Shown piece after piece: positions 1 through 64,000 of a stretch of 64,000 nt of DNA. The translations under genes and the position numbers were made by a program. This stretch comes from Acidimicrobiales bacterium (GTDB taxonomy: Bacteria > Actinomycetota > Acidimicrobiia > Acidimicrobiales > JAVJTC01): positions 1 through 64,000 of the forward strand of contig JAVJTC010000003.1 of the NCBI GenBank assembly GCA_040219085.1, given 5' to 3'. Under the pieces are notes generated by a model. The model was not told the origin of the DNA and made no database searches. It saw only the letters and a program-made list of their open reading frames with translations. Positions within the stretch are counted from its first letter, which is position 1; every line of letters starts with the position of its first letter.

Positions 1-1
1 G

Positions 2-520
2 GATCTCGACGTCGCCCGCGGCTGCCACCTCGTCGTGGTCGCGGGAGGTCTCGGGCTCGCTCCGGTGCGTCCTGCGATCGAGGCGGCACTGGCGTCCGCG
101 GGGAACTACCGGTCCATCACCGTCCTCGTCGGCGCCCGTACGCCCGAGGGGATCCTGTACACCGACGATCTCGCATCCTGGGCAGCCGGTGCCCGTGTCG
201 CGTGCAGCGTGGATGTCGCCCGGACTCCGTGGGCCGGGACCGTCGGACCGGTGACAGCGCTCCTCGACGAGGCCGTGCGGGACCCGGCCGACACCCACGT
301 CCTGATGTGTGGCCCGGAGATCATGATGCGCGTGGTCGGCGACGCCCTCGCCCTCGCCGAGGTCCCCGGCCGGCAGGTCCAACTCTCCCTGGAGCGGACG
401 ATGCACTGCGGTGTCGGACACTGCGGCCACTGCCAACTCGGGCCGATTCTGACCTGCGTGGACGGCCCGGTGACCACATGGACCCGCATTGCGGCAGTCC
501 TGAGCGTGGCCCAGCGATGA
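2..520 (+). CDS. hyhG: [NiFe] hydrogenase gamma (diaphorase/FAD) subunit, 3' part
   Basis: The gene is cut by the window edge: the frame is open from base 2 and gives 172 residues. The visible part is the C-terminal half of a ferredoxin-NADP reductase-type flavoprotein. An early [16 protein letters not shown] stretch is the NAD(P)-binding glycine-rich loop. A C-terminal cysteine cluster (CGVGHCGHC, then a fourth Cys about 10 residues on) is the 2Fe-2S site seen in dihydroorotate dehydrogenase electron-transfer subunits and in gamma subunits of group 3b hydrogenases. In that family it passes electrons between the 4Fe-4S beta subunit and NAD(P)H in the cytosol. The next gene starts inside its stop codon (ATGA), so the two are translationally coupled. 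The beta subunit gene should lie just left of the window. Confidence 0.85.
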
Positions 521-1302
521 CCAGGCCACGCGTAGCCGTCTGGAAGTTCGCCAGCTGCGACGGTTGCCAGCTGACACTGCTGGACCGCGAGGACGATCTA
601 CTGGCCGTCGCCGACGCGGTGGATCTCGTGTACTTCCTGGAGGCGTCGTCAGCCCCTGATGACGGCGGCGACTTCGACCTCTCACTCGTCGAGGGTTCCG
701 TGACCACCCCGGCGGACGTCGCGCGCATCGCCGAGATCCGGCGGAGATCCCGCTCCCTCATCACGATCGGTGCCTGCGCGACCGCCGGCGGGATCCAGGC
801 CCTGCGCAACTTCGGCGACGTGCGTGAGCTCATGTCGATCGTCTACGCCACGCCGGCGTTCCTGGATGTCCTGGCCACAGCGACGCCCATCTCGGACCAC
901 GTGGCCGTCGACTTCGAGCTGCGCGGCTGCCCGATCGACGGCACACAACTCGTCGAGGTGATCAGCGCGTCCCTCGCCGGGCGCCGCCCTGTCATCGCGA
1001 GCCACAGCGTCTGTGTCGAATGCAAGCTGGCCGGCAACCCGTGCGTTCTCGTCGCGTCGGCCACGCCGTGCCTCGGCCCGGTCACCCACGCGGGATGCGG
1101 GGCGCTGTGCCCCGGCTACAACCGCGGCTGCTACGGCTGTTTCGGCCCCTCCGACAGCGCCACGACCGGACCGCTGACCGAGGTCCTGCGCGCCACCGGC
1201 CTCGACGACGCTGCGATCGCCCGGCTCTTCGCGACTTTCAACGCGTGGGCGCCGGGCTTCCGTGAGGTCGCAGTGGCTGCACCGGGAGGTGAACAGCGAT
1301 GA
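517..1302 (+). CDS. hyhS: [NiFe] hydrogenase small subunit
   Basis: A 261-aa iron-sulfur subunit that relays electrons from the NiFe site. [10 protein letters not shown] at residues 14-23 holds the first two proximal-cluster cysteines; GACATAGG and [10 protein letters not shown] carry further ligands, and a C-terminal cysteine-rich block (CVEC, CGALC, CYGCFGP) would bind the medial and distal clusters. There is no Tat signal, so the enzyme is cytosolic, as in group 3b (the sulfhydrogenase/Hyh type). The ATG at 517 overlaps the previous stop by 4 bases. A longer frame opens upstream, but that region is antiparallel coding for hyhG and the protein naturally begins just before the [10 protein letters not shown] motif. 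Probable partner: the large subunit directly downstream. Confidence 0.93.
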
Positions 1303-2603
1303 CCCACAAGGCACGGGGCGGACGACTGGTGGGCACCGAAGCTCTCGCACGCGTCGAGGGCGAGGGAGCGATGTACGTCGAGATCGACGGCGACGAGGTC
1401 CGCGACGTCCGACTCGACATCTACGAGCCACCCCGGTTCTACGAGGGGTTCCTGCGCGGGAGAGCCTGGTCGGAGCCGCCCGACATCACCGCGCGGATCT
1501 GCGGCATCTGCCCCGTCGCCTACCAGATGAGCGCATGCGCGGCGATCGAGGACGCGTTCGGCGTCGACGCCGGCGACCCGATCCGCCGGCTGCGGCGCCT
1601 TCTGTACGCCGGGGAGTGGATCGAGAGCCACACACTCCACATCCACTTCCTGCACGCTCCGGATTTCTTCGGCGTCGACAGCGGCATCGAGCTCGCCGCC
1701 ATCGACCGCCCGGCGGTGGAGCGGGCACTCGAGTTGAAGAAGCTCGGCAACCGCATCGTCGAGCGGATCGGCGGAAGAGCCATCCATCCCGTGAACATCC
1801 GCGTCGGGGGTTTCCACCGGCTGCCGACGCGCCGCGAGATCGCCGAGACCCGCGAGGACATGGCACGCGCCACGGATCTCGCAGAGGCCGTCGTCGACTG
1901 GGTCTCGCGCTTCGACTTCCCGGACTTCGAGACGACCCACGAACTCGTCGCGGTGCAGGATCCGGCGGGGTACCCCGTGCTCGGGGACAGGATCGTCTCG
2001 GACCGTGGACTCGACATCGCTGTGGGCGACTTCGACGACCACGTCGTCGAGACCCATGTCCCCCACTCGACCGCGCTGCACGCGCACCTCGTCGAGCGCG
2101 GCGAGTACCTGGTCGGCCCGCTCGCGCGCTACAGCCTCGCATCGGCCGCCCTGGCTCCCCGCGCCGCTGCGGCCGCCCGAGCCGCGGGCCTGGGCACCCG
2201 ATGCCGCAACCCCTTCCGCAGCATCGTCGTGCGCGCCGTCGAGACCCTGCACGCATGTGAGATCGCACTCGATGTCGTCGAGGACTACATCGAGCCTCCC
2301 GCCGCCCATGCGGTGGTGGAGCCCCGCGCCGGCGTCGGGCACGGCGTGACCGAAGCTCCCCGGGGCCTGCTGTATCACCGTTACGCCTTCGACGCCGAGG
2401 GAACGATCACCGACGTATCGATCGTCCCGCCGACCTCTCAGAACCAGGCCGCCATCGAACACGACCTGTGGCACTTCGTCGAGGACAACCTGGATCTCGG
2501 CGACGACGAACTGCGTCGCAGCGCCGAGGTCACGATCCGCAACCACGACCCCTGCATCTCGTGCGCGACCCACTTCCTCGACCTGACGGTCGTGCGGTCA
2601 TGA
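1299..2603 (+). CDS. hyhL: [NiFe] hydrogenase large (catalytic) subunit
   Basis: A 434-aa catalytic subunit. The N-terminal L1 motif RICGICP is at residues 66-72 (Cys68, Cys71), and the C-terminal L2 motif DPCISCATH at 417-425 (Cys419, Cys422). These four cysteines bind the Ni-Fe(CN)2CO centre that splits or forms H2. A nine-residue tail follows His425 and is the expected substrate of the maturation endopeptidase encoded next. Length and the compact L2 motif fit the bidirectional, NADP-linked group 3b. The ATG overlaps the hyhS stop (ATGA) and is preceded by GGGAGGTG about 8 bases upstream. In actinobacteria such enzymes are usually tied to redox balancing or fermentative H2 under oxygen limitation. 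Confidence 0.94.
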
Positions 2604-3067
2604 GACCCGTCGTCATCGGGGTCGGCAACCGCTGGCGGGGCGACGACGGCGTCGGCCCGGCCGTGATCGACCTGTTGCGTGCCGACGGTCGGCTGGACAC
2701 AACCGTTGCGGATCTCGCCGAACTGGACGGCGAGGCGACGCGGCTGGTCGACGCGATGGCGCACCGCTCCCTCGCTGTGGTCGTCGACGCCATGCGGTCC
2801 GGCGCAGCGCCGGGCACCGTACGGTCCCTGGTGGCTGGTGAGGTTGACCTGCCCACCACGACGTCGCTCAGCAGCCATGGCGCCGGGGTCGCGCATGCGG
2901 CGGGACTGGCCGCCGCCCTCGACCGGATGCCGGACCGACTCGTCGTGATCGGCGTGGAGATATCGGCGACCGCCGACGAGGGCCCGCTGTCGGCCGAAGT
3001 GACAGCCGCTCTTCCCGAGGCGGCGGCTCGCGTCGTCGAGGAGGTTCGACGCCATGTGTCTCGCTGA
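2600..3067 (+). CDS. hydrogenase maturation protease (HycI/HybD, peptidase M52)
   Basis: A 155-aa member of the nickel-dependent endopeptidase family that removes the C-terminal extension of the large subunit once nickel is in place. The N-terminal GVGNRWRGDDGVGPAV segment is the family signature. The three metal ligands of E. coli HybD (Glu16, Asp62, His93) have good counterparts in Asp16, Asp63 and His93. The start at 2600 overlaps the hyhL stop by 4 bases; a longer upstream frame lies within hyhL and is ignored. Its position right after hyhL, whose product ends in a cleavable nine-residue tail, supports the assignment. Confidence 0.9.
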   Translation: MRPVVIGVGNRWRGDDGVGPAVIDLLRADGRLDTTVADLAELDGEATRLVDAMAHRSLAVVVDAMRSGAAPGTVRSLVAGEVDLPTTTSLSSHGAGVAHAAGLAAALDRMPDRLVVIGVEISATADEGPLSAEVTAALPEAAARVVEEVRRHVSR

Positions 3068-3293
3068 CGTCGGGCGCGTGAGCACCGTGAGCGACGACGG
3101 CAAAACGGCGACCATCGTCATCGGCGACCACGACCGCAGGATCTCGCTCGCGCTTCTCGTCGTCGACGGTGTCACCGTCGCTCCCGGCGACTGGCTCGCG
3201 TGCCATCTGGGGCTGGCGACGCACCGCGTCAGTCCCACCGAGGCCGCCTCGATCGCCGCGGCCCGACAAGACGACCACAGGAGGTCGACGTGA
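3054..3293 (+). CDS. hypC: HypC/HupF family hydrogenase assembly chaperone
   Basis: A 79-aa protein that starts MCLADVGRV. The N-terminal Met-Cys of HypC proteins is essential: the exposed Cys2 carries the Fe(CN)2CO moiety with HypD and then binds the large-subunit precursor. The rest shows the small beta-barrel pattern of the family (a VxV strand, then VAPGDWLACHLGLA, corresponding to the VGDYVLVHVGFA region). It overlaps the protease gene by 14 bases in another frame. The other maturation genes (hypA, B, D, E, F) are not in the window, so they must be elsewhere. Confidence 0.85.
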   Translation: MCLADVGRVSTVSDDGKTATIVIGDHDRRISLALLVVDGVTVAPGDWLACHLGLATHRVSPTEAASIAAARQDDHRRST

Positions 3294-4225
3294 AGACGAT
3301 CGCCGGGAACATCAGAACACCCGCCCGCTGCGGCGGCCACGGGCTCGCCGCCACTGCAGCCGTCGTCTCGGGCATCGCGGTCTACACCAACGGGATCGCC
3401 GTGCGCCGCTTCGGCGACGCGACGAACTACACGACGGCCAAGAACCTCGTCGCGGCGCTGGTTCTCGTCTTCGTCGCGGTCGTCGCGCACGGGGCACGCG
3501 GGACCCGCGTCGCGATCACCACCGCCCCGAAGGCGGGCATCGCTGCCGTGGCCGTGGCCGGCAGCGTCCCGTTCGTCCTGTTCTTCGAAGGGCTGTCACG
3601 CGTGAACAGCACCGACGCGGCGTTCCTCCACAAGACCCTCGTCGTGTGGGTGGCGATCGGCGCCGTCGCCGTGCTCGGCGAGCGCCTCCGGTGGCACCAC
3701 CTCGTTGCGATCGTCGCCATCGGTTGGGGTCAACACGAACTCGTCGGTGGGTTCGGCCTCGGTGATCCCGGGTCCGGTGAGACGCTCATAACCGCGGCCA
3801 CCGTGATCTGGGCCGTCGAGGTGGTCGTGACGAAGCGCATGCTCGCGACGACGCCAGCCGCCGCCGTGAGTGCGGCCCGGATGGGCGGGGGTGCCATCGT
3901 GCTGCTCACCTGGGCGGCGCTGCGGGGCGCCCTCGGCGACGTGGTCGCGATCGGCTGGAGCGGCCTGGGGTGGGTGGTGCTCACAGGCGTCGTTCTCGCG
4001 GCGTTCGTGGCCCTGTGGCACCGGGCACTGGCGGTGGCCCCCGCGATCGACGTCACGGCAATCCTCGCCGGCGGCGCCGTCGTGACGGCCCTTCTGAACG
4101 GAGCGTCGGGGCGGGCCTCGATCGGTCCGGCGGCGCTCGGTCTGGCACTCGTCGCCGCCGGTGCGCTGATGGTCGCCGTTCAGATGCGCCCCACCGCGAC
4201 CCCGAGCGGCGCGGCGGCGCGATGA
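3290..4225 (+). CDS. EamA/DMT-family transporter in the hydrogenase operon
   Basis: A 311-aa integral membrane protein with about ten hydrophobic segments arranged as two EamA halves (residues about 20-150 and 165-300), as in drug/metabolite transporters. The second half contains the usual ALWHRALAVAPAIDVTAIL-like loop into the ninth helix. The GTG start at 3290 overlaps the hypC stop (GTGA) and has a strong AGGAGGT 5 bases upstream, so it is clearly part of the hydrogenase operon. The substrate cannot be read from the sequence; a link to nickel, iron or another hydrogenase-related metabolite is only a guess from position. Confidence 0.85.
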   Translation: MKTIAGNIRTPARCGGHGLAATAAVVSGIAVYTNGIAVRRFGDATNYTTAKNLVAALVLVFVAVVAHGARGTRVAITTAPKAGIAAVAVAGSVPFVLFFEGLSRVNSTDAAFLHKTLVVWVAIGAVAVLGERLRWHHLVAIVAIGWGQHELVGGFGLGDPGSGETLITAATVIWAVEVVVTKRMLATTPAAAVSAARMGGGAIVLLTWAALRGALGDVVAIGWSGLGWVVLTGVVLAAFVALWHRALAVAPAIDVTAILAGGAVVTALLNGASGRASIGPAALGLALVAAGALMVAVQMRPTATPSGAAAR

Positions 4226-5016
4226 GCGTCGCCGGCGCAATGATGTTCGCCCGGTTTGCCGCACCGCCGAACGGACACGGGTACTGCGGTCCCGACGCCC
4301 ATGACACTCTGGCGGCCTACGCCTCGGGCGAGATCGCCCCCGACGCCGGCCTGCGCGAGCTCGCCACGGCCTTCGAGGGGGCCTGGCCGTGGCTCGAGCT
4401 GCTCGCGGGCGCAGGTCACGCCGACCCTCTCGACGAGCGGGTGGTCGAGGCCTACTGGCTCGGCAACGACCTCATCACGAACGTCGCCGCCAACGACCTG
4501 GGGAACCACCTGGTCGACCGCTTCCACGGGCGCGCCGGCGACCGTCACGACCACGTCGTCGCCGGTGTCGGAACCGGTGCGGTCGCCAATCACGCCTTCC
4601 ACGTGTTCGGCGTCTACCCGTGGGTGGGCCTCCTGCGCGACGGACGCGGTGGCGAGATCGCTCTGGGCGTACTCGAGTCCTGCCGGGTGTCGTGGGGCCG
4701 GGTGATCTCGTTGGACGGTGACAGCGCAGTTGTCATGGCTGCACCGCTGTGTTGGGACGGGACGAGCCTGTCGCTGGGGACGCCACGGCCGCGGACGGTT
4801 CGGACCGGCGGAAGCGGCTTCGACATCGCCGGCAACGACGGCGACGGCGACGGCAGCAGCTACCCCGGCCGACCCCTGAGCGTCGGATCGACCGTCGCCC
4901 TGCACTGGGACACGATCTGCGCCACCCTCACTCCCCGGCGTCTCGGCTGGCTGCGTGCGGTGACCCATGGCCAGATCGCCCTGGCGAACACGACGGGGAT
5001 CGCTGCGGTGCTGTGA
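4222..5016 (+). CDS. DUF6390-like hydrogenase-associated protein
   Basis: A 264-aa soluble protein that I match from memory to DUF6390, a family found beside actinobacterial [NiFe] hydrogenase genes; its function is not known. Visible features: an N-terminal MMFARFAAPPNGHGYCGPD segment, a central HHVVAGVG-like and NHAFHVFGVYPWVGLLR block rich in His and aromatic residues, and a C-terminal LHWDTICATL segment with one Cys. No signal peptide or membrane helix. It starts within the stop of the transporter gene (ATGA). Operon coupling suggests a part in maturation, assembly or regulation of the hydrogenase; this is inference. Confidence 0.65.
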   Translation: MSVAGAMMFARFAAPPNGHGYCGPDAHDTLAAYASGEIAPDAGLRELATAFEGAWPWLELLAGAGHADPLDERVVEAYWLGNDLITNVAANDLGNHLVDRFHGRAGDRHDHVVAGVGTGAVANHAFHVFGVYPWVGLLRDGRGGEIALGVLESCRVSWGRVISLDGDSAVVMAAPLCWDGTSLSLGTPRPRTVRTGGSGFDIAGNDGDGDGSSYPGRPLSVGSTVALHWDTICATLTPRRLGWLRAVTHGQIALANTTGIAAVL

Positions 5017-5132
5017 GCGCCGGGCCACCCGTCCCGGTGACGTAGGACCCTTGCCGGCGGTCTGCGCCGGCCCGATAGTCGGTTCCAGCGGCGTTCTCCG
5101 GGACCGCCCCGGACGCGAGCGGGAGTGAGCGG

Positions 5133-5618
5133 GTGAAGGCGACGACCACCAGACCACTGATCATCGGTGTCGGAGACAGATGGCGCGGCGACGAAGGCGT
5201 CGGACCTGCCGTGATCGCTGAACTGCGCGGCACGATGAGCGGCACCGACCTCTCCGAGACCGCCGACGACCTACACCGGCTGCAACTCCTGTGGGCCGGT
5301 CGTCCCCTCGCCGTGATCGTCGCCGGCATGCGCGGCGGAGGGCCCCGGGGCCGTATCCGCCGGGTGGCGGTTCCGATGAGCGACGAGACGGACGAGTTCG
5401 ACGAGGCGCTCAGGCTCGTGGAGCCGTTCGGACCCGGCGTCGTCGCGCTCTGCACCCGGACGAGGCCGCTCGCATCCACGCCGCCACGAGTCGTGTTCAT
5501 CGGTGTCGAGATCGGACCCGCCTACGACGGACTCGGACTGTCGCTGCTCGTCGCCGACGCCGTACCCGAGGTGGTTGCGCGCTGCCAGGCCGAGATCGCC
5601 GCTTTCGTCACGATCTGA
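5133..5618 (+). CDS. degenerate hydrogenase maturation protease paralogue (M52-like)
   Basis: A 161-aa protein whose N-terminus (IIGVGDRWRGDEGVGPAV, from residue 10) closely matches that of the maturation protease at 2600-3067, and which keeps the FIGVEIGP strand near the C-terminus. Of the three metal ligands only the first is left (Glu21); the Asp position reads AVIVAGMRGG (Ala64) and no His is found where the third ligand should be. It is therefore probably not an active nickel-dependent endopeptidase. The GTG start has GGGAGTGAG upstream. It sits 116 bases after the DUF6390-like gene, so it may belong to the same operon or have its own promoter. Confidence 0.75.
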   Translation: MKATTTRPLIIGVGDRWRGDEGVGPAVIAELRGTMSGTDLSETADDLHRLQLLWAGRPLAVIVAGMRGGGPRGRIRRVAVPMSDETDEFDEALRLVEPFGPGVVALCTRTRPLASTPPRVVFIGVEIGPAYDGLGLSLLVADAVPEVVARCQAEIAAFVTI

Positions 5619-6609
5619 CGGGGTCGGAAGCTGCGCCGTCTCCGGGGCCGTCACCCGGACCGCCAACCTCACCGGAGTCCCGGTAGGTCGCAGCCGAACG
5701 CGACGAACGGTCGACGACCAGGCGCAGCACGTCGGGCCGGGCGTAGTGCCCCACCGCGTCGAAGTGCCGACGCTGCCTGCGGGGCGCTGCGGTGTCGAGG
5801 TCGGCGTAGACGATTCCCTCCTCACCGGTCAGCGGGCCGGCGACGATCGCTCCACCCGCGCCGACGATCGTCGTGTTCCCCCGTGACATGACGTCCTCGT
5901 CGCCGCCGTAGATCTCGTCGCGACCCTCGATGTCGTCGGGAACGTCGGATCCCCGCAGGAACGGCGTGACGCCGATCACATGACAGCCGCCCTCCTTCGC
6001 GATGTGGCGCAGCGTCGGGACCCACTCCTCGCTGTTGTCCCAGGTCGGCGCCACATGGATGTCGATCCCCTGCCCGTAGAGGGCAGCGCGGGCCAGTGGC
6101 ATGTAGTTCTCCCAGCAGATGAGCCCACCGAGGTTGCCGAACGGCGTCTCATACACCCGCAGGCCGGATCCGTCGCCGGTACCCCACACGAGCCGCTCCC
6201 CGCCGGTCGGCATGAGTTTGCGGTGGCGGCCGATGAGCTCGCCATGAGGGTCGATGAACAACAGCGTGTTGTAGATGGTCCCGCCGGCGGCATCGATCTC
6301 GTTGACACCGATGGCCACGTACGTGCCCGCTGCGCGCGCCGCCTCTGCGAGCACCTCGGTGCTCGGACCGGGAATGGCGACGGCATTGTCGTGGAGCCGG
6401 TCGTACCACGCGGCCGGGCCGTCGGCCCACGGGCGGGTGCGCCACACCCAGTCCGGGTAGGCGGGGATGAACGCCTCGGGGAAGACGACGAGGTCCGCTC
6501 CGTTGGCGGCCGCGTCGGCCAGGAGATCGCACGCCTTGGCGGTGGTGGCCTCGCGGTCGAGGAAGACGGGAGTCGCCTGAACTGCAGCGACCTTTACGGT
6601 CTGGATCAT
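5608..6609 (-). CDS. nitrilase / carbon-nitrogen hydrolase
   Basis: A 333-aa nitrilase-superfamily enzyme. The catalytic triad is visible: Glu45 in FPEAFIPAYP, Lys131 in GRHRKLMPT and Cys165 in GGLICWENYMP. The FIPAYPDWVWR and WENYMPLAR segments are typical of branch-1 nitrilases and cyanide hydratases, which convert nitriles to carboxylic acid plus ammonia. The last 40 residues are low in complexity (GEVGGPGDGPGDG). The ATG at 6609 overlaps the stop of the phosphoribosyltransferase gene (ATGA), which places it last in a P450-ferredoxin operon. A longer upstream frame on this strand is a shadow. The 3' end overlaps the convergent protease paralogue by 11 bases. Confidence 0.9.
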   Translation of the reverse strand: MIQTVKVAAVQATPVFLDREATTAKACDLLADAAANGADLVVFPEAFIPAYPDWVWRTRPWADGPAAWYDRLHDNAVAIPGPSTEVLAEAARAAGTYVAIGVNEIDAAGGTIYNTLLFIDPHGELIGRHRKLMPTGGERLVWGTGDGSGLRVYETPFGNLGGLICWENYMPLARAALYGQGIDIHVAPTWDNSEEWVPTLRHIAKEGGCHVIGVTPFLRGSDVPDDIEGRDEIYGGDEDVMSRGNTTIVGAGGAIVAGPLTGEEGIVYADLDTAAPRRQRRHFDAVGHYARPDVLRLVVDRSSRSAATYRDSGEVGGPGDGPGDGAASDPVRS

Positions 6610-7262
6610 CGGGTGCCTCCCGGCGATGTGAGTGCGGCGACGACCTCGTCGTCGCTGACCTGGGTGAAATCCGCGTAGAACTGACCCACCGCACCGAAGT
6701 CGAGAGGCTCGTAGACGGCGACGTAGTCGTCGGCCGTGGGACCGAGCCGATCGGTCCATCCCGCCGGGGCCACAGGCACCGCCAGAACGACCCGACGTGC
6801 GCCTTCCGCCCGGGCGACCGAGCACGCAGCGCGCGCGGTCGAACCGGTGGCGAGTCCGTCGTCGACGATCACGATGGTGCGACCCCGGAGCCGCCGCCGG
6901 CGTATCGAGCCACGTAGACGCTGCGACCTCGCGGCGAGCTCGCCACGCTCGCGTGCCTCGACCGCCGCGAGGGCTTCCTCGGACACGTGGGCCATGGCCA
7001 GCATCTCCGCGTCCACGATCGTGACGTAGTCCTCGCCGATTGCGCCCATGGCCAGTTCGGGCTGTCCGGGGACGCCGAGCTTGCGCACCAGGATCACGTC
7101 GAGGGGCGCCGCGAGGATCTGCGCGACCTCGGCTGCGACGGGGACCCCACCCCTCGGGAGGCCGACGACGAGCGGTTCGATCAGATTGGAGCGGCCCGCC
7201 AGCAGCTCCCCGAGCCGACGCCCGGCATCGGCGCGGTCGAGGAAGCCCGGCGCGCCCGTCAC
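6606..7262 (-). CDS. phosphoribosyltransferase-domain protein
   Basis: A 218-aa protein with a type I phosphoribosyltransferase fold: the PRPP-binding loop VIVDDGLATGST lies at about residues 131-142, and VVGLPRGGVPVA at 33-44 matches the conserved start of the domain. This single-domain class is widespread in actinobacteria and its substrate is usually unknown. The GTG start at 7262 overlaps the previous gene's stop (GTGA); the longer frame upstream runs antisense-like through the flavoprotein gene and is not used. Translational coupling on both sides (flavoprotein before, nitrilase after) makes it part of the operon. Confidence 0.85.
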   Translation of the reverse strand: MTGAPGFLDRADAGRRLGELLAGRSNLIEPLVVGLPRGGVPVAAEVAQILAAPLDVILVRKLGVPGQPELAMGAIGEDYVTIVDAEMLAMAHVSEEALAAVEARERGELAARSQRLRGSIRRRRLRGRTIVIVDDGLATGSTARAACSVARAEGARRVVLAVPVAPAGWTDRLGPTADDYVAVYEPLDFGAVGQFYADFTQVSDDEVVAALTSPGGTR

Positions 7263-8038
7263 GTGGCCGACCGACCCTTCTTCCAGTAGCCCCGTACGGT
7301 CGCATCTGACCGCGACAGTCCGCGCACTTCGAAGAAGTGCTTGCGGATGCGCTGGACCCCGGCGGCCTCCCCTGCGACCCAGATCGCGCCGGGGAGCTGA
7401 TCGGTGGATTCGATCGCCGCCAGCAGCGCATCGCCCGGCTGCGCATCTTCGGCGAGTTCGTGCCAACGGATCGTCGCACCGCCGTGGGTCGGAAGGTCGA
7501 TACGACCAGAGGCGTCCGCGATCTCGACGTGCACCGTGACCGGGACCTCCGGGGGGAGGACTTCCAGGAGCTGGCTCATCGCAGGTATCGCGGTCTCGTC
7601 GCCGGCCAGCAGATGGGCTGACGACGGGTCCACCTCGTAGCCACGCCCCGGGCCCGACACGGCGATCTCCGAACCCCGTCGGGCGCCGCTGACCCAGTCC
7701 GATGCCGCCCCGCTGCCGTGCACGACGAAGTCGACCGTCAGCTCGAGCGCCTCGGCATCCATGTGGCGGGGGGTGAATGTGCGGATCGGCGCGCGTTCAC
7801 CGTCGGGCAACTCGAACTGGTTGCCCGTCCAGGTGGGCATGACGATCGCGTCCGCGCCGCGCGGAGGAAGCAGGAGCCGCACGCTCGCTGCTGGCTCTGT
7901 GATCTCGAGACCGTCGAGCTCGGTGCCGCCGAGGACGACCCGCCGCATGCGCGGGCCGAGGTCCTCGACCGAACGGACGGTCACCCGCCGGAACGGTGGA
8001 GGCTCCCGTCGCGTGGGAATACGGTCCTTGTCGACCAT
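7259..8038 (-). CDS. siderophore-interacting protein (ViuB-type FAD reductase)
   Basis: A 259-aa flavoprotein of the SIP family. The N-terminal FAD domain includes PIRTFTPRHMD (RxYT-like FAD motif, about residues 84-94), and the C-terminal half has the SIP signature IWVAGEAAGVQRIRKHF and ends GYWKKGRS. Family members reduce ferric siderophores with NAD(P)H. Here the gene lies between a P450 redox ferredoxin and a phosphoribosyltransferase, with no siderophore genes nearby, so a role as reductase for the ferredoxin is a plausible alternative. The start is an ATG preceded by a short gap after the ferredoxin stop. Confidence 0.87.
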   Translation of the reverse strand: MVDKDRIPTRREPPPFRRVTVRSVEDLGPRMRRVVLGGTELDGLEITEPAASVRLLLPPRGADAIVMPTWTGNQFELPDGERAPIRTFTPRHMDAEALELTVDFVVHGSGAASDWVSGARRGSEIAVSGPGRGYEVDPSSAHLLAGDETAIPAMSQLLEVLPPEVPVTVHVEIADASGRIDLPTHGGATIRWHELAEDAQPGDALLAAIESTDQLPGAIWVAGEAAGVQRIRKHFFEVRGLSRSDATVRGYWKKGRSAT

Positions 8039-8080
8039 CGGCGCCTCTCGTCGTGGGACACCTCGCAGGTTAGAGCGCCA

Positions 8081-8281
8081 TCACCGCTCCCGGACCGTGA
8101 GGGCGCGCTCGGGGCAGCTGTCGACAGCCCGCTGCGCCGCCTCCGTCTGTGCAGCGGCAACCTCGGCGACCTCGCCCCGGGCCGCGTTGTACCCCTCGTC
8201 ATCGGGTTCGAACACCTCAGGGGCATGCGCGTAGCAACGGCCGTGTCCGGTACAGAGGTCTGCGTCCACCGCGACCCTCAT
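8081..8281 (-). CDS. P450-type single-cluster ferredoxin (CxxHxxC)
   Basis: A 66-aa ferredoxin with Cys10-x2-His-x2-Cys16 (CTGHGRC) and a C-terminal CPERAL, the CxxHxxC(x)nCP pattern of small actinobacterial 3Fe-4S-type ferredoxins that serve P450s. Only three Cys ligands are present, with His in the fourth position. The ATG overlaps the stop of the upstream P450 gene (ATGA at 8278-8281), strong evidence that it is that P450's redox partner. Confidence 0.93.
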   Translation of the reverse strand: MRVAVDADLCTGHGRCYAHAPEVFEPDDEGYNAARGEVAEVAAAQTEAAQRAVDSCPERALTVRER

Positions 8282-9492
8282 GCCGACGCCGGATCGAAGA
8301 CGAGCTGGACGTTCTTCATGGTCCGCAGCTGACCCGTCTCATACGACGGCGACGACCCGGGCGCGACGGAGAACTCCGGGATGCGCCTGAGCATCTCCTC
8401 GATGGTCACCGTGAGCTCGAGCCGCGCGAGATGCGAGCCGATGCAGCGGTGCACGCCGATGCCGAAGGTCGAGTGCAGGATCGACTCGCGGCGGATGTCG
8501 ATCGTGGTGGGATCCTCGACCACCTCCGGATCCCGCGACGCCGAGGCGTAGTTCAACAGAACCCAGTCCCCCTCGCTCAGGTCCTCACCCGCCACCTCGA
8601 CGTCGGCGGTCACGTGGCGGGCGACGGCGATGACCGGCGGGAACACTCGGATGAACTCCTCGACGGCCGCGGGAATCAGGCTCGGGTCCTCGACGAGTGC
8701 CTGCCGGTCGGCAGGGTTCAGGGCGAGGTGATGGATGGCGGCGGACATGACGTGGGTGGTGGTCGCCAGGCCTCCGTAGACGAGGTCCACCAGGACGCTG
8801 ATCCGGTCCTCCCACGGTGCCGGCTCGCCGTCCTTGTCCACGCCGGCGACGATGAGGTCGACGACATCACCGCGTGGGCCCTCGTCTCGACGGGCGGCCA
8901 GGTAGTCGCCGATGTAGTTGTAGACCTCGACGAAGGACGGTCCGCGCTCCTCGAGAGGACCGAAGGTGCCGATGTCGAGGGTCTCGAACAGCCAGGGCAG
9001 GTCCTCGACCGGGACGGGGATGATGCAGTTGAACAGGACCATCCCGGGCAACTGGGCGGCGAAGTCGCCGACGAACTCACACGAGCCCGTCGCAGCGAAT
9101 GCGTCGATGAGCTCGTTCGCGTACTGGCGGGCGGGGGCCTCGTAGCTCGCGATCGTCGTCGGGCTGAGGAAGGGGTTCAGGGCGCGGCGCCAGGTGTCGT
9201 GGTAGGGCGGATCGCACTCCTCGGGAAGGATGAGGACGGCCCCCTCCGGGCGGTTGACCATGTAGCCGCCCGCACTGGAGAACGTCTCCCAGTCCTGGGC
9301 GCACCGCTTGACGTCCTCGTAGCGGTTGAACACCGTGTAGCCGTGCCCGACCGTGCTGTGGGCCACCGGGCACTTCGCCAACAACGCGTCGAGGGTCTCC
9401 TCGAGGCTGTCGTTGAGGCTCGGGTCCTCGATGTGGAAGTCCGTCCCCATGTCGCGTCCGTCGGCGCCGACGACGCCTGTACCGTCCCCCAT
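8278..9492 (-). CDS. cytochrome P450 (operon copy 1)
   Basis: A 404-aa soluble bacterial P450. The haem-binding loop FGIGVHRCIGSHLARLE contains the thiolate Cys at about residue 350; the ExxR of helix K is in EEFIRVF, and the oxygen-activating helix I reads GGLATTTH, lacking the usual acidic residue before the threonine. The start was set at the ATG at 9492 with GGAAG upstream; an internal ATG at 9450 is an alternative. It overlaps the ferredoxin gene by 4 bases and lies 65 bases downstream of the TetR regulator. The substrate cannot be told from the sequence. Confidence 0.92.
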   Translation of the reverse strand: MGDGTGVVGADGRDMGTDFHIEDPSLNDSLEETLDALLAKCPVAHSTVGHGYTVFNRYEDVKRCAQDWETFSSAGGYMVNRPEGAVLILPEECDPPYHDTWRRALNPFLSPTTIASYEAPARQYANELIDAFAATGSCEFVGDFAAQLPGMVLFNCIIPVPVEDLPWLFETLDIGTFGPLEERGPSFVEVYNYIGDYLAARRDEGPRGDVVDLIVAGVDKDGEPAPWEDRISVLVDLVYGGLATTTHVMSAAIHHLALNPADRQALVEDPSLIPAAVEEFIRVFPPVIAVARHVTADVEVAGEDLSEGDWVLLNYASASRDPEVVEDPTTIDIRRESILHSTFGIGVHRCIGSHLARLELTVTIEEMLRRIPEFSVAPGSSPSYETGQLRTMKNVQLVFDPASA

Positions 9493-9556
9493 CTTCGCTT
9501 CCGCTCGTGTCGTGGTCGGGCCGTTGTCGGCCCTGGTCGAATGTGTCGACCCGCCG

Positions 9557-10162
9557 TCACCGGCCGGGTCGCAGTCCCCTCTCGGCGGCGACCGCCGCGA
9601 GCGTGACGTCGAAGGTCGCCCTGACGAGGTCGACCAACTCACGCGTGAGGGGCTCCGCGACGATCAGCGACCGGTAGATCAACAGGCCGGGACCGAGGTC
9701 TGCGAGCAGCCTGACGGTCTCGTCGTCCGCATAGTCGCCGAGGACGTCGCGGACGTGTCTGCGCAGAGCGCGCCGGTAGGGCTCGATGGCATGGGTGCGC
9801 ACGACCGCCGCCACCTCGGGGTCCGATTCCATCGCGGAGATGACGCCCGGGTAGAAAGGCCGCTCGGCGCCGCCGAGGGTCTCGAAGAGACGCTCGAGAA
9901 CGTCCGTGTACGACGGCGCCGGGTCCTGGGCCGCGTCGTCGTCGGGGACCAGGAGTGCGGCGATCGCCGCGGCGACGAGCTCGGACTTCGAGTTCCAGCG
10001 GCGGTAGATGGTCGACAGGCCCACGCTCGCCCGCCGGGCGACGGCCTCCATCGTCAACTGGTCGAAACCGACCTCGGCGAACAACTCGATCGTGGCGTCG
10101 ACGATGGCGACGTCACGGGTCGGGTCGAGTGGGCGCCCCCTGCGGGTGTCCGTGTCCGCCAC
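9557..10162 (-). CDS. TetR/AcrR family transcriptional regulator
   Basis: A 201-aa regulator. The N-terminal helix-turn-helix (TIELFAEVGFDQLTMEAVA, then RRASVGLSTIYRRW) is at about residues 25-60, and the rest is the variable ligand-binding domain. The GTG start follows the stop of the upstream P450 without any gap, so it is co-transcribed with the enzymes it probably controls. A candidate target is the promoter region at 11354-11533. Confidence 0.92.
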   Translation of the reverse strand: MADTDTRRGRPLDPTRDVAIVDATIELFAEVGFDQLTMEAVARRASVGLSTIYRRWNSKSELVAAAIAALLVPDDDAAQDPAPSYTDVLERLFETLGGAERPFYPGVISAMESDPEVAAVVRTHAIEPYRRALRRHVRDVLGDYADDETVRLLADLGPGLLIYRSLIVAEPLTRELVDLVRATFDVTLAAVAAERGLRPGR

Positions 10163-11353
10163 CTAGAAGGTCACCGGCAGGGTGCGCGCGCCCCGGATCC
10201 ACAGGGTGGGCAGCCAGTCGGTGTCGGCGTTCACCCGCGCGATGTCGGGCATCCGCTCGAGGATCTTCGTCAGTGCGACTGCGGCCATCCGCCGACCGAT
10301 CGATGCACCCGGGCAGTAATGGGGGCCGTGCGCGAAGGAGAGGTGGCCGTCGGTGTTGCGGTCGATGTCGAAGACATCGGGGTTGGGGAAACGGCGCTCG
10401 TCGCGGTTGGCGGACGAGATGTAGGACAGGACGAAAGAGTTCTCCGGGATGGTGACACCGTGCAGGTCGATCTCCTGAGCCGCCGTCTGGAAGACGAGGT
10501 GCACGGGTGACCAGAAGCGCAGCGACTCCTCGACCACCTTCGGGACGAGGGACAGATCAGCCTTCACCCGCGCCATGAGGTCGGGCTCCTCGAACAGCGC
10601 GATGAGTGAGTTGCCGATCAGGTGCGACGGCGTCTCGGATCCACCGAAGTGGGTGAGGATCACCACGCTCAGCACCTCGAGGGGTGAGAGCGTCTCCTCG
10701 TCGACCTCGGCCCGGACGAGCATGGAGATGAAGTCGTCGGTCGGGTTGGCCCGGCGGTCCGCGATGACTGTCTCGAGGTACTCGCGCAGACTGGCGACGC
10801 TCGCACGGATGCGGGTGACCTCGTCGTCGGCCAGCGCGGCGCGGTTGGCGGCGTTCAACAGGTCCGCGGTCCAGTGCTTGAAGTTCTCACGCTGGGACGC
10901 GTCGACCCCGATCATCTCGGCTGTCACGCTGACCGGCACGTAGGCGGCGAAGTCTCCGACGAAGTCGAAGCTGCGGTCCGGCCGGTCCATCAGGTCGTCG
11001 ATCAGTCCGTCGACGATCTCGTGCACCTTGGGCTCCATGGCCCTTGTGATCGACGGCTTGAAGCCCTCGGCGGCGAGCTTGCGCAGCCGGGTGTGTTCGG
11101 GCGGATCCATCGCGATGATCGACGGCACCTCGGGTACCGGGTCTAGGTCGCCGAAGGCCTGGGCGATGAAGTCACGTGCCGAGTACTGCTCGGGGTGAAG
11201 GAACGTGTTCTTGCAGTCCTCGTAGCGGGTGAGCGCGTACGCGCCCACCGGCTCGATGAAGTAGACCGGCGCCTCGTCCCGCAACCGCCGGTAGTGAGGG
11301 TAGGGATCCACCTGGACCTCGAGCCTGGTCGGGTCGAAAAGCACGTCGGTCAT
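10163..11353 (-). CDS. cytochrome P450 (operon copy 2)
   Basis: A 396-aa P450. The haem loop LSFAHGPHYCPGASIGRR has its Cys at about residue 347; the helix K motif is EESLRFW, and helix I reads THFGGSETPSH, with a normal acid-Thr pair. The start was set at the ATG at 11353 (MTDVLFDPTRL) with a G-rich Shine-Dalgarno just upstream; the 17 extra upstream codons are unlikely. It is the first gene of the operon P450 - tetR - P450 - ferredoxin - flavoprotein - PRTase - nitrilase. It differs clearly from copy 1, so the two probably catalyse different steps. Confidence 0.92.
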   Translation of the reverse strand: MTDVLFDPTRLEVQVDPYPHYRRLRDEAPVYFIEPVGAYALTRYEDCKNTFLHPEQYSARDFIAQAFGDLDPVPEVPSIIAMDPPEHTRLRKLAAEGFKPSITRAMEPKVHEIVDGLIDDLMDRPDRSFDFVGDFAAYVPVSVTAEMIGVDASQRENFKHWTADLLNAANRAALADDEVTRIRASVASLREYLETVIADRRANPTDDFISMLVRAEVDEETLSPLEVLSVVILTHFGGSETPSHLIGNSLIALFEEPDLMARVKADLSLVPKVVEESLRFWSPVHLVFQTAAQEIDLHGVTIPENSFVLSYISSANRDERRFPNPDVFDIDRNTDGHLSFAHGPHYCPGASIGRRMAAVALTKILERMPDIARVNADTDWLPTLWIRGARTLPVTF

Positions 11354-11533
11354 CGGAGTCCCCCGGAGTGTCCACCCGCTGCTGTCGCGGCGTACCTGAG
11401 ACACTAGCCATTAACCGGGAACTATCAATACCGTAATTAGGGACAGGGCGGACACCGCTGGCGGCGGGGCTCCGGCTGACATCGCGCGTGGAGGGACCCG
11501 GTCCACCCCCTCCACCGGCAATAGTGTGCGGAC
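11354..11533. promoter_or_regulatory. divergent promoter region (P450 operon / SLC12-like transporter)
   Basis: A 180-base gap between divergent genes. It holds the most AT-rich stretch nearby (about 11408-11442), including an imperfect 15-bp dyad, GGAACTATCAATACC, at about 11418-11432. This could be the operator of the co-transcribed TetR regulator. The symmetry is weak (pattern GGnAnT on each side). Confidence 0.3.
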
Positions 11534-14068
11534 ATGACGGGCGCGACCGAGGAGCAACAGGGAGGGCTCGGCACCTTCGGAGGCGTCTTCACGCCGAGCA
11601 TCCTGACGATCCTCGGCCTGGTGCTGTTTCTGCGGGTGCCCTACGTCGTGGGCAGCGTCGGCCTGTTCCAGTCGCTCATCATTCTCGGCCTGGCGACGCT
11701 GGTCTCGGTCCTCACGACGATCTCACTGGCAACGGTCGCGACGAACCTCAAGGTCCGCGGCGGCGGCGAGTACTTCTTGATCTCGCGAACCCTCGGCGTC
11801 GAGTTCGGCGGGGCGGTCGGCGTGGTGTTGTACCTGGCGATCTCGGTTTCGGTCGCGTTCTACGCCATCGGCTTCGCCGAGGCGGCAGCCGGTGCGTTCG
11901 ACCGCGACGCCGCGTCGGTGATCCAGTCCGTCGCGGTCGCCCTGATCGTCGTGCTGATCGGCGTGGCGATCATCGGCTCGGACCTCGCCACCCGTCTCCA
12001 GTACGTCGTGATGGCACTTCTCGTGATGTCGCTGGTGTCGTTCTTCGTCGGCGCCGGCCGCGACTTCGACGCGGATCTGCTGTCGGAGAACTTCGACAAG
12101 CCCGACAACGGGACCGGTTTCTGGGAGGCGTTCGCGATCTTCTTCCCGGCCGTCACGGGCTTCAGCCAGGGGGTCGCGATGTCCGGCGACCTCCGCTCCC
12201 CCAGCCGTTCGATCACACGGGGGACCTTCGCCGCCGTCGGCGTCTCGACCATCGTCTACGTCGCAGCGATCATCGTCCTCGCCGGATCGGCTCCGGCGGC
12301 GACGCTCGTCGACGAGACCACGACGATCATGGGCGACGTGTCGCTCGCCGCGTGGACGATCCTCGTCGGCGTGCTCGCGGCGACGCTGTCGTCGGCACTC
12401 GCATCGTCGCTCGGCGGGCCACGGGTCCTGCAGCAGTTGGCCAAGGACCGTGTCCTGCCCGGGATCGCCCCCTTCGCGGCGGGGGCCGGACCGATGAGAA
12501 ACCCCCGCCGCGCCGCCCTGATCACGGCGCTGATCGCGGTGATCGTGGCGGCACTGGGCGACCTCAACGCCGTCGCCCCGATCATCTCGATGTTCTTCCT
12601 CGCCAGCTACGGCCTCATCAACTACGCGACCTACTTCGAGATCCGGGCCGCCAGCACGTCGTTCCGCCCTCGGTTCCGTTGGTACGACCGTCGGGTGAGC
12701 CTGGCCGGCACGGCGGCGTGCGGCGCGGCCATCGTGGCGATCAACCCCATCGCCGGTGCCGCCGCCGGCGTCGTGCTGGTGGGCCTCTACCTCTATCTCC
12801 GGCGGCGGGACACCCCCGACAGGTGGAGCGACAGCGCAGGCGCCTACCACTTCACCCAGGCGCGCAAGCACCTGCGCCGCCTCGACGACCACCCCCGGAC
12901 GCGTGACTGGCGCCCGTGCATGCTCGTTTTCGTGCCGAGGGATCCCGAGCTGCGGAGCCGCATGCTCAAGGTCGCATCCTGGATGGAAGGTGACGTCGGC
13001 TACATGACGGCCGTGCGCGTCGTCGAGGGTGACGATCCCCGCCGACGACGACATGCCGCGGAGGTGGAGGCCGATCTGCGCCGTGAGCTCGACGACTCGG
13101 CACCGGGTAGCTACGCCCGGGTTCTCGCCACCCAGGAGATCGACGTCGCAGTCCCGGCTCTGGTGCAGGCGCACGGGATCGGCGACATCCGCGCGAACCT
13201 CGCAGTCTTCGGCGTACGGGACCTCCGCAGCACCGACGGGGACGGCGAGGCGTACGGACAGATGCTGCACGGCTGCGCCCGCCAGGGCACCAACGTGGTG
13301 ATCACCAACGTGGATCGCCACGGGTGGGAGGTCTTCGAGTCCACCGCCCCCCGTGACCGCACGATCGGGCTGTGGTGGTCCGACGATCAGGTCGGGCAGT
13401 TGATCACGCTCATCGCCTGGCTGTGCAAGCGCGACCCGGCGTGGAGCGACGCCCGCGTCATCGCCCATGTTCCGGCCGGCGAGCAGCCCGACGAGAGAGC
13501 CCGGGTGGAGTCGCTGCTGGAGGCGGCGCGGATCCGTGCCGACGTCGTGGAGGTCGAGCCCACAGCGGCTGCGCTCGCGGACGCCCTCGGCTCGACGACG
13601 CTGGCATTGGCTCCGCTGCGGATCCGCCGGGGACGCGCCCTCGGACCGTTCGGGTCACCGCTCGGCATGCTCCTCGAGAGCCTGCCGATCGCGATCATGA
13701 CGCTCGCCACTGAGTTCCTGGACCTCGACGCGGAGCCCGATGATGAACTCGAGGAACTGGCGGAGCTGCGCGAACAGGTCGAACGCACCCGCAGATGGGT
13801 GAGGGAACTCGACACTGAGGCGTCGGCGAGACTCGTCGAGACGGAGAGCCGGCGGATCGCTCTGGACGCGGCCGACGACGATGACGACCGCGACCGTCTG
13901 CGGGACGCGGTGGCCGAGGCGGAGAGAGAGGCGACGGCCGCTTTCCGGCGCTACCTGGACGCCAAGACGCGCCTCGAGGCCGTCGAACGCAGGTTCCACG
14001 AGATGTCGCCAGGTGCCGGACCGTCGGACCTCGATCCCGCCGTGTGGCGAAGTTCGTCCCGCGACTGA
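11534..14068 (+). CDS. SLC12-like cation-chloride cotransporter / APC-superfamily permease
   Basis: An 844-aa membrane protein. The first 430 residues have about 12 hydrophobic segments of the APC superfamily fold; GTFGGVFTPSILTILGLVLFLR at the N-terminus and the FFPAVTGFSQGVAMSGDL segment are characteristic of SLC12 (Na-K-Cl) family proteins rather than amino acid permeases. Then comes a cytosolic domain of about 300 residues (RDWRPCMLVFVPRD onwards), like the SLC12 C-terminal domain, and a charged coiled-coil tail (about 730-820). The ion specificity cannot be deduced. ATG start at 11534, divergent from the P450 operon; a hairpin follows the stop. Confidence 0.85.
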   Translation: MTGATEEQQGGLGTFGGVFTPSILTILGLVLFLRVPYVVGSVGLFQSLIILGLATLVSVLTTISLATVATNLKVRGGGEYFLISRTLGVEFGGAVGVVLYLAISVSVAFYAIGFAEAAAGAFDRDAASVIQSVAVALIVVLIGVAIIGSDLATRLQYVVMALLVMSLVSFFVGAGRDFDADLLSENFDKPDNGTGFWEAFAIFFPAVTGFSQGVAMSGDLRSPSRSITRGTFAAVGVSTIVYVAAIIVLAGSAPAATLVDETTTIMGDVSLAAWTILVGVLAATLSSALASSLGGPRVLQQLAKDRVLPGIAPFAAGAGPMRNPRRAALITALIAVIVAALGDLNAVAPIISMFFLASYGLINYATYFEIRAASTSFRPRFRWYDRRVSLAGTAACGAAIVAINPIAGAAAGVVLVGLYLYLRRRDTPDRWSDSAGAYHFTQARKHLRRLDDHPRTRDWRPCMLVFVPRDPELRSRMLKVASWMEGDVGYMTAVRVVEGDDPRRRRHAAEVEADLRRELDDSAPGSYARVLATQEIDVAVPALVQAHGIGDIRANLAVFGVRDLRSTDGDGEAYGQMLHGCARQGTNVVITNVDRHGWEVFESTAPRDRTIGLWWSDDQVGQLITLIAWLCKRDPAWSDARVIAHVPAGEQPDERARVESLLEAARIRADVVEVEPTAAALADALGSTTLALAPLRIRRGRALGPFGSPLGMLLESLPIAIMTLATEFLDLDAEPDDELEELAELREQVERTRRWVRELDTEASARLVETESRRIALDAADDDDDRDRLRDAVAEAEREATAAFRRYLDAKTRLEAVERRFHEMSPGAGPSDLDPAVWRSSSRD

Positions 14069-14087
14069 GCCGGCCGGTCGGGCTCAG
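14065..14087. terminator. hairpin between convergent genes
   Basis: A perfect 7-bp inverted repeat (CTGAGCC / GGCTCAG, 9-base loop) overlaps the stop codon of the transporter and that of the convergent sulfotransferase remnant. No T-run; it would work as a bidirectional hairpin terminator. Confidence 0.5.
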
Positions 14088-14452
14088 CGCGGGTAGCCCA
14101 GCTGCTCGGCGAGGGGCCCGAGGGCCTCATCGAGACGTCCACGGACCTCAGCGGACAGTTCGTCGCGCCAGGACCCGACCATCCCCCGCCTGAACGTCCC
14201 CGTGCCGCCGGGAACCATCTCCGCGATCTGGCGGGCGCGTCGCGGTGTGACCGTGATTCCGAGTTCCGTCGCGAGCCTGGTCACGGCTCCGGGGGCGAGC
14301 TCACCGACGAGGTCCTCGAATCGCGCGGTCACGGTGCCGGGGCGCTCACGCCACTGCAGGCTGCGATCCATCTGCTCTGCGACACCGTTGACCCGACTCC
14401 CTCCGAGGTCCCCGCCGACCGCAGCGAGCACGGCCCGCTCGCCCAGCGACAT
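14084..14452 (-). pseudogene. C-terminal fragment of a sulfotransferase
   Basis: A 122-aa frame (ATG at 14452) that resembles only the end of P-loop sulfotransferases: PGTVTARFEDLVG (the VLxVRYEDL strand) and FRRGMVGSWRDELS followed by a final LGY. The N-terminal PAPS-binding half (the 5'-PSB loop) is missing, and there is no room for it before the divergent response regulator at 14678. It therefore looks like a 5'-truncated relic; expression as a small protein cannot be excluded. Confidence 0.6.
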
Positions 14453-14677
14453 GTCGGCCGCCAACCGGCGATTGCGGTGATTCGCCCGCGCGTCGGTCCA
14501 CCAGTGGGCCGGCTGGACGTGGGAGCGCTCCGTCGAACATGTGGTCACGGCGCTGCAGGAGCTGACACGCCGCTGACCCGTCAGGTGGGAGTCAGGTCGC
14601 TCCTGGTTGGGTGGGGCGATGGCGTTCGATCTGGTAGCGGCTGGCACCTCTACGATCGCGCAGGGGCGGTCCGTGCC

Positions 14678-15355
14678 ATGAAGCTGCTGTTGATCGAGGA
14701 CGACAAGAAGATCGCCACCGCTGTCACGCGCGGCCTCCAAGGCGAGGGTTTCAACGTCACCGTCGCCTACGACGGCGTCGCCGGACTGTGGAAGGCGATC
14801 GAGAGCACCTACGACGCGGTCATCGTGGACCTGATGCTCCCCGGCAGGAACGGTTTCCAGATCTGCAGCGAGCTACGCAAGGCCGGCGACTGGACACCCA
14901 TCCTGGTGCTGACGGCGAAGGACGGCGACCTCGACGAGGCCGAGGCGCTGGACACCGGCGCGGACGACTATCTGACCAAGCCGTTCTCGTTCCCGGTCCT
15001 GGTTGCACACCTGCGCGCACTTCTGCGGCGTGCGGGCGGGCAGGAACCCGTCGCGCTCGAGGTGGGCGATCTGCGCATCGACCCCGGGCAGCGTCGCGTC
15101 TGGCGGGGCGACGAGGAGGTGGACGTCACGACCCGTCAGTTCGACGTCCTCGAGTTCCTCGTGCGCCGGGCGGGTCAGGTCCTGTCCAAGGCGGAGATCC
15201 TCGCGGGGGTGTGGGACCTCGACTTCGACGGTGATCCGAACATCGTCGAGGTCTACATCCGCCGCCTGCGCACGCGGATCGACGAGCCGTTCGGACGCAG
15301 CGCCATCCAGACCGTGCGCGGCGCGGGGTACCGACTCGCCACGAACGGCGGCTAG
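14678..15355 (+). CDS. OmpR/PhoB-family response regulator
   Basis: A 225-aa regulator: receiver domain with the acidic pair in LLIEDDKK, phospho-acceptor Asp51 (VIVDLMLPGRNGF) and the TKPFSF lysine, followed by a winged-helix DNA-binding domain from about residue 125 to the end (YIRRLRTRID, TVRGAGYRL). The true start is the ATG at 14678; the frame is open much further upstream but without similarity. It is 4 bases from the sensor kinase gene, forming a two-component pair. Confidence 0.95.
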   Translation: MKLLLIEDDKKIATAVTRGLQGEGFNVTVAYDGVAGLWKAIESTYDAVIVDLMLPGRNGFQICSELRKAGDWTPILVLTAKDGDLDEAEALDTGADDYLTKPFSFPVLVAHLRALLRRAGGQEPVALEVGDLRIDPGQRRVWRGDEEVDVTTRQFDVLEFLVRRAGQVLSKAEILAGVWDLDFDGDPNIVEVYIRRLRTRIDEPFGRSAIQTVRGAGYRLATNGG

Positions 15356-15359
15356 CGAC

Positions 15360-16718
15360 GTGCCCAGCCTGCGCGCCAGGACCTCGACGATCCGCTTCCG
15401 CATCACCGTGATCGCCGGCCTGCTCGTGGCGATCGTTCTCACGGCGAGCGCGATCGGACTCGTCGTCCTCCAGCGCCAGCAACTCATGCACAACCTCGAC
15501 GCGTCCCTCGAGCAGCGCTCCGACCAACTCGGCGAGATCCTCGTCGAGGGCGGTGAGCCGTCGCTGGTCGTCGCGAACAGCAACGACGAGGACCGGGCCG
15601 CACAGGTCATGGACCCGGCCGGCACGGTTCTCGCCGCCACGACCAACCTCGAGGGCGAAGCCCCCATCGCCACTCTGGCCGCCGACGAGGACCAGCGGCT
15701 GCGCACTGTCAGCGATCTTCCGCTCGAAGACGACACCTACCGGACGTTGTCGAGGCGGGTCGAGACCCCGTCGGGAACGCTGGTGTTGAACGTCGCCGAG
15801 AACATCGACGACCTGCGCGACGCCATCCGTGGGCTCACCTGGGCCCTGTCGATCGCCGTGCCGGGCGTCGTGATCTTCGTCATGAGCCTCGTGTGGTGGC
15901 TGGTGGGACGGACCCTGCGTCCGGTGGAGAGCCTCCGGGCGGAGGTGACCGCGATCACCGACACGAGTACCGAGCGGCGCGTTCCGGTACCGCCTCACGA
16001 CGACGAGATCAGCCGCCTCGCGACCACGATGAACGCGATGCTGGACCGACTCGCGGAGGCAGGAGAGAACCAACGACGCTTCGTCGCCGACGCGTCCCAT
16101 GAGCTGCGTAGTCCGCTCACCCGCATCCGCACTGAGCTCGAGGTGGATCTCAACCAACCCGAACGCGCCGACCTCGCAGCGACCCACGGCCTCGTCCTGG
16201 AAGAGACCGTTGCACTGCAACAACTCGTCGACGACCTGCTCTACCTCGCCCGCGCCGACGCGAACGCCGCGCCACTGCGCCGCCGACCGACCGATCTCGA
16301 CGACATCGTCCTCAGCGAGGTGCGGCGGGTCCGCGAGGGGCAGGCCGTCACGATCGATGCCGCCGGTGTCACCGCGGCCCACGCGGAAGTCGACCCCGGC
16401 CAGACCACCCGGGTAGTGCGCAACCTGCTCGACAACGCGATCCGGCACGCGACGTCCTCGGTGAAGGTCCAACTTCGGGAGCTCGACGGGGCTGTGGAGC
16501 TGCGGATCACCGACGACGGGCCGGGCGTGCCGGCCGGGCGACGCGAGGACGTGTTCGCCCGGTTCGCCCGCCTCGACGACGCCCGGGCTCGCGACGAGGG
16601 CGGCACCGGCCTGGGCCTCGCCATCAGCCGTGAGATCGCGGTACGTCACGGTGGTTCCCTGGTCATCGACCCCGACCACCGCGGCGGAGCATCCTTCGTC
16701 CTCACCCTGCCCCGCTGA
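15360..16718 (+). CDS. sensor histidine kinase (two-component)
   Basis: A 452-aa membrane kinase: a transmembrane helix at about residues 18-38, an extracytoplasmic sensor loop of about 110 residues, a second helix at about 160-182, HAMP, a HisKA domain with His247 in VADASHELRSPLTR, and a HATPase domain (NLLDNAIRHA, DDGPGVP, GGTGLGLAIS). The GTG at 15360, with GGCGG upstream, lies just after the response regulator's stop and gives a normal length; the longer frame overlapping the regulator is discarded. The signal sensed is unknown. Confidence 0.93.
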   Translation: MPSLRARTSTIRFRITVIAGLLVAIVLTASAIGLVVLQRQQLMHNLDASLEQRSDQLGEILVEGGEPSLVVANSNDEDRAAQVMDPAGTVLAATTNLEGEAPIATLAADEDQRLRTVSDLPLEDDTYRTLSRRVETPSGTLVLNVAENIDDLRDAIRGLTWALSIAVPGVVIFVMSLVWWLVGRTLRPVESLRAEVTAITDTSTERRVPVPPHDDEISRLATTMNAMLDRLAEAGENQRRFVADASHELRSPLTRIRTELEVDLNQPERADLAATHGLVLEETVALQQLVDDLLYLARADANAAPLRRRPTDLDDIVLSEVRRVREGQAVTIDAAGVTAAHAEVDPGQTTRVVRNLLDNAIRHATSSVKVQLRELDGAVELRITDDGPGVPAGRREDVFARFARLDDARARDEGGTGLGLAISREIAVRHGGSLVIDPDHRGGASFVLTLPR

Positions 16719-16754
16719 CCCGATTCCGCCATTCCGGCGGTACCGGGCCGCCGT

Positions 16755-17828
16755 TCACACCGGCCGGGGATAGAACCGGCGCCTCGCCCAGAGCGCCACG
16801 TACACCAGGCCCACCAGGACCGGCACCTCGATGAGCGGACCGACCACACCGGCCAACGCCTCACCCGACGTCACCCCGAACACCCCGATCGCCACGGCGA
16901 TCGCGAGTTCGAAGTTGTTGCCCGCCGCGGTGAACGCGAGCGTCGTGTTCTTCTCGTAGGAGAGGCCCAGACGCAGGCCCAGCATGAACGAGGCCCCCCA
17001 GATGATGACGAAGTAGACCAGGAGGGGCGCCGCGATGCGGGCGACGTCGACGGGGCTGTCGGTGATGGCTTCGCCCTGGAGCGCGAACAGCATGACCACG
17101 GTGAACAAGAGGCCGTACAGCGCGATGGGGCCGATCCGCGGCAGGAACTCGTCCTCGTACCACTGCACCCCGCGGCGGGCCTCCCCCACGCGACGGGTCA
17201 GGTATCCCGCGACCAGGGGCACTCCGAGGAAGATCAACACGATGCGGGCGATCTCCCACATCGAGACGTCCAGCGCCGCGGTGTCCAGACCCAGCCAGCC
17301 GGGCAACAGTTCGAGATAGAAGTACCCCAGCGCGGCATAGGCGATGATCTGGAACACCGAGTTCAGCGCCACCAGCACCGCGGCGGCCTCGCGGTCGCCA
17401 CCAGCGAGATCGTTCCAGATCAGCACCATCGCGATACATCGGGCCAACCCCACGATGATGATCCCGGTGCGGTACTCGGGAAGGTCCGCGAGGAACAGCC
17501 ATGCCAGCGTGAACATCAGCGCGGGGCCGACCACCCAGTTGAGCAGCAGGGAGCTCAGGACCAGCCGCCGATCGGCCGCAACCTCGTCTATCCGCGAGTA
17601 CCGGACCTTCGCCAGCACCGGGTACATCATCAACAGGAGCCCGATCGCGATCGGCAGCGAGACCGTGCCGATCGCTATCTCGTCCAACCAGTCGTCGAGG
17701 TCGGGGATCAGGCGCCCGAGGGCGATTCCGAGGGCCATCGCCGCGACGATCCACGCCGGCAGGAACCGGTCGAGGCGCGACAACCGCTCGATCACCGCAA
17801 CCTCGCCGTGCTCTGCGCCCGTCGTCAT
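16755..17828 (-). CDS. acr3: ACR3-family arsenite efflux permease
   Basis: A 357-aa permease with about ten membrane helices. The family hallmarks are present: GLARCIAMVLIWNDLAGGD, with the conserved Cys that binds arsenite, and TAAGNNFELAIAVAIGVFG. It exports As(III), and possibly Sb(III), from the cytosol. No arsR or arsC lies next to it, so control is probably from elsewhere. Convergent with the histidine kinase gene. Confidence 0.92.
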   Translation of the reverse strand: MTTGAEHGEVAVIERLSRLDRFLPAWIVAAMALGIALGRLIPDLDDWLDEIAIGTVSLPIAIGLLLMMYPVLAKVRYSRIDEVAADRRLVLSSLLLNWVVGPALMFTLAWLFLADLPEYRTGIIIVGLARCIAMVLIWNDLAGGDREAAAVLVALNSVFQIIAYAALGYFYLELLPGWLGLDTAALDVSMWEIARIVLIFLGVPLVAGYLTRRVGEARRGVQWYEDEFLPRIGPIALYGLLFTVVMLFALQGEAITDSPVDVARIAAPLLVYFVIIWGASFMLGLRLGLSYEKNTTLAFTAAGNNFELAIAVAIGVFGVTSGEALAGVVGPLIEVPVLVGLVYVALWARRRFYPRPV

Positions 17829-18083
17829 GGGGATCCGATCCTGGCTCGAGGGGCGCCGACCGCAGCGGCGACGATCACCAGGCTCATCTTCGCACCGGCG
17901 AGCTGCTTTGGTGGCCGGACGCCTGGCCCGGTACCTGTGGACGCCTGAGCCTGCGGGTCACGCGGACCCCTGTCCGACTGGCCGAATGCCCACTCAGCGC
18001 GTAGGTTGGCAAGGTCGGGAGTGCGCCCAGTTCGTGATGCCGGGCGGCCCGTCGCTCACCACGAACCCAGGGGGACCGCGCTA

Positions 18084-19181
18084 ATGGAAATCGGCCTGCA
18101 ATTCATCTTTCAGAACACCCACGACGGGCTATCCGACGCCGAGATGATGCGCAAGGAGATCGAGGTCGCTCTCCTGGCCGAGGAAGTCGGCATGGACTTC
18201 CTGCTCCTGCCCGAGCACCACTTCGACCCCGGCTACTCGATGATGCCCGACAACCTCCAGATGCTCGCCTACCTCGCGGGCAAGACGGAGCGCATCAAGA
18301 TCGGTTCGGGCGCCATCATCCTGCCGTGGCACGAGAACCCCACCCGGGTTGCCGAGCGGATCTCTGTGCTGCAGGTCCTGTTGGGTGACCGCTTCCTCCT
18401 CGGCTTCGGTCGCGGCCTCGCCCGAGAGGAATACCGTGCTTTCGGCATCGACATGGGCACCTCGCGCGAGCGCTTCGACCAGTCCGCCGAGATCATCCTC
18501 GACATCTTGGAGACCGGAGTCGCCGAGTACGACACCGAGTACTTCACCCAGTCGCGCACCACGGTCACCCCGGCGCCGCAGCACGGCTACCGGGACCGGT
18601 CGTTCCTGTCTGTGGCGATGACGCCGCCGTCGGCCATGGCTGCCGCCCACATCGGCGGCACGATGATGTCGTTCGTGCAGCTGCCGTGGGAGATGCACCA
18701 CGAGGCCGTCGAGGCCTGGCGGGCGGAGTTCCAGAAGGTCCATCCGGACAAGGAGCCCGGCGCCCCCGTGTTCTCGGACTTCACGTTCTGCCACGAGGAC
18801 CCGAAGGTCGCCGAGGACGTCGCCCGCAAGTACCTGTCGAAGTACTACGACACGGTGATCCGCCACTACGACTTCGACGGCAACCACTGGGGCGAGACCA
18901 AGGGCTACGAGGCCTACCAGGAGGGCGCGAGCGCCATCGCCGAGATCGGCGTGGATGCCGCGTGTGAAGGGTTCATGCAGAACCAGGCGTGGGGAACCCC
19001 GGACCAGATCATCGAGAAGTGGACGCAGCGCGTGGAGATGACCGGTGAGCTCCGGCCCGCCATGGCGGTCTCCTACGCCGGAATGCCGTTCGATCTCGTG
19101 CAGAACAGCCTCCGCCTGATCGGCGAGAAGGTCGCTCCTGAGCTGCGCAAGCTGGGGTCGAAGGCGACCGCGGCCGCCTGA
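18084..19181 (+). CDS. LLM-class flavin-dependent oxidoreductase (luciferase-like)
   Basis: A 365-aa member of the bacterial luciferase-like monooxygenase fold: MEIGLQFIFQN start, LLLPEHHFDP (the LLxxEHH motif), IKIGSGAIILPWHENPTRVAE and GFGRGLAREEY are the usual blocks along the TIM barrel. The substrate is unknown; such enzymes use FMNH2 or F420H2. The ATG at 18084 follows AGGGGGA by 8 bases. A strong hairpin terminator follows the stop. Confidence 0.88.
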   Translation: MEIGLQFIFQNTHDGLSDAEMMRKEIEVALLAEEVGMDFLLLPEHHFDPGYSMMPDNLQMLAYLAGKTERIKIGSGAIILPWHENPTRVAERISVLQVLLGDRFLLGFGRGLAREEYRAFGIDMGTSRERFDQSAEIILDILETGVAEYDTEYFTQSRTTVTPAPQHGYRDRSFLSVAMTPPSAMAAAHIGGTMMSFVQLPWEMHHEAVEAWRAEFQKVHPDKEPGAPVFSDFTFCHEDPKVAEDVARKYLSKYYDTVIRHYDFDGNHWGETKGYEAYQEGASAIAEIGVDAACEGFMQNQAWGTPDQIIEKWTQRVEMTGELRPAMAVSYAGMPFDLVQNSLRLIGEKVAPELRKLGSKATAAA

Positions 19182-19208
19182 GGCGACCTCTCACAGATTC
19201 TCCGACGT

Positions 19209-19240
19209 AGGCCCCGGCTGGAGCATTCCCGCCGGGGCCT
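19209..19240 (+). terminator. strong hairpin terminator after the LLM oxidoreductase
   Basis: A perfect 10-bp inverted repeat (AGGCCCCGGC / GCCGGGGCCT) with a 12-base loop, 27 bases after the stop codon. No T-run, as is common in high-GC actinobacteria. It may also serve the convergent gene on the other strand. Confidence 0.7.
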
Positions 19241-19291
19241 CGTCGCGTCCCGGCCGCCCGTGAGGCGCGCCGCAACGCTGCGAGCTCACCG

Positions 19292-20509
19292 TCAGGACGG
19301 CCCGGGCTCCGCCTCGGGAGACAGGGACGTCGCGAACAGCGCGTCGTGCGCGAGCGCCCACGGGGGACGCAGGAACCCGAGGGCCCGGACGTCTTCGAAC
19401 CAGTGCGAGAAGGGCGACCGGCGCGAGAAGGTTCCCCCGCCGAGGACTCTGCACAGCCGCAGCATCGTCTCCTCGGCGAGGCCCGCGACTGCCTGCTTGG
19501 CCCGTAGGGCTCCGTGGACGGCAGTGGCCACGTCGCCCGTCTCGACCGCACTCAGTCCTCCCTCGTAGGCCTGCCGGGCGACCCAGTGGTCCATCTCCGC
19601 TCGCGCCCACTCCGACTCCTCGAAGGTCCGCAGTCCGTCACCGCTGCGCGAGCGTTCCGTGACCCGCACCCGCGCCGTCTCGACGGCTTCGTCGAGGACG
19701 CCGACCACAACGGCCGTGTACAGGCACGAGGCGAAAGGCCCGGCTCGGAGCCCGAGGTCCGTCAGTGGCCGGTTCCACGCCGCCCTGACCGCAGGCATGG
19801 CCTCGAAACGCATCGCGTGGCTCTGGGTCGCTGCCATGCCGACGCCGTCCCATTCTGCGGTGATCGTCGCCTCAGCGGCCTCGTCCCATGGCCGGCCACG
19901 CATGTCGAGCACGAACGCGGCGGGTTCCTCGGCTCCGACCGGCAGCCCCGACGTCATCATGTAGTCGGCGATGCCGATACCGGAGCCGAAGTGCTTGTCG
20001 CCGGTCAGCCGGTACGTATCGCCGGGTAGAAAGGTCGCCACGTCGCCGTCGGGGACCGCCTCGCAGCGAGTGCGCAGCATGTCTCCCCCGCTACCGGGTT
20101 CCGACGTGATCGTGGCCCACTGGGCGCCGTCCATCACCGTGGCGAAGACGGCGTCGCGCTGGAGCGTCCACTCCGGCTGGTCCTCATCAGGGTTCGTCAG
20201 CCAGAAGCCGACGACAGCCGGGTGCATCGCCGAGACCAGGGCGACGGAGGGATCGCCGCCCGCCATCGTGCGCAGCGCCTCGGCCACCGCGCGGGTGCCG
20301 GTGAGGGAGTCTTCCCATAGCCCGCCGCGGGACATCGGGACGACGAGTCGCAGGAAACCGGTCTCGTGGATCGCTGCGAAGTCCCCCGGATCGAGATGCG
20401 TACGTGCCTGTCGCTCCGACCGGTCGGCTCGCCACTGCCCGGCGAGCCCGGTGAGCGCGGCATGGACCGTTGCAACGGATTCGACCATCCGCGGACGATA
20501 GTCGGCCAT
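19292..20509 (-). CDS. acyl-CoA dehydrogenase-like flavoprotein
   Basis: A 405-aa protein of the acyl-CoA dehydrogenase superfamily: N-terminal helical domain with DFAAIHETGFLRL, middle beta domain with WATITSEPGSGGDM, matching the T/S-E-P-x-x-G-S motif that contacts FAD and substrate, and a C-terminal helical domain. The catalytic Glu cannot be placed with confidence, so it could be a nitroalkane- or flavin monooxygenase-type relative. The ATG at 20509 is used; the frame stays open upstream over the divergent deacetylase start, which is not coding. Confidence 0.8.
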   Translation of the reverse strand: MADYRPRMVESVATVHAALTGLAGQWRADRSERQARTHLDPGDFAAIHETGFLRLVVPMSRGGLWEDSLTGTRAVAEALRTMAGGDPSVALVSAMHPAVVGFWLTNPDEDQPEWTLQRDAVFATVMDGAQWATITSEPGSGGDMLRTRCEAVPDGDVATFLPGDTYRLTGDKHFGSGIGIADYMMTSGLPVGAEEPAAFVLDMRGRPWDEAAEATITAEWDGVGMAATQSHAMRFEAMPAVRAAWNRPLTDLGLRAGPFASCLYTAVVVGVLDEAVETARVRVTERSRSGDGLRTFEESEWARAEMDHWVARQAYEGGLSAVETGDVATAVHGALRAKQAVAGLAEETMLRLCRVLGGGTFSRRSPFSHWFEDVRALGFLRPPWALAHDALFATSLSPEAEPGPS

Positions 20510-20621
20510 CCCGATATCACCGGAGGCTGAAGCACCGACGACGGGATTGACAGCAGCCGCTGGACACCGCAGACTCCGCGCGTAGCGGCGTTCTGCGCCG
20601 GTCTTCGAGGAGTGTGGATCG

Positions 20622-22055
20622 GTGTCGTCGTCTGCGGGAATCGCCTCGATGCGGTGGATCCGCGTCGTCGTGGCAGCGGCGGCCGTCGTCTCGGCCGTGG
20701 GCGCCATGGCGACCGCGGAGGCAGCAGCAGCAGCTCCGCCGGCCAAGCCGATCGTCTATCTGACCTTCGACGACGGACCCTTGTCCAGCGGTACGACTGC
20801 GGTGCTCGATCTTCTGGATCGCTACGACGTCGACGCCACGTTCTTCGTGCTCGGGAGCCGCGTGGTTGAACAGCCCGCTCTGATCGCACGGATGCTGCGC
20901 GACGGCCACGCGCTCGGTGGACACTCGTGGGACCACCCCGACTATTCGCGCTCGAGCGATGCAGCGATCGCGTCCCAACTCGATCGAACAGCTGACGCGG
21001 TACGCAGCGCAGGAGGCCCTCCCCTCACCTGCCACAGGGCCCCATACGGCACCTCGACCACCGCCAGTCGCAGGCTGGCGGCAGAGCGCGGACTGGCCGA
21101 GATCTACTGGAACATCGACCCCGCCGACTACAGGAACTCCGCCTCGGGGATCGTCGGTCAACTCGAACGGGTGGTGAACGGGTCGGTGGTCCTTCTCCAC
21201 GACGGATCCACGAACTACCGGGTGACCGTCGCCGCTGTGGACAGGTGGCTTGGAGCCAACCGGGACCGCTACGACTTCCGGCCGCTGCCGGCGTGTTCCG
21301 GTGGACCTCCCGGCCCCCGCTCGGTACATCGTCCGCTCGGTTCCGTCGACACGGCGACCGCGGTCGCCGGGGGCGTCAAGCTCGCCGGCTGGGCCCTCGA
21401 CTGGGACGTTCCGGGCACCCCGACGCGTGTCCACGTCTATGTGGACGGCGCTTTCGGTGGCGAGTTCGCGGCGTCTTCGCGCCGCCCGGATGTCGCTGCC
21501 GCAACCGGCGCCGATGCCCGTCACGGCTTCGCGGGCTTCGTCCCCACGCCGCCCGGCGCCCATGAGGTTTGCGTCTTCGGTCTCGGCCTCGACAGCGCGG
21601 GGCGCTTCGACTCCCGCAACGCCGCCCTCGGCCCGTGTCGGAACGTGCGGGTGGGAACCAGCGGACATCCCGGCTCAGGGCCGACCACGCCCGCGCCCCC
21701 ACCCACACCACCGTCGCCCACCGGATCGAGCGTTCCGCGGGGGTACGTGGACCGCGTCGCCACGACCTCAGAGGGACTCGACGTCGCAGGTTGGGCACTC
21801 GATCCTGACGACGCCACCCGGTCGGTATTCGTACACGTCTACGTCGACGGCCGCTTCTGGGCGGAACGACGGGCGGCCTCAGTGCGCCCCGACGTGAACA
21901 CGGCCCTGGCCGTGGGTGGCTCACACGGATTCACCGTGCGGGGCGCCGTCGGGCCCGGACGCCACGACGTCTGCGTCTACGTCCTGGGCATCGACCGCAT
22001 CGGCGCCCTCGACGCCATGAACCCGCTGCTCGGTTGTCGCACCGTGGCGTCGTAG
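20622..22055 (+). CDS. secreted polysaccharide deacetylase with two C-terminal repeat domains
   Basis: A 477-aa exported protein. A signal peptide (RWIRVVVAAAAVVSAVGA, cleavage near the AEAAAAAP run) is followed by a NodB deacetylase domain (about residues 42-220) with TFDDGP (catalytic Asp and metal Asp), HSWDH (both metal His), RAPYGTS and LLHDG. The rest consists of two copies of a domain of about 75 residues (LAGWALDWDVP...VHVYVDG...RPDV...HGF...VCV and VAGWALDPDD...VHVYVDG...), joined by a Pro/Thr linker. The domain probably binds cell wall or carbohydrate. GTG start with GAGGAG upstream; an ATG at 20649 is the alternative. Confidence 0.9.
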   Translation: MSSSAGIASMRWIRVVVAAAAVVSAVGAMATAEAAAAAPPAKPIVYLTFDDGPLSSGTTAVLDLLDRYDVDATFFVLGSRVVEQPALIARMLRDGHALGGHSWDHPDYSRSSDAAIASQLDRTADAVRSAGGPPLTCHRAPYGTSTTASRRLAAERGLAEIYWNIDPADYRNSASGIVGQLERVVNGSVVLLHDGSTNYRVTVAAVDRWLGANRDRYDFRPLPACSGGPPGPRSVHRPLGSVDTATAVAGGVKLAGWALDWDVPGTPTRVHVYVDGAFGGEFAASSRRPDVAAATGADARHGFAGFVPTPPGAHEVCVFGLGLDSAGRFDSRNAALGPCRNVRVGTSGHPGSGPTTPAPPPTPPSPTGSSVPRGYVDRVATTSEGLDVAGWALDPDDATRSVFVHVYVDGRFWAERRAASVRPDVNTALAVGGSHGFTVRGAVGPGRHDVCVYVLGIDRIGALDAMNPLLGCRTVAS

Positions 22056-22065
22056 GTCACATCGA

Positions 22066-24210
22066 ATGGACGCCATCGCTGCCCCGGGCGAACACGAGGT
22101 CCTCGTCTTCCTCACGCAACTGACCATTCTGCTCGCTGCGGCGCGCATCCTCGGGTGGGCCTTCGGCCGCCTACGCCAGCCTTCGGTCATCGGGGAACTA
22201 CTCGCCGGTGTCCTGCTCGGTCCGTCCGTGTTCGGTCGAGCGTGGCCCGATGGCGCCGAATGGCTCTTCCCGGCAGGCGAGACACAGGGGGCGATGCTCT
22301 TCGCCGTCGCGTGACTGGGCCTCGTCCTGCTCCTGGCCAGCACGGGATTCGAGTCCGACCTGGACATCCTGCGCCGACTCGGCCGGCCGGCGATCTGCGT
22401 CGCGACGGGCAGCCTCGTCGTTCCACTCGGGGTCGGTTTCGCCGTGGGGCTCGCCGTTCCGGGCGAACTCCTCGGGCCTGAGGCCACACAGGGAACCTTC
22501 GCCGCGTTCCTCGCAGTGGCGCTCTCGATCTCCTCACTACCGGTGGTGGCTCGGGTCCTCGCCGACCTCGGTCTGCTGCGCCGCGATGTCTCACAGATCA
22601 TCATCGGCGCAGCGATCGCGAACGACGTGGTCGGCTGGCTTCTACTGGGAGTGGTCGCCGGCCTTGCGGAGAAGGGCTCGGTGAACCTGGGCGAGACAGT
22701 TGGCACCGTCGCGTGGATGGCCGTCTTCCTCGTCGCCATGCTCACCGTCGGCCAGCGCCTGACCGACCGGGCACTGCGTCTCGTCTCATCGACCACCCAA
22801 CCTGCGACCAGCCAGACGGTCCTCGTCGTGACGATCGTCCTGGGTGCTGCTGCGGTGACGCAGTGGATCGGCGTCGAGGCGGTTCTCGGAGCGTTCATCG
22901 GCGGCGTCATCGTGGGCCGTTCCCGCTGGCGCGACGAGCGCGTCATCCGCCTCGTCGAGAACGTCGCGCACAGCCTGCTCGCCCCCGTTTTCTTCGCCAC
23001 CGCCGGCCTTCGTGTCGATCTCGGCGCGTTCGCCGACCCGACGGTCGCACTGTGGAGCGTGATCATCGTCGCCGTCGCGTCCGCGACGAAGTTCGTCGGG
23101 GCGACGGTCGGCGCGGCCGTCGGACACCTCCCGCGCCGCGAGGGTGTCGCTCTCGGCGTAGCTCTCAACGCCCGGGGAGCCCTGGAGATCGTGATCGCGG
23201 CGGTCGGCTTGTCCATAGGAGTCCTCGACGACGACTCCTATGCGGTCATCGTCGTCATGGCGATCGCCACCTCGGTCGCCGCCCCTCCCCTGCTGCGAGC
23301 GACCCTCGGCTCATGGCAGGGGACCGAGGCCGAACAACGCCGACTTGCCGCTGAGGACTCCGAGAGAACCCGACTGATCACGGGACATCGCGCGCCGCTG
23401 CTTCGGGACAACGCGGACCCTCCGACGGTCGTCGCTGCGCAGATCGTGGACCTGTGCTGGCCTTCAGGAGTAGCGGTCACGCTGGTCAGATCCGATGGCT
23501 GCGCCTCCCCTGAACACGTCGACGCAGTTCACAACGTGCTCGCCGAGCGCAGAACCGACGTCGTCCGCACCGAGCCGCTCCTGGCGGGGGCACGCCTCAT
23601 TCGCGAAGCGGCGCGCGGCTATTCCGCCGTGGTGGTGGGTCTCCCCGGCAACAGCGGGGCTGAGCTTCCACACGACGTCGCCGCGCTGTTGTCGTCGTCG
23701 ACGATCCCGACTGTGTTGGTACGACCCGAGCGTGTCCCCGACCAGAAGCTGCCTGGAGCGTTCGGCCGGGCGCTCGTACCGGTGACAGGAACGGTTGCGT
23801 CACAGGCGGCTCAGGAGCTCGCCGCGGGCGTGGCCGGCCGTCTCGGCACTGAGCTCGTGCTCGCTCACATCGACACGTCACCACGGACGCTCGCGCCCTT
23901 CGGGAGCGACCCGCTGGTCCACCCGCTCACACCCGGCGACGTCCTTCTGCGCAGTGCCCACGAGCAGGCGATGCGCAGTGGCACGCCGCGGGCACGGACG
24001 GTTTCGATCGCCGGGTCGAGCCCTGCCGAACGACTCGTGGAACTCTGCGGTGCCGAAGACGTGGACGTGATCATCGTCGGGGCGACACCGCGGAGCTCGG
24101 ACGGGTTCGTCTACCTCGGGCCGGTGGTGTCCCACCTCCTCGAGCACAGCCCGGTAACGGTCGTCGTGGCGGTCGTCCCTCCCGGCTGGGTCGCTGCACG
24201 GGCTTCCTGA
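22066..24210 (+). pseudogene. CPA2 monovalent cation/proton antiporter with USP domains, interrupted by in-frame TGA
   Basis: Read through its one stop, this is a 714-codon gene: a Kef/NapA-type antiporter membrane domain (about residues 10-410; RQPSVIGELLAGVLLGPS, then NDVVGWLLLGVV, the conserved Asp pair region, and ARGALEIVIA) followed by two universal-stress-type domains. A TGA at 22312-22314 (codon 83) splits it in the third helix, between GAMLFAVA and LGLVLLLASTGFESDL, where relatives run on without a break; TGG (Trp) would restore it. Frame and similarity are the same on both sides. As it stands only an 82-residue stub, or an internal start near 22444 (lacking two helices), could be made. 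It may be a recent pseudogene, a sequencing error or true readthrough. Confidence 0.8.
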
Positions 24211-24241
24211 TCACCGGGACGGGAGACGCGGCGCTGTCGCG

Positions 24242-24493
24242 TCAGCCCCTAGCGCCGCCCGGGGTGGTCCAGCTCAAGCCCTCGAACCTCGCGAAGTCCC
24301 TGTCGTAGGAGACGAGCGTGCAGCGGTGCTCGAGCGCGAGGGCGGCGAGGTGGGCGTCATTGACCAGATTGCCGCCCGACCCGACGCCCGGGAGGAGTGA
24401 CCGCGCAAGGCGGGAATGGCCGACCCCGGGTTCGAGAACCACCCCCCACGGAGCACCGAGCCATGCGTCGACCGTCTCCACCGCAGCAGCCAC
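24242..24493 (-). pseudogene. 5'-truncated VapC-type PIN-domain toxin
   Basis: An 83-aa frame matching only the C-terminal 60% of PIN toxins: GVVLEPG, GGNLVNDAHLAALALEH (with the conserved acidic Asp) and SYDRDFARFEGLSW. The first acidic residues (the VDANVLLY start) are missing. In the same frame, similarity continues upstream of the start codon (RLAVFPAPLDVAAAV, coded up to about 24530), where the DNA is the 3' end of another gene, so the toxin's 5' part has been lost or replaced. No antitoxin gene is adjacent. Probably inactive. Confidence 0.7.
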
Positions 24494-24516
24494 GTCGAGT
24501 GGCGCGGGGAAGACGG

Positions 24517-24972
24517 CTAGACGCCCGGCTTCCAGATCATGAGGACGATCATGACGAGGAAGAGCGCGGTGAGCACCATGCCTGCGATCTCGACCCGCTT
24601 CTCGGCCGACGCATCACCATCGGCGAGTTTGCGCTCTGCAGGCAGCAGGACGGCGTGCAGGATCCCGTTCATTGCGATCCAGACGGCGAACGATGCACTC
24701 ACCCATCCCTGGCTGAACTCCCACGCGTCGTCGGACAGGAGTATCAGCAAGATGCCGAGTCCACCGGTGACGATGAGGGCGGGCGCATAGATGCGCCGGC
24801 CGTTCTGGGCGATGAAATTGAGAATCGCTGTCCGGGCCTCGGGCGACGCCGAACGCGACTGGATGTTCATCACTGGATGAGCGATGACCGGGGCGAAGGC
24901 GACCACGAACGACACGACGTGGAGCGCAAGAACGACGTTGTAGAGGTCGTCACCGACCGCAGCGAAGATCAT
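24517..24972 (-). CDS. small integral membrane protein (DUF2269-like)
   Basis: A 151-aa protein with four hydrophobic helices: ALHVVSFVVAFAPVIAHPVM, ALIVTGGLGILLILL, a segment around ASFAVWIAMNGILHAVLL, and a last one ending MIVLMIWKPGV. The first-helix His and the general layout resemble DUF2269 proteins, of unknown function. The ATG at 24972 is preferred because the additional upstream 39 residues are Pro/Arg-rich and lack similarity. Its 3' end overlaps the region of the truncated PIN gene. Confidence 0.7.
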   Translation of the reverse strand: MIFAAVGDDLYNVVLALHVVSFVVAFAPVIAHPVMNIQSRSASPEARTAILNFIAQNGRRIYAPALIVTGGLGILLILLSDDAWEFSQGWVSASFAVWIAMNGILHAVLLPAERKLADGDASAEKRVEIAGMVLTALFLVMIVLMIWKPGV

Positions 24973-25110
24973 GCCCTCGTTTCTAGCAGCCTCTGCAGCC
25001 CGGAGCAGTCGTCGCGGCGGCGCAGGCATCAGATGGCCTCGGGGCGGGTTTCGGCACGGCACGACCGGCCGCGTGGTCCACGGGTGCACCTCGCCGACCG
25101 GGAGACCGAG

Positions 25111-25383
25111 TCACCTCGTCACAAAGGTGGTGAGGCCCTCCGGTTGCTCGTCGATCGCGGCGACGTCGGTGACGACTGCATGGTCCGGGCCGTGATGGCA
25201 CCAGGCCTCGACGTGCGCGACGGCATCGCGGTCGCCTTCGAGGACCACCTCGACGCGGCCGTCGGCGAGGTTGTGGGCCCACCCCGACACGCCGGCGGCG
25301 GCGGCCTGTTCACGACACGAGGCCCGGAACCAGACACCCTGCACGCGTCCGGAAACGAGAAGTCGTCGGCGAATCGATGCCAC
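25111..25383 (-). CDS. acyP: acylphosphatase
   Basis: A 90-aa enzyme that hydrolyses acyl phosphates. The phosphate-binding loop GRVQGVWFR with its terminal Arg, and GWAHNLADGRVEVVLEG with the catalytic Asn (about residue 38), are both intact. Length is normal for the family. GTG start; the gene stands alone. Confidence 0.95.
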   Translation of the reverse strand: MASIRRRLLVSGRVQGVWFRASCREQAAAAGVSGWAHNLADGRVEVVLEGDRDAVAHVEAWCHHGPDHAVVTDVAAIDEQPEGLTTFVTR

Positions 25384-25524
25384 ATGCCGATGCTAAGACA
25401 GCCGGCGGAGAAGGCAGGGCGGAGCCCGGGCGTGACGACTTTGGACCGTACCTTGCGGCTCCGGTGGCGCTTACGCTGGTTTCGACAGTGACACGTCCGC
25501 CCCTTCCGCCGACCCCCTCTGGCC

Positions 25525-26445
25525 ATGTATCGATTCAAGAACATCTTGTTCAGCCCGCTCTCGGAGCATGGCAATCCGGCAGCGATTCGACGCGTCGGTG
25601 AGCTCGCTGCCGGGAACGGCGCGACCCTGACCCTGCTCGGTGTGGTTGCTGAGCCGTCCCGGTTACAGCGCCTCCTGCAGAACTCGGCGATGCTCGACGA
25701 AGCGGTGGAGGCCGAACGGTCCCGTCTCGACAAGGCACTCGGTCGTTGGGTGGAACACGCCCCGCCCGGGGCGCTCACCCGCGTCGGCGTCGGCGATCCC
25801 GCCCTGCGCGTCATCGAGGAGGTGCTGGGCGAGGGCCAAGACCTGGTCGTCGTGACGAACGATGACGATCGCGGTGGCCGGGCGGCGGTTCGCCAACTAT
25901 TGAGGAAGTGCCCGTGTCCTGTCTGGGTGATCCGGCCGACCCGTGCTCGGACTCAACGCGTCCTCGCCGCGGTGAATCCCGATCCGAGCGAGGCCGAGCT
26001 CAACCGGACGATTCTCGAGCTCGCGACATCGATGGTCGACCTGCACGGCGGCGAACTCCACGTCCTGCACGCATGGGAGCTGTACGGCGAGGCCACCATG
26101 CGCAGCTCCGCATTCATGCACGTCCCACCTGCTGCATTGGATGAGCTTCTCGACGAGGAACGGGCCAAGCACAGTGCTGCCCTCGACGAGCTCGTCGCGT
26201 CGTCGTCGGTTCCAGAGACGGCGTGCCAGGTGCATCTGACGAAGGGCGAGGCCGCTGAGGTGATCACCGCCGCGGTGGCGCAGCACCGGATCAATCTGTT
26301 GGTGATGGGAACCGTGGCCCGCACGGGAGTGAACGCGATGGTCATGGGCAACACGGCCGAACGCGTCCTCGACGAGGTCAGCTGCTCGGTGATCGCGGTG
26401 AAACCCGAGGACTTCGTCTCTCCGATCAGACCGCGGGCCGAATGA
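25525..26445 (+). CDS. tandem universal stress protein
   Basis: A 306-aa protein with two USP domains (about 1-140 and 150-298). The second keeps an ATP-type nucleotide-binding motif, LLVMGTVARTGVNAMVMGNTAERVL, close to G-x2-G-x9-G-S/T. The first is more divergent. It overlaps the next gene by 4 bases (ATGA). Confidence 0.9.
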   Translation: MYRFKNILFSPLSEHGNPAAIRRVGELAAGNGATLTLLGVVAEPSRLQRLLQNSAMLDEAVEAERSRLDKALGRWVEHAPPGALTRVGVGDPALRVIEEVLGEGQDLVVVTNDDDRGGRAAVRQLLRKCPCPVWVIRPTRARTQRVLAAVNPDPSEAELNRTILELATSMVDLHGGELHVLHAWELYGEATMRSSAFMHVPPAALDELLDEERAKHSAALDELVASSSVPETACQVHLTKGEAAEVITAAVAQHRINLLVMGTVARTGVNAMVMGNTAERVLDEVSCSVIAVKPEDFVSPIRPRAE

Positions 26446-27104
26446 CCGCGGACGCGTCGGACCCGAGTGAGCCGGCGGTGGAGGACCTTCCGCAGCGACC
26501 GGACCGCTCCCGGGGCAGGAGCCCGTTGCGGGTGGTACTCACCGGCGGGCCCGGCGGGGGGAAGACCACCGCCGCGGACCTGTTCAGACGCGAGATCGGC
26601 GACCGCGTCATCGTCGTCCCCGAAGCTGCGACGCTGCTGTTCTCCGGGGGCTTCCCCCGCACGGCGGGAGCGGACGCAGAACGAAGCGTCCAGGATGCCA
26701 TCTACCACGTCCAGCGCAGCCTCGAAGACATCCAGGCCGCCCAGTACCCCGATCGGATTCTGCTGTGCGACCGCGGAACCGTCGACGGCGGCGCGTACTG
26801 GCCCGACGGCGCCGACGAGTTCTTCGCCTCGGTCTCCTCGACCCATCCCGACGAGCTCGCCCGCTACGACGCGGTCATCTTCTTCGAGACGGCTGCCTGC
26901 GGAGGCCATGGATTCGAGAGCGAGAACCGGTTCCGCACCGAGTCACAGCAGCAGGCCATCGACCTCGACGCCCGCCTGCGCGAGTTGTGGATGCCACATC
27001 CACGATTCACCCTGATACCGCATACGACTTCGTTCTTCCGCAAGATGACGGTCAGCATCGGAATTCTCGAGAGCCTCGTCGCGCAGCTCCCTCCCGCACG
27101 CTGA
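26442..27104 (+). CDS. P-loop ATP/GTP-binding protein (AAA_28-like)
   Basis: A 220-aa soluble protein. The Walker A motif is GGPGGGKTT (about residues 36-44), followed by VIVVPEAATLLFSGGFPR and LLCDRGTVDGGAYWP, as in AAA_28 predicted kinases/NTPases. The N-terminal 25 residues are disordered. Substrate unknown. Translationally coupled to the USP gene, which suggests a stress-related role. Confidence 0.8.
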   Translation: MTADASDPSEPAVEDLPQRPDRSRGRSPLRVVLTGGPGGGKTTAADLFRREIGDRVIVVPEAATLLFSGGFPRTAGADAERSVQDAIYHVQRSLEDIQAAQYPDRILLCDRGTVDGGAYWPDGADEFFASVSSTHPDELARYDAVIFFETAACGGHGFESENRFRTESQQQAIDLDARLRELWMPHPRFTLIPHTTSFFRKMTVSIGILESLVAQLPPAR

Positions 27105-27335
27105 TCGGCGAGGGGTGAAGCGGATCAGCCCGGTTCGAGGTTTGCGCCGCGGGGGCACCGCCGCAGCTCGCCGAGCGCTCCGGCCGCCCCCTCCGCGTTC
27201 ACAGCGAAGGACCCGGCCTCGGCGCTGAGCAACACGGCGATCGTCCAGAGACGTCACCCGCGGGCGGGATCCGAACGTCTGTCAGTCAAGGAACCAGCCG
27301 GCCTCGATCCGAGCCCGGCCCAACTTGGAGGACGA
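27105..27335. other. intergenic region without recognised features
   Basis: 231 bases between the NTPase and the SOD-like gene. Only the Shine-Dalgarno TTGGAGGA before the ATG at 27336 is clear; no RNA gene, repeat or convincing promoter was found. Confidence 0.4.
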
Positions 27336-27845
27336 ATGATGCAGAATCACCGAAGCCGACTCGCCGCACGGGCGCTTCGAAGCACCGCCACCGTCATCGT
27401 TGTCGCAGCGACGCTCTTGGCAACCGCCGGCCCTGTCGCGTCGGGCGGGGCCCAGGTCACCAGAGGTGAGTTCACCCCATTCGCCGACGCCGAGGGAGAC
27501 GAGCTCGGAATCAGCGGTCGAGCCCAGATGGTGCGGACCTCCAGCGGCGACACCAAGGTCGTTGTCCATGTCACAGGCCTCGAGCCCGGGGCCACATACG
27601 GCTCCCATGTGCACGACGAACCCTGCGACACGGGCAACGCCAACGGGCACTACTTCTTCGCAGCCCCCGTCCCCGAAGGCGACGGACCGAACGCTGACGA
27701 GATCTGGCCCGGGCCGGTCACCGCCAACCGCGGCGGGGTCGCTAGCGGCAAGACGACGGTAGGGGCCGTGGCCGGGCCCGAGGCCGTATCCGTCGTCATT
27801 CACCGCAGCGGCGGCGCGAAGATCGCCTGCGCCGACTTGAGCTGA
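27336..27845 (+). CDS. secreted Cu-only superoxide dismutase-like protein
   Basis: A 169-aa exported protein with a signal peptide (about residues 1-37). The SodC copper ligands are all found: His91 and His93 (HVHDEPC), His105 (GHYFF) and His156 (VIHRSGG); Cys97 and Cys165 can form the conserved disulfide. The zinc subloop (two His plus Asp) and the electrostatic loop are missing, as in Cu-only SODs. It is therefore a SodC-family protein with a possible Cu-only active site, acting outside the membrane against superoxide. A strong terminator hairpin follows. Confidence 0.8.
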   Translation: MMQNHRSRLAARALRSTATVIVVAATLLATAGPVASGGAQVTRGEFTPFADAEGDELGISGRAQMVRTSSGDTKVVVHVTGLEPGATYGSHVHDEPCDTGNANGHYFFAAPVPEGDGPNADEIWPGPVTANRGGVASGKTTVGAVAGPEAVSVVIHRSGGAKIACADLS

Positions 27846-27853
27846 CAGCTCCC

Positions 27854-27887
27854 GATCCCGCCGCCGGGCGCTCCCGGTGGCGGGATC
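27854..27887 (+). terminator. hairpin terminator after the SOD-like gene
   Basis: Inverted repeat GATCCCGCC / GGCGGGATC (9 bp), with an inner CCGGG / CCCGG stem after one mismatch and a CGCT loop. It begins 9 bases after the stop codon. Confidence 0.75.
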
Positions 27888-27947
27888 ACGCTGACCCCCG
27901 ATGGGAGCGTCGCACAGTCCTACGCGAGGGTGTGATGGGGAACCTTT

Positions 27948-28024
27948 TGGTGGGCCATGAGGGATTCGAACCCCCGACCCCTTGCGCGTCATGCAAGTGC
28001 TCTAGCCAACTGAGCTAATGGCCC
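27948..28024 (-). tRNA. tRNA-Val (GAC)
   Basis: A 77-base cloverleaf on the minus strand: acceptor GGGCCAT / ATGGCCC, anticodon stem CTTGC / GCAAG with loop ATGACGC (anticodon GAC), T arm with TTCGAAT, discriminator A and encoded CCA. Third gene, in transcription order, of a Gly-Cys-Val series spread over 6 kb. Confidence 0.95.
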
Positions 28025-28057
28025 CGGAGCAAGAGAGGTTACCAGCTGGCTCGGGCG

Positions 28058-28708
28058 TCAACGCGTGCGTAGGAGCAGGGATCCGACAACGCCGGCCACT
28101 CCCCCGGCGAGAGCCATCCAGATACCGGTCGCCAGGTCGAAGTCGACCCCGGCGTTGGACACCTGCTGGGGGTCGAGGCCGGCGACCGATGCGACGGCCT
28201 CGGCGAGGCGGTCACTCGCGGGACCCTGGATGTCGTACATGCTGAAGCCCACCAGCGCAGTCGCCGTCAGTGCCGCGGCGAGCATGCTGACGAGCACGAA
28301 GACATGGCGGAAGCCGGTCAGCGTCATTGCGCCACCGACTGCGAGAATGCCGGCGCACAGCAACACACCGATGCCGTTGGAGTCGAAGCCGCTCACCTCG
28401 GAACTGCCGACGTTGCGGATCGTGACCCGGTCGGCCCAGTCCAGAAGAGCCCCAGCGGCCAACAGCACCGCAGCGACCAGGGCGACCACACCGGCGACGA
28501 CGTCGCGGGTGGTTCGGACGTGCCCGCCGTCAGCGGTGGCGGAGACGGTTGCGGGCTGTTCCGTCGGCGGCGACGTCGGCCAACCCTCACCGGCCGGTGG
28601 TGTCGGATTCTCGACCGGCTGCTTCCGGTAATCGGGGTGCAGTTCGGGCGCGTACCAGCGGCCGTCGGAGGCGAGCCACCAACCTGGCCCCTGGGGCGTG
28701 TCGCTCAT
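28058..28708 (-). CDS. DUF2510 membrane protein
   Basis: A 216-aa protein. The N-terminus has a DUF2510 tryptophan motif (PGWWLASDGRWYAPELHP), then a Pro-rich linker and four hydrophobic helices (from about residue 70). It is an actinobacterial envelope protein of unknown role. The natural start, ATG at 28708, is at the very base where the tRNA-Cys gene ends: the A of the ATG is the last A of its CCA. No Shine-Dalgarno can be placed outside the tRNA. The frame is open further upstream, but that is tRNA sequence. Confidence 0.8.
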   Translation of the reverse strand: MSDTPQGPGWWLASDGRWYAPELHPDYRKQPVENPTPPAGEGWPTSPPTEQPATVSATADGGHVRTTRDVVAGVVALVAAVLLAAGALLDWADRVTIRNVGSSEVSGFDSNGIGVLLCAGILAVGGAMTLTGFRHVFVLVSMLAAALTATALVGFSMYDIQGPASDRLAEAVASVAGLDPQQVSNAGVDFDLATGIWMALAGGVAGVVGSLLLRTR

Positions 28709-28785
28709 GGAGCGCCGGGCGGGATTTGAACCCGCGACTGTACGGCTTTGCAGGCCGCTCCCTTGGTCCGCTCGGGCACCGGCGC
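28708..28785 (-). tRNA. tRNA-Cys (GCA)
   Basis: A minus-strand cloverleaf: acceptor GCGCCGG / CCGGCGC, anticodon loop CTGCAAA (anticodon GCA), T arm GCGGG-TTCAAAT-CCCGC, discriminator U as in all tRNA-Cys, and encoded CCA. 78 bases with CCA. Confidence 0.95.
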
Positions 28786-28853
28786 CGGTGTGGTCCTTCG
28801 ACCACATGGCCCGGTCATCGTAGCGGTGGCGCCGCCGCGGACGTACTTCCGGC

Positions 28854-29159
28854 TCAGACCGCTGCGAGCTGCCGCTTGGTCGGCGCCGACCTGACACCAC
28901 CGTCGAGGGCATCGGCCCTGAAGTCTCCGCGGGTGCGGTTGGCGGGTCGGCTCCGGTCCGAGCGCACACCGTCGGCCACGAGTTCACTGACGGGGATGTG
29001 CCACATGCCGTCGACGAGGGTGGCCCCCGGGTAACGGCCGGAGTCGATCCACTCCAACACCTTCGCCCGGGTCACTCCGAGGCGCTCGGCGACGGCATGG
29101 GCGGTCACGGTGTAGTCCGAGTGGTGGCTTCTCGGGTCATTACGTTTCGGGTCGTTCAT
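28854..29159 (-). CDS. helix-turn-helix (excisionase/MerR-type) protein
   Basis: A 101-aa protein. Residues about 17-65 form a MerR/Xis-type winged helix (TAHAVAERLGVTRAKVLEWI...LVDGMWHIPVSELV). The C-terminal tail is basic. It overlaps the P450 gene by 4 bases (ATGA), so the two are coupled. It may be a small regulator or an excisionase-type factor; nothing fixes which. Confidence 0.75.
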   Translation of the reverse strand: MNDPKRNDPRSHHSDYTVTAHAVAERLGVTRAKVLEWIDSGRYPGATLVDGMWHIPVSELVADGVRSDRSRPANRTRGDFRADALDGGVRSAPTKRQLAAV

Positions 29160-30655
29160 CCAGATCGTGTCTCCTGGCGATTGTCGATCGCGTCCGATGT
29201 TGGCTGCCTTACCCGAACCTGACCCTTCCCAAACGCTGCGAGACGAAACCGACGCGACGGCGCCCAGTGACGCCAGCGGCTCAACTCGACGGGACCGTCC
29301 GCGCTCACCTCGAGGTCGTAGCCGACGCAGAGGTCGGTCACGAACCGTGCCCCGAAGCGCCGCACCAGACCCTCGCCGAGACACGAGTTGCCATCGAGAC
29401 CGAACGGCGAGTACTCCGCCCCTGTGAACTTCCGCCCTTCGAAGCGGCCCGGGTCGAACTCGTCGGGATGGTCGAACACCGCAGGATCCCGATGGGACTC
29501 GGCGACGCAGATCCTCACGACCCAACCTCGCGGAATGCAGAACCCGTCCACCGTGACATCGTCACGGGTGCAGTCACGCCACACGAACTCACTCTGGGCG
29601 AGGCGCAGCGTCTCGGAGATGACGAGGCCCGCCGCAGCAGGCACCCCGGACGGGTCGGCCAGCATGGCGGCATCGTCACGGACCCGCTTCACCCACTGCG
29701 GGTTGTGAGCCAGGAACCACACACACCAGCCGATGAGGCCGGCCGTGTCCTTGGAGGTCATCTGGGACATGATGACGAGGTTCCTCAGCAGCGTCGGGTC
29801 TCCGGTCGGATCGAACCCGTCAGCGTCCAGCGTTGCGATGAACGACCGGTCCACGCGGGGGCCACCGCGACGAAGGGTCGACACGATGAAATCGTCGATC
29901 GACTCGAAGGTGGCGACCTCCTCAGGTGACCCGTCGAGCGGATGCCAGACGTCGACCGACTCGAACCGGGCGATCAGCTCCTCGATGACCGGCGCATCGC
30001 GGTCGATCCCGAAGAAGATCTCGAGCCATCCCGCGAGCAGGGCCCGCTCACAGACGTCGGTGGAATGCCTGGTCTCGTGACCGTCGCTGGTCAGTTCGGC
30101 GACGAGATCGGCGGACAGCGACCCCAGGGTGCCCTCGAGGCGTCCGAGGACATGAGCGCTCAGAGCGCGAGCGAGGACCCTGCGGTAGTGGCGATGCTGA
30201 TCGCCCCGCATCGTGCGGATGAATCCGCCCGGCACATGGATGTTGTTGGTGAACACCATCGATGCGAGGCCGTCGGCGTGGTCGGCGAGCAGGCGACGGC
30301 CGCGCTCGAGACCGAGGACGCAGACCATGTCCCTCGCCAACCCTCCCGACACGCTGAAAACGGGGCCGCGCCTCTGAGCCTCCCGGATGCCGAAATCACG
30401 ATCCAGCGACATCTCGGGGCAGCCCGTCAGTCGACCCGGCGGCGCGTCACGCAGACGCAGGGTCCCGATGCGTGACCACCATTCGGTGGCTGCCAGACCC
30501 GCTGGGAAAGCGACGAGCGCGATCCGCGCGAGCCGCGGGGAACGACACGCCCACACCGCGATAGCTACGACGCCAACGCCGGCCCTGACCGCCCCCGCAC
30601 GTAACGCTGCAATGTCATCAGGGTGGGCCCGCACTAGTTCGTGACTGCGCAGCAT
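29156..30655 (-). CDS. cytochrome P450 with N-terminal extension
   Basis: A divergent P450. The haem loop is SPFGLDGNSCLGEGL (Cys about residue 425), the helix K motif is SETLRLAQ, and helix I reads TSKDTAG. About 70-80 residues precede the usual P450 start and include a hydrophobic stretch (GVGVVAIAVWA, then LARIALVAFPAGLAAT), possibly a membrane anchor, which is unusual for bacteria. The ATG at 30655 is preferred (499 aa); the frame is open to a TTG at 30841 (561 aa). The redox partner is not nearby; the only coupled gene is the HTH protein downstream. Confidence 0.8.
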   Translation of the reverse strand: MLRSHELVRAHPDDIAALRAGAVRAGVGVVAIAVWACRSPRLARIALVAFPAGLAATEWWSRIGTLRLRDAPPGRLTGCPEMSLDRDFGIREAQRRGPVFSVSGGLARDMVCVLGLERGRRLLADHADGLASMVFTNNIHVPGGFIRTMRGDQHRHYRRVLARALSAHVLGRLEGTLGSLSADLVAELTSDGHETRHSTDVCERALLAGWLEIFFGIDRDAPVIEELIARFESVDVWHPLDGSPEEVATFESIDDFIVSTLRRGGPRVDRSFIATLDADGFDPTGDPTLLRNLVIMSQMTSKDTAGLIGWCVWFLAHNPQWVKRVRDDAAMLADPSGVPAAAGLVISETLRLAQSEFVWRDCTRDDVTVDGFCIPRGWVVRICVAESHRDPAVFDHPDEFDPGRFEGRKFTGAEYSPFGLDGNSCLGEGLVRRFGARFVTDLCVGYDLEVSADGPVELSRWRHWAPSRRFRLAAFGKGQVRVRQPTSDAIDNRQETRSG

Positions 30656-30985
30656 GCGCACGGTTGCCGTGGGCCGCAGGACGGCCCGGGCCGTAAGGAC
30701 GATTCCCCTCCTGAGACCCCGCCCGCGCAACCGTGACACGACGGGTTCGGTCAACCGCCCTCGATGCACGTCGCGAGAGTAGAGGACCGTCCGGATCGTG
30801 CATGCCAGCAGGCCGGCGCCGGCGCGTCGACGAGCCACCAAGCGGCGCAGGAGGCGGCCAGCGACCGCCGCTGACGAGCAACGTCAGAGCGAATTGCGCT
30901 GCATGGTCATCGGGCGATCCGAGACCGATTGGACGTGCAGGGGCCGACCAGCGGCAGCCTCGAACGACCCAGATGGACGCGCCTC

Positions 30986-31082
30986 GGACGCGGAACAGCC
31001 GCCCCCGGGAGGGCGGCTGACCTGCAGTTCGCACTGGAGCGGATGACCGGCCTCGAACCGGCGACCCTCACCTTGGCAAGGT
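30986..31082. repeat. left copy of 97-bp direct repeat (attL, displaced tRNA-Gly 3' half)
   Basis: Identical over all 97 bases to 33584-33680. It contains, on the minus strand, the 3' part of tRNA-Gly from the anticodon arm to CCA (31035-31082) and then a terminator hairpin (CAGCCGCCC / GGGCGGCTG). The 5' half of the tRNA is missing here, so this is the displaced end created by insertion of an element into tRNA-Gly. Confidence 0.9.
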
Positions 31083-31206
31083 TCTCGGGCCCGATCCGCT
31101 GACCTGCGGATTCTCCCGAACACCGCTTGTGACCTGCACGTTCGACCAACCGAATACCATCGAATTGTCATTCGACGTTTCGCGACTTCCCGCGGCCTCC
31201 GGCGGT

Positions 31207-31229
31207 CCTCCACCTCTGCGGGGTGGAGG
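31207..31229 (-). terminator. terminator of the RelA/SpoT operon
   Basis: A perfect 8-bp inverted repeat (CCTCCACC / GGTGGAGG) with a 7-base loop, 18 bases after the stop of the 87-aa partner gene on the minus strand. Confidence 0.65.
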
Positions 31230-31246
31230 CCGTCCCGCGTTCACTC

Positions 31247-31510
31247 TCAGCGGGCTGGAAGCTCGAAGATGAACCGCGAGGACGAGGGAGAAACGCCATC
31301 GAAGTAGTTGGCGTGGGTACGTCGAATCGTCTCTTCGGAGTCCGATGCGACGAGCACGATCTCGATGTTCGTGATGTCGCGGTAGGAGGCTTCAGCCTTC
31401 GCGTACGCAGCCGTGGCTGCGTCTCGATCGTCGAAGTGGTCGAGATCGATCAATCCGCCCTTGGTGTGATCGAAGACGATCAGGTAGTGGATGAGCCGAT
31501 CTCGAGTCAT
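31247..31510 (-). CDS. 87-aa partner of the RelA/SpoT-domain protein (candidate antitoxin)
   Basis: An 87-aa acidic protein of no family I can name. It starts MTRDRLIHYLIVFDHTKGG and has two likely beta strands (HYLIVFDH and IEIVLVASD) around helices with many Asp/Glu/Ala, then EETIRRTHANYFDG and a hydrophobic end, FIFELPAR. The ATG at 31510 overlaps the RelA/SpoT gene's stop (ATGA), so the two are made together. A small protein coupled to a single-domain alarmone synthetase is the arrangement seen in toxSAS toxin-antitoxin pairs; by that analogy it may neutralise the enzyme. Function is not proven by sequence. Confidence 0.75.
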   Translation of the reverse strand: MTRDRLIHYLIVFDHTKGGLIDLDHFDDRDAATAAYAKAEASYRDITNIEIVLVASDSEETIRRTHANYFDGVSPSSSRFIFELPAR

Positions 31511-32244
31511 CTGGAGGTCCCTTCCTGCGATGCCCGATCGGCGATGAGCCATTGCTGGGCTCGCGTTGTAAGCCTAGTGAATTCTGCCATGAAGCTCTCG
31601 TCGGGCGTCACTCCCACCTCCTCAAGGGCCATCCCCGCTGCCGCGTGTCTGTAGGCGTCCAGCAACTCGTCAGGGCCAAGTCCACTCTTGAGGTCGATGC
31701 CGGTGATTCCGGTGGCAACCTCGATCATGATCGCCCACTCATGCTGGAGCGGGGTCCTGAGCTGTACCTCGATCCGGACCTGGTGATACGAGGTGTGGAG
31801 GTGGATTGAGCGGTATCCCGTGTCCTTTGGGTTGGTGACGTAGTCCTTGACCTTGTCGGCCTTGCCGTTCCGCTGGAGGCTGTTGGCCATGTAGCGCTTC
31901 TGGACGCGGCGCACCTCGTCCAGACTCTCGAGCACGGCTCGGGCGCCCGCAATGTCTTGCATTCTGGCGAGGTCCATCCGTGGATAGCGACGCAGCTTGT
32001 CGATGATTGTGTTCATTCGCTTGAGGCGCTGGGTAGCTCGGCGGGTGTTGCAGCCCTCGGTCTTCATCACAGACCGAAGTCCCATGTTCGCGGTCGTCAA
32101 GGGGATGGTGTGTGATGCGCGGTACCAGTCCACGACCTCGTAGGCAGCGAGGATCTCTTCCGGCGTGGGCGTCCCTCCAGTCCGCCCAGCCAGCAGGTCG
32201 CCTGCGCGGTTGATCGCTGACTTGCTGTGGCCGTTTCCGCTCAC
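31507..32244 (-). CDS. RelA/SpoT synthetase-domain protein (small alarmone synthetase / toxSAS-like)
   Basis: A 245-aa single-domain (p)ppGpp-synthetase-fold protein with no HD hydrolase, TGS or ACT domains. Visible motifs: the basic nucleotide-binding helix QRLKRMNTIIDKLRRYP (72-88), RMQDIAGAR (94-102, with the conserved Asp), the G-loop-like KDYVTNPKDTGYRSIHL (133-149, with Tyr144) and VQLRTPLQHEWA (160-171, with the Glu at 159 before it). Such enzymes transfer pyrophosphate from ATP to GDP/GTP, to adenosine nucleotides or, in some toxSAS, to tRNA CCA ends. The GTG start lies 49 bases from a perfect palindrome. Gene order toxin-then-partner with a 4-base overlap, and the location on an islet, favour an accessory toxin or defence role over housekeeping. 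Confidence 0.85.
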   Translation of the reverse strand: MSGNGHSKSAINRAGDLLAGRTGGTPTPEEILAAYEVVDWYRASHTIPLTTANMGLRSVMKTEGCNTRRATQRLKRMNTIIDKLRRYPRMDLARMQDIAGARAVLESLDEVRRVQKRYMANSLQRNGKADKVKDYVTNPKDTGYRSIHLHTSYHQVRIEVQLRTPLQHEWAIMIEVATGITGIDLKSGLGPDELLDAYRHAAAGMALEEVGVTPDESFMAEFTRLTTRAQQWLIADRASQEGTSR

Positions 32245-32292
32245 GGCGCTCGAAGGTAGTCGCAGAGCTCACGCGACGCCGCGAAGGTCCCA

Positions 32293-32307
32293 GTTCACAG
32301 TGTGAAC
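32293..32307. promoter_or_regulatory. perfect 15-bp palindrome upstream of the RelA/SpoT gene
   Basis: GTTCACA-G-TGTGAAC: 7-bp arms around one central base, in the 65-base gap between whiB and the RelA/SpoT start codon. Too short-looped for a terminator, and typical of a dimer-binding operator. It may mediate autoregulation of the two-gene module. Confidence 0.6.
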
Positions 32308-32309
32308 GC

Positions 32310-32663
32310 TCAACACAAGCCGGTCGGCGATCCCCTCCACGTCAAGCCCATCAGGCGCCGCTGCGCCGCCCGTCTCCTGATCCGGTTCCGGTCCTTCTCG
32401 GACAGCCCAGCCCACACCCCCGCCAACTCTGGGCCCTGGTCGAGCGCCCACACACGGCACGCGACGACGACCGGGCAGCCTGCGCAGACGATCCGGGCTT
32501 CGTCAGGCCGATGGCCCCGCGGCGGAAACCACGACCCCGTCCTCCGACCCCGACACGACGCCCCGTCATGCCACGCCGGCCGCGCCAACATCTCGGTGAG
32601 CGTCTCCGACTCGAGGTCGCCCGGCGACGACCTCATCAACACCTCGAGCAGATCGAGCCGCAT
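32310..32663 (-). CDS. WhiB-family iron-sulfur regulator
   Basis: A 117-aa WhiB-like protein. The four cluster cysteines are present: one in WHDGASCRG, then VCAGCPVVVAC (Cys-x2-Cys-x5-Cys). The GVWAG turn and the basic tail EKDRNRIRRRAAQRR, for DNA binding, follow. Such proteins bind a 4Fe-4S cluster and act with sigma factors. It lies upstream of and in the same direction as the RelA/SpoT pair. WhiB genes are common cargo of actinophages and integrative elements. Confidence 0.88.
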   Translation of the reverse strand: MRLDLLEVLMRSSPGDLESETLTEMLARPAWHDGASCRGRRTGSWFPPRGHRPDEARIVCAGCPVVVACRVWALDQGPELAGVWAGLSEKDRNRIRRRAAQRRLMGLTWRGSPTGLC

Positions 32664-32748
32664 CAACCCCCGCTTCTAACGGTCTCCGATATATCAGAAA
32701 GCGGATGTGCAGCCTGACCCCGGGCTGGGTCCCGCTACCTTCCGTTGG

Positions 32749-32979
32749 GTGAAAGTCCGCTCAGACCTGTGGGCTACCGGCGCCGTCCCACCGGAACCCG
32801 GGTGGAGCATCCCTGTGGACTCAGGAGCGATATGGCCGCTCATGTTCCTGGTCTTTCCAGCGTCCTTCGTGCTGCTACTGGCCATAGGCAACCCGTCGCT
32901 GCGTCGTAGGTGGGTTCTGAGCACCGCCGGACTCACCCTTCTCGCCGGTGCGGCCCTGGCACTCGTCATAGCGAACTAG
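32749..32979 (+). CDS. small two-helix membrane protein
   Basis: A 76-aa frame with two hydrophobic segments (WPLMFLVFPASFVLLLAIG and a C-terminal one ending ALALVIAN) and a short basic loop, PSLRRRW, between them. GTG start at 32749; the frame is open to 32707. No family recognised and no partner on the same strand except the integrase remnant. Gene status moderately likely from the clear membrane pattern. Confidence 0.45.
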   Translation: MKVRSDLWATGAVPPEPGWSIPVDSGAIWPLMFLVFPASFVLLLAIGNPSLRRRWVLSTAGLTLLAGAALALVIAN

Positions 32980-33119
32980 CAGAGCGGCAGAGCCTGCCCC
33001 TCACACCGTCTACGCATCAACCCCCGAGCTTCCCGGCGATCAGCAAATAGATTGACTGACCCCGGACGAGTCAACCGCCCCTAGGCCGTCAGGGATCTGA
33101 CCGGCCCCTCCCCGACTGC

Positions 33120-33644
33120 ATGATTATGCAAGCCCGCCGGCACCCGAGTCTGATCACGCAGAGCCCGAAGTCGGGCAAGGCCCGGTCTGTCGCGCTCCCC
33201 CGGTTCCTCTCGGAGATACTCGGCGTGCACGTCGGTGCCTACTCGGCCGGCGGGTACGTGTTCACGTCGGCCGAGGGCCTGCCGTTGCGCAGGTCGAACT
33301 GGTACCGGCGCCACTTCCAGCCCGCGACAGCGCGGGCCGACATCGGGGAGCGTCTGCGGTTCCATGACCTGCGCCACACGGCCGCCGCGCTCGCGATCGC
33401 GCGGGGTGCGCATCCGAAGCCGATCCAGGAGCGTCTCGGCCATTCAACGATCAGGCTCACGTTCGACCGGTGCGGGCACCTGTTCCCGGGGCTCGACGAG
33501 ACGCTGCGCGACGGGCTCGATGCGGCCTACCTCGGATCTCCCGCGGCTTCACCGCGGCCTGAGCGCGGCCAGGTGGTCGCGCTGGACGCGGAACAGCCGC
33601 CCCCGGGAGGGCGGCTGACCTGCAGTTCGCACTGGAGCGGATGA
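33120..33644 (+). pseudogene. tyrosine integrase remnant, catalytic Tyr changed to Cys
   Basis: A 174-aa frame with the C-terminal catalytic half of a phage-type integrase: SPKSGKARSVALP, RFHDLRHTAAAL (His-x2-Arg box) and ERLGHSTIRLTFDRCGHLFP. In active enzymes the last motif reads TxDxYGHL; here the Tyr nucleophile codon is TGC (Cys). The arm-binding and core-binding domains and the first catalytic Arg are missing, and no frame for them is found at 32980-33120. The coding sequence ends inside the right att repeat, the normal position for an integrase next to its tRNA target. Confidence 0.85.
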
Positions 33645-33680
33645 CCGGCCTCGAACCGGCGACCCTCACCTTGGCAAGGT
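33584..33680. repeat. right copy of 97-bp direct repeat (attR, in intact tRNA-Gly)
   Basis: Identical to 30986-31082. It spans the tRNA-Gly 3' part (anticodon arm to CCA) and the hairpin CAGCCGCCC / GGGCGGCTG (about 33594-33617) that terminates tRNA transcription. The identity ends in the anticodon stem, exactly where many tyrosine integrases cross over. Confidence 0.9.
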
Positions 33681-33708
33681 GATGCTCTACCAACTGAGCT
33701 ACATCCGC
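33633..33708 (-). tRNA. tRNA-Gly (GCC)
   Basis: A complete 76-base cloverleaf: acceptor GCGGATG / CATCCGC, anticodon stem TCACC / GGTGA with loop TTGCCAA (anticodon GCC), T arm GCCGG-TTCGAGG-CCGGT, encoded CCA. Its 3' half is supplied by the islet's right att repeat; the 5' half is chromosomal. Confidence 0.96.
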
Positions 33709-33740
33709 AGGATCTGCGAGTGTAGCAAGCGACGATTCGA

Positions 33741-34790
33741 TTACTGCCCTGCCGATGCCGCCTTCGCGCGCACCGTCGCGGCCAGCGCCTGAGCCAGTTC
33801 GCGGTCTCGAATCTGGTCGATCGTGACCGTTACGTCACCCGTGGCGATCACCAGCGCTGCCGAACGTTCGTCCTGCCAGCCGGTCACGGTGGTGGTCGCG
33901 TCGATGGGCATCGCCATCACTTCGGGCTCCCACTCGCGGTCGTTGGCGAACACGATGCGATCTGCGACGAGAACGGCGACGCCACCGTGACCGAGGTACC
34001 TGCACTGCACCGCGACCTCGACCATCTCCCCTTCGGCGAGCTCGCCGGCGACGACCGCGAAGGCAGTTCGGCCGGCGCGGCGGGTGAGCATGGAAAGTCG
34101 CGCGACCGCAGAGCCGATCCCGTGGGGATCCGGATGGGTGCCCGAGACGGCCGCGGCCGAAGGCATGGCCGGCTCGGCCGGCGCAGGTGGTGGCGGCGCA
34201 GCACCCGGTGGCGCAGGCGGAGGCGGCGACGCAGCACCCGGTGGCGCAGGCGGAGGCGGCGACGCAGCACCCGGTGGCGCAGGCGGAGGCGGCGACGCAG
34301 CACCAGGAGGCGCAGGCGGAGGCGGCGACGCAGCACCCGGAGGAGGCGGAGGTGCCGCACCATCCGGCGCAGGCGGCGGCGGAGATGCAGCACCCGGAGG
34401 AGGCGGAGGTGCCGCACCAGGCGGAGGCGGAGGTGCAGCAGAGGCGGCCGGCGCAGGTGGTGGCGGCGCAGCGCCAGGTGGCGCAGGCGGAGGCGGCGGC
34501 GGTGCGGCGGCCTCAGGCGGAGCAGGCGGAGCAGGCGGAGGCGGAGGCGCGGCAGCCTCAGGCGGAGCAGGCGGAGGCGGAGGCGGAGGCGACGCGGCCT
34601 CAGGAGGCGCAGGCGGAGGCGGCGGCGGAGCAGCGGCCACTGGAGGCGCAGGCGGCGGAGGCGCGGCAGCCTCAGGCGGTGGAGGCGGCGGAACAGCAGC
34701 CTCGGAAGGTGGTGGAGGCGGAGGCGGAGGGGGTGGCGGCGGCGCGGCGTCGGGCGAGTTCTTCTCGGTTTCGTCGTTGTCGTCGGCCAC
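33741..34790 (-). CDS. proline-rich protein with C-terminal PH-like domain
   Basis: A 349-aa protein. After an acidic start (MADDNDETEKNS), residues about 15-205 are nearly pure Pro/Ala/Gly, including repeats of GAASPPPPAPP. The final 135 residues form a folded domain of mainly beta strands (FAVVAGELAEGEMVEVAVQC, GGVAVLVADRIVFAND, TTVTGWQDERSAALVI), resembling bacterial PH-like (bPH) domains. The proline-rich arm may be a spacer or a ligand for binding domains. GTG start. The long Gly-rich frame on the other strand is a mirror of the proline codons. Confidence 0.75.
   Translation of the reverse strand: MADDNDETEKNSPDAAPPPPPPPPPPPPSEAAVPPPPPPEAAAPPPPAPPVAAAPPPPPPAPPEAASPPPPPPPAPPEAAAPPPPPAPPAPPEAAAPPPPPPAPPGAAPPPPAPAASAAPPPPPGAAPPPPPGAASPPPPAPDGAAPPPPPGAASPPPPAPPGAASPPPPAPPGAASPPPPAPPGAASPPPPAPPGAAPPPPAPAEPAMPSAAAVSGTHPDPHGIGSAVARLSMLTRRAGRTAFAVVAGELAEGEMVEVAVQCRYLGHGGVAVLVADRIVFANDREWEPEVMAMPIDATTTVTGWQDERSAALVIATGDVTVTIDQIRDRELAQALAATVRAKAASAGQ
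34201..34332. repeat. four tandem 33-bp repeats in the proline-rich gene
   Basis: Three identical 33-base copies (34201-34233, 34234-34266, 34267-34299) and a fourth with two changes (34300-34332), encoding 11-residue units of the proline-rich arm. Copy number may vary between strains. Confidence 0.9.
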
Positions 34791-34835
34791 CGGTGCCTCG
34801 TTCTCGTCTCGTGGACCTGCAGACCTCAGGCTAGA

Positions 34836-35435
34836 TCACGCAATGCTCGCGACGGCCCGATCCAGCACGGCCCGCTCGGTCGGCGTGTAATCGAGTGCGT
34901 TCGCATGGGCGATCCCGTCGGCGCTCATCTTGGCGAGGGTCTTGGCGACGATCTCGACCACCTTGTCCTCGCCGTGGTCCGCTATCAGCTTCTCGAACTG
35001 GGTCGACAGGAACACGAGGCACAGCGCGTCCTCGTGGGTCTGCACCGCAGGATCACCCTTGATGTCCCGCTTGCGCACGATCTGGGTGACCCGGTCGATC
35101 GGTTCCGGGCCGAAACCCTCATCGGCCATGATCGCCGTCACCTCGGCGGCGTGGCGTCGTGACAACTCGGTCCGCCACTTCAGGTAGCCCGCTCTTCCCT
35201 CCGGGTACTCCGAACGGGGCAGCGCCCAACGGCGTAGGTGGTGGGCCCGGGCGGCGATTCTCTGTTCGGTCCCGGCCTCGGGATCGAGCCGCAGCAACCA
35301 CTCGGTCATCATCTCCGCATGGACGAGTTCCTTGGGGCGCTCGACACCGTCGACCGTCAGCGTGTTGGGGTCAGCGGCGTTGATCTCGTCGACGCGGCGC
35401 AACACCGCGGCCAGCGCCGATCCGTCGCTCTTCAC
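34836..35435 (-). CDS. DUF4202 family protein
   Basis: A 199-aa soluble protein with the conserved blocks of DUF4202: LVHAEMMTEWLLRLDPEA, RAHHLRRWALPRSEYPEGR and YLKWRTELSRRHA, and a C-terminal part ending ALDYTPTERAVLDRAV. The paired His residues suggest an HD-type metal site. Biochemical role unknown. The GTG start overlaps the preceding small gene's stop. Confidence 0.85.
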   Translation of the reverse strand: MKSDGSALAAVLRRVDEINAADPNTLTVDGVERPKELVHAEMMTEWLLRLDPEAGTEQRIAARAHHLRRWALPRSEYPEGRAGYLKWRTELSRRHAAEVTAIMADEGFGPEPIDRVTQIVRKRDIKGDPAVQTHEDALCLVFLSTQFEKLIADHGEDKVVEIVAKTLAKMSADGIAHANALDYTPTERAVLDRAVASIA

Positions 35436-35668
35436 CCCTCCGACTGCTCCTCGGCGGGCCGCAGGTCGGTGCGCAGTACGAGGTGTCCGTCCTCGAGCGT
35501 CGCAGTGGCGTCTGCAATCAGGGCGTAGTCCATGTAGTCCAGCTGGGCCTGACGGATGAACTGCTCCCGCTCCCGCCCCCCGATGGGAGGCAGGTCCCGT
35601 TGTTTCACGGCCTTGGCCCGCTGCTTGAAGCGTTCGATCATCGCGTCGAGGTCGAGTCCTTCATCCAT
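35432..35668 (-). CDS. small conserved hypothetical protein
   Basis: A 78-aa protein (MDEGLDLDAMIERFKQRAKAV...), with an N-terminal amphipathic helix, QFIRQAQLDYMDYALIAD in the middle and an acidic tail. No known domain. Translationally coupled to the DUF4202 gene (4-base overlap). A GTG one codon upstream (35671) is an equal alternative. Confidence 0.65.
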   Translation of the reverse strand: MDEGLDLDAMIERFKQRAKAVKQRDLPPIGGREREQFIRQAQLDYMDYALIADATATLEDGHLVLRTDLRPAEEQSEG

Positions 35669-35677
35669 CACTCCAAG

Positions 35678-36064
35678 CTACCGGTCGGCCGACTCGTCTT
35701 CGAAGGCGTCGTCCTCGACGTCGGCATCGGGACCGGATTCGGCGCCATCGTCATCCTCCGGTGCCTCCACCTCGACCTCGTGACCCTCCATCACGAAGCG
35801 GGCCCGCGCCTCACGACCCGTGTAGCGCCAGTACGCGACGACCATCGCCGCTCCGACCACAGCCACCGCTACCAGCCCGATCTGCGCCACCCTCAACTCA
35901 CCGGCCGTGCTGTCGGGGCCCCCGCCCTCCACCGTCGGCTCGGCAGTGGGCCGCGGGAACGTCGACGGGGTTTCGCTGTTCTGCGCTGCGACGCTCCCCG
36001 CCGACCCGAACACCACGGCGACGACGAAGAACACCACCGCACAAGCCCTCACGACCCGATTCAC
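35678..36064 (-). CDS. secreted/membrane-anchored hypothetical protein
   Basis: A 128-aa protein: signal peptide (RACAVVFFVVAVVFGSAGSVAAQ), a short Ser/Thr/Pro extracytoplasmic segment, one transmembrane helix (VAQIGLVAVAVVGAAMVVAYW) and an acidic cytosolic tail rich in Asp/Glu. GTG start at 36064 with AGGG upstream; the frame is open much further but overlaps the Fpg gene in another frame. No function known. Confidence 0.65.
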   Translation of the reverse strand: MNRVVRACAVVFFVVAVVFGSAGSVAAQNSETPSTFPRPTAEPTVEGGGPDSTAGELRVAQIGLVAVAVVGAAMVVAYWRYTGREARARFVMEGHEVEVEAPEDDDGAESGPDADVEDDAFEDESADR

Positions 36065-36093
36065 CTGCGCAACCCTAGGGCGGGTGACACCCT

Positions 36094-36867
36094 TCAATGC
36101 TGGTGCTCCGGACACCACACGGCGGTCCGACCGCCGATCGTCTCGCGCCGCAGCGCCCCGCCGTCCCGCGGGCAGGGACCCGAGAGGTCCCGAACGGGCT
36201 GAAGCGCCCCCATGTGCGACCCTCCCGCCGCGAAGAGTTCGTCGAGAGCCTGCGGAATGACCCGGTCCAGTAGCGCGACCTCGTCCGCGCTGAGCGACCG
36301 TGCTGCACGGTTGGGCGCTATCCCGGCCCGCCAGAGGATCTCGTCGGCCAGGAGGTTGCCGAGCCCGGCGATCCGGCGCTGATCCATGAGACGGGTCTTC
36401 ACTGCGACGTCGCTGTCGAGCGCCGCGGCGAGAGCGTCGGCGTCCAGCGTCCACGCATCGGGTCCCAGTCGACTGACGTCGGGATCGATCTCCACCGAGC
36501 CGAGGCGGCGCGGGTCGTTCACCCGGGCTACTCCCCCGTCGGCCAGCGTGACGACGAGGCGGTCCCAGGCGGGATCGTCACGACCGCTCGAGTACTCGAG
36601 CCTGTCGATCGGTCCGGCCCCGTCGACGACGAGTCGCCCCGTCATCCCGAAGCGCACCCCCAGCGTCGGCCGCGGGTCGAGCCCGACCAGCATCAACTTG
36701 CCGATGCGGTCCACGCCGCTCACGGTGGCACCCACCATCACATCACGCACCTCGGCCGGGCCCGCACCGCTTACCCAACCATCGTCCACCTCGACCGACG
36801 CCACCGTCCGACCGACCAGCGTCTCCGCCGCCTGACGGTAGTACTCGATCTCGAGGATCTCGGGCAC
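36094..36867 (-). CDS. Fpg/Nei-type DNA glycosylase with altered zinc finger
   Basis: A 257-aa base-excision-repair protein. The N-terminal MPEILEIEYYR matches MPExPEVE of Fpg/Nei, with Pro2 as the catalytic amine and Glu3; Lys in GKLMLV and the helix-two-turn-helix (QRRIAGLGNLLADEILWRAG) follow. The C-terminal zinc finger has normal spacing but reads Cys232-x2-Asp235-x16-Cys252-x2-His255 instead of four Cys. It may bind zinc with mixed ligands or not at all. GTG start. The gene stands alone between the membrane protein and the methionine genes. Confidence 0.87.
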   Translation of the reverse strand: MPEILEIEYYRQAAETLVGRTVASVEVDDGWVSGAGPAEVRDVMVGATVSGVDRIGKLMLVGLDPRPTLGVRFGMTGRLVVDGAGPIDRLEYSSGRDDPAWDRLVVTLADGGVARVNDPRRLGSVEIDPDVSRLGPDAWTLDADALAAALDSDVAVKTRLMDQRRIAGLGNLLADEILWRAGIAPNRAARSLSADEVALLDRVIPQALDELFAAGGSHMGALQPVRDLSGPCPRDGGALRRETIGGRTAVWCPEHQH

Positions 36868-36876
36868 GGGCCGCAG

Positions 36877-38090
36877 TCAGGCCCCGATGGCGAGAGCGGA
36901 CGCGAAGTCCTCGATCAGGTCCTCGACGTGTTCGAGGCCGACCGAGACCCGGATGGTCCCCTCGCCGATCTGTGAAGCCGCCATCTCCTCGGGCGTCAGT
37001 CCCACGTGGGTGGTCGAAGCCGGGTGGGTGACGAGTGTCTCGGGGCCGCCGAGCGACGTCGCCAACTGGGCGATACGTGTGCCCTCGACGAAGCGGCACC
37101 CCGCCTCGAGCCCGCCGAGGAGGTCGAATGTGATGAGACCACCGGGGAGGCGCATCTGTCGCTGGGCGATCTCGTAACCCGGATGCGAAGGGAGCCCCGG
37201 GTAGCACACGGCGCCGACCGCATCGTGGCCGACGAGGAACTCGACCAGACGCTGCGCGCTCGCGGCCTGTCGTTCGAGACGCACGGAGAGGGTGCGCAGC
37301 CCCCGCAGGCCGTTCATCGCATCGAAGGGGCCAGCGTTCGCCCCGTGGAGCACCGCGTAGCCCCACAACCACGACAACAGCTCCGACGAACCCGACACGA
37401 CCCCGAGAGTGGCGTCGTTGTGCCCGCCGATGGCCTTTGTCGCCGAGTGCAGCGAGAGCTCGATGCCGTGATCGAGCGGCCGTTGGACGATCGGCGGCGC
37501 GAAGGTCGAGTCCACCACCTTGACCGGGCCGCGGATCTCGCCGAGTTCGTCGAGGTCGACGATGTCGAGACGAGGGTTCGCCGGCGTCTCGGCGAAGATC
37601 AGCATCGTCTTCCCAGGCCGCACCGCGGCGGCGAACGCCCCCGGCTCGGTGGCGTCCACGAAGGTCACGTCGATCCCGAAACGTGGGCAGGCCGCCTGGA
37701 ACAGCATCTGCGTGCCCGAGTACAGCTGTCGTTGGGTGACGATGTGGTCGCCGGTCGAGCACAACCCGAAGACGACCGAGCTGATGGCGCCCATCCCCGA
37801 CGAGAACGCACGGGCCGCCTCGGCCCCCTCCAACTCCGCAATGGCGTCCTCGAACGCCTTCACCGTCGGGTTGCCGTAGCGGCTGTAGAAGCGGGGTTCG
37901 GCCACCGACGTGGCCATCCGGCGGCCCTCGGCAACCGATGGCGTCACGAACGTCGTCGTCGGGTACAGCGACGGGGCGAGTGACGTGTCGCCCTCGGCGC
38001 GGCCCGCGCGGATCGCAGTCGTCTCCGGGTGCAGCGGCCGCGGTTCACCCGCTGTGTCGGGGTCGGGCGCCGGAGCGTCTTCGTCGTGGC

Positions 38091-38094
<4 letters not shown>
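36877..38094 (-). CDS. PLP-dependent O-acylhomoserine sulfhydrylase / cystathionine gamma-synthase
   Basis: A 405-aa Cys/Met-metabolism PLP enzyme: YSRYGNPT, the FSSGMGAIS phosphate loop, KVVDSTFAPPIVQRPLDHG and the PLP lysine in SLHSATKAIGGHND; the C-terminal TTHVGLTPEEMAA is also typical. Its 4-base overlap with metX implies it uses O-acetylhomoserine, giving homocysteine (with sulfide) or cystathionine (with Cys). A methionine gamma-lyase activity is less likely in this context. Controlled with metX by the upstream SAM riboswitch. Confidence 0.88.
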
Positions 38095-39314
<1,220 letters not shown>

Positions 39315-39411
39315 GATTGCCCCTCGGGGGCGGACGACACCTCTCGTCGAGCGGGCACCGGTCGCTTCTCGGCGCCCGGACACTTCGTTGCCACCGACCG
39401 GAGTCGGGGCC

Positions 39412-39506
39412 ACATCCCCGCTCGCACGGGAGGCACCTTGGGTGTCCGCCCCAGGTTGCCGGACCCGGTTCGGCCGCAGGGCGACCCACCGGGACTCTCC
39501 AGATGT
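39412..39506 (-). promoter_or_regulatory. SAM riboswitch (SAM-I/SAM-IV clan) upstream of metX
   Basis: The minus-strand leader has the key SAM-clan elements in order: P1 5' ACATC, GGAGAG, CGAACCGGGTCC, GGCAACC, CCAAGGTGCC, a CCCG/CGGG hairpin, and the closing P1 strand GATGT. The aptamer ends 97 bases before the GTG of metX. A CCCCCGAGGGG hairpin covers the metX Shine-Dalgarno, which suggests control of translation. Confidence 0.72.
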
Positions 39507-39562
39507 CGGGTGAACTGTAGCCGGGGGCGGCCCGCGGGGACACGGCGGACTCCCCGACCCGG

Positions 39563-41383
39563 TCAGCGCACCGGCAGGCGCTGCGTCCACCAGTGTGCAA
39601 CGTCCCCGTCGCAGCGGTAAGCCGCGGCCATAGCCGCCGCGAACGCAGCGAGGTCCCCGGGCGTCGGCCCGGCGCCGGCTTCGATGGCGGCGAGCACCGC
39701 GGCCCCGTCGGCCCACGCGTCAGCGTCACCGGGCAGCGGTACGGAACGGACGAGCGACGCGGAGACACGCACTGCGTCACCGGACAGCCCCGAACCCGCC
39801 GCACGGGCGAAGGACCAGGCCGTGACAGCCGGGGCGCCCAGCGCGGCCGCCAGGTGCCAGACGTCGACGTCTGTCGCCACCGCGGACACGACGGGCGTCG
39901 TGGCGGCCCACGTGCCCTCGGCGTCGACGGCCACCTCGATGACCTTCGTCTGGCTGGCGACGCACACCTTCGGTGCCAGGGTCGCCGAGTACCAGGCCGA
40001 CAGCCGCGGGTCGCGATCGGCCAGATCGTCGAGGTCCACCACCGGCTGTCGCCAGCGACGCCGTGCGAATCGGAACTCCTCGAGTCCCCACCGCAGCCTG
40101 AACGGGTCGATCATGCCCACCGTGACCAGCGACGCCATCGACCGGTCCGTGACGACCCCCGCGCCGTCACCACCGACCTCGGAAGCTTCCCGGACGGACT
40201 CGATCAGCCCGTAGTACTGGTCACGGAACCCCGCCACGACCTCGGCGACATCACCGACGGTTGCCTCCGATGCCGTCAGGCGTACCGAAGGCACCCCCCG
40301 CATCCCGGCGAGTACGCCGCTCCACGTCGGCTCGTCGAGAAGTTCGGGGGCGATCTCCCCGGCCGGTCGCACATCAGGCCCCGCCAGTCGCTGCACCGGG
40401 CGCTCCGCCCCGTCGCGTACGGCAATGACCGCACATGTGCCGACCGCCGCCGCGAACGACTCCCTGCCTCCCGCCCAGACGGCACTCACCGCGGTGACGC
40501 TCCGCAGGCGCCGCCTCACCGGCTCTGCGTCCCGGGTGGCGAAGAAGGACTCGGGGACGATCATCGCGATCCCCCCGCCGACGTCCACCTGCTCCACGGC
40601 ATGCGCGACGAAGGCCGCCGCCGTGTCCGCGTAGCCGCCCACGGCCCCGGCGAAGCGACCAGACAACGCACGGCGTTCCTGCTCGCTGCGCGCCGTCGTC
40701 GAGGAGAGCTGCGAGAGGAACGGCGGGTTTCCGACGACAGCGTCGAAGGGGGCCTCCGCAGCGAAGGTCCCCGGAGACAGACCGTCGCCGATCCGCAGAT
40801 TCGACGACGCCGTTGCGGGCACACAGCCTCCGGCACTCAGAGCCCATGCAGCGAGCACCCAGCGGGCCAGCGACAGCGACGTGTCGTCCACGTCGCAGCC
40901 GAACAACAGGTCGCCGACGATCCGGTCGGGTTCCACGCCGGCCTCGGCGAGGACGGTCGCAGCGGCGAGAAGGAAGGCTCCGGCACCGACGGAGTGGTCT
41001 ACGACACGCGGCGGGTCGGCGCGGTCGACGTGGGCGAAGAGCACCCGACACAGACCGATTCCCACCTCGGGCGGCGTCGCATGGACGCCGCGGCCGTGAC
41101 GCACCTCCCCCGGTAATGACGCTTCGTGGGCGGCGACGACCAGCCACGGCACCTGCGAGGGGATCACGTCGACGACATGGGGCGCGACCAGGTCGAAGAT
41201 TTCGTCATCGACCTCCGCTGCGAATGGCGCCCCCACTTCAGGGACGCCCAGGGACAGCTCCGCCAGGGCGACACAAAGGCCGTTCAGCAGTGCGGGCGCA
41301 GCGCCCGCGGCGTCGTGAGCTGGAAGCTCCGCGAGTAGTCCGCGGAGCGGATCGCTCAGGTGACCGAGTCCCGACCGTCCCAC
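39563..41383 (-). CDS. solitary N6-adenine DNA methyltransferase
   Basis: A 606-aa protein. The SAM-binding motif I region reads VVDHSVGAGAFLLAAA, followed by GCDVDDTSL, and the catalytic motif IV is VVGNPPFLSQL (NPPF class, N6-adenine). The C-terminal 250 residues resemble a target-recognition part (FRFARRRWRQPVVDLDDL). No restriction gene or specificity subunit is adjacent, so it could be a type IIG-like enzyme that has lost its nuclease, or an orphan regulatory methylase. The GTG at 41383 with AAGGAT upstream gives a 28-base overlap with the DEAD-box gene. Confidence 0.75.
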   Translation of the reverse strand: MGRSGLGHLSDPLRGLLAELPAHDAAGAAPALLNGLCVALAELSLGVPEVGAPFAAEVDDEIFDLVAPHVVDVIPSQVPWLVVAAHEASLPGEVRHGRGVHATPPEVGIGLCRVLFAHVDRADPPRVVDHSVGAGAFLLAAATVLAEAGVEPDRIVGDLLFGCDVDDTSLSLARWVLAAWALSAGGCVPATASSNLRIGDGLSPGTFAAEAPFDAVVGNPPFLSQLSSTTARSEQERRALSGRFAGAVGGYADTAAAFVAHAVEQVDVGGGIAMIVPESFFATRDAEPVRRRLRSVTAVSAVWAGGRESFAAAVGTCAVIAVRDGAERPVQRLAGPDVRPAGEIAPELLDEPTWSGVLAGMRGVPSVRLTASEATVGDVAEVVAGFRDQYYGLIESVREASEVGGDGAGVVTDRSMASLVTVGMIDPFRLRWGLEEFRFARRRWRQPVVDLDDLADRDPRLSAWYSATLAPKVCVASQTKVIEVAVDAEGTWAATTPVVSAVATDVDVWHLAAALGAPAVTAWSFARAAGSGLSGDAVRVSASLVRSVPLPGDADAWADGAAVLAAIEAGAGPTPGDLAAFAAAMAAAYRCDGDVAHWWTQRLPVR

Positions 41384-42561
41384 GCGACCAGATCCTTCAG
41401 TCGCTCGTCGTTGGAGAACATCTCGACGAGCGGCAGATCCAGGCCGAGACGGGACTGGAGCCGCTTCACGTCGAGCTCCTCGTTCCACAGGACCAGCGTC
41501 ACCGCGACGCCGGTGTCGCCGGCGCGGGCCGTGCGGCCCGAACGGTGCAGGTACGACTTGTGGTCGTCAGGTGGGTCGTAGTGGATGACCGTCTCGACGT
41601 CGTCCACGTGGATCCCGCGGGCGGCGACGTCAGTGGCCACCAGCACGGGGAGATCGCCCTTCGTGAACTTGTTCAGCACCTTCTCGCGGGCCGTCTGGCG
41701 AAGATCGCCGTGGATGGCCTGCGCGTCGACACCGAGTGCGCTGATCCGCTCGGCGACCTTGTCGCAGCGGAACTTCGTGCGGACGAAGATGATCGTGCGC
41801 TTGGAGGCACGGGCGATCTCCGCGGCCACCTTCACCTTGTCCATCTCGTGGACGGTGATGAAACGGTGGTGCAGCTGCTCCACCGTCGGCGCCGAGGCGT
41901 CGAGCTCGTGCATCGCAGGGTCGGTCTGATAGCGGCGGATCAGGCCGCTCACGACGCCGTCGAGCGTGGCCGAGAACAACAGGGTCTGGTGGCGGCCGTC
42001 GATCTGGCGCAACAGCCACTCGACCTGGGGCAGGAAGCCCATGTCGGCCATGCGGTCGGCCTCGTCCACGACGACCTTGTCGACCGCTGCGAGCGAGACC
42101 TCCTTGCGTTCCACGAGGTCGATCAGGCGACCCGGGGTGGCGACGACGATGGACGCCGACTTGGCCAGGGCCGTGATCTGGTCCTCCATGCTGGCGCCGC
42201 CGTAGATGGCGACGACGGTGAGGTCACGCGTGGCAGCCAGGGGCTTCAGCTCGCCGTACACCTGCAGGGCGAGCTCACGGGTGGGCACCAGGACGATGCC
42301 GGTCGGGCGGCGCGCCTCGGCAGGGGTGGCGCGTTGAACGAGGGGTATCCCGAATGCGAGCGTCTTACCCGAGCCGGTCTTCGCCCGGCCACATACGTCC
42401 CGACCGGCCAGCGAGTCGGGGATCGTCATGCGCTGGATCGGAAACGGTGTCGCGATGCCCTTTGCTTCGAGGGCATCCGCGATCGTGGTGTCGACGCCGA
42501 GATCGCGGAAGGAATCAGTCACGGTCCTTCGATCGGTCTGGCGGATGCTTACCGGCGCCAT
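41356..42561 (-). CDS. DEAD-box RNA helicase
   Basis: A 401-aa ATP-dependent RNA helicase: Q motif (FPIQRMTIP), Walker A AKTGSGKT, PTRELALQ, TPGR, VVDEADRM, SAT, and in the second domain ATDVAARGIHV and HRSGRTAR. It has the compact two-domain core without a long C-terminal extension. ATG at 42561; a GTG at 42522 with AAGGA close by is also possible. Likely role: RNA or ribosome remodelling. Confidence 0.93.
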   Translation of the reverse strand: MAPVSIRQTDRRTVTDSFRDLGVDTTIADALEAKGIATPFPIQRMTIPDSLAGRDVCGRAKTGSGKTLAFGIPLVQRATPAEARRPTGIVLVPTRELALQVYGELKPLAATRDLTVVAIYGGASMEDQITALAKSASIVVATPGRLIDLVERKEVSLAAVDKVVVDEADRMADMGFLPQVEWLLRQIDGRHQTLLFSATLDGVVSGLIRRYQTDPAMHELDASAPTVEQLHHRFITVHEMDKVKVAAEIARASKRTIIFVRTKFRCDKVAERISALGVDAQAIHGDLRQTAREKVLNKFTKGDLPVLVATDVAARGIHVDDVETVIHYDPPDDHKSYLHRSGRTARAGDTGVAVTLVLWNEELDVKRLQSRLGLDLPLVEMFSNDERLKDLVAWDGRDSVT

Positions 42562-42608
42562 TGGCGCCAGGAACGATCCTACCGCCGCGGTCGACGCGAA
42601 CCGTGGCG

Positions 42609-43157
42609 TCAGGGTGCGTCGCCGGACACTCCCGCCACGCCGGACCCCAGGTGGAGCCGATACACCCGCACAGGCGTCGCCAGGCCCTCGACGGGGACCA
42701 GTCCGAGCGGATCACACGTCACGACCCCACACGCCACGTCCGAGGTGCGCTGATCGCTCACCACCTCGCCCGGGCCCGCCACGTCGGCCAGGCGGGCGGC
42801 GAGATTCACGGCATCGCCGATGTAGTCGTCGCCCTCGAACAAGATGACAGGACCCGTGGCGATACCTCCGCGCAGGGGAAGGGGACTCGACCGGTTCACG
42901 AACTCCGCCACCTCGAGGGCGGTCAGCGCCACCCGGTCTGCCTCGGATCCCACGAGCATCGCTCCGTCGCCGAGCCACTTGGCGATCCGGACACTGCGGC
43001 GGGCCGCCGACTCCCGCACGCACCGCCGGAACAACGCCAGCAGCATCACCGCCCGTTCGTCACCCTCGATAGAGGTGAACCGGGTGAACCCGGAGAGGTC
43101 GATGAAGGCGAACGTCCGCTCGACCCGGCCCAGGTAGGCCTCCACCTCGTTGTCCAC
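42609..43157 (-). CDS. class III adenylate/guanylate cyclase-domain protein
   Basis: A 182-aa protein consisting of one cyclase catalytic domain: FAFIDLSGFTRF (first metal Asp), KWLGDGAML (second metal Asp) and IATGPVILFEGDDYIGDAVNLAARL. No membrane or sensor domain. The purine-selecting residues cannot be assigned by eye. Such stand-alone domains may act as dimers or with partners. GTG start. Confidence 0.82.
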   Translation of the reverse strand: MDNEVEAYLGRVERTFAFIDLSGFTRFTSIEGDERAVMLLALFRRCVRESAARRSVRIAKWLGDGAMLVGSEADRVALTALEVAEFVNRSSPLPLRGGIATGPVILFEGDDYIGDAVNLAARLADVAGPGEVVSDQRTSDVACGVVTCDPLGLVPVEGLATPVRVYRLHLGSGVAGVSGDAP

Positions 43158-43183
43158 CCGTGTCGCCCTGTCGCCGCGTCTCT

Positions 43184-44197
43184 TCAGGAAACGCTAGTTC
43201 GGCGCGACGCCCTGCGCCGCCACCACGCTCGGATCATGGCGATCCGCTCCGACGCCGGGACGGACCGCGATCCCGCGATCCGGACGTCGTGACGATCCGC
43301 GAGAACCTGGTTCAGTTCCGCACCCAGGATCAGTCCGAGCGACAGGACGTAGACCCACAACAACAACAGGAGGACGCCACCGACTACGCCGTAGATGGCG
43401 TTGCCGCCGCTCGAACTGACCTGGACGTAGAACCCGAAGCCGACCGACGACGCCAGCCAGAACAGTGCCGCGAGGGCAGCTCCCGGCAGGTCCCACCGCC
43501 AGGGGGTGTGGTGCAGAGGTCCGATGTGGTAGATCGTCGCCGCCCAGCCGATGAGAACGACGAACGCGAGCGGCGCGCGTGCCCAGTCCCACGCCAGCGC
43601 GAACCAACTACCCAGGCCGAGGTCGTCCGCGAGGTCGGACCCTGCGCCGAACAGCGGACCCACCACGAGCATCGTCAGGACAGCGGCGCCGATGATGAGT
43701 GTCCCGAACGCGAGCACGAAGCCCGTGACGCGTTCGTGGGTCCACGACCGGTACGCCTCGATGTCGTAGGCGATGTCGAGCGCCCGCACGATGGCCGCGA
43801 AACCCCGCGACGCCGTGAAGACCGCCAGCAGGAGTCCGATGGTCAGAACCCCGGTGCTCGTGCCCGAGAAGATGTCCTCGGTGGCGTTGATGATGCCGTT
43901 GGAGTCGCTGCCGAGGACGTCACGCAACTCCGTGACGATGCGGTCCTCAGCACGCATGGCGAGGTCGTCGCCGAGGAACGTCTCGAGGGAACCGAGGACC
44001 GAACCGACCACCAGAAGTGCCGGGAAGATCGACAGGACGACCCAGAACGCGATCTCGGCCGCGACGCCCGTCGCGCGATCGTCTTTCCATTCGCGGGCGA
44101 CCTCTCGGCCGACCTCGAAGATGTTCTTCCCGGTTCGTCGCGCCCAGACGACGCTCTCGCGGCGGTTCACACCACCGAGGATGTCATCCGATGACAC
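43184..44197 (-). CDS. YihY/BrkB (UPF0761) family membrane protein
   Basis: A 337-aa protein with six or seven helices; EIAFWVVLSIFPALLVVGSVLG and the C-terminal VVGGVLLLLLWVYVLSLGLILGAELN are the YihY/virulence factor BrkB family blocks. Function not established (RNase BN was an earlier misassignment). GTG start; it lies 26 bases upstream of the cyclase gene and may be co-transcribed. Confidence 0.9.
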   Translation of the reverse strand: MSSDDILGGVNRRESVVWARRTGKNIFEVGREVAREWKDDRATGVAAEIAFWVVLSIFPALLVVGSVLGSLETFLGDDLAMRAEDRIVTELRDVLGSDSNGIINATEDIFSGTSTGVLTIGLLLAVFTASRGFAAIVRALDIAYDIEAYRSWTHERVTGFVLAFGTLIIGAAVLTMLVVGPLFGAGSDLADDLGLGSWFALAWDWARAPLAFVVLIGWAATIYHIGPLHHTPWRWDLPGAALAALFWLASSVGFGFYVQVSSSGGNAIYGVVGGVLLLLLWVYVLSLGLILGAELNQVLADRHDVRIAGSRSVPASERIAMIRAWWRRRASRRTSVS

Positions 44198-44224
44198 GCC
44201 GCCGGGTCACCCCGCCGGGACGGA

Positions 44225-45061
44225 TCAGGCGACGATGTCGACGCGGGTACCGACGGGCACGTTCTCCGCGATGAGGTCGATGATCTCGTTGGGGAGACGC
44301 ACGCATCCCGACGAGAGTCGCTGACCGACGAGGTCGGGGGCGTTGGTCCCGTGCAGGGCGATCTTCGGCACACCACCGTCGAACCACTCGAGGGTGTCGG
44401 AGAATGCCGCGAGACTCACGATCCAGGTGCCGTAGGCGGAACCGAACGCCCCGTTGGCGTTGGAGATCTTCTCGTCGATGTAGGTGGTGACGACCGGCGT
44501 GGGCCGCTCGGGACGGCCCACCACGGCGAGCGACTCGGTGACGATGTCGTCGCCCTCGTAGACGACGACGCTGGTCTCGGTCACGTTGACCTCGACACGG
44601 AAATTGTTGGTCTCCCAGCTGAAGCCCTCGGTGTTCACCCAGCCGAGCGTGTTGTTGGGACGGGTGGGTAGGAGCACCTGCACCCACTCGTCGCCCTCCT
44701 CGCCGTCGACCACCCGGAAGGCGAGCTGGTTGCCGAAGTACGTGGGGTTGGTCATGGCGAGATCCGTCGGGACGGGATCGCCGCCGACCTCGTCGTAGGC
44801 GGTCACCTGCCGGACCGAACCCGTGGCGAAGATGACGTTGTTGAGGGTCTCCTCGGGTTCTTCGGTGGGTTCCTCGGTGGCGTCTTCGGTCGGTTCCTCG
44901 GTGGCCGTCGGCGTCGGCGTCGAGTCGGCCACGACCTCGGTCGGCGATTCCGTCGGCGACGGGTCGGCGACGAGTTCGGGCTCGCTTCCGCCGCTGCAGG
45001 CGGCAGCCAACAGCAGGATCACTGCGAACAGGGCCATCACACGCTTACGCATTCGCACCAT
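44225..45061 (-). CDS. lipoprotein L,D-transpeptidase (YkuD)
   Basis: A 278-aa cell-wall enzyme. The lipobox is LLLAAACSGG (Cys about residue 22), followed by a Thr/Pro/Glu-rich stalk to about residue 75. The YkuD domain ends in IALHGTN and LSSGCVRLPN, with the nucleophilic Cys; the usual SHGC reads SSGC here. It would make 3-3 cross-links in peptidoglycan outside the membrane. ATG at 45061, with an ATG three codons later as an alternative. Confidence 0.9.
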   Translation of the reverse strand: MVRMRKRVMALFAVILLLAAACSGGSEPELVADPSPTESPTEVVADSTPTPTATEEPTEDATEEPTEEPEETLNNVIFATGSVRQVTAYDEVGGDPVPTDLAMTNPTYFGNQLAFRVVDGEEGDEWVQVLLPTRPNNTLGWVNTEGFSWETNNFRVEVNVTETSVVVYEGDDIVTESLAVVGRPERPTPVVTTYIDEKISNANGAFGSAYGTWIVSLAAFSDTLEWFDGGVPKIALHGTNAPDLVGQRLSSGCVRLPNEIIDLIAENVPVGTRVDIVA

Positions 45062-45168
45062 GGGGCCAGATGTTAGAGGGCCCTGCGGGACAAACGGTGT
45101 CGCACCGGACAGATTTCGTCGGCCGGACGGACTGTGGTAATGCCCCGCGAATCGGTCATGCTGGGTGG

Positions 45169-45981
45169 GTGTCATCTCTGACCCAGCTCGCCACCGGCGT
45201 GTACGCGTGGATTGCGGAGGGCGGAGCAGGTGCCCCCAACGCCGGCGTGGTCGTCGACGAGGACGGGTTGACCATCGTCGACACGCTCCTGTCGCCCGCG
45301 CAGGCGGTCGAGTTCGCCACGGCGTGCGCGGCCCTCGAGCGGCCGATCCGACGGGTCGTGCTGACGAGCAGCCACATCGCCCACGTCGGCGGGACTTCGG
45401 CGTTTCCGCTGCCTGCCATCTACGGGAGCGAACAGATCAGCGCCCACCTGGATCAGCCACCCAACGTCGAGGGTTGCCAGGCGCTGTACCCCGCGCATGC
45501 CGCCGAGCTCACCGGGATCGAGACGCGTCCAGTCACCCATCTCGTCACGGAAGCCGCGTGGATCACACCGAGCGCCGTCGCGGCACCGCTGCACGCCCAG
45601 TCGGCCCAGAACCTCATCGTGCAGGTGCCCGACGCCCGGGTGGTGTTCGCCGGAGCCGTTGCGACGTTCGCCTCGACGCCGTTGATGCACGATGCGGACC
45701 CGGCCGCCTGGCTCGCTTCGCTGGACCAGATCCTCGAATGGGGAACCACCATCGTGCCCGGTCACGGCCCGGTCGGCGGCGAGCCCGAGGTTCGGACACT
45801 GCAGGGGTATCTGCGTGCCTGCGTCGAGGCCGACGGTGATCCGGGCGCGATCGCGTCCGGCCCGTGGGACTCGTGGCCCGATCGCCACTACGACGCCGTC
45901 AACGTCGAACGCGCTGCACTGTTGCGTGACGGCGACCATTCCCCACCCCCGTCGTTCCTGCGCCTGTTGGGGATCCGATGA
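45169..45981 (+). CDS. metallo-beta-lactamase-fold protein with degenerate metal site
   Basis: A 270-aa protein with MBL-fold topology: VYAWIAEG, NAGVVVDEDGLTIVDTLLS, the post-beta TSSHIAHVGGT loop and a late PGHGPVGGE. In active enzymes the loop reads THxHxDHVGG; here the first His is Ser67 and the Asp is Ala71, with only His69 and His72 kept. It is likely catalytically changed or inactive. GTG start at 45169. Overlaps gpgS by 4 bases. Confidence 0.78.
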   Translation: MSSLTQLATGVYAWIAEGGAGAPNAGVVVDEDGLTIVDTLLSPAQAVEFATACAALERPIRRVVLTSSHIAHVGGTSAFPLPAIYGSEQISAHLDQPPNVEGCQALYPAHAAELTGIETRPVTHLVTEAAWITPSAVAAPLHAQSAQNLIVQVPDARVVFAGAVATFASTPLMHDADPAAWLASLDQILEWGTTIVPGHGPVGGEPEVRTLQGYLRACVEADGDPGAIASGPWDSWPDRHYDAVNVERAALLRDGDHSPPPSFLRLLGIR

Positions 45982-46937
45982 CGTCTGCGGACAACGAACT
46001 GCCAGGAGTCCCCGACGACGGCATCCGCGTCGTCCCCGTCGACGCCGTGACCACCGAGATCGTCGCCGCGGCCAAGGGCGCCATGACGGTGGCGGTGTGC
46101 CTCCCCGCCCGCGACGAGGCGTCGACCATCGGGGCGATCTGCGAGGAGATCCGTAGTTCGCTCATGTCCCCGGCCGCCACGATCGTCGACGAGCTCGTCG
46201 TCATCGACGACCAGTCGTCGGACTCGACCGCGGCCGTGGCCGCCGATGCGGGGGCGCGCGTCGTGTCGGTCTCCGACGTCCTCGCAGGTGAAGGCCCGGG
46301 GCGCGGCAAGGGAAACGTCCTGTGGAAGAGCGTGGCGGCAACCGACGCGGACCTGATCGTGTTCTGTGACGCGGACCTGCACTCGTTCGGCCCGCACTAC
46401 ATCACCCGCCTCGTGGGCCCTCTCGTGCTCGACGAATCCGTCCAGTTGGTGAAGGGCTTCTACGAGCGACTCCTCGGTGGACAGCCGGGCGAGGGCGGCC
46501 GCACGACCGAACTCGTCGCCCGACCAACGTTGTCGCTGATGTTCCCCCGTCTGGCGACGGTGCAGCAGCCGCTCGGCGGTGAGTATGCGCTGCGGCGCAC
46601 CGCCGCTGAACGCCTGCCGTTCGTCGAGGGATACGGGGTGGACATCGCGTTGCTGATCGACACCGATCGGCGCTGGGGAACCGGAGCGATCGTGCAGGTC
46701 GACCTCGGCGAGCGCGCCCACCGCAACCGGCCGCTGCACGAACTGTCGGTCCAGGCCGCCGAGATCCTCCACACGGTTCTGGCGCGGGCGGGCGTCGTCG
46801 ACGAGCCGGGCTGGTCACGGGTGCTGATCCGACCAGGGCGGACGCCCGTCGAGATCGACGTCAGCGAGCGCCGGCCGCTGCTCGACGTCGATGAGTACGT
46901 TGCGGGTCGCCCCAGTGCCGCCGGCTCACGGCCCTGA
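45978..46937 (+). CDS. gpgS: glucosyl-3-phosphoglycerate synthase
   Basis: A 319-aa GT-A (GT81) glycosyltransferase: VAVCLPARDEASTIG, VVIDDQSSDST, the metal motif FCDADL, LVKGFYER and GGRTTELVARPTLS are all characteristic. It transfers glucose from UDP-glucose to 3-phosphoglycerate, the first step to glucosylglycerate and, in mycobacteria, to methylglucose lipopolysaccharide. ATG at 45978, coupled to the MBL-like gene. Confidence 0.93.
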   Translation: MTSADNELPGVPDDGIRVVPVDAVTTEIVAAAKGAMTVAVCLPARDEASTIGAICEEIRSSLMSPAATIVDELVVIDDQSSDSTAAVAADAGARVVSVSDVLAGEGPGRGKGNVLWKSVAATDADLIVFCDADLHSFGPHYITRLVGPLVLDESVQLVKGFYERLLGGQPGEGGRTTELVARPTLSLMFPRLATVQQPLGGEYALRRTAAERLPFVEGYGVDIALLIDTDRRWGTGAIVQVDLGERAHRNRPLHELSVQAAEILHTVLARAGVVDEPGWSRVLIRPGRTPVEIDVSERRPLLDVDEYVAGRPSAAGSRP

Positions 46938-46950
46938 GCGGGTCGCTACT

Positions 46951-49737
46951 TCAGCTGCACCCGCTCGTGGAGCCACAGCCCGAACACACGTAACAGGCCC
47001 CGGCTCGCACCATCCTTCCGCCACAGGACATGCACAGCGGCGAGTTGGCATCCACGGCCCCCGAGGGCGCCGTGGTGGATGCGGACGCGGGAGCGACATG
47101 GCCCGGGTCCCGGACCGAGCCGCGGTCCGAGGGCGGATCGGGCGCCAAGTCGAGGCCCTGGGAGGTCTGCGTCGTCGATTCCTCGACGCCCGGCAGAGTG
47201 GGCTGCAGCCGCTCGTCGGTCGAGAAGATGTGGAGCTCCGCCCGCTCCTCGACCGACAGGTACTCCAGCGCCAGGCGACGGAACAGGTAGTCCACGATGC
47301 TCGCGGCGATACGGATGTCGGGGTCGTCGGTCATTCCGGCGGGCTCGAACCTCATCCCGACGAAGGCCCGCACGTAGGCGTCGAGTGAGACCCCGTACTG
47401 CAGGCCGTGGGAGACCGCTATGGCGAACGCGTCCATGATCCCGGCCAGGGTGGATCCCTGCTTGGAGACCCTCACGAATATCTCACCCGGCCGCCCGTCG
47501 TCGTATTCCCCGACGGTCACGTAGCCCTTGCAGTCCGCCACACGGAACTCGAACGTCCGTGATGCACGCGCACGCGGCAGGCGTCGGCGCACCGGCGCCG
47601 CCGCGACCGACGTCACGGCTGCCGCGACGTCGGCGGGAGCCGCGGTCGACGATCCACCCGACGCGGACAGGGGCTGGCCGACCTTGCAGTTGTCCCGGTA
47701 GACCGCGACGGCCTTGAGGCCGAGGCGCCAGGACTCGAGCAGGAGGCCTTCGACATCGTCCACGCTTGCCGACTCGGGCAGGTTCACGGTCTTGGAGATG
47801 GCCCCGGACAGGAACGGCTGCACGGCGCCCATCATCGCGATGTGCCCGTAGGCGCCGATCACGTTGTCACCCATCGAGCATGCGAACACCGCGACGTCGT
47901 CCGCCGACAGGTGTGGAGCGCCGAGCACGGTCCCGTGGGCGTCGACGTGCGCGACGATGGCCGCCACCTCGGCGGGCCCGTAGCCGAGCGTCTCGAGTGC
48001 GCGCCGCACGGAGTGGTTGACGATCGAGATGGTCCCGCCACCGACGAGTTTCTTGGACTTGATCAGCGCGAGGTCGGGCTCGATGCCGGTGGTGTCACAG
48101 TCCATCATGAAGCTGATGGTCCCGGTGGGAGCGAGCACGCTCACCTGGGCGTTGCGCACGCCGCACTCGCTGGCGGCCTCACAGGCTTGGTCCCAGACCT
48201 CCCGGGCCGCCTCGAGCAGGTCCGCGGGGACGTGGCCGGCGTCGATGCCCTCCAGCACCCCGCGGTGCATCCGCAGGACCCGCAGCGTTGCGTCGCTGTC
48301 CGCGGCGTAGCCGTCGAAGGGGCCGAGCCGTGCCGCCAGCCTGGCCGATGTCAGATAGGCCTGGCCGGTCATCGTCGCGGTGATGGCTGCCGCCAGGGCA
48401 CGGCCCTCGTCGGAGTCGTAGGGCATCCCCAGGCTCATCAGGAGCGCACCGAGGTTGGCGTAGCCGATGCCCAACTGCCGGAAGGCCCGGGCGTTGGCTG
48501 CGATGGCCTCTGTGGGGTAGTGCGAGCGCGAGACCAGGATCTCCTGCGCGGCGATCACGACTCCCACCGCCGCACGGAAGGCCTCGACGTCGAAATGGTT
48601 GTCGTCGTCGAGAAAGCTCAACAGGTTGAGACTGGCGAGGTTGCATGCCGAGTTGTCCAGGTGCATGTACTCCGAGCAGGGATTGGAGGCGCTGATCCGC
48701 CCCGCCGTGGGAGTGGTGTGCCACCGGTTGATCGTCGTGTCGAACTGGACCCCCGGATCGGCGCATTCCCACGACGCCTGCGCGATCTGGCGGAAGAGGT
48801 CGGCCGCCGGCACGCTCTCTGTGACTTCGCCCGTGGTGCGGGCCAGGAGATCGAAGTGGTCCCCGTCGACGACGGCCTTCATGAACTCGTCCGTCACGCG
48901 GACCGAATTGTTGGCGTTCTGGTACTGGATGGAGTGGGAGTCCGCGCCGTCGAGGTCCACGTCGAACCCGGCGTCGCGCAGCGCGCGGGCCTTGCGTTCC
49001 TCACGGGCCTTGCACCAGATGAAGTCCTCGACGTCGGGATGATCGACATCGAGGATGACCATCTTCGCGGCGCGGCGCGTCTTGCCGCCGGACTTGATCG
49101 TCCCGGCCGAGGCGTCAGCACCCCGCATGAAGCTGACCGGCCCGCTCGGGTGGCCTCCCCCACCGAGGGTCTCCCGTGACGAGCGGATCCGCGACAGGTT
49201 GCAGCCCGCTCCCGAACCGCCCTTGAAGATCTTTCCCTCTTCGACGTACCAGTTGAGGATCGAGTCCATCGTGTCGTCGACGGAGAGGATGAAACACGCC
49301 GAGGACTGGGCCGGCACCCCCTCGACGCCGATGTTGAACCAGACCGGCGAGTTGAAGGCCGCCCGCTGGTGCAGGAGCAGGTAGGTGAGCTCCGCCGCGA
49401 AGGTCTCGGCGTCCGCGTCGTCGGCGAAATAGTCACCCGCCCGTCCCCATTCGGTGATGGTGTCCACGACCCGGCCGATGACCTGCCGCAGCGACGTCTC
49501 CCGTTCGGGCGTTCCAAGCCCACCACGGAAGTACTTCTGCGAGACGATGTTGACCGCCGTGGCCGACCAGGAGGTGGGGAACTCGACGTCGGGCTGGGAG
49601 AACACGACCGCTCCCGTGCCGGGGTTCTCGATGCGCGCCTCGACGCGGTGCCACTGGACCGTGTCGAAGGGGTGCACACCCGACGCGGTGAAGTAACGCT
49701 CGAATCGGGTGGAGGTGTCGTCGTGGGCGAGCGTCAT
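46951..49737 (-). CDS. nrdJ: adenosylcobalamin-dependent (class II) ribonucleotide reductase
   Basis: A 928-aa class II enzyme that reduces ribonucleotides with B12 and without oxygen. Landmarks: RAAFNSPVWFNIG, SACFILSVDDTMDSI, GSGAGCNLSRIRS, NPCSEYMHLDNSACNLASLN (active-site region) and LAPTGTISFMMDCDTTGIEP. The C-terminus has a Cys-rich, zinc-ribbon-like tail (CMSCGG, CYVCSGCGSTSGCS) that supplies the re-reducing cysteines. ATG at 49737; the frame is open far upstream without similarity. Convergent with gpgS at 13 bases. Confidence 0.95.
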   Translation of the reverse strand: MTLAHDDTSTRFERYFTASGVHPFDTVQWHRVEARIENPGTGAVVFSQPDVEFPTSWSATAVNIVSQKYFRGGLGTPERETSLRQVIGRVVDTITEWGRAGDYFADDADAETFAAELTYLLLHQRAAFNSPVWFNIGVEGVPAQSSACFILSVDDTMDSILNWYVEEGKIFKGGSGAGCNLSRIRSSRETLGGGGHPSGPVSFMRGADASAGTIKSGGKTRRAAKMVILDVDHPDVEDFIWCKAREERKARALRDAGFDVDLDGADSHSIQYQNANNSVRVTDEFMKAVVDGDHFDLLARTTGEVTESVPAADLFRQIAQASWECADPGVQFDTTINRWHTTPTAGRISASNPCSEYMHLDNSACNLASLNLLSFLDDDNHFDVEAFRAAVGVVIAAQEILVSRSHYPTEAIAANARAFRQLGIGYANLGALLMSLGMPYDSDEGRALAAAITATMTGQAYLTSARLAARLGPFDGYAADSDATLRVLRMHRGVLEGIDAGHVPADLLEAAREVWDQACEAASECGVRNAQVSVLAPTGTISFMMDCDTTGIEPDLALIKSKKLVGGGTISIVNHSVRRALETLGYGPAEVAAIVAHVDAHGTVLGAPHLSADDVAVFACSMGDNVIGAYGHIAMMGAVQPFLSGAISKTVNLPESASVDDVEGLLLESWRLGLKAVAVYRDNCKVGQPLSASGGSSTAAPADVAAAVTSVAAAPVRRRLPRARASRTFEFRVADCKGYVTVGEYDDGRPGEIFVRVSKQGSTLAGIMDAFAIAVSHGLQYGVSLDAYVRAFVGMRFEPAGMTDDPDIRIAASIVDYLFRRLALEYLSVEERAELHIFSTDERLQPTLPGVEESTTQTSQGLDLAPDPPSDRGSVRDPGHVAPASASTTAPSGAVDANSPLCMSCGGRMVRAGACYVCSGCGSTSGCS

Positions 49738-50078
49738 GGTGTGTCTCCGGGCGGTGGTCCGACGGTGGTCGGTGGTTCGACGACGGCGGTGGCGGTCGAG
49801 GCGACGGGTCCGGACATCTCGATGCCAGGTACGGGAGCGGGCGCTCCTCCGGAGAGGAGGGCGCTCGCCAACCCCCAAGGAGCCGTCTGACCCACCATGA
49901 ACGGTAGACGCCTGCCACCATTCCGGCTCTCGCTGCCCGGCCCGTCGCCGACACGCAGGATAAGGACTCCACCCTGTGGACCAAAAGGGGAGATCACCCC
50001 GTTGGGTGTGGAAATGGGTGTGGAAATCGCGCCACCTCTCCACAGGCCCTTCGGTACCGGCAGATAACCTCGCCGGTC
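49738..50078. promoter_or_regulatory. nrdJ leader/promoter with DnaA-box-like cluster and hairpin
   Basis: A 341-base divergent gap. Near the right end are four DnaA-box-like sites: TGTGGACCA (49975-49983), TGTGGAAAT twice (50007-50015 and 50019-50027, within tandem 12-bp repeats) and CTCTCCACA (50036-50044). A stable hairpin (GCGC-T-CCTCC / GGAGGGCGC, 49841-49864) lies in the nrdJ leader. No cobalamin riboswitch signature and no NrdR box was found. Confidence 0.4.
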
Positions 50079-51170
50079 GTGGACCTCCTCTGGCCCGAGC
50101 ACCGCCGCGACGTCGACGTGGGTGACCTGTACGCCGCCCCCCGACGGCCACCCCACGACGGCCGGCCGTGGGTGATGGCGGTCATGGTCCAGAGCATCGA
50201 CGGCGCCGCCACGGTGGACGGGCTGTCGGGCAGCCTGGGCGGCGACCCCGACAGCCGGGTCTTCACGGCACTGCGACGACTTCCCGATGCCGTACTCGTG
50301 GCCGCCGGCACCGCGCGTGACGAGGACTACGGCCCTCCCCGCACCGACGAGGCGACGCGGGCGTGGCGCACCGACCGTGGCCTCGACCCGATCCCGCGCA
50401 TCGTCGTGGTGAGCGCGAGCCTGTCGTTGTCGCCGGAGGCACGTCTGTTCGCCGACGGGCACCGTCCGCTCATCGTCACGACGAACGACTCCCCCCCGCA
50501 ACGCCGCGACGCTCTCGCCGACGTGGCCGAGGTGGTGAGCCTCGGCAGCGGACGCGTGGACCCGGTGGCACTTCTCGAGATGCTGGCGGAGCGTGGGATG
50601 AACCTCGTCATGGCCGAAGGCGGCCCCGGATTCAACGCTGCCCTGGTGGGCGCGGATGTGATCGACGAGTGGTGTCTGACGATCGACCCGCTGGTGGTGG
50701 GGGGCGACGCGATGCGCATCGTCAACGGCACCACCGCCACAACCCGCGGATTCTCCTTCGCACACGTTGCGATGGACGAGGGCGTCCTGCTCACCCGGCT
50801 GGTGCGCGCTGCCGCCGACCGGGCGACGATCCAGCCCGACTGGGGCGCTCACGACCCCAGAGAGGCGGGGAGCTCGATGCGCTCGCCCGCGGTGAGCGTG
50901 GACGTGCCGAGGTACTCGACGAGGCCGTCCACCACGGGGCGCAGGTCACCGTCACCGTCGGTGATGCGCGCCGCCAGGGCCCAGACGGTGTCACCGGGCC
51001 GGACCACGACCGACGTCGGCGCCTCCGCCGTGAGTGAAGCGGCATCAGCCTCGACCGCGCCGGCGACGGACGGTGCGCCGAGAGCCGACCCGACCGCGGA
51101 CGCGAGGGTCCATGCGCCGAGACACACGACGACCACGACCAGAACGGCGGCGAACCGACGCCGCGCATAG
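50079..51170 (+). CDS. RibD C-terminal/dihydrofolate-reductase-type reductase with antisense run-on
   Basis: Residues 1 to about 255 form a RibD_C-type pyrimidine reductase domain: VMAVMVQSIDGAATVDG, LRRLPDAVLVAAGTARDEDYG, LVMAEGGPGFNAALVGA and IDEWCLTIDPLVVGG. Such proteins reduce 5-amino-6-ribosylamino-uracil phosphate or related pterin/flavin substrates with NADPH. After VRAAADRATIQPDWG the frame has no stop for another 105 codons, running antisense over a LysM gene and giving an Arg/Ser/Thr/Pro-rich tail. The domain end suggests the functional protein ends near 50860; the stop has been lost or the tail is real. GTG start. Confidence 0.75.
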   Translation: MDLLWPEHRRDVDVGDLYAAPRRPPHDGRPWVMAVMVQSIDGAATVDGLSGSLGGDPDSRVFTALRRLPDAVLVAAGTARDEDYGPPRTDEATRAWRTDRGLDPIPRIVVVSASLSLSPEARLFADGHRPLIVTTNDSPPQRRDALADVAEVVSLGSGRVDPVALLEMLAERGMNLVMAEGGPGFNAALVGADVIDEWCLTIDPLVVGGDAMRIVNGTTATTRGFSFAHVAMDEGVLLTRLVRAAADRATIQPDWGAHDPREAGSSMRSPAVSVDVPRYSTRPSTTGRRSPSPSVMRAARAQTVSPGRTTTDVGASAVSEAASASTAPATDGAPRADPTADARVHAPRHTTTTTRTAANRRRA

Positions 51171-51364
51171 GGAGCGCCCCGACGCACCCTGATACCCGCG
51201 ATGACGGTGTCCATCGCCGTGACGGGGTCCAGGGACCCGCCACGACGCTGCGCCCGGTCAGGGCGTGGACGACACGACGCCGTCGCTGTGACGGGCACCA
51301 GGCGTTGCCGGGGGGTGGCCGGTGCGAGGGGTTCGGTCGGTTCGATGCGGAAGGCGTGGGCCAT
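50849..51364 (-). CDS. LysM-domain protein, putative SOS cell-division suppressor (YneA/DivS-like)
   Basis: A 171-aa protein: cytosolic N-terminus of about 68 residues, one membrane helix (AAVLVVVVVCLGAWTLASAV), then a C-terminal LysM domain (VVVRPGDTVWALAARITD...VDGLVEYLG...LTAGERIELP) outside the membrane. Divergent placement next to lexA, with LexA boxes between, is the arrangement of SOS-induced division inhibitors (DivS in corynebacteria, Rv2719c in mycobacteria, YneA in Bacillus). Role inferred from this context. Confidence 0.8.
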   Translation of the reverse strand: MAHAFRIEPTEPLAPATPRQRLVPVTATASCRPRPDRAQRRGGSLDPVTAMDTVIAGIRVRRGAPYARRRFAAVLVVVVVCLGAWTLASAVGSALGAPSVAGAVEADAASLTAEAPTSVVVRPGDTVWALAARITDGDGDLRPVVDGLVEYLGTSTLTAGERIELPASLGS

Positions 51365-51511
51365 GTCGTGATCATCCTCTTGGGGTGTGACAGTGACGCC
51401 CGGGGGCGGCGCCGCTCCGCTCGACGCCGTCCCCGGGGTGGTGGGATTCCCCGGCTCGACGAGCTTCGTGGGGTGGGAGAGAGGACCGTCTCACCGGGAA
51501 ATCCTTGACTC

Positions 51512-51584
51512 TGAACGAATGTTCGACGAACATCGGTTCGACAAACACCCGTTCGGGGGATACCCTGACACGAACAGATGTTCG
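51512..51584. promoter_or_regulatory. array of four LexA (SOS) boxes
   Basis: Sites of the actinobacterial CGAAC-N4-GTTCG type: TGAACGAATGTTCG (51512-51525), CGAACATCGGTTCG (51527-51540, perfect), CAAACACCCGTTCG (51542-51555, degenerate) and CGAACAGATGTTCG (51571-51584, perfect). The first three are spaced exactly 15 bases apart. The array lies between lexA and the divergent LysM gene and would repress both. Confidence 0.92.
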
Positions 51585-51624
51585 ATGTCAAGTGGTGACG
51601 TCGACGAGACCGGAGGACCCACCG

Positions 51625-52272
51625 ATGTCCGAGAACGCACCCAGCGACGACGACCTGACCGCCCGCCAACGCGAGATCCTCGGCGTGATCGACAAGATGC
51701 AGCGCGAGCGGGGGTACCCACCGTCGGTACGTGAGATCGGCGAGGCGGTCGGGCTCACGTCGCCGTCCACCGTCCACTCCCACCTCTCCTCGCTGCAGCG
51801 CCTCGGCTACCTGCGCCGGGACCCCACCAAGCCCCGCGCCATCGAGGTCCTCTTCGACGCCTCCACCGGGGCGGCCCTCGAGCGCCGCCCCGTACGCCAC
51901 GTCCCACTCGTCGGGGACGTCGCCGCGGGAACCGACGTCCTGGCGGAACAGAACTTCGAGGAGCTGCTCCCCATCCCCTCGGACCTCTGCGGCGACGGAG
52001 ACCTGTTCATGGTGCGTGTCAGAGGCGAATCGATGATCGACGTCGGCATCCTCGACGGCGATCTCGTCGTCGCCCGGGCCGGCACGGACACAGCCGTCGG
52101 CGACATCGTGGTGGCCGGGATCCCCGGCGACGAAGCCACGGTCAAGACCCTGCGGAGCAAGGGCGCCACCGTCGTGCTCGAACCCGCCAACCCGACGATG
52201 ACCGACATCGTCCTGCCCGGAAACGACGTCCAGATCTTCGGCAAGGTCGTCACGGTCATGCGCAAGCTCTGA
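51625..52272 (+). CDS. lexA: LexA SOS repressor
   Basis: A 215-aa repressor-protease. The N-terminal winged helix (LTARQREILGVIDKM, YPPSVREIGEAVGLTSPSTVHSHL) binds the SOS boxes; the C-terminal S24 domain has the self-cleavage site Ala101-Gly102 (GDVAAGTDV), Ser136 (GESM) and Lys174 (ATVKTL). Cleaved when RecA filaments form on damaged DNA. The ATG at 51625 has GGAGGA 8 bases upstream. Its promoter carries the four-box array, so it is autoregulated. Confidence 0.97.
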   Translation: MSENAPSDDDLTARQREILGVIDKMQRERGYPPSVREIGEAVGLTSPSTVHSHLSSLQRLGYLRRDPTKPRAIEVLFDASTGAALERRPVRHVPLVGDVAAGTDVLAEQNFEELLPIPSDLCGDGDLFMVRVRGESMIDVGILDGDLVVARAGTDTAVGDIVVAGIPGDEATVKTLRSKGATVVLEPANPTMTDIVLPGNDVQIFGKVVTVMRKL

Positions 52273-52286
52273 GGCCGCACGCCGCG

Positions 52287-52302
52287 GTCCGCACGCGCGG
52301 AC
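52287..52302. terminator. hairpin between convergent lexA and dapE
   Basis: A 6-bp inverted repeat (GTCCGC / GCGGAC) with a 4-base loop, 15 bases after the lexA stop. Confidence 0.5.
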
Positions 52303-52334
52303 AGAACGCTGTCAGCAGCGAATGCCGAACCCGG

Positions 52335-53399
52335 TCAGGAGTGCGTCAGGAGGTCGACGAGGACGGCGTGGGTCCGCTCGAGCGATGCACGTGTCACGTG
52401 CTCGGTCGCCGTGTGGGCGACGGTGGGGTCACCGGGTCCCAGGTTCACGGCCGGCACGCCCTGTTCACTGAAGAAGGCCACGTCGGTCCAACCGAGCTTC
52501 GCCCTGGTGGCCAGACCCGTCCGGCGGATCCAGTCGGCGACAAGAGGGTGGTCGAGGCCCGGACGTGCGGCCGGGGCCGCCTCCACCAACTCCACCGTGT
52601 CGCCCTCGGCCAGAACCTCCCCCAGTCGTTCCTGCACCCACGACAGCGCCTCGTCCACGCTGCGGTCGGGAGCGAACCGGTGCGCAACGGTCACCGTGGC
52701 GGCGTCGGGAACCACGTTGCCGGCCACCCCACCGGTTACTGCGACCGCCTGCAGAGCTTCGCGGTACTCGAGACCCTCGACCACCGGACGGCGACACTCG
52801 ACTGCCCCGATCAGGTCCAGCACTGCGCCGAGACGGTGGATGGCGTTGGTTCCCATCCAGGCCCGCGCCGTGTGCGCACGTGCACCGCGCACCGTGACGT
52901 CGACCCGCAGCGTGCCCTGACAACCGCCCTCGATCACGCCGTCGGTCGGTTCACCGAGAACGGCGAAGTCGGCCCGGAGGAGATCCGGCCTGGCCGCGGC
53001 GAGTTCACGCAGACCGTTGTGGCGGATCTCGATCTCCTCACGTGCGTACAGCACCCACGTCACGTCGACCACCGGATCGACCACCGTCTCGGCCAGATCC
53101 ATCATCACGGCCAGGCCGCCCTTCATGTCGGCGGAACCGACACCTGACAACGTGTCACCGTCGATCACGGCCGCAGCGTTCCCATCGGGCGGCACCGTGT
53201 CGGTGTGACCGCCGAGAACGACCCGCTGAGAGCGCCCCAGGTCCGTGCGGGCCACCAGGTTGTCGCCGACTCTCGCCACTTCGAGATGTCCGAGCGCGCG
53301 CAGACGTTCCTCGAGATGTCCCACCAGGGCCTGCTCGGCCCGGCTGACCGACGCGATGTCGACCAGGTCCGCGGTGGCGACGAGAAGGTCCGCCGTCAC
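52335..53399 (-). CDS. dapE: succinyl-diaminopimelate desuccinylase
   Basis: A 354-aa M20-family zinc peptidase fold: VVLGGHTDTVP (metal His), GVGSADMKGGLAVM (bridging Asp), YAREEIEIRHNG (catalytic and metal Glu), GEPTDG and AHTATEHV (last His). It removes succinate from N-succinyl-LL-diaminopimelate on the way to lysine and peptidoglycan DAP. GTG start, 2 bases after the dapD stop. Assigned as DapE rather than a general deacylase because of dapD and dapC upstream. Confidence 0.92.
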   Translation of the reverse strand: MTADLLVATADLVDIASVSRAEQALVGHLEERLRALGHLEVARVGDNLVARTDLGRSQRVVLGGHTDTVPPDGNAAAVIDGDTLSGVGSADMKGGLAVMMDLAETVVDPVVDVTWVLYAREEIEIRHNGLRELAAARPDLLRADFAVLGEPTDGVIEGGCQGTLRVDVTVRGARAHTARAWMGTNAIHRLGAVLDLIGAVECRRPVVEGLEYREALQAVAVTGGVAGNVVPDAATVTVAHRFAPDRSVDEALSWVQERLGEVLAEGDTVELVEAAPAARPGLDHPLVADWIRRTGLATRAKLGWTDVAFFSEQGVPAVNLGPGDPTVAHTATEHVTRASLERTHAVLVDLLTHS

Positions 53400-53401
53400 G
53401 G

Positions 53402-54226
53402 TCAGGTCGCTGCGCCGTGGTCGCGCAGGATCGTCTCGAGCGCCGACTTGTCATGGCGCTCGCCCTCGGCGAGGCGCCGCACGACCAGGACCGCCGGTAG
53501 TCCGAAGTCTCCGCCGGAGAACGAACGCGGCCGCGTGCCGGAGATCGCCACGGACCACGGCGGGACCACACCGCGGCCGAGTTCCTCACCCGTCGCGGTG
53601 TCGATCACCGGAATGGACGCCGTGAGAACGCAGCCCGCGCCGAGCACCGAGCCCTCCCCCACCCGGGCACCCTCGGCGACGATGCAGCGACTGCCGATCA
53701 GACACTCGTCGCCGATGATGACCGGAGCGGCCTGGGGCGGTTCGAGGACACCACCGATGCCCACACCGCCGGAGAGGTGCACGTTGCGGCCGATCTGGGC
53801 ACAGGAACCGACGGTGGCCCACGTGTCGACCATCGAGTTCTCGCCGACGTAGGCACCGATGTTCACGTAGCTCGGCATCATCACGACGCCTGGCGCCTGG
53901 TAACTGCCCCACCGGGCCGATGCACCGGGCACGACCCGCACCCCGCGGCTCGCGTAGTCGGTCTTGAGCGGGATCTTGTCGACGAACTCGAAAGGACCGA
54001 CCTCGGTGGTCGACATCGTCGACACCCGGAACAGCAGGAGAATCGCCCTCTTCAACCACTGGTGGACCACCACCTCACCGTCCGCGCCGATCTCTGCGAC
54101 CCGCGCCTCACCACGGTCGAGCAGGCCTATCGCCTCGTGGATCGTGGCGACGGCACCGGTGCTGTCGGGACCGAGGGTGTCGCGGGCTTCCCAGAGTTCA
54201 TCGATGCTTGCGGCGAGGTCGCTCAT
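53402..54226 (-). CDS. dapD: tetrahydrodipicolinate N-succinyltransferase
   Basis: A 274-aa acyltransferase with a left-handed beta-helix (hexapeptide repeats from about residue 110: VMMPSYVNIGAYVGENSMVDTWATVGS onward). FRVSTMSTTEVGPFEFVDKIPLK and SARWGSYQAPGVVMMPSYVN match DapD. It succinylates tetrahydrodipicolinate, committing flux to the succinylase branch of lysine/DAP synthesis. ATG at 54226. Confidence 0.94.
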   Translation of the reverse strand: MSDLAASIDELWEARDTLGPDSTGAVATIHEAIGLLDRGEARVAEIGADGEVVVHQWLKRAILLLFRVSTMSTTEVGPFEFVDKIPLKTDYASRGVRVVPGASARWGSYQAPGVVMMPSYVNIGAYVGENSMVDTWATVGSCAQIGRNVHLSGGVGIGGVLEPPQAAPVIIGDECLIGSRCIVAEGARVGEGSVLGAGCVLTASIPVIDTATGEELGRGVVPPWSVAISGTRPRSFSGGDFGLPAVLVVRRLAEGERHDKSALETILRDHGAAT

Positions 54227-54236
54227 GGCCGGCAGG

Positions 54237-56201
54237 CTAGCGCTGGGGCCCCACGTCACCGGCCGCATCTGCGAGGCTGCCCACGTCCAGGTCCGCGACA
54301 TCGAGGTCGGCGACGTCGAGGTCGGGCGTCGGCAGATCGATGTCGGGAAGATCGACGACGGCTTCGTGGACGCCACCGGCCGCGAGCACCGGATCCGCGA
54401 AGACCGGACGCAGGTAGGTGGGCGTCGCGGAGACCCCGCCGGCAGGGGAGCCGCCGGACGTGTCCGAGAGGCCGGCCACCGTCAGCGAGACGGTGTCGGC
54501 ATCCCAGCGCGTCTCGCCCGTGAGGCCGCCGCCGACGGCACCGAGCCCTGCCACCGAGAGCGAGTGGTCGGGCCGCACCTGGCCGGTCACGGCGACCGAG
54601 GCCACCGCGGTCGACTCCGCCGGGACGACCGCCACCGCCGAATCCGGCGGGGGCGGTGCCGGCGCCCACCGGTCGCCTTGCTGGGGAGCGTCACCCAGGT
54701 CGAACTCGATCCCGCTCTCCTCCGGGCGCTCGGCGACACCCGATCCCCCACCGACACCGGTGCCGAGGTCGGTCAGTTCACCGATGCGCACCAGAAGGTC
54801 GGCCGCCTCCTCCGGTGACGCGTCGGCCAGGAGCCGGACCGCTTCGGCGGCGTCCGCCACACCCCTGGTGGTGTCACCCGTGACCACCTCGTCCACACGT
54901 CCCGCGAGGTCCCTGGCATCGGCGACCGCACCATCGCCCACGCTGCGCACGTCCGCGACCGCGTCCTCGCCCACCCCGCGCACATCGTCCCTCGTGCGGT
55001 CAGCGACCTCCCGGAGCTGCGACGCTGCGTCATCTGCGACCGTCCGGATGCGATTCATGTCGTCGCGCACCGTCGATGCCGCCGTACCCGCCGCCAGGCC
55101 GGCCACCGCACCGGCCGCGGTCCCAGCGGCGATCTCACGGGCATCGGCGAGCGCGCCACCACCGATCGCACGGGCCTCGTCGGCGGCTCCGACGACCTCG
55201 TCGCGGGCGGCCCGCGCGGCCTCGGCGGCCACCCGACGGGCGTCGTCACGGGCGCCGTCACCGATGCCACGGGCTTCGTCGCGGGCACGGGCCACCTCGT
55301 CGCGGATGTCCTCGGCGGCGTCGGTGGCCGCCTGACGGGCATCAGCGGCGTCGGTACGAGCCTGGGCGAGGACCCCCCTGGCCCGATCGACGTCGGCGCG
55401 GGCCTGACGCCCCCGCTCCGCCAGAGAACCCCTCGACCTGTCGGGCCGGGAACCGTGGCGCTCCTCCGATTCGCGCAGCGGCGCCGACCGTCGGGCGGTG
55501 GGCGAGCGTCCAGACCGACCCGACCCTTCTGACCGACCCGACCTTCCCGACCGACGCCGCGCGGCCGCCTTGACGTCGAGGATGAAGCCGACGATGAGGA
55601 CGATGACGCCGATCAGTGCGACCGCACCACCGACGACCACCCCGATGACGATCGACTCGATGAAGTCACCTGCGACGCTGCGTCCGACGGCGAGTTGCTC
55701 GGCCGCGGCGTCCAGTGACCCCTCGACCGTGAAGCGGTAGGTGCCTGCCCCGGGGGCATCGAATGTGAACAACGCTGCGCCGCTGCGCCCGTTGCTGTCG
55801 TAGGTGACGTCTGCGTCGGCCAGATCGAGATCGATCTCGTCACCACCGATGCGCTCGACGGTGATCCCCAGCGGCGTCTCACCGTCCACCTCGAGGCCGA
55901 GACCCTCCTCGTAGATCGTGTAGGTCCCACCCTCGTCGAGGATCACATCGGTGACGCTCGGTGTCTGGATGCGGGCGAAGCCGGCCACCTTGTCATCGAG
56001 GCTCGCGAGTCCGGCGAGGACGACGATGAACCCCACCCCGATCCCGACCACGATCAACGCGACACCGACCGCCTTTGCGACCCTGGCGCCGCCGGGGGCA
56101 TTGGTGCGGGGCTCCGGCGCCTGTGACGCCATGCTCCGCAGTGCGGCGACTGCGGGAGGCAGCGGCGGTGCGGGTCTCGGTGGCGGGGGCACGTTGCTCA
56201 T
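54237..56201 (-). CDS. large two-helix membrane protein in the DAP operon
   Basis: A 654-aa protein of no known family. Layout: Pro-rich start; membrane helix (VGVALIVVGIGVGFIVVLAGLA, about 46-67); an extracytoplasmic beta-rich domain of about 115 residues; second helix (about 184-213); a basic Ser/Arg/Gly segment; then about 190 residues of alanine-rich amphipathic helix with 11-residue-like repeats (ARDEARGIGDGARDDARRVA, DDVRGVGEDAVADVRSVG), as in apolipoprotein- or LEA-type repeats; and a final low-complexity part with repeated DLDVAD. Its ATG overlaps the dapC stop (ATGA), and dapD follows after 10 bases, so it is fully embedded in cell-wall precursor synthesis. Confidence 0.8.
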   Translation of the reverse strand: MSNVPPPPRPAPPLPPAVAALRSMASQAPEPRTNAPGGARVAKAVGVALIVVGIGVGFIVVLAGLASLDDKVAGFARIQTPSVTDVILDEGGTYTIYEEGLGLEVDGETPLGITVERIGGDEIDLDLADADVTYDSNGRSGAALFTFDAPGAGTYRFTVEGSLDAAAEQLAVGRSVAGDFIESIVIGVVVGGAVALIGVIVLIVGFILDVKAAARRRSGRSGRSEGSGRSGRSPTARRSAPLRESEERHGSRPDRSRGSLAERGRQARADVDRARGVLAQARTDAADARQAATDAAEDIRDEVARARDEARGIGDGARDDARRVAAEAARAARDEVVGAADEARAIGGGALADAREIAAGTAAGAVAGLAAGTAASTVRDDMNRIRTVADDAASQLREVADRTRDDVRGVGEDAVADVRSVGDGAVADARDLAGRVDEVVTGDTTRGVADAAEAVRLLADASPEEAADLLVRIGELTDLGTGVGGGSGVAERPEESGIEFDLGDAPQQGDRWAPAPPPPDSAVAVVPAESTAVASVAVTGQVRPDHSLSVAGLGAVGGGLTGETRWDADTVSLTVAGLSDTSGGSPAGGVSATPTYLRPVFADPVLAAGGVHEAVVDLPDIDLPTPDLDVADLDVADLDVGSLADAAGDVGPQR

Positions 56202-57355
56202 CGACCGGACTCCTCCACACGCCGCTCGAGCAGCGCGATGCGGTCATCGGGTTGCACGACGGCAACCCTCACGTGGCCCGCACCCGCGTCGCCGTAGAAC
56301 TCCCCGGGCGCGACGATCATCCCGAGGTCGCCGGCCAGGCGTTCGGTGAGCCCCCATGCGTCCCCGCCCGGGGCGGCGACCCACAGGTAGAAGGCGCCAC
56401 CGGGCATGGCGACGTCGAGACCGATGCGACCCAGCAGCGCGGCCATCCGCTCCAGGCGACCGAGGTAGCGGACGCGCTGAGCCTCGACGTGGTCGTCGTC
56501 GTCGAGCGCGACCGCTGCAGCGATCTGCACCGGACCGGGCGTCATGGCACCCGCGTGCTTGCGGACCTCCGAGAGCCAGTGGACGATCGCCGGGTCCCCG
56601 GCGTAGAAGCCGGAGCGCACCCCCGCCATGTTCGACCGCTTGGACACCGAGTGCACCGCGACCACGCCGTCGGGGCCCGTCTCCAGGATCGACCGGCCGG
56701 GTGAGGTTCCGCCGCCGGGGCCGTACGGGGTCTGCCAGGTGAACTCGATGTAGCACTCGTCGCTGAAGACCGTGACGCCCCTTGCCCTCCCCCATGCGGC
56801 GACTTCGCCGAGGTCGTCGAGGCCACCCGCGGGATTGCCGGGGGTGTTCACCCACAGACACAGCGCCCGGTCGGCGTCGGAATCGGTGACGTCAGCGAGA
56901 CGGAGCCGCCACTGCTCGTCGACAGGCACCGGAACCGCCCGGAGCCCGGCGAGCGAGGCGCCCATGGCGTAACTCGGATAGGAGACGGCGGGATACAGAA
57001 CGGTGTCACGCGCAGGGTCACGGAGGTGCAGCAGCTGAGGCAGACCGGCGACGAACTCCTTGGTGCCGATGCACGCGGCGATGGCCGCCGGGTCCGCTGT
57101 CACCGCGAAGCGACGGCGCAGCCAGCCCGCGGCGGCCTCGCGGAACCGCGGTAGCCCCACCGAGGGCGGATAGCCACGTTCGAGACCCGAGTTCCCCAGC
57201 GCCTTCACGACGGCGGCAGGGGGCGGATCACACGGTGTCCCGACGGACAGGTCCACCGCGCCACCGTCGAGTGCAGCGGCAGCCTCGAGCGCCGGCGACA
57301 GCCGGTCGTAGGGGTACGGGGGGAGTTCGAAGACCGGGGCGCTCACAGGCACCAT
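56198..57355 (-). CDS. dapC: succinyldiaminopimelate transaminase
   Basis: A 385-aa class I/II PLP aminotransferase: VDLSVGTPCDPPP, IGTKEFVAGLPQLL, VNTPGNPAGG (substrate Asn), SDECYIEFTW and the PLP lysine in HSVSKRSNMAGVRSGF. In the context of dapD and dapE it is DapC, transferring the amino group from glutamate to N-succinyl-2-amino-6-oxopimelate. ATG at 57355 (MVPVSAPVFELPPYP); the frame extends antisense to hflX but without similarity. Confidence 0.92.
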   Translation of the reverse strand: MVPVSAPVFELPPYPYDRLSPALEAAAALDGGAVDLSVGTPCDPPPAAVVKALGNSGLERGYPPSVGLPRFREAAAGWLRRRFAVTADPAAIAACIGTKEFVAGLPQLLHLRDPARDTVLYPAVSYPSYAMGASLAGLRAVPVPVDEQWRLRLADVTDSDADRALCLWVNTPGNPAGGLDDLGEVAAWGRARGVTVFSDECYIEFTWQTPYGPGGGTSPGRSILETGPDGVVAVHSVSKRSNMAGVRSGFYAGDPAIVHWLSEVRKHAGAMTPGPVQIAAAVALDDDDHVEAQRVRYLGRLERMAALLGRIGLDVAMPGGAFYLWVAAPGGDAWGLTERLAGDLGMIVAPGEFYGDAGAGHVRVAVVQPDDRIALLERRVEESGR

Positions 57356-57401
57356 TCGACCACGTGTGGGGCCGCCGTGTCGGCCCGGCGACCCGCCCCG
57401 G

Positions 57402-58760
57402 TCACTCGACGTCCGCGCGATCGACGATCCACTCCGCCAGGCGCCCTGCGGATGCGGCATCGAGACGGACCTCGTAGAGCATTCCGCCTTCGACCGGACG
57501 CTCGCCGAGCACGTGGCCCGAACGGTGCACCTCAGCCATGACATCACCTGCGCCGAACGGCACGAGCACCTCGACGAGCTCGGTCGCCGCCCGGAGCCTG
57601 TCGCCGATCGTTGCGAGCAGTTGCTCGATCCCGTCCCCTGTGGCTGCCGACACCGCGACGCTGCCCGGGTGGGTGGCGACCAGACGATCGACATGGGCCA
57701 CTCTGTCCGACTTGTTGAACACGACCAGCTCGTGGACGTCACCCGCGCCGATCTCGGCGAGGACCTCGTGGACGGCGCGCATCTCGGCCTCCGGATCGGC
57801 CGAGGAGGAATCGACCACGTGGACCAGGAGGTCCGCGTCGATGACCACGTCGAGCGTCGAACGGAACGCCTCGACCAGCTGGTGGGGCAACTTGCGGATG
57901 AAGCCGACGGTGTCGGTCACGAAGACGGTCTCGCCACCCGGAAGGGCCAGGCGGCGGGTGGTGGCGTCGAGCGTGGCGAACAGGCGGTCCTGCGCGACGA
58001 CCCCCGCACCCGTGAGACGGTTGAGCAGGGAAGACTTCCCGGCGTTGGTGTACCCGACGATCGCCACCGCGTCGTTGGCGGACCGCTGCCGCTGCTTCGC
58101 CTGGGTCGCCCGGTGCCCCTCAACGGAGCGCAGCTGGGCCTGAAGCGTGTTGATCCTGCGCTGGATGCGACGGCGGTCGACCTCGAGCTGGGTCTCACCG
58201 GGACCACGGGTCCCGATGCCGCCCGCCTGCTGGCTCATGGTGACACCCCCGCCGCGCAGGCGCGGCAGGCGGTACCGCAGGAGCGCCAACTCCACCTGCG
58301 CCTTGCCCTCGAGACTCGCCGCGTTCTGGGCGAAGATGTCGAGGATCACCGCGGTGCGGTCGATGGCGGTACGGCCGAGGATCTTCGTCAGGTTCGCCTG
58401 TTGCGCGGGCGACAATTCGTCGTCGAAGACGACCGTGTCGACGTCGTGCAGTTCGGCCTCCGCCTTGAGTTCGTCGACCTTGCCTCGGCCGATGAACGTG
58501 GCCGCGTCCGGCGCGCTGCGCCGCTGGTGGAGCCTGGCCACGACGTCGGCGCCGGCGGTGTCCACCAGACGCTCGAGCTCGTCGAGGGAGATCTCGGTCT
58601 CCTCCATCCCCGCCGGCGGGATGGTGACGCCGACGATGGCGATGCGCTCACGGAACGTCCGCTCGATGAAGGCACCCGACTCGCCGCCGAACTCCCCGAA
58701 TGCGCCACGGTGCGTCTCGGGCGCTGTACGGGCCGTGGCCTCCTCGCTCGGCTCACCCAT
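57402..58760 (-). CDS. hflX: GTPase HflX
   Basis: A 452-aa ribosome-associated GTPase. The N-terminal HflX domain (FIGRGKVDELKAEAELHDVDTV, VFDDELSPAQQANL) is followed by a helical linker and a G domain with G1 GYTNAGKSSLLN, G3 DTVGFIRKLP and G4 NKSD. It splits or rescues stalled ribosomes under stress. ATG start, overlapping the dapF end by 8 bases; part of the conserved miaB-miaA-dapF-hflX string. Confidence 0.96.
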   Translation of the reverse strand: MGEPSEEATARTAPETHRGAFGEFGGESGAFIERTFRERIAIVGVTIPPAGMEETEISLDELERLVDTAGADVVARLHQRRSAPDAATFIGRGKVDELKAEAELHDVDTVVFDDELSPAQQANLTKILGRTAIDRTAVILDIFAQNAASLEGKAQVELALLRYRLPRLRGGGVTMSQQAGGIGTRGPGETQLEVDRRRIQRRINTLQAQLRSVEGHRATQAKQRQRSANDAVAIVGYTNAGKSSLLNRLTGAGVVAQDRLFATLDATTRRLALPGGETVFVTDTVGFIRKLPHQLVEAFRSTLDVVIDADLLVHVVDSSSADPEAEMRAVHEVLAEIGAGDVHELVVFNKSDRVAHVDRLVATHPGSVAVSAATGDGIEQLLATIGDRLRAATELVEVLVPFGAGDVMAEVHRSGHVLGERPVEGGMLYEVRLDAASAGRLAEWIVDRADVE

Positions 58761-59589
58761 GATCGACCGACCCTGGGGCTGACTCCCGGGGCCATGCGAC
58801 GTCCACGTCCGCGATGACCACCGACGGACCTGTGAGGATCGCCGGGTCCGCAGGCTCCACGGTGACGATCCCTCCCGGCATCGCCACCGTCACCGGCCCG
58901 GTGGAACCGTTCCAGCCACTCGCCACGGTGGCCGCGGCCACCGCGCCGGAACCGCACGCCTGGGTGATGCCCACGCCGCGTTCCCAGACGGTCAGGTCGA
59001 TCCGCCGGGCCCCACCGTCCACGGCGATGAACTCCACGTTGATCGGGCCGAGTCGGGCTTCGATCGCAGGACCCGCGGTCGCGAGGTCGATCAGCGACGG
59101 ATCGGGGACCTCGACCACGACGTGGGGGTTGCCCACCGACGCGGTCGCGACACGGCCGGCCGCCGCGACGACTGCCCGGACCTCACCCGACACATCGACT
59201 TCGGCGACGACCACGCTTCCCATCTCGGTACGAACCGAGGCCTCCGGGAGCGTCCCGCCGGTGACGGCGAGTCGCCGCAGACCAGCGCCCGTCGTGACGG
59301 TCAGTTCGAGGTCGTCCACGCTCCGGTGGCGGGCGATGGCATGGCCCAGACAGCGGATCCCGTTGCCGCTGATCTCCGCCATCGATCCGTCCGCGTTCCA
59401 CAGGGTCATGGTCACAGCGGTGGAATCCGAGGGGTCCACCGTCGCGAGAATCAGCCCGTCGGCACCCACACCGGTGTGGCGGGCGCAGACCTCCACGGCG
59501 AAGGCGGCGTCCGGGCGTGGGCCGGCCGCCGTCTCGTCGACCACGACGAGGAAGTCGTTGCCGAGCCCGTGGAGCTTCGTCATCTGCAC
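58753..59589 (-). CDS. dapF: diaminopimelate epimerase
   Basis: A 278-aa PLP-independent racemase converting LL- to meso-DAP. Both active-site cysteines are present: SGNGIRCLG and ACGSGAVAAA; GNPHVVVEV is conserved. The GTG at 59589 gives VQMTKLHGLGNDF, which lines up with the family start MKFTKMHGLGNDF; the ATG two codons later is less likely. Overlaps miaA by 10 bases. Confidence 0.94.
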   Translation of the reverse strand: MQMTKLHGLGNDFLVVVDETAAGPRPDAAFAVEVCARHTGVGADGLILATVDPSDSTAVTMTLWNADGSMAEISGNGIRCLGHAIARHRSVDDLELTVTTGAGLRRLAVTGGTLPEASVRTEMGSVVVAEVDVSGEVRAVVAAAGRVATASVGNPHVVVEVPDPSLIDLATAGPAIEARLGPINVEFIAVDGGARRIDLTVWERGVGITQACGSGAVAAATVASGWNGSTGPVTVAMPGGIVTVEPADPAILTGPSVVIADVDVAWPRESAPGSVDHG

Positions 59590-60479
59590 GGCGTCGAGTC
59601 TCCCATGAGGTCGTCGACGAGCGACTGCGGGTTTCGACCCGTTGCGTCCAGCCACGTGATGCGGGGGTCCCGCCGGAACCACCGTTCCTGGCGGCGGGCG
59701 AAGCGCCGGGTGCGCCGCACGGCCTCTTCGAGCGCGGCGGCGAGTGTCATCTCCCCCGCAAGGTGCGCCAGCAGTTCGCGGTACCCCAGCGCCTGGCGCG
59801 CGGTGCGGGACAGGCCCTCGGGGCGGGCGGCGAGGGTCTTCACCTCGTCGAGGAATCCCGCATCCATCTGCGCCTCGTAACGGCGGGCGATCCGCTCGTC
59901 GATCTCTTCGCGTGACCGTGCGATGCCGATGAGACGGAACCGGGTGGCGCCGTGGGTGTCCAGGCCCGGGCCGAACGAACTGAACGGACGGCCGGCCCCG
60001 AGGGTCACCTCGAGCGCCCGCACGATCCGGCGCCGGTTGGAGGGCTCCATCCGAGCGGCCGCCACCGGATCCAGTTCGGTCAGGCGCCGGTGGAGGGCCG
60101 CCGTGTCGGGATCGTCGCCGAGTTCGTCGCGGATCTGCGGGTAGATCCCGGGAATCTCCAGGTCGTCGACGACCGAGCGGACGTACAGCCCGGTCCCACC
60201 CACCAGGATCGCCCCGGCCCCGGCCCCGGCCTCGTCGACTGCGGCGAGCGCCGCGCGGGCGTCGGCCTGGTAGTGGGCGACCGTGTAGTCCTGCGACGGG
60301 TCGGCGACGTCGACGCAGTGGTGGCGTATCCGCGTTCTCTCGTCGGGACCCGGGCTGGCGGTGCCGATGTCCATTCCGCGGTAGACGGCCATCGAGTCGG
60401 CCGAGACGATCTCGGCGACGGTCCGCACCGCCAACTCGAATGCGAACGCCGACTTGCCCGTGGCGGTGGCACCCACCAC
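59580..60479 (-). CDS. miaA: tRNA dimethylallyltransferase
   Basis: A 299-aa enzyme that adds the dimethylallyl group to A37 of tRNAs reading UNN codons. P-loop VGATATGKSAF, ADSMAVYRGMDIGTASP, LVGGTGLYVRS and the C-terminal YRELLAHLAGE and RRQERWFRRD regions are typical. The GTG at 60479 is the only usable start, although a few residues of similarity continue upstream. Followed by dapF; preceded by miaB, the next enzyme of the same modification. Confidence 0.94.
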   Translation of the reverse strand: MVGATATGKSAFAFELAVRTVAEIVSADSMAVYRGMDIGTASPGPDERTRIRHHCVDVADPSQDYTVAHYQADARAALAAVDEAGAGAGAILVGGTGLYVRSVVDDLEIPGIYPQIRDELGDDPDTAALHRRLTELDPVAAARMEPSNRRRIVRALEVTLGAGRPFSSFGPGLDTHGATRFRLIGIARSREEIDERIARRYEAQMDAGFLDEVKTLAARPEGLSRTARQALGYRELLAHLAGEMTLAAALEEAVRRTRRFARRQERWFRRDPRITWLDATGRNPQSLVDDLMGDSTPCR

Positions 60480-60502
60480 TGCGATCGGCGCGTCGGGCGG
60501 AC

Positions 60503-61915
60503 TCAGAGGGCGACCACCGGGATGCGGGTGCGGTGCCGTGGGCGCGCGACGACTTCCACGAGGGAACCCCCGAGGTGGTGGGGAGCCGCGGTCTCGATCA
60601 GGACCGTGGCGACGGTCCCGGGCCGGAGAGTTTCGGCAGTCGCGAAGTGCACCAACTTGTTCTGGCGCGTCCGCCCGCTGGTGACGGCGGCGTCGCGCTT
60701 GGAGGGCCCCTCGACGACCACCTCTTCAACGCGTCCGACCCGCGCCGCGTGGCGCAGGGTGGCGGAACGTTCGACGACGACGCGCAGGCGTTCGAAGCGG
60801 TCCGCGATCACGTCACGGTCTACGAAGTGCGCAGTCATCTCGGCGGCCTCGGTGCCCTCGCGGGGCGAGAAGATGAAGGTGTAGGCGCTGTCGTAACCGG
60901 CCTCGGCAACCACCTCGAGCGTGCGGGTGAAGTCCTCTTCGGTCTCCCCTGGGAAACCGACGATCAGATCCGTGGTCACCGCGAGGTCCTCGATGCCGGC
61001 ACGGGCCGCCGCGAGGCGCTCCAGGTACCGCTCGGCGGTGTAGCCCCGGTGCATGGCCGCGAGAACCCGGTCCGAACCGGACTGCAGCGGGAGGTGGAGG
61101 TGTTCGCACACCGCGGGCGTCTCGGCCATGGCCGCGATGGTCTCGGGGCGCAGATCCTTGGGGTGCGGGGAGGTGTAGCGGACCCTGCAGATCCCTTCGA
61201 CCGCGCCGACTGCCCGCAACAGGTCGGCGAACATCGGTCGGGCGGGGACGGACTCACCCGCCGCACGCCGCGCGAGGGCGATGTCACGCCCGTAGGAGTT
61301 GACGTTCTGGCCGAGCAGGGTGACCTCGGACACTCCGTCGGCGGCCAGCGCCTCGGCCTCGGCGACCAGTTCGTCGAAGGGGCGGCTGATCTCGGGGCCG
61401 CGCACGGCCGGCACGATGCAGAACGCGCAGCTGTTGTCACAGCCGATCTGGATGGTCATCCACGCCGCCCAGTCCGCCTCGCGTCGGGCTCCGAGCGCGG
61501 ACGAGAACGTCTCCGCGTCCTCGCGGGCGATCTCGTCGAGGATCTCGACGATGGGTCCCTCGGTGGCCGAGCGACGGATCAGATCGGCCGCGTGGCCGAC
61601 GTTGTGGGTGCCGAAGACGACGTCGACGTGGGGGGCGCGCTCACGGATGCGCTCGCGGTCCTTCTGGGCGAGACAACCCGCCACGGCGATGGTCACATCG
61701 CGGCCGGCGGTGTCGGCCTTGAGTTGGCCGAGGTGCCCGTAGAGCTTGTTGTCGGCGTTCTCACGGATACAGCACGTGTTGAGAACGATCACGTCGGCGT
61801 CGTCGACCCCCGAGGCGGGTTCGAGACCGTCGGCCTCCAACTGACCCGCGATCCGTTCGGAGTCGTGTTCGTTCATCTGGCACCCGAAGGTGCGCACCAG
61901 GTAGCGGTCGGCCAC
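60503..61915 (-). CDS. miaB: tRNA-2-methylthio-N6-dimethylallyladenosine synthase
   Basis: A 470-aa radical-SAM methylthiotransferase: an N-terminal UPF0004 domain with three cluster cysteines (TFGCQMNEHDSE, NTCCIRENA, GCLAQKD), the radical-SAM motif GCDNSCAFCIVP, and a C-terminal TRAM domain. It completes ms2i6A37 on the product of MiaA. No start problem: the first ATG gives MADRYLVRTFGCQMN. Confidence 0.96.
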   Translation of the reverse strand: MADRYLVRTFGCQMNEHDSERIAGQLEADGLEPASGVDDADVIVLNTCCIRENADNKLYGHLGQLKADTAGRDVTIAVAGCLAQKDRERIRERAPHVDVVFGTHNVGHAADLIRRSATEGPIVEILDEIAREDAETFSSALGARREADWAAWMTIQIGCDNSCAFCIVPAVRGPEISRPFDELVAEAEALAADGVSEVTLLGQNVNSYGRDIALARRAAGESVPARPMFADLLRAVGAVEGICRVRYTSPHPKDLRPETIAAMAETPAVCEHLHLPLQSGSDRVLAAMHRGYTAERYLERLAAARAGIEDLAVTTDLIVGFPGETEEDFTRTLEVVAEAGYDSAYTFIFSPREGTEAAEMTAHFVDRDVIADRFERLRVVVERSATLRHAARVGRVEEVVVEGPSKRDAAVTSGRTRQNKLVHFATAETLRPGTVATVLIETAAPHHLGGSLVEVVARPRHRTRIPVVAL

Positions 61916-62094
61916 GTATTCAGGCTACGGCGCAACCTGCGCCGACGGGGACCTTGGACTCTCATCACCGGAGAGGTGGTTTGGGAGAGTTGTCCCGGTG
62001 GGGCGCAACGCGCAGCAGCGCATCGGGACAGCAGTGAGACCGGATGTTCGCCGGTCGACGTAGCCCGCAGCCAGAGATCGGATCGGTCGGTCAG

Positions 62095-63030
62095 ATGAGC
62101 AGCGATATCTCGGCACCGGGAATCACGGTGCATGGCCTCACCAAGCGCTATCACGACCGGGCCGTCGTGCGTGACCTCTCGTTCACGGCACGCCCGGGGC
62201 GGGTGACCGGGTTCCTCGGACCGAACGGCTCGGGAAAGTCCACGACGATGAAGATCATGCTCGATCTGGCTTCAGCCGACAGCGGTCGGGTGACCATCGA
62301 CGGCACCCGGTACCGGGAGATGGGTGACCCCACAGCGGTCGTCGGAGCGCTCCTCGAGTCGAATGCCTTCCACCCGGGCCGCAGTGGACGCAACCATCTT
62401 CTGGTCCTCGCGGATGCGGCGGGAGTGGGCCCGTCCCGCGTGGATGACCTCCTCGAGGAGGTCGCCCTCGGCGACGCCGCAGATCGTCGGGTGGGCGCCT
62501 ACTCGCTCGGGATGCGTCAGCGCCTCGGCTTCGCGGGCGCTCTGCTGCGCGACCCACCCGTGCTGATCCTCGATGAGCCGGCGAACGGACTCGACCCCCA
62601 GGGCATCCACGAGATGCGAGACATACTGCGCGCCCGGGCCGCCCGAGGGGACACCGTGTTGGTCTCGAGTCACCTGTTGGGCGAGGTGGAGCTGCTCGCC
62701 GACGACGTCGTCGTCGTGAATCAGGGCCAACTCGTCACGACCGGCGCTCTCAGCGACATGCGCGAGGCCACGGCGTGGGTCCGCACAGCGACTACGGAAC
62801 CGCTACAACGCGTGCTCGAGGATGCGGGGGCCGCGGTCGAACCGAGAGACGACGGCCTCATCGTGCAGGGACTCACGGTCGACGAGATCGGCCGCAGGGC
62901 CTTCGACGCCGGCATCGCCGTGTACGAACTGTCTCCGCACACCAGTTCGCTGGAAGACAGATTCCTCGAGTGGACCAGAGATCGGAGCGGAGCCGACCTC
63001 GACGACGCTACGGAGGTGTCAGGACCATGA
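62095..63030 (+). CDS. ABC transporter ATP-binding protein
   Basis: A 311-aa ATPase of the DrrA/NatA-type exporter class: Walker A GPNGSGKST, Q-loop region GALLESNAF, signature YSLGMRQRLGFAG, Walker B VLILDEPANGLDP, H-loop SSHLL. After about residue 215 comes the C-terminal extension usual in this class (AWVRTATTEPLQRVLEDAG). ATG at 62095; overlaps its permease by 4 bases. Substrate unknown (drug, lipid or peptide export). Confidence 0.93.
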   Translation: MSSDISAPGITVHGLTKRYHDRAVVRDLSFTARPGRVTGFLGPNGSGKSTTMKIMLDLASADSGRVTIDGTRYREMGDPTAVVGALLESNAFHPGRSGRNHLLVLADAAGVGPSRVDDLLEEVALGDAADRRVGAYSLGMRQRLGFAGALLRDPPVLILDEPANGLDPQGIHEMRDILRARAARGDTVLVSSHLLGEVELLADDVVVVNQGQLVTTGALSDMREATAWVRTATTEPLQRVLEDAGAAVEPRDDGLIVQGLTVDEIGRRAFDAGIAVYELSPHTSSLEDRFLEWTRDRSGADLDDATEVSGP

Positions 63031-63794
63031 TCTGGCGCCGGCTTCTGCGGGCCGAGATCCGCAAGCTCACCTCGACGAGAATGCCCCTCGCATTCGTCGT
63101 CGTGCTCGCTGCCATCAGCGCAACCACGGCGAGCGCCGTGATCTGGGGAAAGGACTTCGACGGGACCAAGACGTTCGTCTCCACCGCGGCCGATCAGCGG
63201 TCCCTGGTGGCCTTTGCGGCGAATGCCACCGTCATCGGAGCGCTCTACGGCGCGATCGCCGTGTCCCGCGAGTACGCACATGGCACGGTGATCCCCACGT
63301 TCCTGAGCTCCCCACGGCGGCATCGTGCCACGACGGCCCAATCGAGCGCGATCGCACTGGGTGGCGCTGTCATCGGCCTGTTGGGGGCGGGCTTCACAGT
63401 GGCCGCAGTGGCGGCCTCGCTCACCACCACCGAGTTCGGGTTCTCCGTCTCGGCAGCCGGTGTGGTCCGAGTCATCGCCGCGGCAGCCTTCTCGGGCGCG
63501 GTCGGCGCACTGTTGGGCGGAGGAATCGGTGCCGTCGTCCGCAACACCGGCGGGGCAGTCGTCGGGGTGGTGCTCGCCCTGGTCATCGGCCCGCCACTGA
63601 TCGTGCAACTCATCAGCGACGCCAGCCGCTGGATCCCCGCTCCGCTCGCCATCGCCCTGTCCGGGGTCGACGCCGAGGCGGCCGGGCTCGAGAGTCAGGT
63701 GGACGCGATCTCTGCGGTCGGAGGCCTCATGGTCTGGGCGCTGGTCCCGACGGTCGTCGGACTCTGGTCCGTTCAGCGACGCGACGTTGCGTAG
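63027..63794 (+). CDS. ABC-2-type transporter permease
   Basis: A 255-aa membrane protein with six hydrophobic segments and the typical start RAEIRKLTSTRMPLAFVV; GTVIPTFLSSPRR follows the second helix, as in ABC-2 permeases of exporter and bacitracin/lantibiotic-type systems. Translationally coupled to the ATPase gene (ATGA). Confidence 0.9.
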   Translation: MIWRRLLRAEIRKLTSTRMPLAFVVVLAAISATTASAVIWGKDFDGTKTFVSTAADQRSLVAFAANATVIGALYGAIAVSREYAHGTVIPTFLSSPRRHRATTAQSSAIALGGAVIGLLGAGFTVAAVAASLTTTEFGFSVSAAGVVRVIAAAAFSGAVGALLGGGIGAVVRNTGGAVVGVVLALVIGPPLIVQLISDASRWIPAPLAIALSGVDAEAAGLESQVDAISAVGGLMVWALVPTVVGLWSVQRRDVA

Positions 63795-63802
63795 AGTTCG
63801 CC

Positions 63803-63834
63803 GACGTCCCCCGGGAGAACTCCCAGGGGACGTC
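63803..63834. terminator. bidirectional terminator between the ABC permease and recA
   Basis: GACGTCCCC / GGGGACGTC (9 bp) enclosing GGGA / TCCC with one C-A mismatch and a GAAC loop: a 13-bp stem lying 9 bases after the permease stop and 21 bases after the recA stop on the other strand. Confidence 0.8.
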
Positions 63835-63854
63835 GACGCCGGCAGAGCGATACT

Positions 63855-64000
63855 TCACTCTTCTATCTTGATCGGCTCCTCATCGGCTTCGCTGAAGCCC
63901 TCTTCACCCTCTTCGGGCTCCTCGGCGGGACGCACCGCGGCCATGATCCGCTCGGAGATCTCGACCATCATCTCAGGGTTGTCACGCAGGAAGGTCTTGG
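63855..64000 (-). CDS. recA: RecA, C-terminal end
   Basis: The last 48 codons of a gene that enters from the right edge. KTFLRDNPEMMVEISERI followed by an acidic tail (EEPEEGEEGFSEADEEP) matches the C-terminus of RecA, whose acidic tail modulates DNA binding. The position near miaB-miaA-dapF-hflX-lexA agrees with the usual actinobacterial gene order. Confidence 0.85.
   Translation of the reverse strand, partial: KTFLRDNPEMMVEISERIMAAVRPAEEPEEGEEGFSEADEEPIKIEE

Follow-up and report, generated by a model that had tools for sequence, protein, structure and literature searches.

A single in-frame TGA in a CPA2-Usp antiporter gene of Acidimicrobiales is probably a recent nonsense lesion

An antiporter gene of the CPA2 type with a C-terminal Usp domain is interrupted at codon 83 by one in-frame TGA, which stands in a strongly conserved tryptophan column; the sequence beyond the stop displays no decay, and an intact paralog is present in the same genome. 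As the most probable explanation, we favor with moderate confidence that a nonsense lesion arose recently in an accessory, redundant gene. Three points of this explanation are inferred: the base would be genuine in the population sequenced, the change recent, and the antiporter function covered by the paralog.

RESULTS

The interrupted gene and its surroundings

The window, i.e., the whole analyzed stretch of 64,000 nucleotides, belongs to a contig of 142,848 bases in a genome assembly of 3.77 Mb (45 contigs, 96% complete, 2% contamination). The closest relatives with a name are metagenome bins of the Acidimicrobiia; one of them, JAUIIS010000158.1, carries the nearest homolog of the gene (L005) and belongs to the order of the window, which places the host in that class. 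The following features are relevant here.

22066 to 24210, plus strand: CPA2 antiporter-Usp gene, broken at codon 83; 714-codon frame with one internal TGA and matches to PF00999 and PF00582
22312 to 22314, plus strand: in-frame TGA in a column that is TGG in 88 of 97 homologs (sequence, alignment)
22066 to 22314, plus strand: predicted truncated product of 82 residues, without most of the transport domain including N186-D187
22315 to 24210, plus strand: post-stop frame, open, coding-like and without decay (GC at third codon positions [GC3], near-invariant columns, coding score, Pfam)
22315 to 22340, plus strand: imperfect inverted repeat CTGGgCC/GGCCAG with a 13-base loop, not significant
22444 to 22446, plus strand: GTG, the earliest in-frame start past the TGA; re-initiation here would cost residues 1 to 126

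A polysaccharide-deacetylase frame (20622-22055) ends 10 bases before the gene, which runs from the ATG at 22066 to the TGA at 24208-24210; apart from codon 83, no internal stop or frameshift was found between these positions. In a Pfam search, the read-through product scored above the curated cut-offs of both PF00999 (186.8 bits, residues 26 to 410, a match that spans the TGA) and PF00582, the Usp family (50.3 bits, residues 567 to 701), and the post-stop part alone still reached 161 bits for PF00999 and 50.6 bits for Usp. The match to TIGR00932 (154.6 bits) remained under the cut-off of that family (238.3 bits). As judged from these domain matches, the read-through frame encodes an antiporter of the CPA2 type that carries a Usp domain at its C terminus. 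The original prediction had stated that the frame and the similarity to CPA2 antiporters are unbroken on both sides of the TGA, that a TGG would restore a 714-residue antiporter-USP protein, and that the rest of the gene has no other lesion; all of this agrees with the crossing PF00999 match, the length obtained if the TGA is passed, and the absence of a second internal stop, a frameshift or visible decay.

Two neighbors on the downstream side deserve mention. A PIN-domain remnant (24242-24493, minus strand), presumably VapC-like, matches only positions 67 to 118 of a 120-position profile, lacks the N-terminal half, and adjoins a UPF0093 membrane-protein gene (24517-25089, minus strand). The partial state of this remnant indicates that gene loss seems to have occurred beside the antiporter. 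Furthermore, a stand-alone double Usp protein with two PF00582 stretches is encoded at 25525-26445 (plus strand), near the antiporter-Usp gene.

Codon 83 in related genes

The search of the order covered 397 genomes, 91 of which had a match, and yielded 96 matches including the query. The widest alignment (n = 98) comprised the query, the order-wide matches with E values of ≤1e-100, L036 from a named collection and L038 from a class search; L037, which matches over 24 residues at the edge of a contig, and L035, a sequence on the same contig as the nearest homolog, were kept outside the counts. At the codon 83 column, TGG is present in 88 of the 97 homologs, and the remaining nine carry codons for Phe (1), Thr (3), Gln (1), Ala (3) and Glu (1); neither Cys nor a stop occurs in any of the 97. 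Smaller sets gave TGG throughout, i.e., in 30/30 relatives aligned over this column and in 33/33, in line with the proposal that the site is conserved. On the evidence of these alignments, the column is strongly Trp in the family, yet not obligatory. Seven more terminal stops in the homolog tables are natural ends (L019, L086, L092, L103, L106, L121 and L141).

An accessory clade and an intact paralog

The host genome contains an intact paralog of 44% identity (L004, G000:C4:45159-47246), which belongs to the main clade of the family. In a tree of 34 sequences, the query groups with L005, L036 and L038 in a separate clade (support of 1.000) apart from the main family. Both the paralog and the clade sister L036 have the PF00999 plus PF00582 architecture of the query. 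The nearest homolog, L005 (53%; JAUIIS010000158.1), comes from a genome placed in the order of the window, and this genome also has an intact main-clade copy (L034, 46% to the query). Judged by gene content, the query clade thus appears to supply an accessory second copy of the gene in two genomes or more; such a status, together with the intact paralog, suggests that loss of the antiporter would be tolerable.

L005 has an internal TGA of its own, at codon 154 of the matched stretch, within the motif around residue 156; in this column (Ser156), all 97 remaining sequences of the 98 carry a Ser codon. The query and L005 are the only two of the 98 aligned sequences with internal stops, and the sites differ; a conserved signal shared by both was therefore rejected. 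The title of the L005 contig reads cov_1.114166, i.e., a coverage of about 1.11x. Since the site and the residue are different and the coverage is onefold, a base-call error is the simplest explanation for the TGA of L005.

Selection beyond the stop

The frame retains its coding character across the TGA. GC at codon positions 1, 2 and 3 is 0.768, 0.500 and 0.793 before the stop and 0.754, 0.513 and 0.813 after it, and the coding score per codon is 0.224 versus 0.183. At near-invariant columns, defined by at most one deviating sequence among the other 33, the query deviates in 0/16 cases before and 4/95 after the stop; the corresponding post-stop changes of its clade siblings are 3/97 (L005), 6/98 (L036) and 12/101 (L038). 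The terminal branch of the query in the 34-sequence tree (0.57) likewise resembles those of its siblings (0.53, 0.65 and 1.01). Third-position differences between clade members (0.51 to 0.70) are too high for a reliable dS, and position-wise differences were therefore used instead of dN/dS. Between the query and L005, they amount to 0.31, 0.26 and 0.70 at the three positions for residues 6 to 82, to 0.26, 0.21 and 0.62 for residues 84 to 410, and to 0.50, 0.37 and 0.68 for the less conserved residues 411 to 705. No decay or relaxed selection was seen after the stop, and a very recent stop would show none either. These sequence comparisons indicate that the gene has been under selection until recently or still is, and they date the stop no more finely. 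Such an intact post-stop frame is expected after a recent lesion, and just as much from an error or from a readthrough gene that works.

The contig was also scanned for further genes interrupted by a single stop; none was found in the 7 places read of 11 listed, and all 7 look like ordinary gene ends with other sequence beyond. The scan is insensitive; it missed the TGA at 22312-22314 because an antisense frame scored 16.3 versus 15.6 in the 60 codons past the stop.

Decoding of UGA in the host

The base after the TGA is a C, as had been noted originally and described as a context of weak termination in some organisms, and the complementarity of CTGGgCC (22315-22321) and GGCCAG (22335-22340), proposed as an imperfect hairpin 3' of the stop, is present in the sequence. 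Neither holds as a readthrough cue. Of the 46 long frames of the contig that end in TGA, 16 have C as the next base, and the TGG of 32 of 88 relatives is also followed by a C, which is frequent there because Leu codons are common at that place. Folding of the post-TGA sequence was no more stable than that of dinucleotide shuffles (z score of +0.43; four other cuts gave +1.40, −0.40, +1.01 and −0.22, i.e., chance level).

The host encodes an intact RF2 (prfB, 489 bits), and UGA thus is a stop in this organism. One tRNA-Trp gene was found, with the anticodon CCA; as read from its sequence, five Watson-Crick pairs form the anticodon stem, and a G occupies position 24. TGA ends 46 of the 61 long frames of the contig, which are nonoverlapping frames rather than verified genes. 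A reassignment of UGA to Trp was discarded in view of RF2, the tRNA-Trp with its 5-bp stem and this stop usage. With RF2 intact, a normal tRNA-Trp, folding at chance and TGAC being common, no programmed readthrough is indicated; there is neither a conserved stop in any of the 97 relatives nor a stimulating structure or context, and nothing points to programmed readthrough or recoding at the antiporter TGA.

The presence of the selenocysteine pathway in the host called for a test of this amino acid at the antiporter TGA. A tRNA-Sec with the anticodon UCA (64.9 bits, cut-off of 47; L039 1497-1592, minus strand) was identified, in agreement with ARAGORN, and SelB (314.5 bits; L063 809-2539, minus strand) and SelA (383.5 bits; 2540-3844, minus strand) adjoin in one cluster. 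With this selB-selA cluster and the tRNA-Sec, the host is a selenocysteine-using member of the Acidimicrobiia. A formate dehydrogenase-like (FdhA-like) frame (L065, G000:C4:90985-92853, minus strand; 619.3 bits, under the curated family cut-off of 666.25) contains one in-frame TGA, and 18 nt further on, a stem of 6 bp carries a GGUCU loop. This hairpin, which we take to resemble the E. coli element, is a good reference SECIS for the lineage. A GGUCU-type hairpin like that of the FdhA-like frame is absent after the antiporter TGA.

A loose rule for bacterial SECIS elements demands a loop 16 to 37 nt downstream with a G in the first two loop positions and a stem of at least 4 bp. The antiporter TGA satisfies this rule, as do 581 of 690 codons of the gene and the TGG codon of 29 of 33 relatives, and the weak hairpin candidates of the antiporter therefore mean nothing. 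Selenocysteine was rejected on the lack of a host-like SECIS and of any Cys homolog.

DISCUSSION

According to the explanation that we prefer, a nonsense substitution would recently have hit an accessory CPA2-Usp antiporter gene at codon 83. The ribosome would stop once 82 residues are made, with most of the transport domain still missing, which is why this copy would be nonfunctional or nearly so, possibly with a small full-length yield from leaky UGA reading. The loss would be tolerable, as an intact paralog of the same architecture is retained in the genome. The undamaged frame before and after the TGA argues for such a lesion, as do the homologs with TGG or nine varied sense codons but never a stop, the presence of RF2, the CCA anticodon of tRNA-Trp, the lack of a host-like SECIS, and the 44% paralog. 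It is also supported by the accessory-looking clade, by the main-clade copies L004 and L034 that were kept in the two genomes, and by the gene remnant next door. Two observations speak against it: the absent decay fits an error or a working readthrough gene equally, and it would be odd, if stops arose at random, that the nearest pair holds the only internal stops of 98 sequences, even if at different sites. The original prediction had named a very recent pseudogene, a base-call error and programmed readthrough as the options; this list and the lack of decay were right, whereas both cues for readthrough failed.

The second likeliest explanation after a recent nonsense lesion, possible but less probable, is an error of base calling or consensus or a mixture of strains, in which case the assembled A would be wrong and the gene of the organism intact. 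The otherwise undamaged gene, which resembles its clade siblings in GC3, near-invariant columns and branch length, is what an error would leave; the change takes a single base (47 transitions in this gene could create a stop, and this is one of them), and the stop of L005 on a contig of 1.11x coverage makes such artifacts plausible in similar data. The quality of the assembly and the length of the contig argue against an error, as does, weakly, the lack of a second single-stop case in the 7 of 11 places read in a scan that overlooked the antiporter TGA itself. Readthrough, by which near-cognate insertion of Trp would keep the antiporter working, possibly as a low-level control of expression, is rather unlikely. 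It would account for the signs of purifying selection in the post-stop frame, and UGA is known as leaky; in-frame stops with dN/dS below 1 are, according to the available part of PMC7918605, widespread and short-lived. Against readthrough stand the lack of a stop in the codon 83 column of all 97 relatives, the ordinary next base, the absence of significant structure, the intact RF2, and a tRNA-Trp without the 4-bp anticodon stem and A24 described in the accessible portion of PMC13092985.

A broader variant, for which we see very little probability, is that the accessory clade tolerates or uses in-frame UGA and that expression depends on its leaky reading, resulting in a low-dose antiporter in Acidimicrobiia. 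A single UGA in an otherwise intact gene was found in 2 of the 4 clade members (the query and L005) versus 0 of the 94 others; if true, this would mean dosage control via leaky stops in an uncultured actinobacterial class. That the gene now works in two parts, with a short peptide from the N terminus and a C-terminal protein made by re-initiation, is hardly credible: the in-frame GTG at 22444 does open a frame of 588 residues, but it lies about 130 bases past the TGA, the 126 lost residues include the well-conserved post-stop helix, and none of the 97 relatives is interrupted at this site. Least probable of all is that the TGA codes for selenocysteine. The host genome would be equipped for it (tRNA-Sec UCA, SelA, SelB, and the FdhA-like frame with its own in-frame TGA), but the GGUCU-loop stem of that frame is not matched at the antiporter, the loose rule is satisfied nearly everywhere in the gene, and no homolog has Cys. 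Moreover, a membrane helix is not a redox site. Most likely, the antiporter TGA is therefore an ordinary finding and not a special decoding signal. It advises caution, since a lone in-frame UGA in a selenocysteine-making genome mimics recoding until it is checked against the selenoprotein signal of the host and the column of the homologs.

Compared with known CPA2 antiporters with a C-terminal Usp domain (PF00999 plus PF00582), the gene agrees in domain order, length and conserved residues including N186-D187, but differs by the stop at codon 83. With selenoprotein genes, which combine a UGA with a bacterial SECIS, it shares a host that has the pathway; unlike them, it lacks a SECIS like that of the host and a Cys homolog. 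A 4-bp anticodon stem and A24 of tRNA-Trp have been linked to UGA reading in the portion of PMC13092985 available, and the host tRNA-Trp differs from this type in both traits. The available part of PMC7918605 describes in-frame stops with dN/dS below 1 as widespread among conserved genes of bacteria and, for the most part, as short-lived; that study required the stop in orthologs of two or more species, whereas the antiporter stop is found in one genome only. In other respects the antiporter is like the single-stop genes described there, with one stop, signs of purifying selection on both sides of it, and a probably short life.
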